Of a DNA stretch of 55,655 nt, positions 1 through 55,655 are shown in pieces. Each line of letters starts with the position of its first letter. Positions within the stretch are counted from its first letter, which is position 1. A program made the position numbers and the translations under genes. The notes beneath the pieces are model-generated. The model had not been told where the DNA came from and ran no database searches. It saw only the letters and a list, made by a program, of their open reading frames with translations. Source of the DNA: Gammaproteobacteria bacterium (lineage in GTDB: Bacteria; Pseudomonadota; Gammaproteobacteria; SZUA-152); NCBI GenBank assembly GCA_021647705.1, contig JAKIUF010000029.1, positions 1 to 55,655 of the forward strand, given 5' to 3'.

Positions 1-105
1 AAAACATTCAGGGCTGCTTGTATCAATTTCTTCAAGAAAATTGATCAATATGCTGATGAAATCACTTCTCTAATGAGCGGCGGATTTGAAATCGATTACA
101 CCTAA
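1..105 (+). mobile_element. IS630-family transposase, C-terminal fragment (cut by window edge)
   Basis: The reading frame open from base 1 ends in a TAA at 103-105. Its last 34 residues include FFKKIDQYADEITSLM, which resembles the C-terminal tail of IS630-family DDE transposases, where an FF..I..Y..EL.SL helix closes the protein. Only this tail lies in the window, so the catalytic residues cannot be checked. The element's right end probably lies within about 20-25 bases after the stop, where the next gene (reading towards it) is broken off. The terminal inverted repeat cannot be confirmed because the left end is missing. Confidence 0.65.
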
Positions 106-108
106 ATC

Positions 109-429
109 TCAATCGCTACGGGTATAGATTAAAATACCAAGTGTCTCTATTGTGCTTCTGAGTAGAATTCTCGCACCCAGTAAATGGCCAGATCTTTCCA
201 GCAGTACCATTTGATTTAATAAATCCGTTATTCGCCAGAACGTAAGTTCCCGCAAAACAATACTTCGGTATGTTGCCTTCCATTTATGTGCCGTTGAGTT
301 TCGTGAAATCAGAGCTGCTAATTCAATCTTTTCACAGAGAGAAGAATTCCATACATCCAATACTTTCGCTACATTTTCCATATGGCACCTAATTGCTCTT
401 GAGGCATCTAACTTATTAGTATTAGGCAC
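109..429 (-). pseudogene. Hypothetical protein, 3' end apparently removed by the IS630 element
   Basis: This is a 106-residue frame with an ATG at 429. I do not recognise the family with confidence. The segment LLERSGHLLGARILLRSTIE is a helix typical of proteins scoring domain of unknown function DUF5677, where a similar R....LRS.IE helix occurs, but the match is weak. The frame runs off after ILIYTRSD within about 20 bases of the transposase stop, so the C-terminus looks replaced by insertion-sequence DNA. The upstream region (the minus-strand promoter side, 423-551) carries three copies of a short palindrome that could be an operator. Confidence 0.4.
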
Positions 430-551
430 ATTTGCCCTGCTACCCGGCAGTATTGCACGAAGAATCAGGCATCTTTGCCTGATAACACAGAAAACCTGTC
501 AATTTGACCTGATATATTGGTATTGGGGTGATATTTAGGCATCTTTGCCTG
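423..551. repeat. Three copies of a short palindrome (AGGCA-N-TGCCT type)
   Basis: CAGGCATCTTTGCCTG lies at 466-481 and TAGGCATCTTTGCCTG at 536-551. A looser copy, TAGGCACATTTGCCCTG, lies at 423-439. Each has 5-6 base arms around a 4-5 base centre. They sit directly upstream of the minus-strand gene ending its start at 429, so they could be operator sites for a dimeric regulator. Transcription factor and function are unknown. Confidence 0.5.
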
Positions 552-978
552 CAATTTTTTCTTAAACCCTATTCCCCGGAAACCACCATGTCAACTCAGA
601 ATTCTGGAAAATATTTATTAACAAAAATGCACGATTTGCTGCGGCGTTTTCACTATTCTATTCATATTTTCCGGGTGCAGTGAAAATGAACAAAGAGGAA
701 CAAGCGACGCTTTACTCATCTCAACCTTTACTTCATTCGACCGAGCTGTGGCCTCCCGCTTTAATCGTCGTTTTGCCCCCCCCCTGTTATTTCTGCTCGC
801 GAGGAAAGGTACCCAATTATTGACAGAATTGAAGAGGGCGAGAGTATAAGGGAACTAAATTCGCCCAAAGTCACTCACATCATGAAGTTGTTTGATAGAC
901 TGACGCAGGTTAGCATCACCCTACTCCGACCCAACCCGAAAATTTCATAAATTTGCGGGCTAAATATAAAGAAGGGAC
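552..978. other. Gap without a convincing gene
   Basis: I see no complete gene here. One frame contains FIFSGCSENEQ, which looks like a lipoprotein signal and lipobox, at about 640-700. It lacks an in-frame ATG start, and a neighbouring frame beginning with ATG at 588 stops at about 682. A nine-C run lies at 776-784. This may be a frameshifted remnant of a small lipoprotein gene. The end of the gap holds the ribosome binding site of the next gene (AAGAAGGG just before ATG 979). Confidence 0.4.
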
Positions 979-1446
979 ATGACAAGAAATCCATCCATTC
1001 GCCGACTGATCGTCGCCCTGCTTCTGCTCATGGGACCGCTGACGCAGTTCCAGACGCTGTATGCCTGCGAATTAATGGAGCATGACCATGAGCACGGGTC
1101 GCCCGGTATGGTCTGTTGCTGCGACGAGCCGGGCGACATGGGCATGATGGGCTGTGAGATGGATGGTACCTGTCAGGATCAGGCTGTCATGGCGGGTGAT
1201 GGTTGTTGTGATATCACTTACGAGCCGTCTCAGGTGAGTCAGGCATCAGGTGCCAGCGCTCACTCTCAACAGACTTTACTGCTCGATGCGGCCCAGCCGC
1301 CACCTCTGCCGGATTCATTTGATTTCCCTGGCTCTGCTTTTATAGATAGTGTTCCAGCAAGTCATGTTGTTCATTTTGTTCCCGATGCCTCCACTCTACT
1401 CCCCGATAAACCGGTCTATCTGCTGACCCGCCGCTTCCGTATTTGA
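979..1446 (+). CDS. Exported Cys/Met/His-rich protein of the copper-efflux cluster
   Basis: 155 residues with a signal peptide (about residues 1-29, ending LYA). A metal-rich stretch at about 30-78 follows, with motifs such as HDHEHG, VCCCDE, MGMMGCEM and GDGCC. The remainder is proline-rich with no recognised domain. Small proteins of this kind commonly precede RND copper/silver efflux genes and are thought to bind metal in the periplasm. The ATG is chosen for the AAGAAGGG ribosome binding site in front. It is followed at 134 bases by the outer-membrane efflux gene in the same direction, so it is probably part of the same metal-responsive unit. Its own biochemical role is inferred. Confidence 0.75.
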   Translation: MTRNPSIRRLIVALLLLMGPLTQFQTLYACELMEHDHEHGSPGMVCCCDEPGDMGMMGCEMDGTCQDQAVMAGDGCCDITYEPSQVSQASGASAHSQQTLLLDAAQPPPLPDSFDFPGSAFIDSVPASHVVHFVPDASTLLPDKPVYLLTRRFRI

Positions 1447-1579
1447 TCACACCTTCGTTTGCACTTTGCGCTTGAAGAAAAGCGCAGAGCGCTAAGTCAC
1501 GTCCGGGTTTAGCTCTGACGCATTTTTTGTGCGTGCATTGCAATCCCGGTTTGCAAACAACTCATAACGAAGGTGTTTT

Positions 1580-2893
1580 ATGCATAACACAAATTTTTGC
1601 GGAAGCTTCCGCTCCTGTTCCCGTTTCAGCGTCGTCCTGTTGGGGTTGGCGGTTATTTACCAGCCGTTGATGGCCAACGAGGCCGATCTCCCGTTCGCTG
1701 ATGAGTCGTCATTGACTTCAGCACATCTGGTGGAGGCGGTGCTGGCACGCAGTCCCGATATTCCCACCATGGAAGCAGTCTGGATGGCGGCGAAGGCTCG
1801 TATCAGGCAGGCCGGTTCATTTGATGATCCCATGCTTTCTTACAGCATTGCGCCTCAGTCAGTGGGTGCGGACGGGTTGGACTTTGGTCAGAAACTCTCT
1901 TTCTCACAGCGCCTGCCCTGGCCGGGCAAACGCGGCTTGCGTGGTGATGTCGCCCGCGCTGAGTCTGATGCCGCTTTTGTGGGTATCGGGCAGGCACGTT
2001 TGAAACTCACTGAGACCGCCAAGGCTGCTTATGCCGATTGGTATTTTGTACATGCCGCGATTCGTATTAACGGTATCAATAAATCCTTGTTGCAGGAGTT
2101 CCAGAATATCGCCGGGATTAAGTATTCGGCAGGTCGCGCCTCGCGACAGGATGTTTTGCGCGCCGAGGTGGAACGGGTGCTGCTGGAACATCGGGATATC
2201 GTGTTGGAACGCCAGCGCCGTGATGTTCTGGCGAATATAAACACGTTGTTGCAGCGTCTTCCCGATCAGTCGTTACCGCCTCCGGCGGGGCTGCCCGGGA
2301 TCATCCCGTTGCCAACAATAGAACGGCTGCGGGCGCTGGCATTGGAACATCACCCGGAGCTGCGTGCCCTGATGGCACGTACTCAGGCAAGTCGTCACAG
2401 AGAACGGCTGGCTGAGCGTAATGACTATCCCGACATCACTCTCAATGCGGGCTACAACACCCTCTGGAATCAGCGTGAGAAACGTCTCACTGTGGGGGCG
2501 TCGATCAACATCCCGCTTCAAGGTAAACGCCATGCTGCGAAGGATGAAGCACGCGCCTTGACCCTGCATCTAGATTCCCGGCAGCGGGCAAAAGTGTCGC
2601 AGCTTATGGGTGATCTACAGCAAGCGGTAGAAAAGGTCCGCGAAAGTGAGCATGTATTGAGTCTTTACCAGGGTCGGTTATTGCCTCTTGCAGAGGAGAA
2701 TCTGGAAGCCGCCCGGTCGGACTATGAAGCTGGCAGCGGTAACTTTCTTGACTTGATCAGTGCAGAGAAAAATCTGATGCAGACCCGGTTACAACGGGAG
2801 CAGACGCGGGCGGATTACCACCGGCATCTGGCTGCGCTGGAGCAACTTGTGGGTGGCTCGTTGGGTATTCGTTCCGGGAGTAATGCATCATGA
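1580..2893 (+). CDS. cusC: TolC-family outer-membrane factor, CusC/CzcC-like
   Basis: 437 residues with an N-terminal signal peptide (hydrophobic VVLLGLAVIY at about 19-28). The body is two long helical repeats of the outer-membrane efflux protein family, such as KLSFSQRLPWPGKR and LTVGASINIPLQGKRHA, the conserved turn motifs where the helical barrel meets the beta-barrel. It forms the outer-membrane exit duct of a tripartite RND pump. There is no lipobox, so it is probably not lipidated. Its stop overlaps the start of the adaptor gene by four bases (ATGA), so the two are translated together. Substrate is inferred from the CusA-type pump encoded downstream. Confidence 0.9.
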   Translation: MHNTNFCGSFRSCSRFSVVLLGLAVIYQPLMANEADLPFADESSLTSAHLVEAVLARSPDIPTMEAVWMAAKARIRQAGSFDDPMLSYSIAPQSVGADGLDFGQKLSFSQRLPWPGKRGLRGDVARAESDAAFVGIGQARLKLTETAKAAYADWYFVHAAIRINGINKSLLQEFQNIAGIKYSAGRASRQDVLRAEVERVLLEHRDIVLERQRRDVLANINTLLQRLPDQSLPPPAGLPGIIPLPTIERLRALALEHHPELRALMARTQASRHRERLAERNDYPDITLNAGYNTLWNQREKRLTVGASINIPLQGKRHAAKDEARALTLHLDSRQRAKVSQLMGDLQQAVEKVRESEHVLSLYQGRLLPLAEENLEAARSDYEAGSGNFLDLISAEKNLMQTRLQREQTRADYHRHLAALEQLVGGSLGIRSGSNAS

Positions 2894-4344
2894 AAACACC
2901 CTTTTTCAGCACTCTTTTCAGCACTTTTTTCAGCATTCTGTTTTTCTTTTTATTCAGCACGATTGGCAGTCCGGTCATGGCTGAAACAGACTCCGCCGAT
3001 TTTTTTGATGCGGGTCCATTCAAGGTGCGAGCCGAGCTTGATCCAGAGACGCCCAAAGTAGGTAAAAACCGGGTAACAGTCTGGGTGCGGGATGAGGCGG
3101 GTCAGCCTTTGAGCGGTGTGACGCTCAAGGCGGTGGCGGTAATGCCTGCCATGGGCAGTATGCCTGCAATGTACGCCCCGGCGGAAATGGGCGAGACCGA
3201 AACCGGCCAGTATGAAGGTATATTTGAACCGTCCATGGGGGGCGAATGGCCGCTGAGTATTGAGATCAAGTCCGATGCAGGAAAAGGCAGTATCACTTTC
3301 GATCTGGCTACCGGTCGTAAGGGCTTACGCTGTGCGACCTGTGGTGCCTCTGATGGTGGGGGTGCTGATGTTCCGGGCACGGTGCGGGTAAATCCGGCTC
3401 GTCGCCAGTTGATCGGCATCACTACCGGTCGAGTCAAACAAAAGAAGTTGCGCGTTACGATCCGTGCCGCTGGCAGCGTAACTTATGACGAAACACGCTT
3501 GAGTGATGTGGCGCTGAAGTTCAATGGCTGGATTGGTAAACTTTACGCCAACACTGTCGGCAAGCCGGTGAAAAAAGGCGAGCCGCTATTTACAGTTTAT
3601 AGCCCCGAGCTATTGACGGTGCAGGAGGAGTATCTGGAGATCCTGCGGCGTGTTTCCGCAAAGGGCAGTAAGCACCGGTTAGAGGCTGTCCATCGTCGAT
3701 TGCGATTGTGGGACATCAGTGAAGCCCAGATCAAGGCACTGGAAAAACGCGGTACGGCACAGGAGTATATCTCCATTCTGGCCCCCGTCAGCGGTGTGGT
3801 GATAGACAAGCTGATCGTGGCGGGTTCCGCCTTCAAAACCGGGCAGCAACTGCTGCGCATCGCCGATCTCTCGCAAGTGTGGGTCGAAGCTCAGGTCTAT
3901 GACTACGAGCTGCCACTGATCAAACGTGGCATGAAAGCCAAAGTGGTGTTGCCCGAGTTGCAGGATCGCGAATACCCGGCCAGGGTCGATTTCATTTATC
4001 CCTTTATGGAAGGCGACACCCACACTGCCCGCGTGCGTGTGGTGCTGGACAATCGTGATGGTTTTCTGCGCCCGGAGATGTACGCCCACATCCATCTCAA
4101 GGCGAAATTGGGTAAGCGCCTGGTCGTGCCGGAATCAGCGGTGCTTTATTCAGGACAGAGCCGCATAGTGTTTCTCGATCTGGGGGACGGTCGCCTTGCG
4201 CCGCGCAAGATCAAAACGGGCCAGCGCAATCGCAAGTGGATCGAGGTACTGGAGGGACTTGAAGAGGGCGACATGGTGGTCACTTCCGGCAATTTTCTTA
4301 TCGCTGCCGAGAGCAAGCTGAAAGCGGGGATTGAATCATGGTAA
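2890..4344 (+). CDS. cusB: RND periplasmic adaptor, CusB-like, with N-terminal FixH/YtkA-like domain
   Basis: 484 residues: signal peptide (about 1-31), then an immunoglobulin-like FixH/YtkA-type domain (about 38-135) rich in Met (PAMGSMPAMYAPAEMG). A short linker carries CATC (C148, C151). The membrane-fusion barrel-sandwich and beta-barrel regions follow (about 165-480), with FNGWIGKLYANTVGKPVKKG typical of CusB. It links the inner-membrane pump to the outer-membrane channel and, in CusB, takes metal from CusF. The extra N-terminal domain and Cys pair probably bind Cu or Ag; this is inference. It overlaps cusA by seven bases at its end. Confidence 0.92.
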   Translation: MKTPFFSTLFSTFFSILFFFLFSTIGSPVMAETDSADFFDAGPFKVRAELDPETPKVGKNRVTVWVRDEAGQPLSGVTLKAVAVMPAMGSMPAMYAPAEMGETETGQYEGIFEPSMGGEWPLSIEIKSDAGKGSITFDLATGRKGLRCATCGASDGGGADVPGTVRVNPARRQLIGITTGRVKQKKLRVTIRAAGSVTYDETRLSDVALKFNGWIGKLYANTVGKPVKKGEPLFTVYSPELLTVQEEYLEILRRVSAKGSKHRLEAVHRRLRLWDISEAQIKALEKRGTAQEYISILAPVSGVVIDKLIVAGSAFKTGQQLLRIADLSQVWVEAQVYDYELPLIKRGMKAKVVLPELQDREYPARVDFIYPFMEGDTHTARVRVVLDNRDGFLRPEMYAHIHLKAKLGKRLVVPESAVLYSGQSRIVFLDLGDGRLAPRKIKTGQRNRKWIEVLEGLEEGDMVVTSGNFLIAAESKLKAGIESW

Positions 4345-7300
4345 AAGAACCCGACATCTCCAGCCATGGCCCCATTGAGTGGCTCATCCGCTACTGTGCA
4401 CAAAATCAGTTGTTAACGCTGTTCGTGGTGATCGCCGCGACCTTCTGGGGCTACAAGGCGTTGCTTGATACGCCACTGGATGCCATACCCGATCTCTCCG
4501 ATGTGCAGGTGATCATCTATACCGAGTGGCCGGGGCGCAGTCCCGATCTGGTGGAGGATCAGATTACCTACCCGTTAAGCACCACGCTGCTGGCAGCCCC
4601 CAAAGTGCAGTCGGTACGTGGTCAGAGTTATATGGGCCTCTCTTTTGTCTACGTCATTTTTGACGAAGGCACTGATATCTACTGGGCGCGTTCGCGAGTG
4701 CTGGAGTATCTCAACTCGGCGCAAGGCACGCTGCCGGACGATGTGCAACCGACGCTTGGTCCCGATGCCACGGGTGTGGGCTGGGTATTTCAATATGCGC
4801 TGGTGGACAGATCCGGCAAGCACAATCTGGCCGAGCTGCGCAGCTTGCAGGATTTCAAACTGCGTTACTGGCTGGAGTCAGTAGAAGGTGTGGCTGAAGT
4901 GGCTTCGGTAGGTGGCTTCGTCAAGGAGTATCAAATCCTGCTTGATCCCAACAAACTGGCGGCTTACAACATTCCGCTGAAAAAAATCGCCGAAGCCGTA
5001 CGCCGCTCCAATAACGATGTCGGTGGCCGGGTGTTGGAGATTGCCGGTCACGAGCAGTTCATTCGCGGTCGGGGTTATATAAAGAACAAAGGCGATATAG
5101 AGGAGATCGCCATCGGCATTGGAAGCTCTGATTCTAAAGAAAGGGGCATTCCCATCCTGCTACGTGATGTAGCAGTAATAAGCCTCGGGCCAGCCATGCG
5201 TCGTGGTGTGGCGGAACTGGATGGTGAAGGCGAAGTGGTGGGTGGCACGGTGGTGATGCGTTATGGCGAAGATGCGCTGGGGGTGATCGAGCGGGTCAAA
5301 CAGCGTCTAGCTGAAGCGCAGGTGGCGCTGCCGGAGGGTGTGGAGATTGTCACCGTCTACGACCGCTCCGAGTTGATCAACCGGGCCATCGATACGCTGA
5401 AACAGACCCTCACGGAAGAGATGATTGTGGTGTCGCTCATTATTATGGTGTTTCTGCTGCACTTTCGTTCAGCGCTGATTGCCATCCTCACCTTGCCCGT
5501 GGCGATTCTGTTGTCGTTCATCCCTATGTCCGGACAAAATCTGACGGCGAACATCATGTCGCTGGGGGGTATTGCGGTGGCCATCGGCGCGATGGTGGAT
5601 GCTTCCATCGTGATGATTGAAAATATTCATAAACGCCTGGAGACATGGAATAAACAGGGTAATCGCAACGATGTGATCATTCGCGCCATGCAGGAGGTGG
5701 GGCCGAGTATTTTCTTTTCGCTGCTGATCATCACCGTCTCTTTCCTGCCGGTGTTTGCGCTGGAAGGCACCGAGGGTCGGCTGTTCAAACCACTGGCCTA
5801 CACCAAGACCTATTCCATGGGGTTTGCTGCGCTGCTGGCTATCACTTTCACTCCAGCATTGGCAGTGTTGCTGATTCGCGGCAAAATTCGCGGCGATAAA
5901 AGCTGGATCAATCGCGCATTGGTCGCGGCCTACACGCCCATTGTGCGTCTGGCGGTGAAGCTGCGCTGGTGGGTGGTGGGCGGAGCCATCGCCGCACTGC
6001 TGGCCACGGTGCCGGTGTTTATGGAACTGGGTAACGAGTTCATGCCGCCGCTGAACGAAGGCAGCATCCTCTACATGCCCACGGCGGTACCGGGCATGTC
6101 CATCACTGAGGCAGGCAAAGTATTGCATGCCATGGACAAGGAGTTAAAAGCCTTCCCCGAAGTCGAACGGGTGTTTGGCAAGATGGGGCGTTCCACCAGC
6201 CCCACCGATCCGGCACCACTCTCCATGGCCGAAATCGTCGTGACTTTCAAGCCGAAAGACCAATGGCGGGAGGGGGTCACCTGGGAGAGTCTGCTCGCCG
6301 AGATGGATGCACAATTGCGCTATCCCGGTATGCCCAACGTCTGGTGGATGCCGATCCAGACCCGCACCGAGATGCTGGCCACCGGCATCCGTTCAACGCT
6401 GGGCATCAAGGTGTTTGGCGATGATCTGGAGACGGTGGAAGCCACCGGGATTCGCATCGAGCAGGCGCTGCAAGATGATGAACGTACAGCGCCGTTTACT
6501 CGTAGTGCCTTTGCCGAGCGCATCAGCGGCGGCTATTTTCTCGACTTCGATATCGACCGCAAAAAAATTGCCCGCTATGGTTTGACCATTGCCGATGTGG
6601 AAGAAGTGATCATGGTCGCAGTGGGCGGCATGACGGTATCCGAGACCGTGGAGGGACGTGAGCGTTACGCCATTAACCTGCGTTATGCACGCGATTTCCG
6701 GGATAATCCGCAAGCACTGAAACGGGTGCTGGTACCGACACCCACCGGGGCGCAAATTCCACTGGCGCAACTCGCCGAGCTAAACTTTCGCACCGGCCCG
6801 CCCATGCTGCGGAATGAAAACGGTCAGCTGGTGGGGTATGTGTTTGTCGATGTCAACGACAAGATCGGTATCGCGGATTATGTGGCGGCAGCCAAACAGG
6901 TGGTGGCAGAACAGGCCGATGTACCGCCCGGTTACCGCCTCGACTGGGCCGGGCAGTTCAAATACTTCGAACGCGCCAAAGCCAAACTCATGCTCGTCGT
7001 GCCGCTGACCCTGTTCATCGTCTTCTTCATGCTGTTCATCAACCGTAAATCGGTGATGGAGTCGCTGATCATCCTGCTGGCGGTGCCCTTCTCGTTGATC
7101 GGTGCAATATGGCTGCTTGCCTGGCTCGACTATAACCTCAGCGTCGCGGTGTGGGTCGGCATGATTGCGTTGGCTGGCGTGGATGCCGCGATGGGGGTGT
7201 TGATGATGTTGTATCTCGGCATAGCCTTTCGCCAACGTCTGGCGGAGGGTCGATTGCAGACACAGCAAGACCTGCTGGAAGTGATCATCGAAGGCGCAGG

Positions 7301-7541
7301 ACGACGCATCCGCCCCATGCTCATGACGGGTCTGGCGTTATTGCTGGGGCTGGTTCCCATTCTCTGGAGCGACGGTACCGGTGCGGATGTGATGAAGCGT
7401 ATTGCTGCGCCTATGGTAGGCGGGATCGCCTCGGCTCTGGTTACCGTTTTGATTCTGTTTCCTGCGGTTTTTGCCATCTGGAAAGGATGGTCATTGCGCA
7501 CAACTCAAAAACAATCAAAGAAGGACAACGCCATGACGTGA
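4338..7541 (+). CDS. cusA: CusA-type heavy-metal RND efflux pump (Cu(I)/Ag(I))
   Basis: 1067 residues, normal length for the heavy-metal-efflux RND family, with the usual twelve membrane helices and two large periplasmic loops. It uses proton motive force to expel metal. The three methionines of the E. coli CusA relay (573, 623, 672) have counterparts at M580 (ILYMPT), M630 (PLSMAE) and M679 (RTEMLATGI) with identical 50- and 49-residue spacing. This supports monovalent copper/silver rather than Zn/Co/Cd. Translationally coupled to cusB (start inside its last codons). The coding end is followed by a hairpin repeat and then a cusF-like gene. Confidence 0.95.
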   Translation: MVKEPDISSHGPIEWLIRYCAQNQLLTLFVVIAATFWGYKALLDTPLDAIPDLSDVQVIIYTEWPGRSPDLVEDQITYPLSTTLLAAPKVQSVRGQSYMGLSFVYVIFDEGTDIYWARSRVLEYLNSAQGTLPDDVQPTLGPDATGVGWVFQYALVDRSGKHNLAELRSLQDFKLRYWLESVEGVAEVASVGGFVKEYQILLDPNKLAAYNIPLKKIAEAVRRSNNDVGGRVLEIAGHEQFIRGRGYIKNKGDIEEIAIGIGSSDSKERGIPILLRDVAVISLGPAMRRGVAELDGEGEVVGGTVVMRYGEDALGVIERVKQRLAEAQVALPEGVEIVTVYDRSELINRAIDTLKQTLTEEMIVVSLIIMVFLLHFRSALIAILTLPVAILLSFIPMSGQNLTANIMSLGGIAVAIGAMVDASIVMIENIHKRLETWNKQGNRNDVIIRAMQEVGPSIFFSLLIITVSFLPVFALEGTEGRLFKPLAYTKTYSMGFAALLAITFTPALAVLLIRGKIRGDKSWINRALVAAYTPIVRLAVKLRWWVVGGAIAALLATVPVFMELGNEFMPPLNEGSILYMPTAVPGMSITEAGKVLHAMDKELKAFPEVERVFGKMGRSTSPTDPAPLSMAEIVVTFKPKDQWREGVTWESLLAEMDAQLRYPGMPNVWWMPIQTRTEMLATGIRSTLGIKVFGDDLETVEATGIRIEQALQDDERTAPFTRSAFAERISGGYFLDFDIDRKKIARYGLTIADVEEVIMVAVGGMTVSETVEGRERYAINLRYARDFRDNPQALKRVLVPTPTGAQIPLAQLAELNFRTGPPMLRNENGQLVGYVFVDVNDKIGIADYVAAAKQVVAEQADVPPGYRLDWAGQFKYFERAKAKLMLVVPLTLFIVFFMLFINRKSVMESLIILLAVPFSLIGAIWLLAWLDYNLSVAVWVGMIALAGVDAAMGVLMMLYLGIAFRQRLAEGRLQTQQDLLEVIIEGAGRRIRPMLMTGLALLLGLVPILWSDGTGADVMKRIAAPMVGGIASALVTVLILFPAVFAIWKGWSLRTTQKQSKKDNAMT

Positions 7542-7577
7542 TGGACATCCCTCGTGGGAATACATACCGATCCCTCG

Positions 7578-7642
7578 TTCCCACGGTCCTCCGTGGGAAT
7601 GCATACCAATGATATGGGTTCCCACGCTGGAGCATGGGAACC
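7578..7642. repeat. Two adjacent REP-like hairpins between cusA and cusF
   Basis: TTCCCACGG (7578-7586) pairs with CCGTGGGAA (7591-7599) around a four-base loop. GGTTCCCA (7617-7624) pairs with TGGGAACC (7635-7642). The surrounding text (CTCGTTCCCACG, GTGGGAATGCATACC, also a half copy at about 7551-7568) belongs to a repeat type widespread in proteobacterial intergenic DNA. It may protect or separate the cusCBA messenger RNA from cusF. Confidence 0.7.
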
Positions 7643-7668
7643 AGAAACTCAACAAAGAGGAATAAACA

Positions 7669-7977
7669 ATGAAACTAAAAACCATCATTACGTTATTAAT
7701 GGTCCTTCTACTGACGGGCATCACCGCACTGTCAGTCAGTGCCGCCAGGCAAACTCACCATGGTATTGGCACAGTCACCGCTATCGACAACAAAGCCAAA
7801 AAAATTGAACTCAAACACGGCCCCATCAAAAGCATCGGCTGGATGGGTATGAAAATGTTCTTCGCTGTGGAGGATGCAGAACTGCTGGATGAGGTCGAGG
7901 TCGGAGATAAAGTAGACTTTGATTTTATCGAAACCCGGGACAAACGCTATGTGATTACAGACATCGAAGCACAGTGA
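7669..7977 (+). CDS. cusF: CusF-like periplasmic copper/silver-binding protein
   Basis: 102 residues with a signal peptide (about 1-25, SVSA). The OB-fold CusF domain follows (about 32-100). The metal site of CusF (H36, W44, M47, M49 in E. coli) is matched by H50, W58, M61 and M63 with the same spacing (HGPIKSIGWMGMKM). The protein would carry Cu(I)/Ag(I) to CusB and the pump. It has its own AAAGAGGAA ribosome binding site. A strong hairpin lies just after the stop, so this gene probably ends the cus transcript. Confidence 0.92.
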   Translation: MKLKTIITLLMVLLLTGITALSVSAARQTHHGIGTVTAIDNKAKKIELKHGPIKSIGWMGMKMFFAVEDAELLDEVEVGDKVDFDFIETRDKRYVITDIEAQ

Positions 7978-7988
7978 TAAGTCTCTAA

Positions 7989-8020
7989 AGGTGGCGTTCA
8001 GAAGAACTCCACCTCTTCTT
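7989..8020 (+). terminator. Probable Rho-independent terminator after cusF
   Basis: AGGTGG (7989-7994) pairs with CCACCT (8009-8014), and inside it GTTC pairs with GAAC around an AGAA loop, with one mismatched base pair between the two stems. The tail CTTCTT is T-rich but interrupted. It lies 12 bases after the cusF stop. Confidence 0.55.
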
Positions 8021-8045
8021 AACCCTTAAAAGCGAGGTGAACGCC

Positions 8046-8285
8046 ATGATAGATATGATAAACAACGGACATGGGTCGATAATGGGCGGCATGTGGTTTT
8101 TTTCAATTCTGTTCTGGGTTTTGATAATTGCCGGAGTGGTCTTTATTACCAGATGGTTTCTGGAGCGCAACAACAAAACAGCTTCCGTTAATGAATCTGC
8201 ATTGGATGTCCTGAAAAAACGCTACGCCAAAGGCGAGATTGATCGAGAAACTTTCGAGCAAATGAAAAAGGATATCGAGCCGTGA
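8046..8285 (+). CDS. Small membrane protein with C-terminal SHOCT domain
   Basis: 79 residues from ATG 8046. One membrane helix (about 15-37, WFFSILFWVLIIAGVVFITRW) is followed by a SHOCT motif (ALDVLKKRYAKGEIDRETFEQMK), a short helical module often found at the end of membrane proteins. A GTG at 8037 is in frame, but it lies inside the GAGGTGA ribosome binding site that serves the ATG at 8046, so the ATG is preferred. Such proteins are frequent near copper resistance genes. Their role is not established. Its stop overlaps the next start (GTGA). Confidence 0.8.
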   Translation: MIDMINNGHGSIMGGMWFFSILFWVLIIAGVVFITRWFLERNNKTASVNESALDVLKKRYAKGEIDRETFEQMKKDIEP

Positions 8286-8947
8286 AATCCTGCCGTAACC
8301 TGAATATCGGTGTTGTCCTGTTGCTGGCAGGTGTGGTGGGGCTAATGACAACGAGTGGGTCATGTAATTCCATGGGAAACATGATGGGCGGAATGATGGA
8401 TCGGGATAGCATGAAAGGAATGATGAAAAACAGGATGGGTGTACAATTGCCACCGGGTATTGAACCAGAAGAACTTCCCGAACCTCAATCGAGCGGTGCA
8501 AAACTGCTTGTGCAGTATTGTACGCAGTGTCATAACTTACCCGGCCCGGGTATGCACTCGGCACAGGCATGGCAATCGGTTGTTGAACGTATGAATCAGC
8601 GTATGCAGATGATGAGCGGTCGCAATATGATGGGAATGATGCACAATATCGAAGTGCCTGCGAATAAGGAATTAGAGACGCTGAATGCCTATCTGCAAAA
8701 ACATGCTCAAAAACCTATCGACAAGTCCCAATATGAAGACCTGAATTCACTTGCCGGTCGATCATTTGAGGCAGTTTGCTCACAATGCCATGTGTTGCCC
8801 GATCCCAAACAACACACGGTCAATGAATGGCCTGCTGTTGTTCAACGTATGGTGAAAAACATGAACTTGATGGGTAAATCTGTTCCTGATGAAGAAGTCG
8901 TTGAAATGATTCTTGGGTTTTTACAGACACATGCAAGGTCAGGTTAG
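8282..8947 (+). CDS. Exported diheme c-type cytochrome with Met-rich N-terminus
   Basis: 221 residues from GTG 8282, overlapping the SHOCT gene by four bases. A hydrophobic leader (about 10-27) is followed by a Met-rich run (GNMMGGMMDRDSMKGMM, about 32-48). Two repeated halves each carry a CxxCH heme site: C80-T-Q-C83-H84 and C166-S-Q-C169-H170. Each site is followed by LP.P..H and, further on, W..VV.RM, and the second conserved methionine positions could be axial ligands. It is probably a periplasmic or membrane-anchored electron carrier. The methionine run suggests contact with copper, but that is inference. No exact family name is claimed. Confidence 0.8.
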   Translation: MKSCRNLNIGVVLLLAGVVGLMTTSGSCNSMGNMMGGMMDRDSMKGMMKNRMGVQLPPGIEPEELPEPQSSGAKLLVQYCTQCHNLPGPGMHSAQAWQSVVERMNQRMQMMSGRNMMGMMHNIEVPANKELETLNAYLQKHAQKPIDKSQYEDLNSLAGRSFEAVCSQCHVLPDPKQHTVNEWPAVVQRMVKNMNLMGKSVPDEEVVEMILGFLQTHARSG

Positions 8948-8955
8948 CTTGTCAC

Positions 8956-9879
8956 ATGAATAAAGCACCAGACCTCGAACGCAGGACCGATTTTTTTGTT
9001 GGCCATTTTGAAGCCATGGCCAGTAACTGCGAAGTGCTGATCGATACCGAAGATGAAAACCTGGCACAGGAAATAACCCGCCTTGCCGCTGCCGAAGTCT
9101 GTCGCATTGAACAAAAATACAGTCGCTATCGTAACGATAATATTCTACACCAGATTAACCAGGGCATCGTCACCAGGGTTGATGAAGAAACCGCCCGCCT
9201 GCTGGACTATGCGCAACAGCTTTATCACTTGAGTAAAACACGATTTGATGTCACCTCCGGCGTGTTGCGCCGGGTCTGGCATTTTGACGGTAGTGATAAC
9301 ATTCCCTCTCCCGCCCAAATTGATGCCCTGCGGCCATTCATCGGCTGGGAAAAAGTACAATGGCATCATCCGCAAATCCAGCTAACAAAGGGAATGGAAA
9401 TTGATTTTGGTGGCATCGGCAAAGAGTATGCTGCTGATCGTGCCGTGCTGATTGTCAACACGTTTATTTCCGAACAGCCAGATACGCGCGTACACGATAC
9501 CGCTGTATTAATTAATCTCGGCGGAGACCTGGCCGTTACCGGCCCCCGCAAAAATGGCAATGGCTGGCAGGTGGGTGTTAACTCCGGCACGTCAACAATG
9601 TCGCCACAAACCGCTGACTTTTCACTCAAACAAGGCGGCGTCGCCACCAGCGGCGATGCAAACCGCTATCTGGAAAAAGACGGTGTGCGCTACAGTCATG
9701 TGCTGGACCCGCGTACCGGGTGGCCTGTAGAAGGTACCCCTGCTACTGTTACCGTAGTTGCAGCCAATTGTACGGATGCAGGCATGCTCAGTACCATGGC
9801 GCTGTTACATGGCCCGGAGGCTGAGGTTTTTTTGCGCGAGCAGGAAGTGCCCTGGTGGTGCCAGTGGCATAACAAATAA
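8956..9879 (+). CDS. apbE: FAD:protein FMN transferase (ApbE family)
   Basis: 307 residues. ApbE enzymes attach FMN from FAD to Thr/Ser of target proteins using Mg2+. Family marks visible: the early MAS.C...D segment, the D(F)GGIGK motif at about 151-157 (here IDFGGIGKEYAAD), INLGGDLAVTG, ATSGDANRY and YSHVLDPRTGWPV. Unlike most relatives it has no obvious lipoprotein signal and starts MNKAPDLERRT, so it may be cytoplasmic or its export signal may be missing. It follows the cytochrome gene by eight bases and probably shares its messenger. Its flavoprotein target is not in the window. Confidence 0.9.
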   Translation: MNKAPDLERRTDFFVGHFEAMASNCEVLIDTEDENLAQEITRLAAAEVCRIEQKYSRYRNDNILHQINQGIVTRVDEETARLLDYAQQLYHLSKTRFDVTSGVLRRVWHFDGSDNIPSPAQIDALRPFIGWEKVQWHHPQIQLTKGMEIDFGGIGKEYAADRAVLIVNTFISEQPDTRVHDTAVLINLGGDLAVTGPRKNGNGWQVGVNSGTSTMSPQTADFSLKQGGVATSGDANRYLEKDGVRYSHVLDPRTGWPVEGTPATVTVVAANCTDAGMLSTMALLHGPEAEVFLREQEVPWWCQWHNK

Positions 9880-10071
9880 TACCTGCTATAAGTTTGTTAG
9901 CACCTGACTTTGGGCATTCCAACATGCCCATAGCACAGAGACGCAATATTTTTGACATTGAAATAAATGTGTTTGCAGTGGCTTAAACAGGCTCGTAGGG
10001 ATTTATAAAAAATATTCACCCCCAGCCTACGCACTGAATTCAAATAGAAACACAATTAAAGACCCTTTCTT

Positions 10072-10092
10072 TTCTGCCGCTAGCAGGCAGAA
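10072..10092 (+). promoter_or_regulatory. Hairpin in the gnd 5' untranslated region
   Basis: TTCTGCC (10072-10078) and GGCAGAA (10086-10092) form a perfect seven-base stem around GCTAGCA, ending 34 bases before the gnd start. It has no T run after it on this strand, so it does not look like a terminator. It may be an RNA structure or an operator. No riboswitch class is recognised. Confidence 0.3.
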
Positions 10093-10126
10093 GTATTGAC
10101 CTCACGATCACCCAAAAGGATTGGAC

Positions 10127-11551
10127 ATGGCAAATGCAGACATCGGCCTCATCGGCCTGGCGGTAATGGGACAAAATCTGGTACTGAATATGGCTGACCA
10201 CGGCTTTACCGTCGCCGTGTACAACCGCACTACCTCAAAGGTGGACGATTTCATTGCGGGTCCGGCAGCCGGAAAATCCATCATCGGTACCCACTCTCTC
10301 GAAGCGTTTTGCCAGTCACTAAAAGCCCCCAGGCGTATCATGTTAATGGTGAAAGCTGGCAGCCCGGTGGATGATTTTATCGAATTACTGAAACCCTATC
10401 TTGATGAAGGCGACATCATCATCGATGGCGGTAACTCTCTATACACAGATACCCAGCGGCGTGTTGACACGCTTTCCAGTCAAGGTCTGCGCTTTTTGGG
10501 TGTGGGTGTCTCCGGTGGTGAAGAAGGTGCGCGTCACGGCCCCGCATTAATGCCGGGCGGCGACCCGACAGCCTGGCCTGCCGTAAAGGATATTTTTCAG
10601 TCCATCTCTGCCAAGGTGGATGGTGAAGCCTGTTGCCAATGGATGGGCGAAGGTGGTGCCGGCCACTATGTGAAAATGGTCCATAACGGTATCGAATACG
10701 GCGACATGCAACTGATTTGCGAAGCCTATCAGCTACTGCGTGAAGGCCTGAACATTCCCTTTGAGGATTTACAAGGCATCTTCACACAATGGAATGAGGG
10801 TGTGCTAGATTCCTATCTGATCGAAATCACCCGAGACATTCTCGGCGTACGTGACGATGACGGAGCCCCCCTGGTGGATAAGGTGCTGGACACTGCGGGA
10901 CAAAAAGGCACCGGTAAATGGACCGGCATCAATGCACTGGAAAGCGGTATCCCGCTCACCCTGATTGGTGAAGCGGTATTTGCCCGTTTTCTCTCAGCAC
11001 TGAAAGAACAACGTGTACAAGCCTCAGCACAACTGCAAGGCCCGGAATCCGGTACAAACGATGCCCCTTCCTCTATGACTCAGAACATTCACGACGCCTT
11101 GTATGCTTCAAAAATTATTTCTTATGCGCAGGGTTTCATGCTGCTGGCTAGCACTTCCGATGAAAAAGGCTGGAATCTCAATTACGGCAATATCGCCCTG
11201 GTATGGCGCGGCGGCTGTATTATTCGCAGCCGCTTTCTCAACAACATCAAACAGGCGTTTGAAGCTGCCCCTGAGTTAAGCAACTTGCTGTTAGATGATT
11301 TTTTTCGCGATGCCATTCATGAGTCACAAACCGGCTGGCGCAGCGCTGTCCAGTTTGCCGTGGGCGCTGGCATTCCCGCACCCGCCTTTTCCTCAGCACT
11401 GGCATTTTATGACGGTTACCGCTCCGCCACTCTCCCCGCCAATCTGTTGCAGGCACAGCGGGATTATTTTGGCGCACATACTTACGAACGTATCGACAAA
11501 CCGCGCGGTGAAGTCTTCCACAGCGACTGGTCAGGGAAAAAGCCATCATGA
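10127..11551 (+). CDS. gnd: 6-phosphogluconate dehydrogenase, decarboxylating
   Basis: 474 residues, normal for the long Gnd form. It oxidises 6-phosphogluconate to ribulose 5-phosphate and CO2 with NADP+. Visible: the Rossmann motif GLAVMGQNL at the N-terminus, MVKAG, the substrate-binding [26 protein letters not shown] containing the catalytic Lys and HNGIE, and the C-terminal tail [19 protein letters not shown] six bases upstream is in frame, but ATG 10127 is correctly spaced from AAAAGGA and preferred. Its stop overlaps zwf (ATGA), so both oxidative pentose-phosphate enzymes are co-translated. No 6-phosphogluconolactonase gene is adjacent. Confidence 0.96.
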
Positions 11552-13032
11552 ATGAACCTTGCACTTATATTATTTTCGGTGCTACGGGTAATCTTTCCCG
11601 TCTCAAACTCATGCCGGCGCTGTATCACCTTGAAGCTGAAGGACGGCTGCCGGAGGGCACCATGATCATCGCCGTTGGTCGTCGTGAAATGGACAACCCG
11701 GGCTGGCTGGATGAATTACGCGGCATGCTGGTAGACAAGGCACGCGGAGGACTGGATGAAAGTGTGTTTCAGCGTTTCAGTGCGCGCATGCAATATCACC
11801 AGGGTGATTTAAACAAGGAAGCGCTCTACAAAGGTATTCGCAACACCATTGAAAGCGACAGCAACTTCTCAAAAAACTGTGCCATTTACATGGCCTTGCA
11901 ACCGGCACAGTTCGGCGTGGTTATCGATAAACTCGCCGAAGCAGAATTACTTGATGAAGCCCATGGCTGGCGACGCATTATTATCGAAAAACCTTTTGGT
12001 TATGATCAGGACAGCGCGCAAATGCTGGAGAAACGCCTGCACCGGCACTTGCGTGAAGAACAGATTTATCGCATTGACCACTACCTGGGTAAAGGCACCG
12101 TGCAGAACATTCTGGTTTTCCGTTTTGCTAACGTGATGCTGGAGCCATTGTGGAATAGAAACTACATTGATCATGTGCAGATCACCCATTCAGAAACAAT
12201 GGGCATTGGTGGGCGTGGTGATTATTACGATCACTCCGGCGCACTGCGCGACATGATCCAAAGCCACCTCATACAATTGTTAACTCTGGTGGCCATGGAA
12301 CCCCCAGCGGCCATGGATGCAGAATCATTACGAGACGAAAAGGTAAAAGTCCTAAAGTCTATCCGGCCTATTACCAGTAGCTCTGTACATGCACAATCCT
12401 TTCGTGCGCAATACGCCAACGGTCTCATTGATGGTCAGGCCGTTCCCGGCTATCTGGAAGAAGATAATATTGCTGAGCACTCCACCACTGAAACCTACGC
12501 AGCAATGAAACTTTACATCGATAACTGGCGCTGGCGTGACGTGCCCTTTTATTTGCGCACAGGGAAACGTATGGCAGAGACCAAGTCTGCTATCAGCATT
12601 CGCTTCAAGCAGCCTCCACAACATTTGTTTCGCAACACGCCCGTTGAGAAAATGAAACCGGACTGGGTAATCATAGGCATTCAACCCAAAGAATGCCTGC
12701 GCATCGAAATGCAAGTGAAAGAACCCGGCCCCAGCATGAAAACACGCACGATTAGTCTGGACGCCAGTCTGCGCGCAGAAGATGAAAAATCCTATGATGC
12801 TTACGAGGATTTATTGCTCGATGTCATCAAGGGCGATCAGAGCCAGTTCCTGCGCTTTGATGAAGTGAATGGTGCCTGGAAGGTAGTAGATTCTGTGTTA
12901 CGCGTGTGGGCCACCGAGCGTGATTACATTCCCACCTACCCGGCGGGCACCTGGGGTCCGCAGGAAACACGTCGCCTGTTTGAACGTGAAGACCAGTTTT
13001 GGCGGCATTCGCTGGAACCCGATGCTGAATAA
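11548..13032 (+). CDS. zwf: Glucose-6-phosphate 1-dehydrogenase
   Basis: 494 residues, full length. It oxidises glucose 6-phosphate to 6-phosphogluconolactone. The nucleotide-binding motif is [17 protein letters not shown] (usually GATGDLA.RKL, so Asn replaces the common Asp). The active-site signature RIDHYLGK begins at R175 and EKPFG precedes it. The C-terminus ends [20 protein letters not shown]. It overlaps gnd by four bases. A decayed second copy of the last 160 or so bases of this gene occurs at 30455-30616 on the same strand, marking the far side of the exported-protein island that begins right after this gene. Confidence 0.97.
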
Positions 13033-13042
13033 AAACAAACTA

Positions 13043-13068
13043 CCCCGTACCCGTAGCAAGCTGCGGGG
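13043..13068 (+). terminator. Hairpin after zwf, possible terminator
   Basis: CCGTAG and CTGCGG form a six-base stem (one G-T pair) around CAAG, extended by flanking C and G bases (CCCCG at 13043-13047 and CGGGG at 13064-13068 can pair alternatively). It lies ten bases after the zwf stop but lacks a clear T run. Termination is plausible only. Confidence 0.35.
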
Positions 13069-13265
13069 AGTTGAGCCCAAAAGGATTTAAGAAAACCGAA
13101 AGATATTCAAACCTGTTTATCCATAAGCCTACTTTTTAGCCGGGATATTGAGTTTTTGCGCTCTATTTTTATTCTCTAAACCCTCTATCTATAACCGGAC
13201 TGTTTTGGAGCGCTCGGCCAATTTGTTAGTTGGGTTGTACTAAGTGCTGTATATTTTTCGCAGCT

Positions 13266-15038
13266 TCAGGGCAGTTGATCCGGGGCTGGCGGTATAGTTG
13301 GAGCGCTGATGGTGCGAGATAGCTCATAACCACCATCCGGAATACTCCCCTGAACCCCGTCTCCACAACCATTGGCCGTTTCCCAGGTATTGTCGTCATA
13401 ACAAGTCAACCCCCAACCAGCAAAGTTAACATCACGATTGGGTGGGCCATCACCGCTACCACCAGACATATCCGTCACACTGCCTGAAACCAACGCATAG
13501 CGAGTCACTTCCGCTGACTGCGCATTCGATGGGGCGATAGAAATGCGAGAGGCATTATTGATACTGTCCGGCGTACCCAGATAGACACCCTTGATCGCCG
13601 TATAGCGATCTTCGTAAATGTTGGCCTCCCCACCATCAGCCTCGGCGGAGCTTCTTCTCACCCCCTCCAACAGCATATCCCCCGCATAATAACCTTCCGG
13701 ACGCAGAGTAATGCCATGTTTATTGCCATTGGTACCAATGTGATCGCCATTAATATCGCTATGTAAAACAGCAACGCGGGATGAACATTCGACGCGCAGA
13801 TTATGTTCAAACGCCACCCCCAGGGTGACATCGATTACACCCAGAAAACTCACACAACTGTTTGGCAGAAGCCCGATGTTCATCCCCGGAATCACATGAC
13901 GTGAACCGACAATATCAAGGCTGGAAAAATACAACCCTCTTGGCAGCGGCACATTGGCACAATTCAACGCGCCATTATTAGAACAATAATTAGCGTTCTC
14001 CATGATCACCCGGCCACCGCCAGTAAGCGAGGTTTCATAATCCATGTCGAGGTTATGCAAAGTAATATCCTCAAACGTCATGCCAAGGCGCAGCTCAGGT
14101 AAACGCAATTCAGTGAGCGTGATATTCCTGTTCCAAAATGGTGTGACGATAGCTTGCGCCTGAGCATCGTTTACCAGCAGATCGTTACAGTTAGCATCTA
14201 CACCGATGACAAATTGAGCGGATAATTCGGCCTTTGCGTTACCTGAACCAAAGGCACCAAGATGGATATTTTCACGGTCATAGCCAATACAAATTCGCGG
14301 CGGTTGCGCACTGCCGAATACTTCACCCCTGCGCAGTAAATAACGTGTGTTGGAATTCCATTCATTGTGCAATGGCAGAGTATTCGATGTAACGTTATCA
14401 GCCCCATCCGGACAGCCATCGAAATTCCCACTCACCGAATAGCAAATGGTGTCCGTGTCTCGGAAGGTCTCGCTGGCCGCTTGCACCGTGATAGTGACTG
14501 CGGCCTTAACCCAGTCGCCAGCAGCATTTTGCAAACTTACCGCCGGGTGATAAACACAAGTACCCACTTCGCATTTATAGGTGTGCATACCCAAAGGTGT
14601 ATTGGTATCAGTTTCTCGACTCGCACCACTGTTGGGAAGACGCCCAGACAAAAAGTACTGGGCTCCTTTTTCAAAACGGCCTTCCCGTTCATCCGCCTGG
14701 TTATCGTCATAATCCCAGTAAATGCCAGTGTCGGTAAACGGATTAACTGACATGCTGTCTTGCACAGCATCGACAGAGAATACAACCGGGCACGGTGACG
14801 TACATTCTGTGCGGGAGACTCTGAGTACATCCAACATTAAGCTGCCACCACTGGTGAATGTTAGATTGCTTTGATCATTCTCAGCGCTGTTACCACCACC
14901 ACAGCCCGTCACCAACAACACCAGACACGCCCCAATAACTGTGCCAATAATGAGGCGGTAACTCTGCAACAGGCGGTCAATCGGTTTCTGTCGCATCAGA
15001 TAATGGTGTAACTGACTGTTCAAGATATATTGGTTCAT
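13266..15038 (-). CDS. Large exported lipoprotein with PKD-like and parallel-beta features
   Basis: 590 residues. The signal (LIIGTVIGACLVLLVTGC) ends in a lipobox with Cys at about residue 46, followed by GGG, so it is a lipoprotein. The start ATG has AGGGAT in front; a later in-frame ATG at 14996 has no ribosome binding site. Residues about 60-185 resemble a PKD-type beta-sandwich (IYWDYDDN, HTYKCEVGTCVYHPAV). The second half has repeating short strands (LTELRLPELRLGMTFEDITLHNLDMDY is part of one run), which suggests a right-handed beta-helix. No catalytic motif is recognised. It is last in the long minus-strand run of exported proteins. Confidence 0.75.
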   Translation of the reverse strand: MNQYILNSQLHHYLMRQKPIDRLLQSYRLIIGTVIGACLVLLVTGCGGGNSAENDQSNLTFTSGGSLMLDVLRVSRTECTSPCPVVFSVDAVQDSMSVNPFTDTGIYWDYDDNQADEREGRFEKGAQYFLSGRLPNSGASRETDTNTPLGMHTYKCEVGTCVYHPAVSLQNAAGDWVKAAVTITVQAASETFRDTDTICYSVSGNFDGCPDGADNVTSNTLPLHNEWNSNTRYLLRRGEVFGSAQPPRICIGYDRENIHLGAFGSGNAKAELSAQFVIGVDANCNDLLVNDAQAQAIVTPFWNRNITLTELRLPELRLGMTFEDITLHNLDMDYETSLTGGGRVIMENANYCSNNGALNCANVPLPRGLYFSSLDIVGSRHVIPGMNIGLLPNSCVSFLGVIDVTLGVAFEHNLRVECSSRVAVLHSDINGDHIGTNGNKHGITLRPEGYYAGDMLLEGVRRSSAEADGGEANIYEDRYTAIKGVYLGTPDSINNASRISIAPSNAQSAEVTRYALVSGSVTDMSGGSGDGPPNRDVNFAGWGLTCYDDNTWETANGCGDGVQGSIPDGGYELSRTISAPTIPPAPDQLP

Positions 15039-15090
15039 CGCATTATCCCTGTTATGGATAGCTCTAAAAAGATGAGAGCTGTAATGAAAG

Positions 15091-16914
15091 CTACCGGTAG
15101 TCCACCTCGCCCAAAACTGAATTTGATACAGGTGCCGTATTTCCCAGCCCCAATTGACCTACGTCGTTGTTCCCCCAGCAATAAACCGTTTGATCGTGCA
15201 TGAGCGCGCAAGAAAACCCACCTCCAGAGGCGATATAAATAGATTGTTTCCCATCAAAATCAAGGTTGCCTCCGGCCGAGGCTGGCTCATCATCACCAAT
15301 AGTGTCTGTGTTTCCATAACCAATCCCAAAGGCCGAGGCTCCCCAACACTTAGCGTTTCCATTAGCCAAGCTGACACACGTTCCAGCACCGCCAGTTGCA
15401 ATATTAGTGATATCACCTCCACCATAGGGAACCGGCCCAAAATCGCTTGCAAGTTCGTCGTCGCCAAGGGTTTCAGTATTACCATGACCCAGCTGACCGC
15501 TGCTCCCTGCCCCCCAACAATCCATGGCCCCACCAGACATGGCACAGGTGTGGAGATGTCCCGAAGAAATTTCGGTAGTTGAGCTACCATTCAAAGTAAC
15601 AAATGGAAAATTTACTGGCGTTTCTCCCTCTTGATCACCGGGATAAGCCTCGTACTGAGCGTAATCGACTTCCCAGCCAATATGGTTGCTTGCTCCCCAG
15701 CATTTGACTTGACCGGATACGAGAAGGACGCAGGTGACTCCACTCCCCGTACTGACTTGCTTGACAGGTGCCCCAATATCAACCGGTCCAACTGAATCTG
15801 GATGTTCGTTATCACCGATATCATCTTTATTCCCATACCCAAGCTGCCCAAACTCGTTCGAGCCCCAACAATAAAGGTTTCCTGTAACGGAAACGGCACA
15901 GGTATGATAACCACTGGTTGAAACTTGAATCGATGGCTCGGGTAAATTGACTCTAGCTTGCGCAAAAGTTTGCAGGTTTGTGTGGCCCTGGCCTGTAACC
16001 CCATCGTGTCCACGTCCCCAACAGAGGACGGCTCCACTGTGACGAAGGGCACAGGTTGTGCCAAATCCGGCAGATACTTGAATCAGGCCACTAAAGCTAA
16101 TTCCTCTCTCAGCGGCGGTTTCGTCGTCACCGATATTTTCACCCGAAATACCTAATTGAAAAAAATTATTTCCTCCCCAGCAGCGCATTAAGCCGTTATC
16201 CATGATCAGGCAAGCATGTCGATCTCCTGCTGCAAATTTTTCGGGGTTAATACACGTTGAAAGAACATCCAATCCATCGCCTTCGTTATCATATCTGATA
16301 CTGTCACAGTAATAAGGGTTACGACTGGCAGGGTTGGTTGGGTCCGTTTCGTTATCATCAACGAGGCCATTTCGATTCAGATCTTCCTGCCCGTCTAATA
16401 GACCGTCATCATCGGAATCGGGATCGTTACTCTTTGTTCCCACGAGAATCTCAAGAGTGTCAGGGTAGCCATCTTCGTCAGCATCAAGGGAGAAAATAAT
16501 CTCCGCTGTTGCTGATTGTGAGAGACCGTCTTCGTTGGTGCATGTGATGGTATAGATGATTGACTCGGTCGGCGAGACCCCGGTGTTTCCGGCACTGGGC
16601 AATACTGCCTCCTCTCCCCCAAGATCTGGGAGGGGTATTTCTTTTGAAAGAGAGGAAAAAAGTGCCGCCCCCCCTTTTGATTTTTCACCACCACTAAAGA
16701 AAATGCCGGGGATGGTGCAACTGGATGCTCCTTCAGCGCTCCAGGAAAGAGTCGCCATTTCGTTGGCCAAAATAATGGCGGGAGAAGCGGAAAACTCGAT
16801 CATTATAGTCGGTGTTTCAGTATTTTGCTGATCCGGGCTGGCCGATTCTCCGCTACAAGCCATCATACCCATAGAAAGCATTGCTAGGACTATAATATGT
16901 ATCGAATTTCTCAT
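15091..16914 (-). CDS. Lipoprotein with type-3 Ca-binding repeats and seven RCC1-like blades
   Basis: 607 residues from ATG 16914 (an in-frame GTG at 16923 is less well placed relative to AAAGAG). The signal peptide ends in the lipobox MMAC. Residues about 38-125 look immunoglobulin-like. Next come thrombospondin-type-3 or EF-hand-like acidic repeats (DADEDGYPD, DPDSDDDGLLDG, DLNRNGLVDD) that probably bind Ca2+. The rest carries seven CWG-anchored repeats (for example CWGSNEFGQLGYGN, CWGAGSSGQLGHGN), the hallmark of RCC1/ATS1 propellers; seven units would close one propeller. It is probably a cell-surface binding protein. Partner unknown. Confidence 0.85.
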   Translation of the reverse strand: MRNSIHIIVLAMLSMGMMACSGESASPDQQNTETPTIMIEFSASPAIILANEMATLSWSAEGASSCTIPGIFFSGGEKSKGGAALFSSLSKEIPLPDLGGEEAVLPSAGNTGVSPTESIIYTITCTNEDGLSQSATAEIIFSLDADEDGYPDTLEILVGTKSNDPDSDDDGLLDGQEDLNRNGLVDDNETDPTNPASRNPYYCDSIRYDNEGDGLDVLSTCINPEKFAAGDRHACLIMDNGLMRCWGGNNFFQLGISGENIGDDETAAERGISFSGLIQVSAGFGTTCALRHSGAVLCWGRGHDGVTGQGHTNLQTFAQARVNLPEPSIQVSTSGYHTCAVSVTGNLYCWGSNEFGQLGYGNKDDIGDNEHPDSVGPVDIGAPVKQVSTGSGVTCVLLVSGQVKCWGASNHIGWEVDYAQYEAYPGDQEGETPVNFPFVTLNGSSTTEISSGHLHTCAMSGGAMDCWGAGSSGQLGHGNTETLGDDELASDFGPVPYGGGDITNIATGGAGTCVSLANGNAKCWGASAFGIGYGNTDTIGDDEPASAGGNLDFDGKQSIYIASGGGFSCALMHDQTVYCWGNNDVGQLGLGNTAPVSNSVLGEVDYR

Positions 16915-16986
16915 TTTGATCACTCTTTAATTAGTTCCTGAATTTTATGCAGGAAATATGCATTTTTTCTTTGGCCAGGATTAAAA

Positions 16987-17487
16987 TCATTGGCCTGGAC
17001 TATAACAAGTAGCACCATTCGGTGCCCCCGTGCCGGGCTCGTAGCTGGTTGGCGTAACATTGCCACCCAAAGCAATACAGGTCGCAATCATATCATTACA
17101 AGAATTTACACCGTTACAGGTAGTATCTGCTGCAGGGTTAGAAGACCTGGAGCCCAGATTATTTTTGCGGACACCAGTGCGGGCCGATTCACGGGCTGCT
17201 TGCACCGCTGGTAAGAGTAAACCCTGTCTTTCACTGCGAGCACCTTTCGATGACAACGCACCTGCACCAGCGGCTCCAGATGCGGTAGATCTTTGAATGG
17301 GCGCGGGATGCCCTGCTTTCGAGCACGATCTGGCTTTCATCGCCAGGCTATTTTTAGAGCTATCCACCTCGATAATTTTGCCATTTCCACAAACTACCGA
17401 AATAGGTTTTCCCGCATAAACCTGCTGGCTAATGCTCAACATCCCAACCAAACCCAATACGTTCAATAGCAAACTAGATTTTCTCAT
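16987..17487 (-). CDS. Small secreted protein, Cys-containing, unknown
   Basis: 166 residues with a clear signal peptide (about 1-25, QQVYA) and a GAGGG ribosome binding site. The mature part starts with a basic, Ser/Ala-rich section (VVCGNGKIIEVD, ARSCSKAG, ASGAAGAGALSS) and ends with four or five cysteines (TTCNGVNSCNDMIATCIALGG, then TCYSPGQ), which suggests a disulfide-bonded tail. I recognise no family. It lies between the RCC1 lipoprotein and an IS630 remnant, within the same exported-protein island. Confidence 0.6.
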   Translation of the reverse strand: MRKSSLLLNVLGLVGMLSISQQVYAGKPISVVCGNGKIIEVDSSKNSLAMKARSCSKAGHPAPIQRSTASGAAGAGALSSKGARSERQGLLLPAVQAARESARTGVRKNNLGSRSSNPAADTTCNGVNSCNDMIATCIALGGNVTPTSYEPGTGAPNGATCYSPGQ

Positions 17488-17601
17488 TAGACTTCCCTCA
17501 TATAATGTTGTTTATCGATCTGATAACTCTTTAGTCGCGGCGATGTTCATTCTGGTTCAAGTTATTTCCGAATTTATTAACCCGGCCGTTAAATACATTG
17601 G

Positions 17602-17907
17602 CTATGCAGCATAACGTATTTTCTGATGGTTGAAATATTTCATCACTCTGGCGGGTTGTTTCTGTAGCATTCTTATATGCGATAAAATCTTTGTTTTAAG
17701 CTGCTTCCTATTTCGTGCTGGAGGCTTGCTGTGGACGCCAGCCTTCAAGTCACAATTCAAATACTCATCAGGGTTAAGCTCTGGCGAATAAGCAGGAAAA
17801 TAAAATACTTCGATATTTTTTACCTGTTTAATCAGCCATGTTTTAACAAGTTTTGCATGATGCACCCGAAGGTTATCTAAGGTTAAAAATACTTTTCTCT
17901 TTGCCAC
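17602..17907 (-). mobile_element. IS630-family transposase, C-terminal remnant
   Basis: 101 residues match the C-terminal third of an IS630 DDE transposase. The second catalytic Asp sits in FLTLDNLRVHHAK and the Glu region in YFPAYSPELNPDEYLNCDLK. The N-terminal helix-turn-helix and first Asp are missing, with no upstream frame continuing it, so the copy is dead. The HHAK version differs from the second IS630 remnant of the island (30167-30439, DAHSVHKSKKV), so they come from two different elements. It separates the two-paralogue gene pair from the three downstream exported genes. Confidence 0.8.
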
Positions 17908-17990
17908 TTTAATAATGAAGAAGCCTAATCACTGGCCTGCGTCAGATGTAAGGCTTCCTTAGCAGTGGAATAGCTAACCCTTTGAAGCCA

Positions 17991-19994
17991 TCATCCCGCA
18001 GGTAAGTCTTCTGGCATTTCATCTCCCATATCACCGTTTCTAATCTCTTTTTTTGGCCCCCTGTTACTATCCGGAGAAGAGAATACTGGATCACCCACCT
18101 TCCACGGCTGTTGAACTTTTTTGGTTCGATTGATCACCACTTTACCCTTCACACACTCAACAACACGTTGCTGGCCAGATTGATTAATAACCGCGTTTTT
18201 AGGGAAGCTATTTTGTTTGCAACGATCACCAATTTTGCCTCTTAAGAGGGTTGCTTTTGTGCTATGACGACTGCCTGTTTGATTGGACCGAACGGATGCA
18301 ATCGTCGCATTTTCCAGAGGAACAGTGTGCGACAGGTTGCGAGATTGTTGATTGGTAACTTCATTGAAGTCACTGTCACTCTGCATTCTACCTTGCTGTT
18401 GCCTGACGTGGCTTGATTCATGTCTCAGTAACTGCAATGGTTTTTTATCGGGCACCCGTTCTCCATCAGGCCGAAGACCGGTATTAATAACGGGTGTACG
18501 ATTGTCATTTTCGCGACTGAATGGTGAATTTCCTTTTAACGACGTAGGCGCACCACCACCGCCAGTGTGATCTGGGAGCGCACCTAACGTGCTGCTGCCG
18601 AGCAGGCCCGGACTAACACTCGGATATCCACAGCTAATGACATAAGGCTGTTTTGGTATGGATTTAATCACCACGGAGTCAGAATTGGTAACGCGCAGGC
18701 CATAATTCAAGGTTTGTGTTTTCAACACATTCGACGGTGTGCCACCATTCAGCGACAAGGTATTACTCGCTGATGACCAGTTGAGTTCAATCCTCTTTTG
18801 TTGCGTAGCACTTTGATCAGCAGATAAATTAATCGGCATAACGTAGAGATCAGATAGCGCAGAACCGATTATCAACATGTTCCCATTGACGGGATATCCT
18901 GCGTTGATATGTCCTGTAAGGATTGCATGAGTTGGGCATAACTGCCCGCCAACGGCTATGGTTTCCGTTTTATCTGCGCTAACCGACAGATCCAAATTAA
19001 GAGTTTGCACTTGTTGTAACGGCAAAGCGTCAACACAGTCTATCGAAAAAGATTCGGCTTCACTCGTATAAATTTCGCCATCGATATCGACTTCTAAAAA
19101 AACATTACCGCCATCAATAGTAGCGGGCAGCCGGTCAGTGTAATCGAATACGAACATACCACCGTTTATCGGATTGGCCGTTCTTTCCCACCATCTACTA
19201 TAAGCTATATTAGAACCTGCCTGCCCCCCCTGGTATTTAAAACGATACCGGAGCTGTGCCTGACTGTTATTGGAACGAAGTCTATAAAGCTCATAGCTTG
19301 TACGAAACTCGCCAGTAATACCGAGCTTGCAAGTACCATCCCGACCCGTAATGGGCAATAGCGATAGCTGCGATTCGGTTACCCGTAATTTAGACTGATA
19401 ACCTGTAGCCTCGCACAACGCTTTTATTGGTAAATCAGTTGTATCATAAATGATGTCGTTAAACCCCGCGCCCCCGGTGCAATGGTAATACAGCTCCACA
19501 CGCTGACCCGAAAAAAATTGACCCGCAATAAAGTTTGAATTAAATACCTGGTCATGGCTTTGATCTTGTAAACGCGCTACAGCCTCAAGATTACACGCAT
19601 CAATCAACCGAGCATAATCTTCCCCAAAGCTGGCACGAATAGTGTGGGTCTCCCATTTGTTGCCATTATTTCCGGTTAAGCTGCGATTATTGCCTGAAAC
19701 GGGTATGTCCAGTACCGTCTGACCATTTATAGAGAGTCGAAATGCCCCTAATTTAGCGATTGTAGAAGGACAGCGTCCCCTGACCTCAACTTCATAGTCA
19801 AAGATTTCTGAGCGACTTCTATTGTATTTTATTTTAGATGGATCATCAGAATACACTTGCCCCACTGGAATAAACGAATTTGGCTTGACCTTAACTTGAA
19901 AGGACTCAACGCTGAGGTCTTGCTGAGAGTCTTCCGCTAACGCGAGGTTGGAGATCATCGCCAGCACCACAAGAACTAACAGATTAATTTTCAT
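17991..19994 (-). CDS. Secreted HExxH-containing protein, paralogue A
   Basis: 667 residues from ATG 19994, chosen because the signal peptide (MKINLLVLVVLAMISNLALA) begins there. Two long extracytoplasmic beta-rich regions follow (about 25-480), including RSLTGNNGNKWETHT. A low-complexity Gly/Pro link (PDHTGGGGAPT) comes next, then LLRHESSHVRQQQ with H525, E526 and H529 forming an HExxH motif. A conserved tail (GDRCKQNSFPKNAV, QQRVVECVKGKVVI) closes the protein. The HExxH..QQ piece resembles the HELTHVVQQ motif of DUF4157 (eCIS-core) proteins, but no third zinc ligand is evident. It is the last gene of the sigma-factor operon and a tandem paralogue of the next gene. Confidence 0.7.
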   Translation of the reverse strand: MKINLLVLVVLAMISNLALAEDSQQDLSVESFQVKVKPNSFIPVGQVYSDDPSKIKYNRSRSEIFDYEVEVRGRCPSTIAKLGAFRLSINGQTVLDIPVSGNNRSLTGNNGNKWETHTIRASFGEDYARLIDACNLEAVARLQDQSHDQVFNSNFIAGQFFSGQRVELYYHCTGGAGFNDIIYDTTDLPIKALCEATGYQSKLRVTESQLSLLPITGRDGTCKLGITGEFRTSYELYRLRSNNSQAQLRYRFKYQGGQAGSNIAYSRWWERTANPINGGMFVFDYTDRLPATIDGGNVFLEVDIDGEIYTSEAESFSIDCVDALPLQQVQTLNLDLSVSADKTETIAVGGQLCPTHAILTGHINAGYPVNGNMLIIGSALSDLYVMPINLSADQSATQQKRIELNWSSASNTLSLNGGTPSNVLKTQTLNYGLRVTNSDSVVIKSIPKQPYVISCGYPSVSPGLLGSSTLGALPDHTGGGGAPTSLKGNSPFSRENDNRTPVINTGLRPDGERVPDKKPLQLLRHESSHVRQQQGRMQSDSDFNEVTNQQSRNLSHTVPLENATIASVRSNQTGSRHSTKATLLRGKIGDRCKQNSFPKNAVINQSGQQRVVECVKGKVVINRTKKVQQPWKVGDPVFSSPDSNRGPKKEIRNGDMGDEMPEDLPAG

Positions 19995-20069
19995 AAATGT
20001 AAACCTTCCTCGATATCGAGCATTCCTTATTAACCAGAACAGAGCCACAATTTTCCCAACTTACACTTT

Positions 20070-22079
20070 TCATGGCTTTTTAGTTTGCTTGATTACCACT
20101 TTACCTTTCACACATTCAACAACACGTTGTTGGCCAGATTGCTTGATAACCGCGTTTTTAGGGAAGCCACTTTGTTTGCAGTGGTCACCCACGTTACCTC
20201 TAAAAAGTATTGTTTTTGTGTTATGGCTACCGATTTGACTGGATAGAATCGGCGCAATTGTGGCATTTTCCAGTGGAATGGTGCGTGCCTGGTGTCCCGT
20301 TTGTTGATTGGCAAACCGATCATTTTCAATCCTGGCACTCTCTGCCCCCCCGCTGGTTTGAAAACTTTTTACATCAGCCCCTTTTAAATCCCGCTTTTTG
20401 GTTTCATTTTCATTCGTTTCTTTACTGATCATTGTTGGATAAGGCGTTGGCACCGGTCCAACCGGTGCACTTTTGTGCTGGCTTTGCTGCGCGGTGTGGC
20501 TTAATTCATGTTTAAGTAATTGCAATGGCTTTCTCGCCTGCACCAGCTCCCCATCAGATCGAAGACCGGTATTAACGGGTTTACGATTGTCGCTCTCGCG
20601 ACTGAAGGGTGATCTTCCTGTTAACGCCGTAGGCGCACCACCACCACCGGTGTGGTCAGGGACCATACCCAAAGCGCTACTACCTGGCAGGCTGGGGTTT
20701 ACTTGCGGCCAACTGCAAAGGAAGGTATATGATTTCTGCCCAGTGGTGGCTATCATTTCGTTATTAGCATCCATCAAAGTCATTCCTTGAGTAATCATAA
20801 TACGCTGCAAAACAGGTTCAGAATCATTGATGACTTGCAGGTTAGCCAAGGTACTGGGGAATTCTACCTCTCTAACCCGAAAGAACTTTTTCTTCTCACC
20901 GATATTTAAATCATAGGGCATGGCTTCTGACTGATAAACACTTGAGCCACTCCCAATAAATGTCGCGTGCCCTTCAATAGACGAGCCTGCGGTGACACGA
21001 CCCTCTATCAGCACATTTTTGGGACATATTTGCCCTTTTATAAGCTGTGTTTCCTTAACAACCACATTGAGTGAAAGCTGAGGAGGGATTTCCGTTTGAA
21101 ATGAATTCGTTGCCGGGTCTTCACACCGCATCGTGTAGGTTTTCCAATCCGATTGAAAATCATGACTTACCCCTGTCAAGCGTATACTGCCCGCTTCATC
21201 ATCATAAGGATTATTGTCAATAGTATAGGTGTGGGAAAACATTGCTGTTCTTGAATGATCGGTGGTTACTGACTTTATATCACTCTTCCTGCCATTCGTA
21301 TGTTCATATTGAAATTGAACGTCAGTATTGGCTAGATTTGTTGTAATAACCCCTGAAAGGATTATTTTACATGCACCTGAAAATCGACTGACCTGCTCAC
21401 TAATAGTGAGATGAGACCCCTCAACCCCCACAACAATGCTGACAGCATTACTTGCTGTTGGTAAAGGCTTTACATAGCCGGTAGGTTCACAAAGCACCCG
21501 TACAGGTAAAGCCACAACGGCTTCTTCGGTGAGGTAATTCGAATTGTTACTCACATTAATGCTTAAACCCGCCCTAAATAATGAAGACGCTTGATCAATG
21601 ACAATAGATCGATGTTTATTGAGCGCCTGGGTCATCGTCAACCCCCCAGATAAATCTTCTTCAACCGCATTGTTGCAAACATCAATATAGGGCTGCATGT
21701 TACCAAAATCACTCAACGCGATGGTATGTTCTGCCCATTGATGACCATTATTACCCGTTAAACTGCGTTTATCGCCGGATACTCCAATAGTATAGTTTTG
21801 TTGAAAGCCACCTGTTGCACCGTATCGAATTCGTGCCTGCTCAATGCGATAGCCACTCAATGATTCATTCAAGGTAAGTTGACCCCGAACCTCCACCATC
21901 CACTGGTTAATATTGACTTCGGCAACACTATACGTTTCCAAATTCCCGCTAGCGACAACATGAATGCTTGCCATCTCACTATTCGGTTTTACTTTTATTT
22001 GAAAGGGCTGATAACTGGCTTTGACTGAAAATGAAAATAACAGTCCAATTGAACCCAGTACAACAAAAAATATTTTCAT
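20070..22079 (-). CDS. Secreted HExxH-containing protein, paralogue B
   Basis: 669 residues from ATG 22079, which has AAGGA eight bases upstream and starts the signal peptide (MKIFFVVLGSIGLLFSFSVKA). Architecture equals that of paralogue A: VKPNS and RSLTGNNGHQWAEHT near the N-terminus, PDHTGGGGAPT, then LLKHELSHTAQQ with H524, E525 and H528. The tail GDHCKQSGFPKNAV...QQRVVECVKGKVVI is almost the same as in A, while the middle has diverged widely. This suggests duplication with conservation or gene conversion at the tail. It lies 23 bases after the subtilase gene and 75 bases before paralogue A. Zinc-protease activity is possible, not shown. Confidence 0.7.
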   Translation of the reverse strand: MKIFFVVLGSIGLLFSFSVKASYQPFQIKVKPNSEMASIHVVASGNLETYSVAEVNINQWMVEVRGQLTLNESLSGYRIEQARIRYGATGGFQQNYTIGVSGDKRSLTGNNGHQWAEHTIALSDFGNMQPYIDVCNNAVEEDLSGGLTMTQALNKHRSIVIDQASSLFRAGLSINVSNNSNYLTEEAVVALPVRVLCEPTGYVKPLPTASNAVSIVVGVEGSHLTISEQVSRFSGACKIILSGVITTNLANTDVQFQYEHTNGRKSDIKSVTTDHSRTAMFSHTYTIDNNPYDDEAGSIRLTGVSHDFQSDWKTYTMRCEDPATNSFQTEIPPQLSLNVVVKETQLIKGQICPKNVLIEGRVTAGSSIEGHATFIGSGSSVYQSEAMPYDLNIGEKKKFFRVREVEFPSTLANLQVINDSEPVLQRIMITQGMTLMDANNEMIATTGQKSYTFLCSWPQVNPSLPGSSALGMVPDHTGGGGAPTALTGRSPFSRESDNRKPVNTGLRSDGELVQARKPLQLLKHELSHTAQQSQHKSAPVGPVPTPYPTMISKETNENETKKRDLKGADVKSFQTSGGAESARIENDRFANQQTGHQARTIPLENATIAPILSSQIGSHNTKTILFRGNVGDHCKQSGFPKNAVIKQSGQQRVVECVKGKVVIKQTKKP

Positions 22080-22102
22080 GCTATTAATCCTTACTTCATT
22101 TG

Positions 22103-23806
22103 TTATCGGCACAGATCGTGAACTAATATCAGACCCCAGCCAAAGTGCTTATCTTTGCCTGATTCACCTAGATCACGAACGGTATTTTTCAATGAGTCGT
22201 TCGTACTTACATTATTGTTCAATAAAGCGTAACTGGCCGAAACGATGGGCGCAGCAAAAGAACTACCTGACAGATACCGTCCATCGCCTTTTTCGTTAAG
22301 CAACCATAGATCAACGCCTGGGGCAGAAAAGTCGATATAGTCGCCTTGTATTTTTTTAGAGAACGGTTTACCACCAGCATCGATGGCTCTCACCGCAATC
22401 ACACCTTCCTGTGCCGCTGGATAAAGCGGCTCATCTTGTTCATCAATTCCAGCAGCAGAAACAACAACAATCCCTTTTTCAAGTACACGACTAATAGCGA
22501 TTTCAACAGCCAGATTGCGAGGGCCGCCAAAGCTTAAATTAATGACTGTCACCTGCTCTTCAGCCATCCAGTTCAGAGCCGCAACAATTAATTCAGCGGT
22601 TGTGTCCACCTGATCTTCAGCCCGTTCTCTAAAAACACTCGCTGAATACACCGTTGCATTGGGCAATAACCCTGGAATATTTCGTTGGGCGCTACCTAAA
22701 AGCAAGCTGGCAACCGCGGTGCCATGATTCATTTTTGCGGGTTTGACACCCTGACTCAGCAGCGACTTATGTTTAATATTTTTCTGCTCAATCAGCGCTA
22801 TTTGAGCAATTCCGGTATCAATAATGCCTAGCTTACGTTTGGGCTGACAATCGCGATGCACCTCTGTCCATCCCAACATATCGTACACCCAGTTTTTAGA
22901 ATCCAGTGTTAATCGCGGGTCAGCATCCAACAGTTTATAGCGATGATTAAAATCAACCCACAACTCAGGGGCGCTCTCACGTAATTGCTGCACGACATCT
23001 GCCGTTGTATATTCCCCTGGAATGTGTAAAACAGTAACGACTAATTGAAGGCTGCGATAATTACTGCGGCGTTTAACACGAATATTGTACTGTTGTACAA
23101 ATTGCGCCAATGCTGTCGCTTCATCAAGCGTTGCTGTCACAACAACTACTTCATTGGGTTCCATCGCTTTGGATTTTGCTACATTTTTATTAGTCTCTAG
23201 ATCCACGCTGGGCGGTGCGCCTAAACCATTCAAACTCATTGTTTGCACGGGTGCCGGGCGATGCTGAAATGGCCCAAGCCTGCTAACCACGGGAACGTCA
23301 GGCTTACTCTCTTCCTGCTGTGTACTATTTGGATTGGCTGTTAATGTTTTTCTGTGCGGTGTTGGCGGTGTTGGTGGGGTTGGTGGGGGTGTTTTAAAAA
23401 CAGGGGTTATTTGCTTAACGGTATCACACAGTACAATACGTTTATCACGATTACTAACCCAACGGGCACCCTCTACAATACCGAGAATGTAAGAGTGACT
23501 TTTACCCAACGTTAATGCTGTTGGTAATTGGGCAGAAATTTCACTGTCACTCCATTGTTTAATTTGGGTAATAACGTGCCGTTTTGCACCCACTTGTAGC
23601 ACCAATTTTTTTGTAGGTGAAGTTTTACCAAAGCCTTTACCCATCACGCCAATATACTCGCCAATATCATAACAGCTGGTTTTATTAAGCTTTTTTATAA
23701 CAACCTCATTTTTTGCATTTGCGTTAATGCTTAGCAGCTGTAATACGGCAAATACAGCAAACATTTTGATGCAATAGACGAGGTTATTCTTGCGTAGCTT
23801 CAGCAT
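22103..23806 (-). CDS. Exported subtilisin-like (S8) serine protease
   Basis: 567 residues. Signal peptide (about 1-31); an IPT/TIG-like domain (about 34-128); a proline-rich linker (TPPPTPPTPPTP); a pro-region of beta-alpha-beta-beta-alpha-beta type (about 219-292); then the S8 domain (about 322-560). The triad is D330 (GIIDTG), H361 (NHGTAV) and S516 (SGSSFAAP). The oxyanion-hole Asn, normally in AAGN, is replaced by Ile at 454 (SAAGIDEQ), so activity may be reduced. The start overlaps the anti-sigma gene by 23 bases, implying tight coupling. It probably processes itself and perhaps surface proteins of the island. Confidence 0.85.
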   Translation of the reverse strand: MLKLRKNNLVYCIKMFAVFAVLQLLSINANAKNEVVIKKLNKTSCYDIGEYIGVMGKGFGKTSPTKKLVLQVGAKRHVITQIKQWSDSEISAQLPTALTLGKSHSYILGIVEGARWVSNRDKRIVLCDTVKQITPVFKTPPPTPPTPPTPHRKTLTANPNSTQQEESKPDVPVVSRLGPFQHRPAPVQTMSLNGLGAPPSVDLETNKNVAKSKAMEPNEVVVVTATLDEATALAQFVQQYNIRVKRRSNYRSLQLVVTVLHIPGEYTTADVVQQLRESAPELWVDFNHRYKLLDADPRLTLDSKNWVYDMLGWTEVHRDCQPKRKLGIIDTGIAQIALIEQKNIKHKSLLSQGVKPAKMNHGTAVASLLLGSAQRNIPGLLPNATVYSASVFRERAEDQVDTTAELIVAALNWMAEEQVTVINLSFGGPRNLAVEIAISRVLEKGIVVVSAAGIDEQDEPLYPAAQEGVIAVRAIDAGGKPFSKKIQGDYIDFSAPGVDLWLLNEKGDGRYLSGSSFAAPIVSASYALLNNNVSTNDSLKNTVRDLGESGKDKHFGWGLILVHDLCR

Positions 23807-24374
23807 ATTGGACTAACCCGCTCACTTTTAAGCTCGCAATGGCCGATTGTCTGTCTTCAAAATAAATATGATAAATACCCATTGCACTTGGACCTTTTAC
23901 AATATTCCCTTGTAAATTTATGAGCATGGTACGCACATCACTTTCGCTAACCTCTGCCATAAATTGCACCTTCACAGTATTCTCCAACTCGACTGTTGAC
24001 AGCAGGCGGTAGTCTTCTGGTGGTATAAAACCTTGTTGAATCAGATAACCGGATTGCACCACAAACGCAAACGAGGCAGCAATGGCAGCACTCTTCCACC
24101 AACTTTGTTTATTATGTTCAGTTTTCGCCAAGCCGATGCGGCCGGACTTACTTTCCTCAGCCAGGATATCACGCTTTAACCTCATCAAACCCCAATCACC
24201 AGGTGATCTAACATTTTCGTTTTTAATGCTATCGTTAATTGATTGCAAAAAAATTAACTCTTGCTGTAAAGATTGACTTTCACTCACCGCTTGACGAACG
24301 CGCTCCTTTTGCTCTGTCTTTAGCTTATCGTTCAGATAAAACGGTAACAGTTCGATAATTTCTTCATATTCCAT
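23784..24374 (-). CDS. Single-pass anti-sigma factor with pro-domain-like periplasmic end
   Basis: 196 residues from ATG 24374 (a TTG two codons earlier is less likely). Residues 1-65 are helical and acidic/basic (EIIELLPFYLNDKLKTEQKE), typical of the cytoplasmic part of membrane anti-sigma factors; no HxxxCxxC zinc motif is present. One membrane helix spans about 93-113 (AAIAASFAFVVQSGYLIQQG). The periplasmic part (about 126-193) has the order strand-helix-strand-strand-helix-strand and includes NIVKGPSAMGIYHIYF. It lies 40 bases after the sigma gene and overlaps the protease gene. It should hold the sigma factor inactive until a signal arrives. Confidence 0.75.
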   Translation of the reverse strand: MEYEEIIELLPFYLNDKLKTEQKERVRQAVSESQSLQQELIFLQSINDSIKNENVRSPGDWGLMRLKRDILAEESKSGRIGLAKTEHNKQSWWKSAAIAASFAFVVQSGYLIQQGFIPPEDYRLLSTVELENTVKVQFMAEVSESDVRTMLINLQGNIVKGPSAMGIYHIYFEDRQSAIASLKVSGLVQYAEATQE

Positions 24375-24414
24375 AAGCAATTCTCATCGATAAGGCTGGC
24401 AAGCAATATACCTG

Positions 24415-24963
24415 TCAAACAATACGTTTTTCCAGGCACTTCTTGAGCAGTTTTTTTGCGTGGTAAATTCTCGATTTTATTGTCCCTGTTGAGCAAACCA
24501 TGGACTCTGCTATTTCCTCATAGGTCGCCTCTTGAAAAAATAACAACTCCATCACCTGTTTATGCTCACCACTCAATTTTCTGAGGCAGTCATCAATAAA
24601 ACGGCGAGTTTGCGCAGCGGACACCACCTTATGCATATCAATGCTATTTTTTTCATCGGCAATTGGATCAATTTCATCAATCGCCACATGGTTGGGTTTT
24701 TGTTTGCGTATATGATCAATAATCCGGTGGTTGGCAATGCCTATCAACCAAGTGGATACTTTTGATCTCCCCTCAAAACGAGCAGCTGTATTCCATACCT
24801 CTAACATAACCGTATTGACTATTTCAGCCGCATCAAACTCATTGTTTAATTTTTTTATCGCGAAGCGATAGATGATATTTTCATAACGGCGATATAATAT
24901 TTCCACGGCTGCCATTTCCTTATCACCAATACGTTTTAATAAAGCAACATCATCTTGCTCCAT
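24415..24963 (-). CDS. ECF-type RNA polymerase sigma-70 factor
   Basis: 182 residues, normal for the extracytoplasmic-function group. Region 2 includes IYRFAIKKL...DAAEIVNTVMLEVW and WLIGIANHRIIDHIRK; region 4 includes HKQVMELLFFQEATYEEIAE and STGTIKSRIYHAKKLLK, a helix-turn-helix. It would direct RNA polymerase to promoters of its own operon and possibly of the other exported genes in the island. It is followed by its presumed anti-sigma factor, the subtilase and the two HExxH proteins. The gap in front (24964-25033) is where an autoregulated promoter could lie, but no consensus can be read off with certainty. Confidence 0.92.
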   Translation of the reverse strand: MEQDDVALLKRIGDKEMAAVEILYRRYENIIYRFAIKKLNNEFDAAEIVNTVMLEVWNTAARFEGRSKVSTWLIGIANHRIIDHIRKQKPNHVAIDEIDPIADEKNSIDMHKVVSAAQTRRFIDDCLRKLSGEHKQVMELLFFQEATYEEIAESMVCSTGTIKSRIYHAKKLLKKCLEKRIV

Positions 24964-25033
24964 ATTTGTCCAGTCCTATTTTCTTGAATACAAAAAACGT
25001 TCTACAGCCAATGCTTTATCAATGACTGTTTAA

Positions 25034-26239
25034 TTATTCTTGCGGTGTGAAATAGATTTTTTGATAATTACTTTTACCGAGCAGATTACCATCACTATCA
25101 ACCGCCAACGTTCGCCAATAGTAGACATTACCTGATGTCAAATATTGCAATGTCATTGGCGTTAGTGCGGTGGTCTGGCGATCACTGGGTAAAAGTATGC
25201 CTGTGGTTAAGACTTTGTCCTGGCTCTCTTCAATGTCTGTCGAGAGCAAACCTGCATAGGGTAAGTCCGCAACAGGCATTTCATAAATTTCAAGCTGGTA
25301 ACTTATTGCGCCTGATACGGATTTCCAGCTAAATTGTGTCGTTTTGTCAATTGTGCTGTTAGGAAGAGGGTTAACGAGGCGGATGGTTTTCACCTCTGTG
25401 GCAGGCGCGCTACTGCGAATCACCGAATAATGCAAAACCAGCCCACTGAAATCGACTGTGGGGGCATTAGCCCGTAGCCGAAGAATATAACTGCCCGTGA
25501 GATTTGTGGGTAAACGGGGGCTTTCAATCACACTGCGACGCCCCGCCCCTAAAAACTGTCTGGTCGTTTTCAATCGAATAAAAATGGGTGTGCCAGAGGT
25601 GCTGGAAGGTGTTGCTACCTCCCAAATCAAATCCAGTAAGCCACTTCCTCCATAACTGATCACAGCTGTTGCATTCACGGTTTGGTCAGTACCTGTCACC
25701 ATCGTGATATCGCCATTTTGAAAGCGTAAATCTATTTGTGAAATGGATAAATTACCACCACTGCTAGGTGTAATTTGCAGAGTGACTACACTTGTGCCAA
25801 CAGGCCCTCCACTTTCATCAGTAAAGGTGCGAACGTAACGAATGATCTTAGTATCGGCGCGCGCTGCAGCAGCCAGTACACTTCGTGGGACTCGTACCGT
25901 CTCAAAAATATTGAATGGGTTAACTGTTCCTACCACAAGTCTTGCACTGACACGTCGGTTACTATTTGCCACGGTAGTTTGATTTACGACAAAAGAGCCG
26001 TTATTGGAAAAAACTTGGTAGGGTTGACCGAAGCTATTTGATGCGGAACTGTCCGAGTTACCACTCCAAGTTATACGAAGCGTATTAACTTGTTGAGCTT
26101 TTATCAAGCCTGAACCCTGAACTGAATTGCTAATAGGCACTGGAAAAGAGGCAAATACCCCTTGTGAACTTAACCCCAACATGAGTACGAGTGAAAGTTT
26201 ACTCAAATAAAATAGCATAAATTTCTTTAGTGTTTTCAT
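25034..26239 (-). CDS. Secreted beta-rich protein with fibronectin-like C-terminal part
   Basis: 401 residues with a signal peptide (about 1-30, QGVFA) and a good AAGGAG ribosome binding site. The first 280 residues form beta-sandwich-like stretches without a recognised family (LRITWSGNSD, IDLRFQNGDITMV). The C-terminal 110 residues (PLPNSTIDKTTQFSWKSVSG, YYWRTLAVDSDG) match the fibronectin-III-like pattern found in many adhesive or extracellular proteins. It lies 12 bases after the beta-barrel gene, so both are on one transcript, and directly before the sigma factor. It may be a partner of that barrel at the cell surface. Confidence 0.65.
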   Translation of the reverse strand: MKTLKKFMLFYLSKLSLVLMLGLSSQGVFASFPVPISNSVQGSGLIKAQQVNTLRITWSGNSDSSASNSFGQPYQVFSNNGSFVVNQTTVANSNRRVSARLVVGTVNPFNIFETVRVPRSVLAAAARADTKIIRYVRTFTDESGGPVGTSVVTLQITPSSGGNLSISQIDLRFQNGDITMVTGTDQTVNATAVISYGGSGLLDLIWEVATPSSTSGTPIFIRLKTTRQFLGAGRRSVIESPRLPTNLTGSYILRLRANAPTVDFSGLVLHYSVIRSSAPATEVKTIRLVNPLPNSTIDKTTQFSWKSVSGAISYQLEIYEMPVADLPYAGLLSTDIEESQDKVLTTGILLPSDRQTTALTPMTLQYLTSGNVYYWRTLAVDSDGNLLGKSNYQKIYFTPQE

Positions 26240-26251
26240 TACTAATGCTCC

Positions 26252-28294
26252 TTAATGATTCACATTCCCTTGCGGGCGGCGACTATCCCAATAAAGATTC
26301 AAATCCACAAAAATCTCATAAAATTGAGTATCTTCCTCGAATATCGAATGACTATCGAGATCAAAATAGGATGCACGTAACTGTAAATCTGCTCCCGGTG
26401 CCAGCCCTTTCGGTCGAGCGAGCTGTTTGGCAAGGATCGCACTGATAGAAAGTTGTTCTTTTTTTATGAGTTCAAACTGAGTCAACGCATCATCGATTTG
26501 TTCGTAGTCGAGGGTGAAGCTGCTATTCAACGCCATAGATTTGAAGCTTGAAACAATAGCCATACTATATGTGAACACTTCATTATCAAGCTGACTGTCA
26601 TGCTCTTCGGTATCATAGTGACTGATTGATGTTGTTAGCCTGTGTTTCTCACTAACACTAAAACTGACTCCCCATTCTGCGCCTTTTGTCTGGCTATCTG
26701 ACTGAATATTTGAATCGTCCTCAAACGCATTATGATTTACCCGTAAATACCAACTGCCCCATTGATAACTAAACTCACTTGATAATTCTATAAATTTCGC
26801 TTGATTATCATTTGACAATAAAGGGACCATTAACTGGTCCAGTTCTACTCCATTTTGTTTTTGTTGCGTTTGTTGGTAGATCACCCTATATACAGGGCGA
26901 CCCAAGAACGTATTTTCACGGTTACTTGCCTCTGAATAAGTAACATCCAAGCCCACCATGTTTGTCTTGTTAGTTGAGTCAAAACGGTCATCCACATTGT
27001 CCTGCTCGGTTTTCATGAAAAGCTGAGAAAACCAGGACCCTTTACTCAGGCTTGTTGATAGCAGGGTAAAATCACTATCACCAACCAAATTACGGTTCGA
27101 CAAAGAGTAAAAATCCGGCTCAACAAAGGTTTTTTCTATTGAAAGACCCCATTGCCAAGGCGTAGTACCCGCACCGATTGGCTTGCTCGTATACTGAGTA
27201 ACAAACTGATAGGCATTGTCTTGCTGTGCCTCTAAATTTGCCGCATTCCCATCAAAGTCAAAATTTGATTGCGCGGCCTCCAGATACAAACGCACACGCT
27301 GATCAGCCAAGTAACTGTCTAAAGCAATACTTCGTGCATCGCCGGATGACTCTTCGACAAAAGCCCCCAAGCTGGCATCGCCACTTTTGCGTGCTCCGGT
27401 CATATAACTGGTCGAAATCGTTAGCGCGTTGGGGTTGTCGGAGAAGGGTTGATAATTTAACACGGCACCACTCACCCGATCATCAGCATCTCCTACGCCC
27501 AAGCCTTCAGAAAACCCACTCAAGTCCCCGGTTCGTGCGCTAAACAGTTGAACCATGCTATTAACGCCCGGCAAAGAAAAACGGCCAGAAACACCACGGC
27601 GATTAAAATCACGATAGATTAGGCTGCTGTATTGAATGCTATGATGCCCCACATTGAAATGCGCATACTCACCCATATCCACACTTAATAAATAGTGACC
27701 TAAATCAGCCTGTTTACCACTAGCACTGTTTTCTTCGTAAATGAGATTGCCTTGAAAGTGGATAGCGTTGTTGTTATTTCGAGCACTGTAGACCACGTCA
27801 ACAGCCCCGTTGGAATGGTAGTTGTCGATATCTGGGTTTTCAGAAGAATAATCATCCGCTATCAAATAGCTGTTATTAAACGATGCCGCCAAATGCGCTT
27901 GCTGCTCCTGAAAAGCTGCCGACTGTCGAACTTCAAAACGCCAGTCACCTAATTCAATAATGTCACCGTTGGCCGCATATTCCACCAGACGCAGTTGATG
28001 CATACCAGGGATAAGGGGTGAAGGCGGCGCATAGATCACTCTATTTCCTTCGATGACCACCAGCGATGATACATCAATGGAATCAATTTCCAACGCTAAT
28101 TGGGTGGTAATATTATCCAAAATATCAAAAGGAAATTCGATGGAAATGCGATCTGAGGGCTCGCGATAACCTTTATCCTCTGGCGGTACCAAGTGGGGAA
28201 CCAAGGTATTCGCCAATAGAGATGAAGGCATCGTCGAGGCTAACACTAGCATTAATGGTAGAACATACCTTTTTGTATACATTGCTTCTTTCAT
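26252..28294 (-). CDS. Outer-membrane beta-barrel protein, unknown class
   Basis: 680 residues with a signal peptide (hydrophobic LPLMLVLASTM, cleavage near LLANT). A short N-terminal domain (about 30-125, ISIEFPFDILDNI, GMHQLRLVEYAANGD) resembles the periplasmic region before many barrels. After it, alternating polar and hydrophobic strands with aromatic belts run to the C-terminus (YLLSVDMGEYAHFNVGHHSI, LYLEAAQSNFDF, YEIFVDLNLYW), as expected for a large barrel. The last residues are RRPQGNVNH, so the usual terminal aromatic is not at the very end. Start could also be ATG 28282. Function is unknown; surface export or porin-like use are guesses. Confidence 0.65.
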   Translation of the reverse strand: MKEAMYTKRYVLPLMLVLASTMPSSLLANTLVPHLVPPEDKGYREPSDRISIEFPFDILDNITTQLALEIDSIDVSSLVVIEGNRVIYAPPSPLIPGMHQLRLVEYAANGDIIELGDWRFEVRQSAAFQEQQAHLAASFNNSYLIADDYSSENPDIDNYHSNGAVDVVYSARNNNNAIHFQGNLIYEENSASGKQADLGHYLLSVDMGEYAHFNVGHHSIQYSSLIYRDFNRRGVSGRFSLPGVNSMVQLFSARTGDLSGFSEGLGVGDADDRVSGAVLNYQPFSDNPNALTISTSYMTGARKSGDASLGAFVEESSGDARSIALDSYLADQRVRLYLEAAQSNFDFDGNAANLEAQQDNAYQFVTQYTSKPIGAGTTPWQWGLSIEKTFVEPDFYSLSNRNLVGDSDFTLLSTSLSKGSWFSQLFMKTEQDNVDDRFDSTNKTNMVGLDVTYSEASNRENTFLGRPVYRVIYQQTQQKQNGVELDQLMVPLLSNDNQAKFIELSSEFSYQWGSWYLRVNHNAFEDDSNIQSDSQTKGAEWGVSFSVSEKHRLTTSISHYDTEEHDSQLDNEVFTYSMAIVSSFKSMALNSSFTLDYEQIDDALTQFELIKKEQLSISAILAKQLARPKGLAPGADLQLRASYFDLDSHSIFEEDTQFYEIFVDLNLYWDSRRPQGNVNH

Positions 28295-28383
28295 TTCATT
28301 TCTTTGCTTGGCTTTACGTTATAGTTATTAAGCTCGTGAGCTTCTCGCGGCATCTATCCACGACAAACCCACGAATTCAGGTT

Positions 28384-30087
28384 TTAATCAAAGCGACGGC
28401 TCTGAATGACAAGCTGTCCTTCCCGTACTTGCATCCATAAAGCCATAATCTCACCATTGCTACTATTGGTGATAGCGGGTTTATCAACCGCACCACCCAA
28501 GACACTAATTACCTGTGGCGCAAGCCAGGATTCATCAATTTTGTTAAACCGTCTTACCCAAGTAGAAGGAGGATCAATATAAATAATGCTATTGTTATCA
28601 AAAAATGTTCCCGAACGATTTTGCTGCCAGATAGCCATCACATTTCCTGATTCATCAATGGTTAACTGAGGCTGCGATGCGGGTTGCTCACCAACTTCCA
28701 AAAATTCAATCGCTGACCAACTTCCGTCCAATGCATCAAATCGGCGAGTAAGAATATTATCTTCACCCAATACAGGGGCTTGCTGCCAAACGAGTATAAT
28801 ATTGTCATCTCGATCAATAACAAGCTGCGGATTAAAGCCTTGGATACTTCCTGTAATAACGTCAGCTTCAGCCCAACCTTTTCCTGAAATGTAACGATTT
28901 GACCAAATAAACGGAAAGCCCAGCGCGTCATCTTCCTGAGACCACACAGCCGTAAAAATACCCTGAGAATCGACCGACAACGCCAAACCCGGCTGTAATG
29001 TACCCGCATCTATATTATCGATAAGCTCTACCGCGCCCCACGTCCCCGTGGAAAATCGATAAAGCCTACTGTAAACATGGTCAGCCTGCAACCAGACCAC
29101 CATCGCATCTCCCTGATTATTTATACTGACTCTCGGATGGCCCGCTTCTTCCTCCAATTCATCAATCGTAGCACCATCACTCCACTGATCTTTCTCAGTA
29201 TCGTAAATCAACGTCGAAATATTGGTTGGCCCCATACCCGCAATTTCAAAAACAGCCATGACATTACCGCTATCATCCGCCATAAGTCGTGGATCCATAT
29301 GTGCAAAAGCGCTGGCATTGATTCTCTCAGAATCTCCCCAACTTGAGCTTGACTGCGAGTAACGGTTGTAACTCAATTGTGTTGGTATACCACCCGGGCC
29401 ATTTTCTTCCCACAAAACGAGCAGATCACCATTACTAAGGACGGTTATTTGCGGCTTGCCTGCCACATCTTCATCATCACTGCTATTACTGACCAATTGC
29501 TCAATGCTCCATGTATTATCATCCAGAAGGCGTCTGGCAAAAATTTCATTTTCTTCTGTAAAAAAATCATTTTTTCGATAAAAGGTCCAGATAATGTCAT
29601 TGGCATCTGTAATAAGCACCGGATCATCGACAGAACCCTGCTCTACATTCTCCGGCTCTCGCCAAATACCATCCCGTGTTACAAATGACCATTCAAAGAT
29701 ACTGGCAAGAGACAAACCAGAGACATCGGTAATCGCTGTGGTCAGCCTAGCCATATATGTGGACAATAAATCCAGATCGTCATCCACTGAAAACTCGATA
29801 GCATTGGTATCATGAAAACTAATGGCTCCGGCAACAGGTTCACCACGATTCAATAGCTGAAAACTATCGCTATCAACAGAGGGAAAATATATATCGCCAC
29901 TGAATTGCACGCCAATGGATGGAGCTCTATCAACTCCTGTGCTAGAAATACTCGGCATTACCATCACCACTTCAACATCGCTCACCGCAGCGGGGTTACC
30001 CGTTGATCCACCACCGCCACAGGCGCTGAGAAAAACAACAATCCCCCCCCAAAAAAAGACGTATATTAAATTAGCTATTTTATTCAT
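28384..30087 (-). CDS. Lipoprotein with Ig-like domain and seven propeller-type repeats
   Basis: 567 residues from ATG 30087, where GGGG precedes the start and a signal peptide begins (VFFWGGIVVFLSAC, then GGGG). An upstream in-frame ATG at 30147 would put 20 extra residues before the signal and is rejected. Residues about 30-125 look like a bacterial Ig-like domain (STGVDRAPSIGVQFSGDI). The remainder has seven repeats ending in a W, such as PQITVLSNGDLLVLW, PRVSINNQGDAMVVW, PQLVIDRDDNIILVW and PQLTIDESGNVMAIW, a sialidase/exo-alpha-type propeller pattern. It is the first gene of the minus-strand island. Ligand unknown. Confidence 0.75.
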   Translation of the reverse strand: MNKIANLIYVFFWGGIVVFLSACGGGGSTGNPAAVSDVEVVMVMPSISSTGVDRAPSIGVQFSGDIYFPSVDSDSFQLLNRGEPVAGAISFHDTNAIEFSVDDDLDLLSTYMARLTTAITDVSGLSLASIFEWSFVTRDGIWREPENVEQGSVDDPVLITDANDIIWTFYRKNDFFTEENEIFARRLLDDNTWSIEQLVSNSSDDEDVAGKPQITVLSNGDLLVLWEENGPGGIPTQLSYNRYSQSSSSWGDSERINASAFAHMDPRLMADDSGNVMAVFEIAGMGPTNISTLIYDTEKDQWSDGATIDELEEEAGHPRVSINNQGDAMVVWLQADHVYSRLYRFSTGTWGAVELIDNIDAGTLQPGLALSVDSQGIFTAVWSQEDDALGFPFIWSNRYISGKGWAEADVITGSIQGFNPQLVIDRDDNIILVWQQAPVLGEDNILTRRFDALDGSWSAIEFLEVGEQPASQPQLTIDESGNVMAIWQQNRSGTFFDNNSIIYIDPPSTWVRRFNKIDESWLAPQVISVLGGAVDKPAITNSSNGEIMALWMQVREGQLVIQSRRFD

Positions 30088-30166
30088 TTGATTTTCCCCT
30101 ATTTCTCTAGTAATTGCTGAGTCGTAAGAAAAAAGTATTTGGTTCAAATTTATTTTTCAAATGTAG

Positions 30167-30439
30167 TCAGAGCCACCGGGAGAGAGGAAGAAAAATTATT
30201 TCCATCACTTTTTTTGATTTGTGTACTGAATGAGCATCTACGATAAAAATAACGGGTGATTTTCTGTTTCTTAAAAATTCTTGGAAGCACTCAACACATT
30301 TATCTGTTGTAAATTTCCCACTATAAACGTAATACCAAAAACCGCCTTTATTGGATAACGCTGAAATTGCATCAATTGCCTGTTGATGCGCGGCTCTTCT
30401 ATTCCTGAAAAATAATGGGGTATTAAAACTGTGCATCAA
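30167..30439 (-). mobile_element. IS630-family transposase, internal remnant
   Basis: 90 residues match the middle of an IS630-type transposase: GGFWYYVYSGKFTTDKCVECFQEFLR followed by VIFIVDAHSVHKSKKV with a catalytic Asp. The helix-turn-helix end and the Glu-containing C-terminus are absent, so it is inactive. It sits between the propeller lipoprotein and the zwf remnant at the island boundary, so insertion-sequence activity may have shaped this junction. Confidence 0.7.
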
Positions 30440-30454
30440 GATCCACGGGAAGGA

Positions 30455-30616
30455 TTGCGCCTGGAAAGTGATCGATCCTGATCACATATGTGGGCCACCG
30501 AGCGTGATTACATTTCCACCTATCCGGCAGGTATCTGGGGGCCACGGGAAACACACCGCCTGTTTAAGCGTGAATATCCGTTTTGACGGCATTCACTGAA
30601 GCCCTATGGCGAATAA
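30455..30616 (+). pseudogene. zwf: Decayed duplicate of the zwf 3' end
   Basis: The text from GCCTGG at 30459 to the TAA at 30614-30616 aligns with the last 160 bases of zwf (12873-13032). It has a one-base deletion early and an in-frame TGA replacing a Trp codon. The best stretch encodes [21 protein letters not shown], against [21 protein letters not shown] in the intact gene. It reads in the same direction as zwf. Together with zwf it brackets the 17.4 kb exported-protein island. Confidence 0.9.
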
Positions 30617-31181
30617 ATAAAAACCCACAGCAAACTGTCTCGCTGCGCGAAGCGGGGCATTATGCTGCCAGTGCTACCCCGACCCAATCTTCTAACAACA
30701 TGTGGAGTCAGGGTAATTACCAAACAATGATAGTAAAACCCCTACATTGAAAACAGATACTGAATAAACATTTAAGAAATTGCTAATAAACTCGAATTAA
30801 CTAAATTTAGCGGGACTCAATGCCCCGCATCACGAATTACACCGAAAAAGTACCGGTTGCGAGTATCAGTGGGGTTTTTTACTATTTTTTACTAACTGCA
30901 ATTCGCGTTCCACTCGGAAAACATTTACTATATAGCCAATAATAATGGAACATTTTAGCCTGTATTTTCGTAAGCCTATGATAGATCAAAAATTCCTCAA
31001 AAAAAGATCCCTGACTTATAATATTTCAGCACTATCGCGCACTTTTATTGTACCGCAACATAATTTTTCGTACTCTAAAACTCCGCATTACTTATCGTAA
31101 GAACATTGACTCTGTGCTGCGTACAGTGCATCGTAAACATATTCATTCTCGTACTCTCAACCAACCGTAGAAGGAACTATC
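30617..31181. other. Gap before the FixJ-type gene
   Basis: I see no gene. After the zwf remnant there is a small hairpin (CGCT/AGCG at about 30641-30654). GCGGGACTCAATGCCCCGC at about 30809-30827 can fold with a five-base stem. The stretch from 30830 is AT-rich and presumably holds the promoter of the regulator. Its ribosome binding site is AGAAGGAA before GTG 31182. Confidence 0.45.
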
Positions 31182-31895
31182 GTGACTACTCAACTTACAT
31201 CTACTCTGGCAACCAACCTTGCTGTCACACCAACTGTATTCATCGTGGACGACGACGACGCTGTACGACATTCATTGCAGACTCTAGTAGAGTCCATGAA
31301 TATTCGAGCCTGTGCTTTTGCTGACGTACAATCATTTCTTGACACCTATGACCCGGCACAGCCTGGCTGTCTGGTACTGGATGTTCGTTTACCTCAATTA
31401 AGCGGACTGGAGTTACAGGAATATCTGCAACGACAGGGCATAAAAACGCCAGTTATTTTTGTCTCGGGACACAGCACTGTTTCTATGGCGGTACGCACCC
31501 TTAGAGCAGGCGCTATCGACTTTCTGGAAAAACCGTTTGACGACCAAGCTTTGCTGGACAGTATTCAGCGCGCACTGGAAAGCGACCGACAAATACGGTT
31601 AGATGAACAATGGCGACAAAATGTATTACAGTACCTTGGTCAGCTATCACGCCGTGAAGAAGAAGTGTTACGCCTGCTGATCCAGGGGAAGGCCAACAAG
31701 ACCATCGCCCACGAAATGAGCCTCAGCACAAAAACCATCGAGACACATCGCGCGCACATCATGCGTAAACTGGGGGTCAACTCTCTGGCAGGGCTGGTGT
31801 GGATGGCATTAACATCCGGCGAATATCATGAAGTGCCTGAGCATCTGCCGTTTCCGTTGCCAGAGCAAAATCCGGCTCTATTGTCGCTGCGTTAA
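31182..31895 (+). CDS. FixJ/NarL-type response regulator (orphan)
   Basis: 237 residues starting at GTG 31182, supported by AGAAGGAA. The receiver domain (about 16-130) has the acidic pocket VDDDDAV, the phospho-acceptor D67 (LVLDVRLPQLSG), FVSGHST and LEKPF. A LuxR-type helix-turn-helix follows (about 152-210, LSRREEEVLRLLIQGKANKTIAHEMSLSTKTIETH), the arrangement of FixJ, StyR and TodT-like regulators. A 25-residue tail follows. No histidine kinase gene is nearby, so it is an orphan in this window. It lies just outside the island on the right and faces der, with a shared inverted repeat between the two genes. Confidence 0.9.
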   Translation: MTTQLTSTLATNLAVTPTVFIVDDDDAVRHSLQTLVESMNIRACAFADVQSFLDTYDPAQPGCLVLDVRLPQLSGLELQEYLQRQGIKTPVIFVSGHSTVSMAVRTLRAGAIDFLEKPFDDQALLDSIQRALESDRQIRLDEQWRQNVLQYLGQLSRREEEVLRLLIQGKANKTIAHEMSLSTKTIETHRAHIMRKLGVNSLAGLVWMALTSGEYHEVPEHLPFPLPEQNPALLSLR

Positions 31896-31948
31896 CAAAT
31901 GTGCTGCACGTAAAATATCCGCTGAAGTAAAAACGCCGATATGAGTCA

Positions 31949-31982
31949 TGAGCGAAATTCAGATTATCCAACTTTTCGCTCA
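31949..31982. terminator. Inverted repeat between convergent genes, possible bidirectional terminator
   Basis: TGAGCGAAA (31949-31957) and TTTCGCTCA (31974-31982) form a perfect nine-base stem with a 16-base loop. It lies between the ends of the FixJ-type gene and der, which converge. The loop is larger than usual and the T tract is short, so assignment is moderate. Confidence 0.45.
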
Positions 31983-32004
31983 GGCTTAATCGGCTATTCT
32001 CAGA

Positions 32005-33396
32005 TTAACGTTTACGTTTAACAAATTTCTTCAGCCGCTGACGCTTATCAATCTGGCGTTTGCTCAACTTGTTTTTTCTGCCTTCAAACGGGTTTGTGCC
32101 TGTCTTGAAATCAATACGTACTGGCGTACCTTCCAGCTTGAGCACCTTGCGAAACGTATTCTGCAAATAGCGTCTATAAGCATCCGGCACATCTTTGGTC
32201 TGATTACCGTGAATAACAATCGTTGGTGGATTACGCCCGCCCTGATGGGCATAACGTAACTTAATGCGCCGACCACGCACCAGAGGCGGCTGGTGGTTGT
32301 CTACGGCTCTTTCCAGAATACGTGACAGCTCCGGCGTGGAAAAATGGCGTGTCGCGGAAACATAGGCTTTTTGAATCGGTTTGAACAAATCACCCACACC
32401 GGTACCATGCAATGCTGAGATAAAAAACAGCTTTGCAAAATCGACGAACTGCAACTTCCTGCTCAGCTCGTATTTCACCCGCTCCCGTTCAGAAGGCTCC
32501 AATCCATCCCATTTGTTAACAGCAATAACCAATGCCCTGCCTTCATCCAGCACAAAACCCAGTAAATGCGCATCCTGATCACTGATGCCTTCGTGGGCAT
32601 CAATCACCAGCACCACCACATTCGCACGTTCAATGGCTTGCAGCGCTTTGATCACACTGAATTTTTCCAGCTTGTCATGGACTTTTTTGCGCCGCCGCAC
32701 ACCGGCAGTATCAATAAAGGTATATTTCTGGCCACGACGTTCAAAAGGGACAAAAATGCTGTCACGGGTGGTGCCGGGCATATCAAAAACCAATACACGC
32801 TCTTCACCCAGAATACGATTGATCAGTGTTGATTTTCCTACATTGGGCTTGCCAACAATGGCAATTTTAATACCCAGGTCTTCTTCGTCTTCGTCAATGT
32901 CGGGCTCGGGCAATTCCGGCAAAATCTCTGCCATTAAGTCACGTACCCCGCCCCCCTGACTCGCCGTGATACCCAGCGGATCTCCCAGCCCAAGACGATA
33001 AAAGTCGGCGATCACCACCGCCAATTCTGAGCCATCAATTTTATTCACCACCAGATGTACGCACTTGTTGGCCGAGCGCAACCGTTTGGCAATTTCCTGA
33101 TCACCTGCCACCAGACCGTCACGCGCATCCACCAAAAACAAAACCACGTCGGCTTCTTCAACAGCCAACCAAGCCTGATCTGCCATTAATTCATCGATGC
33201 CTTCTTTTTCACCACTAAGGCCACCGGTATCCACAACCAGATAGGGATAGTCGCCTACACGACCTTCACCATATTTCCGATCACGGGTGAGGCCGGGCTG
33301 ATCAGCCACCAGCGCATCACGCGAGCGTGTCAAACAATTGAATAAAGTGGATTTGCCAACGTTAGGACGACCAACAAGCGCGATAACCGGTTTCAT
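32005..33396 (-). CDS. der: Ribosome-assembly GTPase Der (EngA)
   Basis: 463 residues with two tandem GTPase domains and a C-terminal KH-like domain, the distinctive Der layout. Domain 1 has GRPNVGKST near the start, DTGG and NKID; domain 2 has [13 protein letters not shown] and NKWD. The tail is basic ([19 protein letters not shown]). Der acts in 50S subunit maturation. It ends the minus-strand housekeeping run but is separated from bamB by a 660-base repeat-filled gap that is absent in the usual compact arrangement. Confidence 0.98.
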
Positions 33397-33451
33397 AATA
33401 CTTTACATGCCTATCAACAAAACTCAGTTTTAAATAACCGGCTCTGTTTTC

Positions 33452-34046
33452 GTAGGGTGGGCATTGCCCACCAGTTGTGCTTTATTCAAACATTCAAAAC
33501 TGAATGTGAACCAAGCTTAAAAACATTCCATCGAATAAAATCATTGTGGTTTACATTCGGCGGAACAGACGGTTCCTCCAACCACGAACTACAGCATTTG
33601 AGGTTTTTTATCTCTCTTGCTCGTCATTCTCAAAATCTTTGTGCGCTCAGCGTCTTTGCGTTGGGTTTTCATTGCTCAGACCCAGCCAGCATACGCATGA
33701 AAACAGGGCGATTTAACCCTTAAATGTGAATTAAGCGCTAAAAACACGCTACTCTTAAAAATCACCGGGTATTTAACGCAAAGGGCGCAAAGACGCAGAG
33801 AACACAAAGTTTTTAGTGTTTTTCTCTGCGTCCTTTGCGTCTCTGCGACCTCTGCGTTTATAACGCGCACTTATCAATATCACCACAACATAACCCCTCA
33901 ATGTACTGAAACGCTTCTCCGAGGGGAGGAATCCTCCTGGATTGCGGCTAAAAACAGGCAGGAATGACGCTGTTTTCAGCAAAAAGTACTAACGGGATGA
34001 TTTAGCTCTTAATTCACATTATAAAGGTGGGCAATGCCCACCCTAC
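33452..34046. repeat. 595-base segment bounded by 21-base inverted repeats between bamB and der
   Basis: GTAGGGTGGGCATTGCCCAC (with a final C; 33452-33472) is the exact reverse complement of 34026-34046. The segment between carries one copy of the dispersed repeat (33722-33980) and no convincing gene; a plus-strand frame at 33457-33723 is not supported by composition or context. Each 21-base end is itself largely palindromic (GTGGGCATTGCCCAC). Confidence 0.7.
33722..33980. repeat. Dispersed repeat, copy A
   Basis: It starts AATGTGAATTAAGCGC, runs through AAATCACCGGGTATTTAACG, and contains an arm pair built of CGCAAAG/CGCAGAG units and their reverse complement (CTCTGCGTCCTTTGCGTCTC). It continues with GCACTTATCAATATCACCAC and ends in a CGGCTAAAAACAGGCAGGAATGAC-like REP end. 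The same order occurs at 43638-43876 and, inverted, at 49028-49264. Confidence 0.75.
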
Positions 34047-34056
34047 AGAAAGATAG

Positions 34057-35328
34057 TTATTTTATGGCGGCTTGTTTTGGCGTCGCCTGTTTTAAAAGCG
34101 CAAATGCGGCCAACGCGCCGGTATTGTCACGCACATACAGTGTGCCAGCATCCACCAGCGGAGAAACACTCACCGAGCGGTAAACCTTCTCGGCAGACTC
34201 ATCACTGTCCCAGATATAGCGCAGGGTTGACCATACCTTATCGAGGCTTTTTCGAGCCACAAAACCACCATCATCCTGTGACAACCAGTGTACAAAACCG
34301 TCATAGTCCGCAACCACCAGCGTATTCCCCTGCACCACAGGCACACTCAGTTCCCGCCCCAGCAGGCTGTCCTGCCGCCACAGAGTTGCACCTGTGCGTC
34401 CGTCTAACGCCCACACTCTGCTGGTCGCATCAGTGATAAAAATCTGTTCCTCACTCACCGTCAAACCGGTATACGATGACATATCCCGCGCCCACAACAC
34501 ATTTCCATCCTCGATGGAAACCGCCGCTACTCTCCCCTGATAGCTGCTCACATACACCACACCATCGGCGGCACGAAACAAGCCATCAATATCGACCAGA
34601 CGCTCCAGGTCGGTGCGCCCATGGGGTACAGCAATCGTGGTCTCCCATAATAATTCACCCGTGGCCAGACTGAGGCTCAACAGACGCCCATCAGAAAACC
34701 CAGCCAACACCGCCTCATTCACCACCAGCGGCACGCTGGTACCCCGTAAAGTCAATTTCGGAATACTGCGCTCATACGACCACAGCTTTTTACCTGTCGT
34801 CGTTTTATGCACGCTGATTCTGCCATCGATAGTCTGCACAACCAGGAACTCTCCCGCCACAACAGGGGTGGCCAGCATTTCACTGCTGATGCGCTGACGC
34901 CAGCGCTCAGCGCCATTGTTTTTATCCAGCGCCACCAGCTCTGCCTCGCGTGTACCCACAAACAACAAGCCTGCACCAACACCAGGACCACCCGTCAGCG
35001 CTTCATTCATGCTGATCTGCCATAGCACATCACCGTTTTTTGTGGCGTGCGCCGCCACCTCACCCCTGCGGCTTGCGACATAAATCTTTTTGTCTTTGTT
35101 AGCCTCAACGTCCATGTCAATCACCACCGGCAATTGTGCATGCGCATACTCCGGTACATCACCGGTAGGTTTTGCCCAAAGTGCCTTGACCGACACGCTT
35201 GTATTGATTGCATTCAACGGCGTTGCGTCGGAATAATCCTTTGGTGATGAGCCACAGGCAACCAGCAACAGGCTGGATATCAGCGCCACTAGCATCAGAC
35301 CTATTTTTTTCATGCGTAACAACATCAT
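34057..35328 (-). CDS. bamB: Outer-membrane assembly lipoprotein BamB
   Basis: 423 residues. Signal peptide with lipobox (SSLLLVAC, Cys at about 25), then repeated beta-propeller blades with the PQQ-like motif (GDVLWQISM, NNGAERWRQR, TTGKKLWSYE, ATGELLWETT, RTGATLWRQD), which form the eight-bladed BamB propeller. It is part of the BAM complex that inserts outer-membrane proteins. Start could be either of the first two ATGs or M6. Its start overlaps the yfgM stop by one base. Confidence 0.96.
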   Translation of the reverse strand: MMLLRMKKIGLMLVALISSLLLVACGSSPKDYSDATPLNAINTSVSVKALWAKPTGDVPEYAHAQLPVVIDMDVEANKDKKIYVASRRGEVAAHATKNGDVLWQISMNEALTGGPGVGAGLLFVGTREAELVALDKNNGAERWRQRISSEMLATPVVAGEFLVVQTIDGRISVHKTTTGKKLWSYERSIPKLTLRGTSVPLVVNEAVLAGFSDGRLLSLSLATGELLWETTIAVPHGRTDLERLVDIDGLFRAADGVVYVSSYQGRVAAVSIEDGNVLWARDMSSYTGLTVSEEQIFITDATSRVWALDGRTGATLWRQDSLLGRELSVPVVQGNTLVVADYDGFVHWLSQDDGGFVARKSLDKVWSTLRYIWDSDESAEKVYRSVSVSPLVDAGTLYVRDNTGALAAFALLKQATPKQAAIK

Positions 35329-35978
35329 TACGACAGATCACCCGAAGCAGGCTGTCCAAGGTTATCCAGCTTCATTTGCAGCAACTCGTGCCCACGTTCC
35401 CCTGGTGACGCACTAACCAGGGCACGCATGAATGCCGTACGTGCAGATTCCGGCTGCCCCATAGCGACATAAATATCGCCTTTCAACTGTTCGTAGGTTG
35501 ATTCGTAAACCCCTGCTTCAACACCTGAAATAAAATTCAGAGCATCATCATATTTCCCTTCCGCCATCATGATTTTGGTCAGGCGTAAACGCGCTTCATG
35601 GCGCACAGCCTCACTTTCCGTATTGTCTAATGCCCAGCGCAAATGTGCGCTAGCGGCGGCAGCATCCCCCTCCTCCAGTTTGGTTTTAGCCATCATCAAT
35701 GCCGCCAGTGAAGCATAAGCGGTATCTGAAAACTGGCCTAACAACTGGGCACCCTGTGTTGCCGCGTCATCATTTTTACCTTGTGCTACATTTTCCAGCA
35801 TCATTTGATAAACCGCAGATGCCGTTTCAGAGAACTGTTGCTGATTATCCAACCAGGCACGACCGCCCCATAAGGCACCCACACCAAGAACCACACCACC
35901 GATCAGTGACCACTTATTTTCATTCCACCACTTTTTGATGGCGGCGACCTGTTGCTCTTCTGTTGTGTATATATCCAC
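35328..35978 (-). CDS. yfgM: YfgM-family tetratricopeptide membrane protein
   Basis: 216 residues. A cytoplasmic start (MDIYTTEEQQVAAIKKWWNENKW), one membrane helix (about 26-43, LIGGVVLGVGALWGGRAW) and a periplasmic tetratricopeptide region (about 50-205) match the YfgM/DUF2133 family. YfgM is known as an ancillary partner of the SecYEG translocon and of periplasmic chaperones. It sits between hisS and bamB as in many gammaproteobacteria. Confidence 0.93.
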   Translation of the reverse strand: MDIYTTEEQQVAAIKKWWNENKWSLIGGVVLGVGALWGGRAWLDNQQQFSETASAVYQMMLENVAQGKNDDAATQGAQLLGQFSDTAYASLAALMMAKTKLEEGDAAAASAHLRWALDNTESEAVRHEARLRLTKIMMAEGKYDDALNFISGVEAGVYESTYEQLKGDIYVAMGQPESARTAFMRALVSASPGERGHELLQMKLDNLGQPASGDLS

Positions 35979-36018
35979 GGTACTCTCCGTACATTACTTG
36001 GCGGTTTTCCACCAAAAA

Positions 36019-37299
36019 TTAGATGTTTGTCAGTTTTCCTTCCAACCACGCGGGCAAATCATCCTGTGCCAGCGTTTCCTGATTTTGGGAGTGTTCACCC
36101 CGCAAAAACTTGATGCTCACCGTTTTTTGCGTCACTTCATCTTCACCTAACACCAGCGCAAACTGTGCGCCGCACTTGTCGGCCTTTTTAAACTGGCTTT
36201 TAAAACTGCCACCCCCGCAGTTTGTCATAATGCGTACTACTGGTATTGCATCACGCAACTGCTCGGCCAGCAACACGCCTTTTTTCTGCGCGGCGTCCCC
36301 CACCAGCACCAGATAAAGGTGAGGCCTGTTATCCGGCTGAAGGTTTTCACGCACCAGTGCCAGCAAACGTTCCAGCCCGATGGCAAAACCGGCAGACGGC
36401 GTTGCTTTTCCGCCTAACTGCTCCACCAGACCATCAAACCGGCCACCCGCACAGATTGTACCCTGTGCGCCCAGTTGATCCGTCACCCATTCAAACACCG
36501 TGCGACTGTAATAATCCAGCCCCCGTACCAGACACGGGTTAACACAATAGGTAATACCTGCGTCATCTAACAGACCACACAGTGTCTCAAAATGTTCACG
36601 CGATTCATCATCGAGATGCGCCATCAATTTAGGTGCATCAGCCACCACCTCCCGCAGTGCTGGATTTTTTGTATCCAGAATACGCAGCGGATTGCTGTCC
36701 AGACGTCGCAAGCTGTCTTCGTCGAGCTGGTCCTTGTGCTGCTCAAAATAGCGGACCAGTTCTTTGCGGTATACCGCACGTGATTCGCGCGTGCCCAGCG
36801 AATTCAGTTGCAACTCCACATTGTCCAGACCTAGCTGCTGCCACAAACGCGCCGTCATTAAAATCAGTTCTGCATCCAGATCCGGGCTGGCCATACCAAA
36901 GGTTTCAACACCGACTTGATGAAACTGGCGGTAGCGTCCCTTTTGCGGACGTTCGTGACGAAACATCGGTCCCGTGTACCACAGGCGCTGCACCTGATTG
37001 TGCAACAAACCATTTTGAATGGCCGCACGCACGCAGGGCGCGGTACCTTCAGGGCGCAGGGTCAGGTTGTCACCATTACGATCCGCGAAGGTATACATTT
37101 CCTTTTCGACGATATCGGTGACTTCACCAATGGATCGTTTGAACAATTCTGTTTTTTCCACAACAGGAAAACGGATTTCCTGATAACCGTAACGGCCCAG
37201 CAAGTCACGAATAATGGACTCCAGCTTTTGCCAGTACACCGTATCTTCCGGCAGAATGTCGTTCATGCCACGAATGGCCTGGATGATTTGTTGCGCCAT
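36019..37299 (-). CDS. hisS: Histidyl-tRNA synthetase
   Basis: 426 residues, normal length. Class II synthetase motifs are visible: IRGMNDILP at the start, motif 2 [19 protein letters not shown], the histidine motif [12 protein letters not shown] and motif 3 GFAIGLERL. The C-terminal anticodon-binding domain follows ([13 protein letters not shown] onward). It charges tRNA-His in the cytoplasm. It lies 23 bases after ispG and 40 before yfgM. Confidence 0.98.
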
Positions 37300-37322
37300 A
37301 ATTATCTCAATCCTGCCGCCGA

Positions 37323-38471
37323 CTACGGCGCAGTCTGCTGAATGTTAATGTTTTCAAATGCGTCGGGATTTTCCAAACGCCGCTTAACCTCAGCACGCAC
37401 GGCACGTTCCAGTTCATCCAGCAATTCATCATTGCTCACTTTATGATCCGGTTTGCCATCAACATAAAGCAGGTTTGGCTCACCACCGGCCAGTCCAATA
37501 TCCGCCTCACGTGCCTCGCCCGGCCCGTTCACCACACAGCCAATCACCGCCACGTCCATAGGCTCCAGGATATCTTCCAGCCTTTCTTCCAGCGCGTTAA
37601 CGGTGGAAACCACATCAAACTGCTGGCGCGAACAGGAGGGACAGGCAATCAGATTGATGCCCTTGCTACGCACATGCAGGCTTTTCAGAATATCAAAACC
37701 GACTTTCACTTCCTGCACCGGATCAGCCGCCAGCGACACCCGTATCGTGTCACCAATACCCTGTGCCAGTAACATGCCCAGACCAATCGCGGATTTAACC
37801 GCACCCGAACGCGCACCACCCGCCTCGGTAATGCCCAGGTGCAGTGGCTGCTCAATTTGATCAGCCAGTAAACGATAAGCGGCCACCGTCATAAACACAT
37901 CCGATGCCTTGAGGCTGACCTTGAATTCCTGAAAATCCAGCTTGTCGAGCATATCGATATGACGCATCGCCGATTCAACCAGCGCCTCGGGTGTTGGCTC
38001 ACCGTATTTTTTCTGCAAATCCTTTTCCAGCGAACCCGCATTCACACCAATACGAATGGGAATATCATTATCCCGCGCCGCAGACACCACTGCCCGTACA
38101 CGATCTTCACGACCAATATTGCCTGGATTAATGCGCAGACAATCCACACCCAGCTCGGCCACACGCAGGGCAATTTTGTAATCAAAGTGAATATCGCTGA
38201 TCAGCGGCACATTAACGCGACGCCGGATTTCACCAAAAGCCTCGGCAGCCTCCATAGACGGAACGGAAACACGCACAATATCGACGCCAGCCGTTTCCAG
38301 AGACTGAATCTGTGCCACCGTCGCGTCTACATCCGTGGTTTCGGTATTGGTCATGCTTTGCACGGTAATGGGAGCATCCCCTCCCACCAATACGTCACCC
38401 ACACGAATCTGGCGCGATTTGCGGCGGGTTATTTGTTGATACTCTTGTCGATAATCCGGTTTTTCAGTCAT
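37323..38471 (-). CDS. ispG: 4-hydroxy-3-methylbut-2-enyl diphosphate synthase (flavodoxin)
   Basis: 382 residues. IspG (GcpE) catalyses the penultimate step of the MEP isoprenoid pathway using a 4Fe-4S cluster. Visible: [22 protein letters not shown] at the N-terminus in part, the TIM-barrel core (RINPGNIG), and the cluster ligands in CPSCSR and GCVVNGPGE near the C-terminus. It is preceded by its own upstream region, since an intrinsic terminator separates it from rodZ. It is therefore probably transcribed from a promoter at about 38472-38530 together with hisS. Confidence 0.98.
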
Positions 38472-38537
38472 AATTTTTATTCAAAAACTGCCTTCGCGTT
38501 CTGCCTTTTGCGGTTAAATGTGAATCAAGCATCAGCG

Positions 38538-38560
38538 AAAAAACAACCACACCGTGGTTG
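38538..38560 (-). terminator. Rho-independent terminator after rodZ
   Basis: On the minus strand CAACCAC, loop GGT, GTGGTTG is followed directly by six T (the A run 38538-38543 on the plus strand). It is a perfect seven-base stem. The surrounding gap (38472-38738) also holds short pieces of the dispersed repeat: TAAATGTGAATCAAGC at about 38513 and a GTCATTCTGGCGCAGGCCGG-like end near 38684. Confidence 0.8.
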
Positions 38561-38738
38561 CATAGGCTGAATTTGCTTTATCAAGCGATGTTTGATTTTA
38601 TATTTTTTTGTGCCGACGATATAACTTTCTGCATCATAATTTTAATCTCTATGGGTTCCATTCCCTGCAACTCGCTATGAATACCGTCATTCTGGCGCAG
38701 GCCGGTGTGACGTTAATGCCCCGTCAGTTTACCTAAAG

Positions 38739-39746
38739 CTATTCACCACCCATGTGTTCATCAGCAGTCCCAATACGTAAACGTACAGACCGGCGGTTGG
38801 CATACTGTGACAAATCGTATGCAGCACCGTTGTATAAAATATCCACGCCCTGTACATAACCCAGCTGCACGGTAAAAGGGGCAACACCTTTAACAAGACT
38901 CTGGGTGCCTGATTTACCCAACCGATAAACAAGACTCTCACCTTGGGCATCCCGCACCTCGGCCCAGGAATCACTGTTAAAAATCAATATCAACTCTGAA
39001 CGTTGACCAGCCGCCAAACCCTCAGCCTCAACCTTAACTTCAGGTATAACTTCAGGTATAACAACAGGCTCAGCAGGTATTTCCGGTGATGCCAATTCAC
39101 TTTGCTCTGTTTCAACGATCTGTTTTTCAACAACCTGTTTCTCAACAGGGCTTGGTGTTTCAATCGCCTGCGCATCATCCACTTTTTCTTCGGTCACTAT
39201 TTCCAGTGAGGGCACGGCTATTTCAACCGTTTGCTCCGTCAGGCGCGAACGTGTATCCGAACTCACCGCATCAGTCTGCTCACCTTCAGTGACCGGCCAC
39301 AAAAAATAAACCAGACCCACAATAAGCACACCTGCAAACCCGGCCTTTCCCAAATGATTTCCCGACGACTTATCACGCAGGGAAAACTGACTGGATATCT
39401 CATTGCTCATCTTGCCGTAAGTTTCGTTATTCACTGCCGATGCCGGATCAATGGTCTGCTCATGCACCGGCACCAATTCAGTAAAATCAGCAAGCACATC
39501 TTCTTCGGATAATTCCATCAAACGTGCATACGTGCGCAAATAACCCGCTGCAAACACTGGTGCGGCAAAATCTGCAATATCGCCCTGCTCCAGCGCCTTG
39601 ATTTTTCTCACATCGAGTTTTAAACGAGCCGCCACATCTTCAATGGATAAATCACGAGATTCACGCGCAATACGCAATCTGTCACCAGGTTGCAGGGAGA
39701 GCACATCCTGTTCCGAGTCCTGCTGCTTTTTATTGCGTTTACTCAC
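38739..39746 (-). CDS. rodZ: Cytoskeleton/cell-shape protein RodZ
   Basis: 335 residues: N-terminal helix-turn-helix (about 20-90, LRIARESRDLSIEDVAARLKL, YLRTYARLMEL), one membrane helix (about 134-150, FAGVLIVGLVYFLWPV), and a long Glu/Val/Pro-rich periplasmic spacer. A C-terminal DUF4115 domain (SWAEVRDAQGESLVYRLGKSG) ends the protein. RodZ links MreB filaments to the wall-elongation machinery. It lies 24 bases after pilW and is followed by a strong terminator. Confidence 0.95.
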   Translation of the reverse strand: MSKRNKKQQDSEQDVLSLQPGDRLRIARESRDLSIEDVAARLKLDVRKIKALEQGDIADFAAPVFAAGYLRTYARLMELSEEDVLADFTELVPVHEQTIDPASAVNNETYGKMSNEISSQFSLRDKSSGNHLGKAGFAGVLIVGLVYFLWPVTEGEQTDAVSSDTRSRLTEQTVEIAVPSLEIVTEEKVDDAQAIETPSPVEKQVVEKQIVETEQSELASPEIPAEPVVIPEVIPEVKVEAEGLAAGQRSELILIFNSDSWAEVRDAQGESLVYRLGKSGTQSLVKGVAPFTVQLGYVQGVDILYNGAAYDLSQYANRRSVRLRIGTADEHMGGE

Positions 39747-39770
39747 TTTTAATTCTCGCGACTCATATCT

Positions 39771-40586
39771 TTATTGTTGCTCGCTAGCTCCATCTCTTTC
39801 CTGGGCCTCTGCTTCCAATAACATGCGCATTTCATTGGAATCCGAATAATTCTGGCGCAACAGTGATTTATATTCTTTCACTGCTGTCATATCTCTCAGT
39901 CCTGTCTCCACCTGAATACCCAGCCACAGACCATCCGGGCCCAACGTAGCCACTTCCTGATAACGCTGCAAATAAGCTCGGGCCGACATCATGCGTTTTT
40001 TCTCAGCACTGACTCGTGCCATTTGCAACAGGGCTCCCGGTAATCGTGAGTCTATTTGCAAAGCTTTGCGTAAATAGGTTTCCGCCTTTTCCAGGTCAGG
40101 CACCTGCAACATGCACACACCCAGATTTTCAAGTGCCTCTGCGGGTGTGCGATATCGTCGACTTTTGATTGCCGTTAAAAAATGTTGTTCCGCTTCAGCA
40201 TACTTACCTTGCCCGCATAAAAACACGGCATAGTTATTCTGAATTGATCCATCATCCGGCTTAAGTTCCACGGCTTGCTGATAATGTGCTTCCGCTTTTT
40301 CCGGCTTGTCCATACGGATATACGCCAGTGCAATACTGCTATGCGCCTCGGCATATTCCGGCATCGTATCCACTGCTTTTTTCAATTTCTGCAAAGCCGC
40401 TTCATCACGCCCCTGCTGTAAATAACCCAGCCCCAGGCGAAGATTGGTATCCGCGATACGGAATTTGGCTCGGTCTTCACGCTCCTGTTCCTGCACAGTT
40501 GCACAGGCAAACAACATAAAACTCAATGCAATCACAGAGACCGTGCGTAAGGTCAGCGAACGCAGCAAGCTCATATCCGCTTTCAC
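39771..40586 (-). CDS. pilW: Type IV pilus biogenesis lipoprotein PilW/PilF
   Basis: 271 residues with a lipoprotein signal ([11 protein letters not shown]) and tetratricopeptide repeats ([62 protein letters not shown]). PilW/PilF places the secretin PilQ in the outer membrane. The position between rlmN and rodZ is the usual one. The start overlaps the rlmN stop (ATGA). The start at M1 or M5 cannot be decided. Confidence 0.93.
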
Positions 40587-41704
40587 CCTGTGGCTCGCTT
40601 ATTTTGTTGTCGCTGGGTTTTATCCTGCACCTGCCCCACCAATTGACCGCAGGCAGCGTCAATATCATCCCCTCGGGTACGGCGGGTCAACGTGATCAAA
40701 CCATTTTTGATCAATACTTCGCGGAAGCGCACAATCGCCGCATCACTTGAACGTCGATATTGCGTATTCGGAAACGGATTAAAGGGAATCAGGTTGATCT
40801 TGGACGGCACGCCTTTAAGCACCTTCGCCAACTCGCGTGCATGAGCAACACTGTCATTCACACCATCCAGCATAACGTATTCAATCGTCACCTTGCGCCG
40901 GGTGTCACCACTAATGTAATTAGTGCAGGCATCCAGCACTTCACGCAAAGGATACTTTTTATTCAGCGGCACCAGCACATCGCGCAGCTCATCGGTCGGC
41001 GCGTGCAAAGACAAGGCCAGCGCCACATCACTCACTTCTTTCAACCGCGCCAATGCAGGCACCACACCGGAAGTGCTCACCGTCACCCGGCGCTTCGACA
41101 AACCATAGGCAAAATCATCCACCAGTAAATCAATGGTCTTGACGGTGTTGTCAAAATTCAACAACGGTTCGCCCATGCCCATGAAAACCACATTGGAAAT
41201 AATGCGCTCATTTTTGCCATTGGCCAGCGGATCCCAGCCCAGCGCCTTGTTGGCCACCCACACCTGACCAATAATTTCGGCCACGCTCAGGTTACGGTTA
41301 AAGCCCTGCTGCCCCGTGGAACAAAAAGAGCATTCCAGCGCACAACCCACCTGGGAAGAGATACACAATGTGCCACGATTTTTTTCCGGGATAAAAACCG
41401 TTTCGACAGAATTGCCGTTATCCAGTTTCAATAGCCACTTATGCGTGCCATCCGCAGAGGCTTGATCAATCAATACCTCAGGCGTACGGATTTCAGCCAC
41501 TTCTTCAAGTTTGGCGCGCAAAGCCTTGCTCAGATTGGTCATCGCATCGAAACGATCAACACCATACTGATGCAACCATTGAATCACCTGTTTGGCACGG
41601 AAGGGCTTCTCCCCCATATCGGCGAAGAAGACCTCCATGTCCGCCCGTGAAAAGTTCAGCAGATTGGTTTTTGGACGCATTGGTGTTGGTATTAGTGTCG
41701 GCAT
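40583..41704 (-). CDS. rlmN: 23S rRNA/tRNA adenine-C2 methyltransferase RlmN (radical SAM)
   Basis: 373 residues from ATG 41704; the conserved part begins at [15 protein letters not shown], so an ATG at 41680 is an alternative. Radical-SAM cysteines are in ECSFCSTG preceded by GCAL (CxxxCxxC). [12 protein letters not shown], the SLHAP segment and the C-terminal AACGQL with the catalytic Cys are also present. RlmN methylates A2503 of 23S rRNA and A37 of some tRNAs. It is the first gene after ndk in the minus-strand run. Confidence 0.97.
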
Positions 41705-41738
41705 CAAGCTGGCTCGCTACATCTCAGGTAACACACAC

Positions 41739-42170
41739 TTAACGTGTGCGTGGACAAATTTCATCGTCCGAAAAGAAATAGGCAATTTCTTCAGCAGCCG
41801 TTTCCGGCGCATCAGAACCATGCACCGCATTTTCATCAATGGAGTCGGCAAAGTCGGCACGAATGGTGCCTGCGTCAGCTTCTTTGGGATTGGTCGCTCC
41901 CATCACTTCACGGTTTTTCAGAATAGCGCCTTCACCTTCCAGAACCTGCACCATCACCGGGCCGGAAATCATGAACGACACCAAATCCTTAAAAAATGGA
42001 CGTTCTTTATGCACGGCGTAAAACCCCTCGGCCTGTTCGCGGCTCAGGTGCAGCATTTTCGAGGCAATAATTTTCAGGCCGGCTTTTTCAAAACGCGCAT
42101 AAATGTCGCCGATATGGTTTTTGCCAACGGCGTCAGGTTTAACGATGGAAAAGGTTCTTTCTATGGACAT
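41739..42170 (-). CDS. ndk: Nucleoside diphosphate kinase
   Basis: 143 residues, full length. The phospho-carrier histidine is H117 in [26 protein letters not shown] and [14 protein letters not shown] are also typical. It transfers phosphate from ATP to other nucleoside diphosphates. First gene of the run; it diverges from the cytochrome-porin gene with a 184-base region between them. Confidence 0.98.
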
Positions 42171-42354
42171 GCTTGGTTTGCTCCAATAATTCTCAAAATA
42201 AAGGCCGGAAATCGGCCCAAGTTTTGCAAACCGCTGATTATACGCGAAATGCGGGCGGAAACCCTACACCCTCACGCGATGCAGACAAAAATTAAATTTC
42301 AACCAGGATTTATCGACTACGCTCCGGGTACCACTTACCCACAGGGAGATTTTA

Positions 42355-43629
42355 ATGAACGTCAATTACCGCTTTTCCCCCAGACAAACCGCACTGAGCC
42401 TGACCTTGCTGATATTAGGCATACTGGCAGTGCAAACGGCCCAGGCTAATCCGGCCTTTGCCCGTCAATACAATATGAGCTGTATCACCTGTCATGCAGC
42501 CTTCCCAAAGCTCAACAGCTTTGGTGAACAGTTTCTGGCAGACAATATCCGTCTGCCCAACTGGCGTGAGCAGATCGGCGTGGAAACCGGAGATGAGCGG
42601 CTGATGCTGCCCAAATTTCCACAGCTGGCGTTTCGCGCCCAGGCTTATGTACAAACCCGCGAATCTGAAGCACAAGACAACAGCGGCACCACTACCGCCG
42701 ACCCGGCTTCGGATTTTCAGGCACCCTATCTCATCAAATTACTGGCAGGCTCGCCGCTATCAGAGCACATTAGCTACTATTTTTACGCCATCTTCGCCGA
42801 AAAAGGGGGAAATGGCGAAACCATTGTAGAAGATGCCTGGATCACTCACGACAATTTATTCGACAGTGGCGTGGGTATGCTGCTGGGCCAGTTCCAGGTT
42901 TCCGACCTGATGTTTCCGCGTGAAGTCCGGCTCACGGTACAGGACTATATCCCCTACCGCATGGCGGGCATCACCTACGAACGCGGCGTGGCCTTTGACA
43001 CCGATGTCGGCCCCGTATCGCTGGCACTGGGCATCGTCAACGGCAACGGCATCGAAGCCAATGCCAAAGTCAACAGCCCCGGCTTCGGTCGCCCGGACCG
43101 TGCCTTCGACAATGACAGCACAAAAAGTGTGTTTGGCCGCATCGGCGGCGAGCTGGGCCCGGTGCGCATGGGCCTGTTTGGCCTTGATGGCAAGCAACGA
43201 GACGTGACAGACACACGCAACACCGACAAACAAGTCCTGGGAGTGGATGTCTCCGGCAATCACAACGACCGGATTTTCTGGTTTGTGCAACTGCTGCAAA
43301 ACCGCTGGGATGATTTTCTGGTACAGGGGCAAGCCGCAGAATGGAGCGGCGGTTTCGCTGGCCTGGACTATATTCACGACGACCGCTGGGCCTACTCCCT
43401 GTTATACAGTTATGCCGATGCCAATGATCTGGCCAACAGTGGCACTGTTTACGAAGGTATTGATCTCAACACCTTTACCGTCACCGCCTCTTATTATTTC
43501 ATGCGCAATGTCAAAGGCGTGATCGAGGTGAATATGGATCTGCAAGACAAGGATAACAATCCCAACGACGGTATCGGCCACGACACCAAAGAAGGCTATT
43601 TCCTGCTGGGGTTTGATACGGCATTTTGA
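42355..43629 (+). CDS. Cyc2-like outer-membrane cytochrome-porin fusion
   Basis: 424 residues. Signal peptide (about 1-31), then a short heme-binding part with a single site C43-I-T-C46-H47 (ARQYNMSCITCHAAFPKLNSFG). A region of about 350 residues built of amphipathic beta strands follows, ending FLLGFDTAF with the C-terminal Phe expected of an outer-membrane barrel. A single N-terminal heme fused to a porin is the architecture of Cyc2, the Fe(II)-oxidising outer-membrane cytochrome. Close relatives without proven iron oxidation also exist, so electron uptake is inference. It is separate from neighbours: divergent from ndk, followed by repeats. Confidence 0.75.
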   Translation: MNVNYRFSPRQTALSLTLLILGILAVQTAQANPAFARQYNMSCITCHAAFPKLNSFGEQFLADNIRLPNWREQIGVETGDERLMLPKFPQLAFRAQAYVQTRESEAQDNSGTTTADPASDFQAPYLIKLLAGSPLSEHISYYFYAIFAEKGGNGETIVEDAWITHDNLFDSGVGMLLGQFQVSDLMFPREVRLTVQDYIPYRMAGITYERGVAFDTDVGPVSLALGIVNGNGIEANAKVNSPGFGRPDRAFDNDSTKSVFGRIGGELGPVRMGLFGLDGKQRDVTDTRNTDKQVLGVDVSGNHNDRIFWFVQLLQNRWDDFLVQGQAAEWSGGFAGLDYIHDDRWAYSLLYSYADANDLANSGTVYEGIDLNTFTVTASYYFMRNVKGVIEVNMDLQDKDNNPNDGIGHDTKEGYFLLGFDTAF

Positions 43630-43637
43630 AAACAAGC

Positions 43638-43876
43638 CGCTTTTAAAAATTACCGAGTATTTAACGCAGAGGTCACAGAGACGCAAAGGACGCAAAGGAC
43701 GCAAAGGACGCAAAGGACGCAAAGGACGCAGAGAAAAACACTCTATGCCCTCTGCGTCTCTGTGATTTCTGTGTTTATAACACGCCACTTTTCAATACTA
43801 CGACAATATAACCTTCTGGTGTATTGGAACGCCTGTCCGGGAATATAAACCTCTGGATTCCAGTTAAAAACAGAAT
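43638..43876. repeat. Dispersed repeat, copy B, with a nine-base tandem array
   Basis: It has the same order of blocks as copy A (ATTACCGAGTATTTAACGC, CGCAGAG/CGCAAAG arms, CGCCACTTTTCAATACTACG, TGGATTCCAGTTAAAAACAG). Inside it ACGCAAAGG is repeated five times (43681-43725), then a variant ACGCAGAGA. The expansion appears in this copy only. Confidence 0.75.
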
Positions 43877-43957
43877 GTAGGGTGGGCACGTTGTTTGTGC
43901 CCACGGGTTGTAGGAAATTTTAGTTACCGCGTGGGCAAAAAAACATGCCCACCTTAC
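43877..43957. repeat. Imperfect hairpin repeat of GTAGGGTGGGCA type
   Basis: GTAGGGTGGGCACG at the left and TGCCCACCTTAC at the right (ending 43957) form arms around an internal GTGCCCACGGG. The same GTAGGGTGGGC text marks the ends of the segment at 33452-34046 and occurs at 48769-48797. Confidence 0.55.
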
Positions 43958-44027
43958 TGATACTAGAACGCGTCTTAAGCGTCACCCGGGAAATAATCAT
44001 CGCGTAATGTAGTCGGATGCAGAAGAC

Positions 44028-44068
44028 AACCGTTCGGCATATTAACGAATATGCAACGGTTATTTTTT
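44028..44068 (+). terminator. Strong Rho-independent terminator upstream of the SNF2 gene
   Basis: AACCGTT (44028-44034) pairs with AACGGTT (44055-44061), and GCATATT with AATATGC inside it around AACG. The hairpin is followed by ATTTTTTG. It is about 400 bases after the cytochrome-porin gene and 176 before the helicase start. It may end that transcript or the 3' end of an unannotated small RNA. Confidence 0.8.
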
Positions 44069-44214
44069 GAGCGGTTCTAACTCGCCATGTTACTCAATTC
44101 GGGAAGATTCCTTCTGTTGGCCGCTGCTAGCCAGTTGTGAAATAATAATAACGACCGGACGGGTATTTATTCTTCCCATCCTCGGCAACCAACAACATAA
44201 AAGCGTTTCAACAA

Positions 44215-44247
44215 ATGCCAAAACTGCAAATTGAGAACTGGATGTGA
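44215..44247 (+). other. Possible ten-codon leader overlapping the SNF2 start
   Basis: ATG 44215 opens a frame coding MPKLQIENWM and stopping at TGA 44245-44247. That TGA overlaps the GTG start of the helicase (GTGA). No strong ribosome binding site is seen for either. It could allow translational coupling, or be chance. Confidence 0.25.
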
Positions 44248-46943
44248 ATTATTTCGATATAGGCCTGTCGCCCTCCGGACATCTGCACGGTTTCTCATCA
44301 GCAACAACTGACGTAACAGATAATAGCGAACAAGTTACCGCCATCGAGCGGGCATTTTTGCGCAGTACAGGCGAAGGACTGTTTTCACTCGCGGCCATAA
44401 AAAACAGTGCAGGCCTCTCCCCGTCGTTACAATACTGGCGCAGTTTTGCCAGCCAGTATCTGAGCGAACGCTGTCTGCAAGCCCCGGCAGAAGCACACCG
44501 GCCTGACCCCATCGAGCCCTTCACCGACGGTGAAACCGGCCCCCTCCTGCTCAGTGCCCCGCCCATGCGTGGAGCCGAATATCTCTCCGCTGAGGTGCTA
44601 CAGAATCTCCGCAGCACGCTGGACAACTGGGTCTGTGAGCAGATTCAGACATTCGGTGGACTTGACGTTTTTCTTGGCAAGAATGCACCACACTGGCATC
44701 AGGTGGGTCGTGTCTGTTTTCATCTGGCGGAAAACAAAAATGACCCGGACTACCCCTTCGCCTTCATGGTGACTTATGCCCCGGAGCTATCGGCACAGGG
44801 TCGCGTTCGCCACCAACCCCTCAGCCGCGCCTTGCAAGAATACGCAGGAGCCAAAAACAAAAAGGCATTGATCCGCCTGTTGTCGCCCGTACAGCTCGCC
44901 GCTGAATCCAGCCCCGTGATCAAAGAGCTGGTTGACACGGGTGATCTTTATCATCCACTGGCCTGGACACCTGCCGAGGCGTATCAATTTCTCAAAGATG
45001 CGGCGCTGTATGAGCAATGCGGCGTGGTGGTACGCCTGCCGGACTGGTGGAAAAAACGCAGTCGGCCCCGTATCGGCATCACCATTGGTGACAGTAAAAA
45101 GAAAAATTTCAACGCGGATTCACTACTGGATTTCAAACTTCACATCGCTCTAGGCGATGAATCACTCAGCAAGGCCGAACTGAAAAAACTCCTGGCCGCA
45201 GAAAATGGCCTGACATTTATCAGAGGCCAGTGGGTTGAGGTGGATCAGGAAAAACTGAACGAAGCACTGGCTCACTGGAAAAAAGTGGAAGCAGAAGCAG
45301 GCATGAGCGGCCTCACCTTTGCGGAAGGCATGCGCCTGCTGGCGGGCGCACCTGCCGACCTGGGTCATGACGAGATAGAAGAAAGCCGTGAATGGTCTTT
45401 CGTCCAGCCCGGCAAATGGCTCTCTTCACAGTTGGAAGATTTGCGTTCACCCGCGCAAATGAAAGCCGCCGATCCGGGCAAGGCACTCAAGGCATCACTT
45501 CGCCCCTATCAACAGGAAGGCGTGAACTGGCTGCGCTTACTCTCCCGACTGGGTTTGGGAGCCTGTCTCGCCGATGACATGGGGCTGGGGAAAACCATGC
45601 AGATCATCGCGTTACTGTTGGTCGAGAAAAAACGCCTCCGTGAACGCCCCGCCCTGCTGGTGCTTCCGGCTTCTCTACTCGCCAACTGGCAAACCGAGCT
45701 GGCGCGTTTTGCCCCCTCGCTGCGCTGCCTGTTTTTGCACAGCTCCCAATTTAACAAAACGTTTAATAAAAAAGCACTGGCAGCCATGGCCGATGATCCC
45801 GCTGCTCTGGACAACATCGACCTCGTATTGACCACCTATGGCACACTGATGCGTCAGGAATGGCTGCAACAACACAACTGGCAATTACTGGTGCTGGATG
45901 AGGCTCAGGCCATCAAAAACCCAGCCTCCCGCCAGACCAAAGCCGTCAAAAAAATCAAAGCCGAATCGCGCATTGCACTAACAGGAACGCCCATAGAGAA
46001 CCGTCTTTCCGACCTCTGGTCACTGTTTGATTTTCTCAACCCCGGTCTGCTGGGCTCGGCCAAACGCTTCACGGGATTCGTGAAATCACTGGCCAAGCGC
46101 GAACACGACCAGTATGCGCCACTGCGCAATCTGGTCAGCCCCTACATTTTGCGCCGGATGAAAACAGACCGTTCCATTATCAGTGACCTACCGGAAAAAA
46201 CTGAACTTTCCGCTTACTGCGGTCTGAGCAAAATTCAGGCCGCACACTACCAGCGCACCGTCACCGAGTTGGCAAATGCCATCGAAAACCTGGAGGGTAT
46301 GAAACGGCGCGGCCTGATCCTCGCCAGCCTGATGCGCTTCAAACAAATTTGCAACCACCCATCGCAACTGCTGGGCGATGGTGAATATAATCCCAAACAA
46401 AGCGGAAAATTTCAGCGCCTGGCTGAGCTTTGTGAAGAAATCGCCTCACGCCAGGAAAAGCTGCTGGTATTTACCCAGTTCCGTGAAATGACCGCACCAC
46501 TGGCCGATTTTCTGGCACAGCAATTTGGCCAGCCGGGCCTGATTCTGCACGGCGGCACCCCGGTCAAACAACGGCAAAAACGGGTTGAACGTTTTCAGGA
46601 CGAAGCCGGGCCACCGTTTTTTGTGCTCTCACTCAAGGCAGGCGGCACCGGCCTTAACCTGACACAGGCATCGCACGTCATCCACTTTGACCGCTGGTGG
46701 AATCCGGCGGTAGAAAATCAGGCCACGGATCGTGCCTTTCGTATCGGCCAGAAGAAAAATGTACTGGTCCACAAATTCGTCTGTCAGGGAACCATAGAAG
46801 AAAAGATCGATGAACTGATTAATGAAAAAACAGCCCTCGCCACGGATATCCTGGAAGGCGGTGCCGAGACACTGCTGACCGAAATGAACAACGAGGCATT
46901 GATCGATCTGGTTTCACTGGATATTGAGAAAAGTCAGGTTTGA
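44244..46943 (+). CDS. SNF2/RapA-like DNA-dependent ATPase (helicase superfamily 2)
   Basis: 899 residues starting at GTG 44244 (an in-frame TGA lies at 44232, so few other starts exist). An N-terminal region of about 400 residues of unknown role is followed by the SNF2 core. It has LADDMGLGKTMQ with K450, the Walker B variant LDEAQAIKN, ALTGTPIENR, then the C-terminal RecA-like half with LVFTQF, LKAGGTGLNLTQA, VIHFDRWWNPAVENQATDRAFRIGQ. Such proteins translocate on DNA to remodel bound proteins. It precedes a SWIM zinc-finger protein in the same direction, a pairing found repeatedly in bacteria, although 640 bases of repeats lie between. Confidence 0.93.
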   Translation: MNYFDIGLSPSGHLHGFSSATTDVTDNSEQVTAIERAFLRSTGEGLFSLAAIKNSAGLSPSLQYWRSFASQYLSERCLQAPAEAHRPDPIEPFTDGETGPLLLSAPPMRGAEYLSAEVLQNLRSTLDNWVCEQIQTFGGLDVFLGKNAPHWHQVGRVCFHLAENKNDPDYPFAFMVTYAPELSAQGRVRHQPLSRALQEYAGAKNKKALIRLLSPVQLAAESSPVIKELVDTGDLYHPLAWTPAEAYQFLKDAALYEQCGVVVRLPDWWKKRSRPRIGITIGDSKKKNFNADSLLDFKLHIALGDESLSKAELKKLLAAENGLTFIRGQWVEVDQEKLNEALAHWKKVEAEAGMSGLTFAEGMRLLAGAPADLGHDEIEESREWSFVQPGKWLSSQLEDLRSPAQMKAADPGKALKASLRPYQQEGVNWLRLLSRLGLGACLADDMGLGKTMQIIALLLVEKKRLRERPALLVLPASLLANWQTELARFAPSLRCLFLHSSQFNKTFNKKALAAMADDPAALDNIDLVLTTYGTLMRQEWLQQHNWQLLVLDEAQAIKNPASRQTKAVKKIKAESRIALTGTPIENRLSDLWSLFDFLNPGLLGSAKRFTGFVKSLAKREHDQYAPLRNLVSPYILRRMKTDRSIISDLPEKTELSAYCGLSKIQAAHYQRTVTELANAIENLEGMKRRGLILASLMRFKQICNHPSQLLGDGEYNPKQSGKFQRLAELCEEIASRQEKLLVFTQFREMTAPLADFLAQQFGQPGLILHGGTPVKQRQKRVERFQDEAGPPFFVLSLKAGGTGLNLTQASHVIHFDRWWNPAVENQATDRAFRIGQKKNVLVHKFVCQGTIEEKIDELINEKTALATDILEGGAETLLTEMNNEALIDLVSLDIEKSQV

Positions 46944-47010
46944 TCTAATGAAAAAAAGTAACAACCCGGTCTGGCCTTTAGAGATGCATGACATCTATCA
47001 AGCCAGGTGT

Positions 47011-47090
47011 TGTAAACGCAAAGAACGCAAAGTTCGCGCTGTTTTTCTTTGCGTTCTTCGCGTCTTTGCGAACTTTGCATTAAATACTCG
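47011..47090. repeat. CGCAAAG-type hairpin related to the dispersed repeat core
   Basis: AAACGCAAAGAACGCAAAG on the left pairs with CTTTGCGTTCTTCGCGTC and CGAACTTTGC on the right around GCGCTGTTT. It shares the arm units with copies A-C but lacks their flanking blocks. Confidence 0.55.
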
Positions 47091-47154
47091 ATAATAAATT
47101 TGAATGAAATACTGGAATAATCAATGTCATTAAGTTAACAAAAAGCGGTGTGCC

Positions 47155-47228
47155 GTAGGTTGGTGGTGAGCTTGCGAACCCCAACATCGTCGATTCCGTT
47201 GGGGTTCGCAAGCTCACCACCAACCTAC
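47155..47228. repeat. Perfect 31-base inverted repeat, 12-base loop
   Basis: The left arm (47155-47185) starts GTAGGTTGGTGGTGAGCTTG; the right arm (47198-47228) is its exact reverse complement. The loop is ATCGTCGATTCC. Such long, exact hairpins belong to a repeat type common in bacterial gaps. It could act as a transcript end or be a small mobile repeat. Confidence 0.8.
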
Positions 47229-47255
47229 AACAAGTCGGAAATTTGGCTTAACTTA

Positions 47256-47471
47256 ACCTGATTACCCATGAAGCTCAGCCATAAAGTAGAAAACCTAACG
47301 TCAACAAATTCAACTAGTTATAAATAAATTTTCGAATACTTAACTTCATTATGACGAAAAACCCTCAATATGCGCCCTATTTCCATAATACTTTGCAACT
47401 CTGTCGAGGGAGATTTACGTATTTATTGAGGTTACGAGGTTAGGTTGGCTGCGTTTCATGGGTAATCAGGT
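47256..47471. repeat. 17-base inverted repeats 182 bases apart
   Basis: ACCTGATTACCCATGAA (47256-47272) is the reverse complement of 47455-47471. The interior (47273-47454) is AT-rich and has no gene. The layout is like a small inverted-repeat element, but no target duplication was identified. The whole gap 46944-47586 otherwise holds only the two hairpins above. Confidence 0.5.
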
Positions 47472-47586
47472 AACTTAATAACATTGCTGGAATAACCATT
47501 TACGCCCGAAACCAAATGCGTGCAAAATCAGTTTTTGATTTGTATGTAAAAAATCAGACTGAACAGTAACAAAAGGAAAAAAATAG

Positions 47587-48687
47587 ATGGCTTATGACGG
47601 TTATGGCAGATGGCCCAAATATGTATCGGTGGCACAGCGGCGCGCCAAGGCCGAAAAAGAAATGCAAAAGCTGGTCAAAAAGGGGGTGAAAGTTGAGCCC
47701 ATAAAAACCGAAGGACGCAAGATCGCGCGCACATTCTGGGGCAAGGCGTGGTGCGATCATCTGGAGAAATTCAGCGATTACGAAAACCGCTTGCCACGCG
47801 GACGCACCTATGTCCGCAACGGCTCGGTGTGTCACCTTGAGATATCAAAAGGCAATATCGAAGCCATCGTTAGTGGCTCGGAACTCTACAGTATCACCAT
47901 TGAAATCACCCCACTGTCAGCAAAAAAATGGCAAAAAGTGCGTGAGCAATGTGCCGGGCAGATCGGCTCCATGCTGGAACTGTTGCAAGGGCACTTCTCT
48001 GATAACGTGATGAAAATTGTCACCGAACCGGAGGACGGGCTCTTCCCTCAGCCCCGCGAAATAAAACTCGACTGCGACTGCCCCGACTGGGCCGACATGT
48101 GCAAACACATAGCCGCCGTCCTTTACGGTGTGGGTGCGAGGCTGGATCAACAGCCTGAATTGCTCTTTCTGCTACGCAATGTTGATCAGGAAGCCCTGAT
48201 CAGTACAGAACTGGATATTACATCAGCAACCACAGGAAAAGGAAAACGACGACTGGCAACAGCCGATCTTTCCAACTTGTTTGATATTGATATTGAAATG
48301 GACGAACCCGCCAAACCACGTCGTAAAAAACAGGTGGCGAAGAAAAAAACAGTTGTAAAAACAAAAACAGTTAAAAACAAAAAGGGGAATAAAACAGTGA
48401 AGAAAAAAGCCATTAAAAAATCAGTCAAAAAGGCCATTAAAAAGAAAAGTGCCATCAAGAAAAAACGGGTATTTACACCCACAGCGGCAGCCGTCCGCCG
48501 CCTGCGCAAACAGTTTGAAATGAACAGCTCGCAATTTGCAGTACTGGTTGGTGTAAGTCCACCAACAGTCAGTAACTGGGAAAATGGCAGCGGCAAACTC
48601 ACGCTCCGCCAGCGCACTCTGGAAGCATTGGCCCAAGTGGCCGGATTGACGTCACAACAGGCCTGGAGAAAATTGAACAGGAATTGA
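47587..48687 (+). CDS. SWIM zinc-finger protein with Lys-rich linker and C-terminal HTH
   Basis: 366 residues. Residues 1-160 are the usual N-terminal part of bacterial SWIM proteins (ARTFWGKAWCDHLEKFSDYENRLPRGR in part). The SWIM finger is C163-D-C165...C172-K-H174 (CDCPDWADMCKH). Residues about 240-295 are a run of Lys/Val/Ala repeats (KKAIKKSVKKAIKKK), histone-H1-like and likely to bind nucleic acid non-specifically. The end (about 297-366) is an XRE-like helix-turn-helix (MNSSQFAVLVGVSPPTVSNWENG). It probably works with the SNF2 ATPase upstream. The fusion of all three parts is unusual. The start has AAAAGGA upstream. Confidence 0.88.
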   Translation: MAYDGYGRWPKYVSVAQRRAKAEKEMQKLVKKGVKVEPIKTEGRKIARTFWGKAWCDHLEKFSDYENRLPRGRTYVRNGSVCHLEISKGNIEAIVSGSELYSITIEITPLSAKKWQKVREQCAGQIGSMLELLQGHFSDNVMKIVTEPEDGLFPQPREIKLDCDCPDWADMCKHIAAVLYGVGARLDQQPELLFLLRNVDQEALISTELDITSATTGKGKRRLATADLSNLFDIDIEMDEPAKPRRKKQVAKKKTVVKTKTVKNKKGNKTVKKKAIKKSVKKAIKKKSAIKKKRVFTPTAAAVRRLRKQFEMNSSQFAVLVGVSPPTVSNWENGSGKLTLRQRTLEALAQVAGLTSQQAWRKLNRN

Positions 48688-48824
48688 TGTCATTCTGTTC
48701 AAACGTGAGCCAGAGGCTAAATCACTCTGTCAGCACCTTTACTTTACTGATGTTACGCACTCGTAGCCATAGGGTGGGCAAAAACACATGCCCACCCGCT
48801 GCATAAACCATCAGGCTAAACCGG

Positions 48825-48979
48825 GTAGGGTGGAACAAGCGTAGCGGTTCCACCAAACGGGAAAGGGACCAGCTCAAGGTTCGCTCAGTTATCGACGTTG
48901 ACCCTGACTCGCCGTTTGCCGGTGAGTTGTTGTTCCTTATAGCATATCAGGTGGAACCGCTGCGCTTGTTCCACCCTAC
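48825..48979. repeat. 30-base inverted repeats around a 95-base spacer
   Basis: The left arm (48825-48854) begins GTAGGGTGGAACAAGCG; the right arm (48950-48979) is its reverse complement with one mismatch. The spacer has no gene. A GTAGGGTGGGC-type short hairpin also lies at 48769-48797. Together with repeat copy C these fill the gap between the SWIM gene and recQ. Confidence 0.7.
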
Positions 48980-49027
48980 AGTCGCGGGGTCGGAGGCCTG
49001 CATAACATCAGTTACTTTACTGAAAGT

Positions 49028-49264
49028 ACCGTCATTCCGGCATGTTTTTAGCCGGAATCCAGGGGTTTAAACCCCGGATAATCGTTCCGGTATATTGGAA
49101 GGTTATGTTGTCGTGATACTGACAAGTGGCGTGTTGTAAACGCAGAGATCGCAGAGACGCAAAGGACGCAGAGAAAAACACCAAAAACTTTGCGCCCGCT
49201 GCGACCTCTGCGTTAAATACCCATGATTTTTAAAAACCGAATATTTTTAGCGCTTGATTCACAT
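49028..49264. repeat. Dispersed repeat, copy C (inverted)
   Basis: Read on the minus strand it has the same blocks as copies A and B: AAATGTGAATCAAGCGC, AAATCATGGGTATTTAACGC, the CGCAGAG/CGCAAAG arms, CGCCACTTGTCAGTATCACG, and a REP-like end TTCCGGCTAAAAACATGCC. It lies 26 bases before the recQ start. Confidence 0.75.
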
Positions 49265-49290
49265 TTCACCTTCAAGAACAGGGAGCCCTC

Positions 49291-51234
49291 ATGACCGATA
49301 AGCCAGCCCCGACAAACAAAACCGAAGACATTCAATCAACCCTGCAACAACACTTCGGCTTCAGCGAACTGCTACCCGGCCAACAGTCGGTAATACAACA
49401 TCTTCTCGACGGCCATTCAGCGGCCGCCATCTTCCCCACCGGCGGAGGCAAGTCTCTCTGTTACCAGTTACCCGCCCTGCTATTGCCGGGTGTCACACTG
49501 GTGGTCTCACCACTGATCGCACTCATGAAAGATCAAATCGATGCCCTCCGTAAACGGGGCATCAATGCCCAGAGACTGGACTCCAGCCTGGATGCAGGAG
49601 AATACAGAGAAGTCATGCGGCAACTCAGAGACGGCGAACTGCGGCTCCTCTACGTCGCACCGGAACGATTCAACAATGAGCGTTTTCGGGAAAGTATGCG
49701 CCCCATCCGTATCTCACTATTTGCCGTAGACGAAGCACACTGCATCTCTGAATGGGGCCATAACTTCCGCCCGGACTACCTCAAACTGGCAGGCTTCGCC
49801 CGTGAATTCAACGCCGAACGCATCCTCGCGCTGACCGCCACAGCCACACCCGCCGTGCTGGATGACATTTGCCGAATCTTCAACATTTCGCCCGACCATG
49901 CCACCAACACCGGCTTCTACCGCCCTAACCTCAACATTGACACCACCGTTGTCACCGCATCGGAACGAGACAACGTATTACTCAATGCCCTGCGGGAAAA
50001 TCCACCTGCTGCGGCCATCGTCTACGTCACCCTGCAAAAAACAGCCGAAACCGTTGCACACATGCTGGCCGAAAACGGATTCCCCGCCCGCGCCTATCAC
50101 GCCGGATTAAAACCCGAAGCCCGCCACCCGATTCAGGAATGGTTTATGTCAGCAGACAACGCCATTGTCGTTGCCACCATCGCCTTTGGTATGGGCGTAG
50201 ACAAAGCTAACATCCGCGCCGTCTACCATTACAACCTGCCCAAGAGTCTGGAAAACTACTCCCAGGAAATTGGCCGTGCCGGTCGTGACGGCCAGCCCTC
50301 ACTCTGCCAGATGCTCGTCTGTCCCGATGACCTGACCGTGCTGGAAAATTTCATCTATGGCGACACCCCGGACGAAACAGCATTGCACAGCCTGATTCAG
50401 GAATTGTTTTCCCTTGGCGAAAAATTTGATGTCAGCCTGTACACACTGTCAAACACACATGACATTCGCCCGCTGGTGTTGCGCACACTACTGACCTACC
50501 TCGAACTCAGCCACTACCTTAAAGGCGGAACCCCCTTCTATGCCCAGTACCAGTTCAAACCCCTGCTCGACACACAAACCATTCTGGCCCGATTTGAAGG
50601 CGAACGACACGCCTTCCTGACCAGCCTGTTTCAGCAAGCCAGAAAAGCAAAAACCTGGTTCAGTATCGACCTTGACCAGGCGGCGACCACATTAAACACC
50701 CCACGCGAACGCATCGTACGAGCACTGGACTGGCTCGGAGAACAACAACTGCTGGACATAAAAGTGGCCGGTATCCGCCACCGTTACCAGTGCCTCAAGC
50801 AACCCGATTCTCTGGAAGCACTGGCTGCGGAACTGTATCAACGTGTACTTGCACGCGAACAGGCAGAAATCCACCGCCTGCAACAAATGCTGGATCTGGT
50901 CACCCTGGACGATTGCCAAACCAACGCCCTCGCCGCTCATTTCGGTGAACAACGGGCGCAAACCTGTGGGCACTGTAGCGGGTGTTTAAGAGGAAAAAGC
51001 GAACTGCCATCGCGTCATACACAGGTAATCAGTGAAGATATCCTGCGCGCGGCCTATGCACTAAAGCAGGAGCGGGCCGATGTGCTGACATCATCCCGTC
51101 TGCTGAGCCGGTTTCTGTGTGGCATCAGCTCACCCCGTATCAGTCGCAGCAAACTCAGTGCGCATAAATTGTTCGGCAGTCTGGAAAACGTACCCTTTGC
51201 CGATGTCATGGCACAAATAGAGCTGAGTCAATGA
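49291..51234 (+). CDS. recQ: RecQ-family ATP-dependent DNA helicase
   Basis: 647 residues. Helicase motifs: FPTGGGKSLCYQLPA with K54, the D147-E-A-H150 box in AVDEAHCISEWGHNFRPDYL, LTATATP, ATIAFGMGVDKANIR and EIGRAGRDG. A RecQ zinc-binding part with CGHCSGC follows, then a C-terminal region of about 80 residues that does not look like the usual HRDC domain. It unwinds DNA in the 3'-5' direction during recombination and repair. Its ribosome binding site is GGGAG. It is the last chromosomal-type gene before the AT-rich cassette array. Confidence 0.95.
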   Translation: MTDKPAPTNKTEDIQSTLQQHFGFSELLPGQQSVIQHLLDGHSAAAIFPTGGGKSLCYQLPALLLPGVTLVVSPLIALMKDQIDALRKRGINAQRLDSSLDAGEYREVMRQLRDGELRLLYVAPERFNNERFRESMRPIRISLFAVDEAHCISEWGHNFRPDYLKLAGFAREFNAERILALTATATPAVLDDICRIFNISPDHATNTGFYRPNLNIDTTVVTASERDNVLLNALRENPPAAAIVYVTLQKTAETVAHMLAENGFPARAYHAGLKPEARHPIQEWFMSADNAIVVATIAFGMGVDKANIRAVYHYNLPKSLENYSQEIGRAGRDGQPSLCQMLVCPDDLTVLENFIYGDTPDETALHSLIQELFSLGEKFDVSLYTLSNTHDIRPLVLRTLLTYLELSHYLKGGTPFYAQYQFKPLLDTQTILARFEGERHAFLTSLFQQARKAKTWFSIDLDQAATTLNTPRERIVRALDWLGEQQLLDIKVAGIRHRYQCLKQPDSLEALAAELYQRVLAREQAEIHRLQQMLDLVTLDDCQTNALAAHFGEQRAQTCGHCSGCLRGKSELPSRHTQVISEDILRAAYALKQERADVLTSSRLLSRFLCGISSPRISRSKLSAHKLFGSLENVPFADVMAQIELSQ

Positions 51235-51698
51235 AACTGCCAGTCTTGCCCCCCCTTTTTTTGCTTTTAGATACTGATTTTTTGTACAGTAATTTTTATA
51301 TTCCACAAATGCAAATGGAATATTTTCCCACTTTGGGGTATTTCTACATTCGATATCCCCGCCACACCCCAATATTCCACAGGGCAGAATTTCCCGGAAA
51401 TACCGCTTATCTTGTTGATAAGCAATGGGCTTTCAAAAACACGAAAAACAAGATGCATAAAAAACAAACAAATTCACACCAAAAAAGACCCCGTGTGATA
51501 TCCCCAAAATGTCTTATTTTCCCGTTTCAATATCCAGCATGATCAGGTCATTTCATGCTCATAGTGAAAATTACCCGGGTAATAAGTCATTGATTATTTA
51601 GTGGGTTTATTAGAGTATTGAGCGGAGCCGGGAATCATCGGCAAATAAATTGTTGGATTTTGGGGCGGGGTTATCCCCCACTTTGGGGTCCATTAAGC
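51235..51698. other. Gap between recQ and the cassette array; no gene, one duplicated palindrome
   Basis: I see no supported gene. The motif CCCACTTTGGGGT occurs at 51327-51339 and again at 51677-51689, each part of a near-palindrome (CCCC/GGGG around ACTTT). No integrase gene is found on either strand. The final bases (ATTAAGC) lead into the first recombination core at 51699. This could be an attI-like region or the degenerate end of a former cassette. Confidence 0.5.
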
Positions 51699-51705
51699 GT
51701 TAGGC
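51699..51705 (+). other. Integron recombination core (GTTAGGC) opening cassette 1
   Basis: GTTAGGC preceded by AAGC fits the GTTRRRY core where integron integrases cut between G and TT. Its complement GCCTAAC begins the attC of cassette 1 at 53275-53281, so the two ends belong together. Whether the left part is an attI site or an attC remnant cannot be told. Confidence 0.75.
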
Positions 51706-51747
51706 TAATGCGGCTATATTCAGATAATTAAAATAAGGAGGTTAATT

Positions 51748-52338
51748 ATGATTAGAAGAAAAATTGAATTGTACATTCTTTCACTTTGGCTTCTATTTCT
51801 ATTCATTATAGTAATTACAATTACTCTGCCTGCTTGCTGGGAATCTTTATTAACGATAGATGGCTGGAGTTTATTTCTAAGAGAAAATGTTGTTTCTGTA
51901 ATTTCATTTGTTTTTCTTCTTTATGGTGTGTATGGGTGGTTTAGATTTAATTTTGAATTAAATGGAGCCACTAACTTGCCATTTAAGGTTGATTCAGTTG
52001 AAGACATAAACTATGAGCACCTAATATTTCTAGCTACCTACGTAATACCATTAGTCAGTTTTAACTTCGAAAGCATTAGATACTTAATTGTACTTTCTGG
52101 TTTATTGGTCGTAATGGGTGTTATTTATATAAAAACAGATATGTTTTATGCAAACCCATCCTTGGCTCTATTAGGCTTTCGAATTTATAAAGTTAACGGG
52201 GCATTTAAAAATAAAGAAGAGCGCAATGGGATAATAATTTTGTCTAGAAGCACTGTTTCAAAGAACGACAAATTATCATACATAAAACTTGATGAACGCA
52301 TTTATTACGCAAAGAAGGTGAATAATGAACAGGGGTGA
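51748..52338 (+). CDS. kwaA: Kiwa anti-phage system membrane protein KwaA
   Basis: 196 residues with four predicted membrane helices (about 8-30, 48-66, 92-110 and 113-133) and a cytoplasmic tail. The start has an ideal AAGGAGG. In the Kiwa defence system a small four-helix membrane protein (KwaA) is encoded just before KwaB. It is understood to act at the membrane where phage infection is detected. The assignment rests on size, topology and on the neighbour being a KwaB-type protein. The gene overlaps kwaB by 14 bases. It is the first gene of integron cassette 1. Confidence 0.82.
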   Translation: MIRRKIELYILSLWLLFLFIIVITITLPACWESLLTIDGWSLFLRENVVSVISFVFLLYGVYGWFRFNFELNGATNLPFKVDSVEDINYEHLIFLATYVIPLVSFNFESIRYLIVLSGLLVVMGVIYIKTDMFYANPSLALLGFRIYKVNGAFKNKEERNGIIILSRSTVSKNDKLSYIKLDERIYYAKKVNNEQG

Positions 52339-53275
52339 ACTAGTACAAAATTTATCTTATTTTATAGAAAATATAGATGCAATTGGAATATCAATTTATG
52401 TAATTCTTAGAGACGGAGGAGACATTAAAAAATTAGATGTTTCATCTGAGGCATTGCCAAATCTCAAGAAAATTTTCATGAAAAGCATAGAAGACGACTT
52501 AGTATTACCTGAAGAACTATCTGTTTTGCCACTTTCAACATCCGATGACAGAATAAATGTTGTTTATGAATATGACATTGATATTCCTGATGAACTTAAG
52601 AAAATGGATGAAATAACCCAAACAGATGATATCGAGTTTTTTGATGTATCCAATAGTGAAGTTTCATCAGTCAAAGCATTGCTAATAGAGATTGGTGATA
52701 ACGACAAGCAAGTTGTTCTTTACAAAACTATGGCTCCAATAAACTTATATGGTAGGTCAAGTCTATTTTTAATAAAATCTGATCAGCGTTTTAAACAGAT
52801 TACTGAAGAGTTCATTAGGATAACGCCAGGGTTCCAAGTTCTGCGTTACGAAAATTCATTAATTGTTTTAGACTTAAAAACAATTGAGCGAATGTTTGGC
52901 TTTCATGATGCAATAAAACGTGAAGCATTATTAGGAATGAAAGCTATTACAGATTCTGCAATTCTAGTAAACCCTGATTCATTGCTAGAGTTATTGGACG
53001 ATGTTACTTTTGCAAGAAAGCTTGTGAAAGTTGCAAAAAGTTCACCTGTCATACGATCGGGTGTTGCAAATAGCATTATTGTTTCTTTTTGCAAAACATT
53101 TCCAACTCTTAAAGGTAAAATAAGATTTAATGAAAATGAAGATAAAATAAATCTTGATACGAAAATTTCAAAGAACTTATTTATTCAATTATTGATGGAT
53201 AATTATTTAACATCAGAATTAACTAAGTTTAATTATGCAAGTGTCGCAAAAGATGAAGTCGATGAAAGTATATAG
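52325..53275 (+). CDS. kwaB: Kiwa anti-phage system protein KwaB (DUF4868)
   Basis: 316 residues, close to the about 315 known for KwaB. It has the family's segments as I know them: VLPLSTSDDRINVVYEYDID, ALLIEIGDNDKQVVLYKTMAP, FLIKSDQRFKQITEEFIR, DLKTIERMFGFHDAIKREA, and the C-terminal SKNLFIQLLMDNYLTSELT. KwaB is the soluble effector of Kiwa, reported to bind DNA and hold back phage replication when teamed with KwaA. It starts inside the kwaA end, so both are translated together. Its TAG touches the first base of attC 1. Confidence 0.88.
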   Translation: MNRGELVQNLSYFIENIDAIGISIYVILRDGGDIKKLDVSSEALPNLKKIFMKSIEDDLVLPEELSVLPLSTSDDRINVVYEYDIDIPDELKKMDEITQTDDIEFFDVSNSEVSSVKALLIEIGDNDKQVVLYKTMAPINLYGRSSLFLIKSDQRFKQITEEFIRITPGFQVLRYENSLIVLDLKTIERMFGFHDAIKREALLGMKAITDSAILVNPDSLLELLDDVTFARKLVKVAKSSPVIRSGVANSIIVSFCKTFPTLKGKIRFNENEDKINLDTKISKNLFIQLLMDNYLTSELTKFNYASVAKDEVDESI

Positions 53276-53371
53276 CCTAACAATTATCTCCAGCGGACAA
53301 TTTAAAGCGTCACTTGTTTTGCTTACGCAAAAACGTGCCACTTTAAACTGCCGCTGAGCAAGGCGTTAGCT
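53275..53371 (+). other. attC site of cassette 1
   Basis: GCCTAAC (53275-53281) to GTTAGCT (53365-53371). Inner arms CAGCGGACAATTTAAAG and CTTTAAACTGCCGCTG pair with one or two extra bases, the extrahelical signature of attC. A second stem, TTGTTTTGC/GCAAAAACG, lies around TTAC. Confidence 0.88.
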
Positions 53372-53413
53372 GCATGAATCTTAACTTGTGTAGCAGTCAT
53401 AAAGAATAATTGA

Positions 53414-53989
53414 ATGAAAATATATATTAAAGAATACATATGGTACTGGTCTGCACTTGGAGCTATTGTATCTGCAACAGCTATAATCAGCATTATACAA
53501 GGGCAAGTTAATATTGATCTTTTAGAGTTGCCAACAAAATACATTGAATATTATCGTAACCTAGCCAAATTGCTAGTTGGATGGATTCCACTTCCTTTTA
53601 ACATAGTAATAGCGCAGTGGTATGCTGATCTAATGACCATTGCGTTAATGATACTAATAACAATTGGTAGGGCTAACAAGATTTATCCCTTAACAATAAC
53701 CCCTGTTTTTGAAGACGAAAAGAAAATGAGCATTGGTTTTTTTATATATGCATGTATATTTACTTTTCTTATCATTTTGCTAGTACCACTGGCATTTGCC
53801 TATATTTGCTTTTTGCTCTACAGAATAAATATGTATTCAAAACCGATGTGGGCAAATTATCCAACAATAATGAGGGGTACAAAGCTGCCAATAGATGAAA
53901 CAGCAAAACATCAGGCAAGAGCTTTTTACATATTGCTTATAATAAGTATTATATCAACTGTAATCTTTTTTGTTTTAAGTATAAAGTGA
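53414..53989 (+). CDS. Cassette-encoded membrane protein, unknown
   Basis: 191 residues with about four or five membrane helices (YWSALGAIVSATAIISIIQG, WYADLMTIALMILITIG, IYACIFTFLIILLVPLAFAYICF, ILLIISIISTVIFFVL). Between the last two, a loop reads RINMYSKPMWANYPTIMRG. I recognise no family. It is the only gene of cassette 2, following the Kiwa cassette, and its codon and base use match its AT-rich neighbours. The ribosome binding site is weak (AAAGAA), so it may rely on the transcript from the cassette before it. Confidence 0.6.
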   Translation: MKIYIKEYIWYWSALGAIVSATAIISIIQGQVNIDLLELPTKYIEYYRNLAKLLVGWIPLPFNIVIAQWYADLMTIALMILITIGRANKIYPLTITPVFEDEKKMSIGFFIYACIFTFLIILLVPLAFAYICFLLYRINMYSKPMWANYPTIMRGTKLPIDETAKHQARAFYILLIISIISTVIFFVLSIK

Positions 53990-54032
53990 AATTATTAATG
54001 GCATTGTAAATAACTATGCGGCACATAATTGC

Positions 54033-54114
54033 AGCTAACAATCAAAATCCACACGGACAGCAAAAAGCGCCGCTGCGCTTTGCTTTTTACTGCCGGTGAT
54101 TTTGGGCGTTAGAA
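54033..54114 (+). other. attC site of cassette 2
   Basis: AGCTAAC (54033-54039) to GTTAGAA (54108-54114). Arms CAAAATCCAC and GTGATTTTG, then CAGCAAAAAGC against GCTTTTTACTG, pair with unpaired extra bases around GCCGCTGCGC. Confidence 0.86.
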
Positions 54115-54130
54115 TATTTTAAGGAAAATT

Positions 54131-54520
54131 ATGAATTGTCCGAATTGCGGCTCCTCAAATATAAGAAAGAAGAATATTATTTATAATGAGGGAACAATTA
54201 CTAGTCGTGGACACAATAGAGGCAGTCAGAATTTAACTACGCAAACCAAATTAGCAAGAGTATGTTGCCCACCAAAACAATCACTTCATAATGTTTGGTT
54301 TATCGTTTTGTGTATATCAGGTGTCTCTGTATTATCATATTTTCTATTTAAAGAAACAAACATACTTTCATTGTCGTTGATTGTTTTCATAGTGTTGGGG
54401 TTGCTTTCATCATTCATTTGGTCGGTATTGTTAGGAAAAAAAGAAAAATTATTGTTTAAAGAAAAATATAAAAACTGGGAAGAATCATGGTTTTGCTTGA
54501 GTTGTGGTAAATCGACTTGA
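54131..54520 (+). CDS. Cassette-encoded zinc-ribbon membrane protein, unknown
   Basis: 129 residues. A CPNCGSSNIRKK zinc-ribbon half opens the protein, and CCPPKQS occurs before two membrane helices (about 59-76 and 84-103). WFCLSCGKST closes it with the second CxxC. The four cysteines of the two CxxC pairs could bind one zinc, bringing both ends together on the cytoplasmic side. No family is recognised. The start has AAGGAAAA. It is the only gene of cassette 3. Confidence 0.6.
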   Translation: MNCPNCGSSNIRKKNIIYNEGTITSRGHNRGSQNLTTQTKLARVCCPPKQSLHNVWFIVLCISGVSVLSYFLFKETNILSLSLIVFIVLGLLSSFIWSVLLGKKEKLLFKEKYKNWEESWFCLSCGKST

Positions 54521-54532
54521 TTAAATGAAAAA

Positions 54533-54650
54533 TTCTAACAAATTGCTCAACAGCGGACGGCCAACTGCGGCGTTTTTTTGTGGTAACGCTCCGCGTATTT
54601 TACCACAAAAAAACACCTCCGTTGTCCGCCGGTTAGCAAGGCGTTATGTT
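54533..54650 (+). other. attC site of cassette 3
   Basis: TTCTAAC (54533-54539) to GTTATGT (54644-54650). Arms include CAGCGGACGG against CCGTTGTCCGCCGG, and GTTTTTTTGTGGTAA against TTACCACAAAAAAAC around CGCTCCGCGTATT. Confidence 0.86.
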
Positions 54651-54668
54651 TCTTTGGTCGGGAGTTAA

Positions 54669-55214
54669 ATGAAGTCATTTGAGATAATAAGTAGATGGAT
54701 ATCAGACGATAAATTCAGGATGGAATGCTTGAAAATTTCTGAGTCGATTATGAATGATGAGTGGTATTTGTCAGCAGGATTTGTAAGAAACTTGATCTGG
54801 GATAAATTGCAAGGACATAGAAAAGTAACGTCACTCAATGATATTGATTTAATATATTTTGATTCTTCAAATACTTCAGCTGATCAGGATATTGAAATAG
54901 AGAATGAATTGGTTAAGTCTATGCCAGCTAGTAATTGGTCTGTAAAAAATCAAGCTAGAATGTCATTAAAACATGGTCATAATTCATATAGCGGATGCAT
55001 CGAAGCAATGTCATATTGGCCAGAAATACAGACGGCAATAGGTGTTACCCTTGCGAAGGACGGTGTGGTTAGTATTAGGTCACCTTTTCCCGCTTGTGAA
55101 GTAATTAGGCTAGCGGCTACTAAAAATCCAAAATGTACATCAAACGTATTTCAAAGTAGGGTGTCAAGTAAGAAATGGCTTGAATTATGGCCGGGGCTAA
55201 AAATAGAAACATAA
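54669..55214 (+). CDS. Nucleotidyltransferase-family protein (NTP_transf_6/DUF925)
   Basis: 181 residues with GGGAG in front of the ATG. It has the family's marks: WYLSAGFVRNLIWD, the acidic pair in LNDIDLIYFD (NDxD), NWSVKNQARM, SYWPEIQTAIGVTLAKDG and KKWLELWPGL. The fold is that of nucleotide-adding enzymes, but the substrate is not known. Relatives are often found in integron cassettes. It is the only gene of cassette 4; its TAA lies within the first core of its attC. Confidence 0.85.
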   Translation: MKSFEIISRWISDDKFRMECLKISESIMNDEWYLSAGFVRNLIWDKLQGHRKVTSLNDIDLIYFDSSNTSADQDIEIENELVKSMPASNWSVKNQARMSLKHGHNSYSGCIEAMSYWPEIQTAIGVTLAKDGVVSIRSPFPACEVIRLAATKNPKCTSNVFQSRVSSKKWLELWPGLKIET

Positions 55215-55321
55215 CAAGAGCGATAAACACGGATATTTTACAGCGTTGTTTGAGCTGTGCTAAAAAAGCCTAGCACAGCTCAAACAACGCTGTAAAATTC
55301 CGGTTATCGCTGACGTTGAAC
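55209..55321 (+). other. attC site of cassette 4
   Basis: ACATAAC (55209-55215) to GTTGAAC (55315-55321). Inside, a perfect 28-base stem (ATTTTACAGCG... against ...CGCTGTAAAAT) surrounds AAAAAGCC, longer and more exact than in the other three sites. Outer arms GCGATAAACACGG and CCGGTTATCGC carry the usual extra base. Confidence 0.85.
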
Positions 55322-55655
55322 TAAACCGCTTCGCGGTAGCTTTCGTGCCACAACATAATGTGGTTTATTTTATACTGTTATGACGGCTATTTTTTACAAC
55401 TAATCCATCTCCACCTTGAGGGATATACTGCAAAATATTAGTACAATGCGATATCTATGAAGTGTAAGCGGATGCTTCTTGACATGCTCGCAGAAATGAA
55501 TCTACTGACTACTGTGTCATTACAGAGGGATAAGTGAGTCCATCAGCAACAGACTTGGGGGCGTCCTTACTCTATGGCTTAGAGGTGATCAATTAACATA
55601 CAAAACAAAGACTAGATGGTGAGAGAGATGAATCGAAATATGCAGCTCTGTTTCA
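55322..55655. other. End of window: no complete gene
   Basis: I see no gene of more than a few codons. CCACAACATAATGTGG at about 55349-55364 folds into a small hairpin. An ATG at 55628 with GGTGAGAGAG before it opens a frame (MNRNMQLCF) that continues to the window edge and may be the start of the next gene. The complement of the last core (GTTCAAC) is not found here, so either the next cassette extends beyond the window or the array ends. Confidence 0.35.

Follow-up and report, generated by a model that had tools for sequence, protein, structure and literature searches.

Regulated intramembrane proteolysis of anti-sigma factors is established for RseA with DegS and RseP, for RsiW with PrsW, and for RsiV with signal peptidase, and to our knowledge none of these systems employs a subtilase as site-1 protease or carries a propeptide-like domain on its anti-sigma factor. 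Many ECF anti-sigma factors are without a known trigger.

Sigma factors of the ECF26 group are already known to lie beside a subtilase gene, with an anti-sigma factor that lacks a propeptide-like domain. The S. meliloti genes rpoE6 and SMa0142, the latter coding for a serine protease, are divergently oriented, an arrangement described as widely conserved in ECF26, and overexpression of RpoE6 raises SMa0142, with a table value of 4.7 (PMC6180224). We compare this arrangement with a locus from the window, by which we mean the whole 55,655-nucleotide stretch analyzed here (contig JAKIUF010000029.1 of the gammaproteobacterial assembly GCA_021647705.1). On pSymA, an S8 relative (E 1e-98) adjoins a sigma/anti-sigma pair whose anti-sigma factor, EcfR6, has no match to a propeptide-like domain by HMM at E <= 1; the names SMa0142, rpoE6, and ecfR6 are assigned to this locus (L245) by the arrangement given in that paper (PMC6180224) and not by locus tag.

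Results

Layout of the locus

The sigma, anti-sigma, and subtilase genes and their upstream neighbors are listed in Table 1. The initial annotation had described an overlap of 23 bases between the anti-sigma and subtilase genes, and the reading frames agree, with the subtilase starting at 23806 and the anti-sigma factor ending at 23784 on the minus strand.

Table 1. Features of the sigma/anti-sigma/subtilase locus, with coordinates in the window.
Feature	Coordinates	Strand	Basis or remark
ECF sigma factor, 182 aa	24415..24963	-	Pfam Sigma70_r2 2.6e-16, Sigma70_r4_2 1.6e-10
Anti-sigma factor, 196 aa: N-terminal anti-sigma region, membrane segment, C-terminal propeptide-like domain	23784..24374	-	
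Propeptide-like anti-sigma ectodomain, residues 127-196	23787..23996	-	PF22148 E 0.0038; hhalign 96.8-97.2
S8 subtilase, 567 aa, signal-peptide-like N terminus (...NANA/K)	22103..23806	-	Pfam Peptidase_S8 5e-25, residues 325-558
IPT/TIG-like N-terminal region of subtilase, approx. residues 34-127	23426..23707	-	Assigned through relatives
Subtilase propeptide, approx. residues 216-292	22931..23161	-	hhalign of paired pro-regions; predicted E-H-(E)-E-H-E
Subtilase catalytic domain: D330, H361, S516; Ile454 at oxyanion-Asn position	22127..22834	-	Alignments including subtilisin
Exported protein, 401 aa, family unknown	25034..26239	-	Conserved upstream of sigma gene in window-type operon
680-aa protein, probably outer-membrane barrel (name by inference)	26252..28294	-	Head of window-type operon

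In its N-terminal region the anti-sigma factor matches the NCBIfam antisigma model over residues 9-128 (E 5.6e-4) and Pfam zf-HC2 (E 0.12), both under cut-off, and by hydropathy it has a single, weakly hydrophobic membrane segment at about residues 95-113. A sigma gene adjoins its relatives almost without exception: 27 of 28 in the first set, where the sole locus without one is cut by a contig end, 20 of 20 in a further set, and 27 of 27 in a phylum-wide set, with the two genes convergent at one locus (L228).

Neither the 401-aa nor the 680-aa protein has a Pfam match. Homologues of the former occupy the same place at 10 loci (L015, L016, L017, L019, L082-L087) and of the latter at nine (L015, L016, L017, L019, L082-L084, L086, and L087, a fragment), and the first set thus keeps this gene order at 9-10 of its 27 loci other than the window. 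A search for a promoter common to the operons gave nothing better than chance. tblastn with three anti-sigma factors returned no match in a plasmid collection, and none of the 42 subtilases on viral contigs has an anti-sigma match nearby.

The anti-sigma C-terminal domain and subtilase propeptides

Searched whole, the anti-sigma factor matches PF22148 (Fervidolysin_NPro-like) over residues 131-192 at E 0.034 and is outranked by FliW (E 0.016, residues 83-159); searched alone, the C-terminal domain has PF22148 as its top Pfam family (Table 1). The window domain scores 18.0 bits, under the Pfam curated cut-off of 21, and ten such domains scanned singly reach at most 20.2 bits. Among 28 related C-terminal domains, PF22148 is matched by 8 (best E 1.7e-5) and any other family by at most 2. 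The initial annotation had likened the module to the I9-type inhibitor fold; the broader placement among subtilase propeptides stands, but the family within it is different, as Inhibitor_I9 (PF05922) has no Pfam match in the anti-sigma factor or subtilase of the window at E <= 10 and is absent among the 15 Pfam families matched by the 28 related domains. A sequence search of the PDB with these 28 domains gave no significant match; a partial match to 8c4z, an extracellular serine proteinase chain, was too weak (E 0.47) and was set aside.

Profile comparisons, reported here as hhalign probability / score, were made against 15 independent propeptides from a total of 29 loci found in relatives with the PF22148 profile, chosen by their last-strand motif and without near-duplicates; by HMM all of these 15 but L028 are S8 genes. 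The 28 anti-sigma domains align to these propeptides at 96.8 / 53.9 over 79 columns, with controls of at most 13.4 for 300 column shuffles, 9.7 for the reversed profile, 16.4 for HMA, and 16.0 for SPOR. An enlarged set of 57 domains gives 97.2 / 56.3, against 17.2 for HMA and 19.0 for SPOR, both of the same strand-helix order, and the result holds when L028 is left out (97.1 / 56.2) or any other single propeptide is removed (score at least 53.0 on leaving out any one). By subgroup, the 14 window-type domains give 96.0 / 47.5 and those with the shorter partner type 96.7 / 53.5. Lower values were obtained for two groups outside the window's class (44.8 / 24.8 and 61.7 / 26.9), for the domains of four protease-less loci (88.8 / 34.9), and for those of two caspase loci (71.5 / 28.8), small subgroups taken alone showing no significant similarity to the propeptides.

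It could be argued that this likeness reflects only the common ferredoxin-like beta-alpha-beta-beta-alpha-beta order, with no shared descent. Single-sequence scores that lie under Pfam cut-offs, a poor AlphaFold model of the window domain (pLDDT 44.5), smaller subgroups that are not significant alone, and a weak direct comparison for the type I domains (24.1 / 24.1 vs controls of 16.7 and 19.9) would all be in keeping with such an explanation. It is nevertheless already disfavored and we regard it as highly improbable, because the same-order HMA and SPOR controls reach only 16-19 and shuffles at most 13.4, where the propeptides reach 54-56, and because PF22148 ranks first among the Pfam families matched by the domain set. 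By these profile comparisons, the anti-sigma C-terminal domain is a homologue of the Fervidolysin_NPro type of subtilase propeptide. Since it sits at the C terminus of an anti-sigma factor with no protease domain in cis, it is better called a propeptide homologue than a propeptide.

The pro-regions of the paired subtilases match the same independent propeptides, at a probability of 90.0 for the first 8 and at 96.9 / 58.7 for 45. Because both modules match the same 15 propeptides, the anti-sigma module and the subtilase pro-region of the window are, as judged from profiles, members of one superfamily, a link that runs mainly through this third profile. Compared directly, anti-sigma domains and partner pro-regions match weakly in the first sets (4.2 / 17.4) and moderately in the enlarged sets (74.7 / 31.5, with 300 shuffles at most 15.6); for type I domains the direct comparison gives 24.1 / 24.1, with controls of 16.7 and 19.9. 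The module shared by the two proteins, as first proposed from the window, is thus upheld through their common relationship to propeptides, while the direct match of one module to the other is weak to moderate, and the anti-sigma module is, on the first-set figures, not closest to the propeptide of its own partner (4.2 / 17.4).

The strand-helix-strand-strand-helix-strand order that the initial annotation read in both proteins is recovered on the subtilase side, where AlphaFold gives E-H-(E)-E-H-E for residues 220-285 at a block-mean pLDDT of 38-69; on the anti-sigma side the ectodomain model (pLDDT 44.5, from an input of two near-identical rows) is unusable. The subtilase model aligns to subtilisins at Z 34 (VIA-align), the matches listed in this fold search being to the catalytic domain.

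The partner subtilase

TIG is not detected in the window subtilase itself and is found at E 1.1e-5 in a relative (L015), the region being aligned in A2. The Asp/His/Ser triad is complete in the window subtilase (Table 1) and is retained across the S8 genes aligned, with Asp and His each in 24 of 24 and Ser in all 23 that reach that position. The oxyanion Asn, by the same kind of alignment, is absent in 12 of 24, being replaced by Ile in the window subtilase (Ile454) and its sister L001; in the shorter partner type other residues stand at this position, an assignment that is less certain as loop lengths differ. In subtilisin mutants, loss of this Asn lowers the catalytic rate 100- to 1000-fold, so catalysis where it is missing may be slow or lost, and the partner subtilases may cut slowly and once only, or may serve in part as binding proteins. 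With the residue lost in half of the aligned partner enzymes, the question arises whether they cut or only bind.

Conservation of the gene pairing

Among domain-bearing loci that could be tested, 53 of 61 have an S8 gene next to the anti-sigma gene, compared with 3 of 47 related anti-sigma factors without a domain match (Fisher p 2e-18). Counted by family the figures are 25 of 27 and 3 of 33 (p 2e-11), in tables collapsed by hand in which any S8-positive locus makes its family positive and a family may stand on both sides; as the loci are related by descent, these p values are guides. The initial annotation had held that the idea should fall if a survey found the pairing not to be conserved, and with S8 genes at these loci and families it survives.

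These totals combine several searches, with all 69 places of one and all 45 of the phylum-wide search inspected. In the first set (n=28), S8 is downstream of the anti-sigma gene at 21 loci and absent at 5, the other 2 loci ending at a contig edge; the domain HMM was built from these 28 loci, so their domain call is by construction and their S8 call is not. For 20 further anti-sigma factors, for which the initial search match did not cover the C-terminal domain, or did so incompletely, S8 lies alongside 4, and the domain is found by HMM in 3 of these 4 vs 0 of the 16 without S8. The phylum-wide search added 27 loci with the domain, 26 of which have S8 within 1.5 kb, and of the remaining 36 places 5 have the domain (S8 present at 3 of them and absent at 2), 2 have S8 but no domain match, 28 have neither, and 1 is untestable. 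Left out as untestable were L087 and L099 (contig ends) and L299 (a fragment at a contig end with no ORF). L215 and L319, which have little downstream sequence, were scored as lacking both domain and S8; L210 is borderline (domain E 9e-4) and stands outside the set of 57 domains; and L198, L290, and L300, which have S8 and no domain match, were counted as lacking the domain, although by eye they seem to have it in diverged form.

The pairing of domain and subtilase is conserved and survives changes in gene order: in L225 and L227 the S8 gene is on the other side of the sigma gene, before it, and in L228 it is divergent from the anti-sigma gene. Together with the propeptide homology, the pairing suggests that the neighboring protease and anti-sigma factor recognize each other. 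Eight loci with the domain have no S8 gene, and at three of them a caspase (Peptidase_C14) follows the anti-sigma gene instead (L095, E 3e-37; L235, 2e-39; L293, 2e-8), so that a protease is often kept in this slot; caspases are not known to us to have a propeptide of the subtilase kind. No protease is seen next to the domain-bearing anti-sigma gene in the other five (L020, L088, L089, L093, L288).

A reverse survey from the subtilase identified 34 S8 places in the window's class (E <= 1e-45), of which 33 were kept, the other being a fragment interpreted as the terminal part of a split gene. Twenty lie beside an anti-sigma factor of the window kind, 19 with a domain match (G325 is the locus L198). 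Five are divergent from an ECF sigma gene, with anti-sigma factors that, over their full length, end in another domain and give no match; at one of these, L257/L279, the sigma factor is known as an ORF and not as an HMM match. Two sit in tandem and are convergent with a sigma/anti-sigma pair that gives no domain match, and for the last six there is no sigma match in the stretch examined, some being cut by contig ends.

These divergent loci bear on the proposal that the subtilase is a mere output gene of the sigma factor and the propeptide fold of the anti-sigma factor an old borrowed sensor, with no contact between the two. All five of their anti-sigma factors end in another domain, the pSymA relative (E 1e-98) likewise sits beside a sigma/anti-sigma pair without a domain match, the domain occurs with no protease seen beside it in 5 loci, and overexpression of RpoE6 raises the divergent SMa0142 (4.7; PMC6180224). 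What this proposal leaves unexplained is the association of S8 with the domain across families and its rarity with domain-less anti-sigma factors, nor does it give a reason for the domain to be a subtilase propeptide of all things, and we rank it third, as unlikely.

Discussion

Proposed mechanism

Propeptides of subtilases bind their enzyme tightly through a sheet, with the tail plugging the active site. The reading that we rank first is that the ectodomain docks the partner subtilase and ties the state of the protease to release of the sigma factor, with site-1 cleavage favored; from sequence, we put its probability at roughly 0.4. An anti-sigma factor would have acquired a subtilase propeptide as its periplasmic domain, and the mature partner subtilase would dock on this ectodomain with the same surface that its own propeptide covers while the enzyme folds. 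Sigma factor release would in this way depend on whether the subtilase is present or active, possibly through a directed site-1 cut of the ectodomain followed by action of the RseP-type membrane protease encoded in the genome. In this model, contact between the two proteins, the cut at site 1, and the signal that sets it off are inferred.

Tail length gives docking and cutting its place ahead of plugging. The window ectodomain ends 4 residues past the conserved Glu of the last strand, and window-type domains generally end 1-4 residues past the conserved last-strand position, whereas the propeptide of subtilisin BPN' runs about 8 residues further to its P1 residue; a tail this short would leave the active site free on docking, and an open active site in the short form favors docking with cutting. 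In a second group of domains the tail extends 5-18 residues, and these long-tailed domains could plug the active site.

In the main competing explanation, the ectodomain would inhibit the subtilase, or act as its chaperone, while tethered to the membrane, and the system would measure subtilase level: enzyme-bound anti-sigma factor would be stable and the sigma factor off, and once the enzyme is missing, has been exported, or is titrated away by substrate, the unbound ectodomain would lie open to another site-1 protease. Stand-alone propeptide-like inhibitors such as SUB1-ProM (PMC6993865) and POIA1 (1v5i) offer a precedent, the second group's tails, at 5-18 residues, are long enough that they could extend into an active site, and the absence of the oxyanion Asn from 12 of 24 enzymes fits a binding role. 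The window tail, ending 4 residues past the last-strand Glu, is however too short for a product-like block by the known geometry of such complexes, and the catalytic triad is kept. We judge this explanation unlikely, if worth keeping in view; as between directed cleavage of the ectodomain and pure inhibition, cleavage appears somewhat more likely on present sequence evidence.

For the docking model speak the homology with its controls, the conserved pairing, the intact triad, and an M50 protease in the genome. The M50 (RseP-type) gene of the window's own genome is clear (E 7.7e-72), although as M50 is present in 14 of 14 control genomes it adds little support. Against the model stand the oxyanion Asn missing from the window subtilase and, by alignment, from 12 of 24 S8 genes, the domain with no protease seen beside it at five loci and next to caspases at three, the fact that the propeptide of its partner is not the one to which the anti-sigma domain is closest, the five divergent S8/sigma loci whose anti-sigma factors give no domain match, and the S. 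meliloti subtilase relative, activated by a sigma factor whose anti-sigma factor has no domain match (PMC6180224).

More generally, loci of this kind may constitute widespread transmembrane switches in which an anti-sigma factor mimics the propeptide of the neighboring protease, the protease takes the switch for a pro-domain of its own, and a caspase can substitute, a generalization to which we give a little under even odds. In sum, the homology is real, the gene pairing is real and widespread, and the proposed mechanism is a good working hypothesis. An extracytoplasmic homologue of a propeptide, accompanied by one kind of protease in 25 families, permits a direct and testable guess at the trigger of many ECF anti-sigma factors, and if true would represent a new use of the propeptide fold, as a subtilase partner domain inside a signaling receptor.

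Comparison with known systems

Our literature search, which covered few subscription journals, found no anti-sigma factor with a subtilase propeptide domain; the initial annotation's statement that no such system is described therefore holds for the propeptide-like anti-sigma factor and does not extend to adjacency of sigma factor and subtilase, which is reported for ECF26 (PMC6180224). Like the window locus, rpoE6-ecfR6/SMa0142 brings together an ECF sigma factor, a membrane anti-sigma factor, and a closely related S8 subtilase, but its S8 gene is divergent where that of the window is downstream of the anti-sigma gene, and EcfR6 has no match to the propeptide-like domain that the window anti-sigma factor carries.

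The RseA/DegS/RseP, RsiW/PrsW, and RsiV systems share with the window a membrane anti-sigma factor with an exported domain, and the window's genome encodes an M50 protease; cleavage at the window locus is hypothetical by comparison. A second point of reference is provided by propeptide modules encoded apart from a protease. POIA1 is an inhibitor without a membrane receptor part, and PDB entry 1v5i shows it, by its title, in complex with subtilisin. SUB1-ProM of Plasmodium is described as a stand-alone propeptide-like subtilase inhibitor that adjoins subtilase genes (PMC6993865). Both resemble the window module in being encoded apart from the protease, but they are inhibitors without a membrane part, whereas the window module is fused to a transmembrane anti-sigma factor.

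Two further systems involve subtilases in signaling or in sigma factor neighborhoods. In S1P/SPRING, a subtilase acts as site-1 protease in membrane signaling and is licensed by a partner, which displaces the inhibitory pro-domain (PMC11231238); this is the role in a membrane-signaling cascade that we propose for the window subtilase, but the system is an animal one and SPRING is neither a substrate nor an anti-sigma factor. For ECF54, subtilase and CHAT genes are reported in the conserved neighborhood, and the group is said to have no anti-sigma factor, proteolytic enzymes being proposed to exert control (PMC8999054). The window locus resembles ECF54 in its nearby subtilase and differs from it in having an anti-sigma factor.

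Proteases paired with the propeptide-like anti-sigma factors

In an alignment of 24 S8 genes, the subtilases paired with propeptide-like anti-sigma factors retain the catalytic triad, but in half of them (12) no Asn aligns at the oxyanion position; the window subtilase (22103-23806) has Ile454 there. At three loci (L095, L235, and L293), the gene immediately 3' of the propeptide-like anti-sigma is not a subtilase gene and instead encodes a caspase (Peptidase_C14).

Neighboring genes

The gene order of the probable outer-membrane barrel and its 401-aa partner is conserved in 9-10 relatives, and a Pfam search assigned neither protein to a family. The two exported paralogues share the motifs GGGGAP..SPFSRE and, C-terminally, CKQ.FPKNAVI, with no Pfam family scoring above its cut-off. 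Separately, two relatives encode long proteins close to the operon with a GAGAVYLY/GAAGAVYLY ending, which we take to be of the FG-GAP repeat type.

Features at the window operon and at compared loci
Feature	Location	Position or context
Probable outer-membrane barrel and 401-aa partner	window 25034-28294	head of sigma operon
Exported paralogues, ~680 aa each	window 17991-20048; 20070-22112	directly downstream of subtilase
Caspase genes (Peptidase_C14)	L095:6611-7978; L235:665-1471; L293:3927-5945	after propeptide-like anti-sigma
Long proteins, GAGAVYLY/GAAGAVYLY ending	L017:998-2998; L019:13702-15657	
S8 gene divergent from ECF sigma/anti-sigma pair	L245:9423-12290	S. meliloti pSymA

Divergent loci and a known system

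Five loci from the window's class (L279-L283) also show the divergent S8/sigma/anti-sigma layout, their anti-sigmas ending in a C-terminal domain of another kind with a conserved Cys-Arg ... Cys pattern. An HMM search found no propeptide-like domain in the anti-sigma of the pSymA locus, whose gene layout, matched by arrangement, agrees with that published for SMa0142/rpoE6/ecfR6 (PMC6180224).
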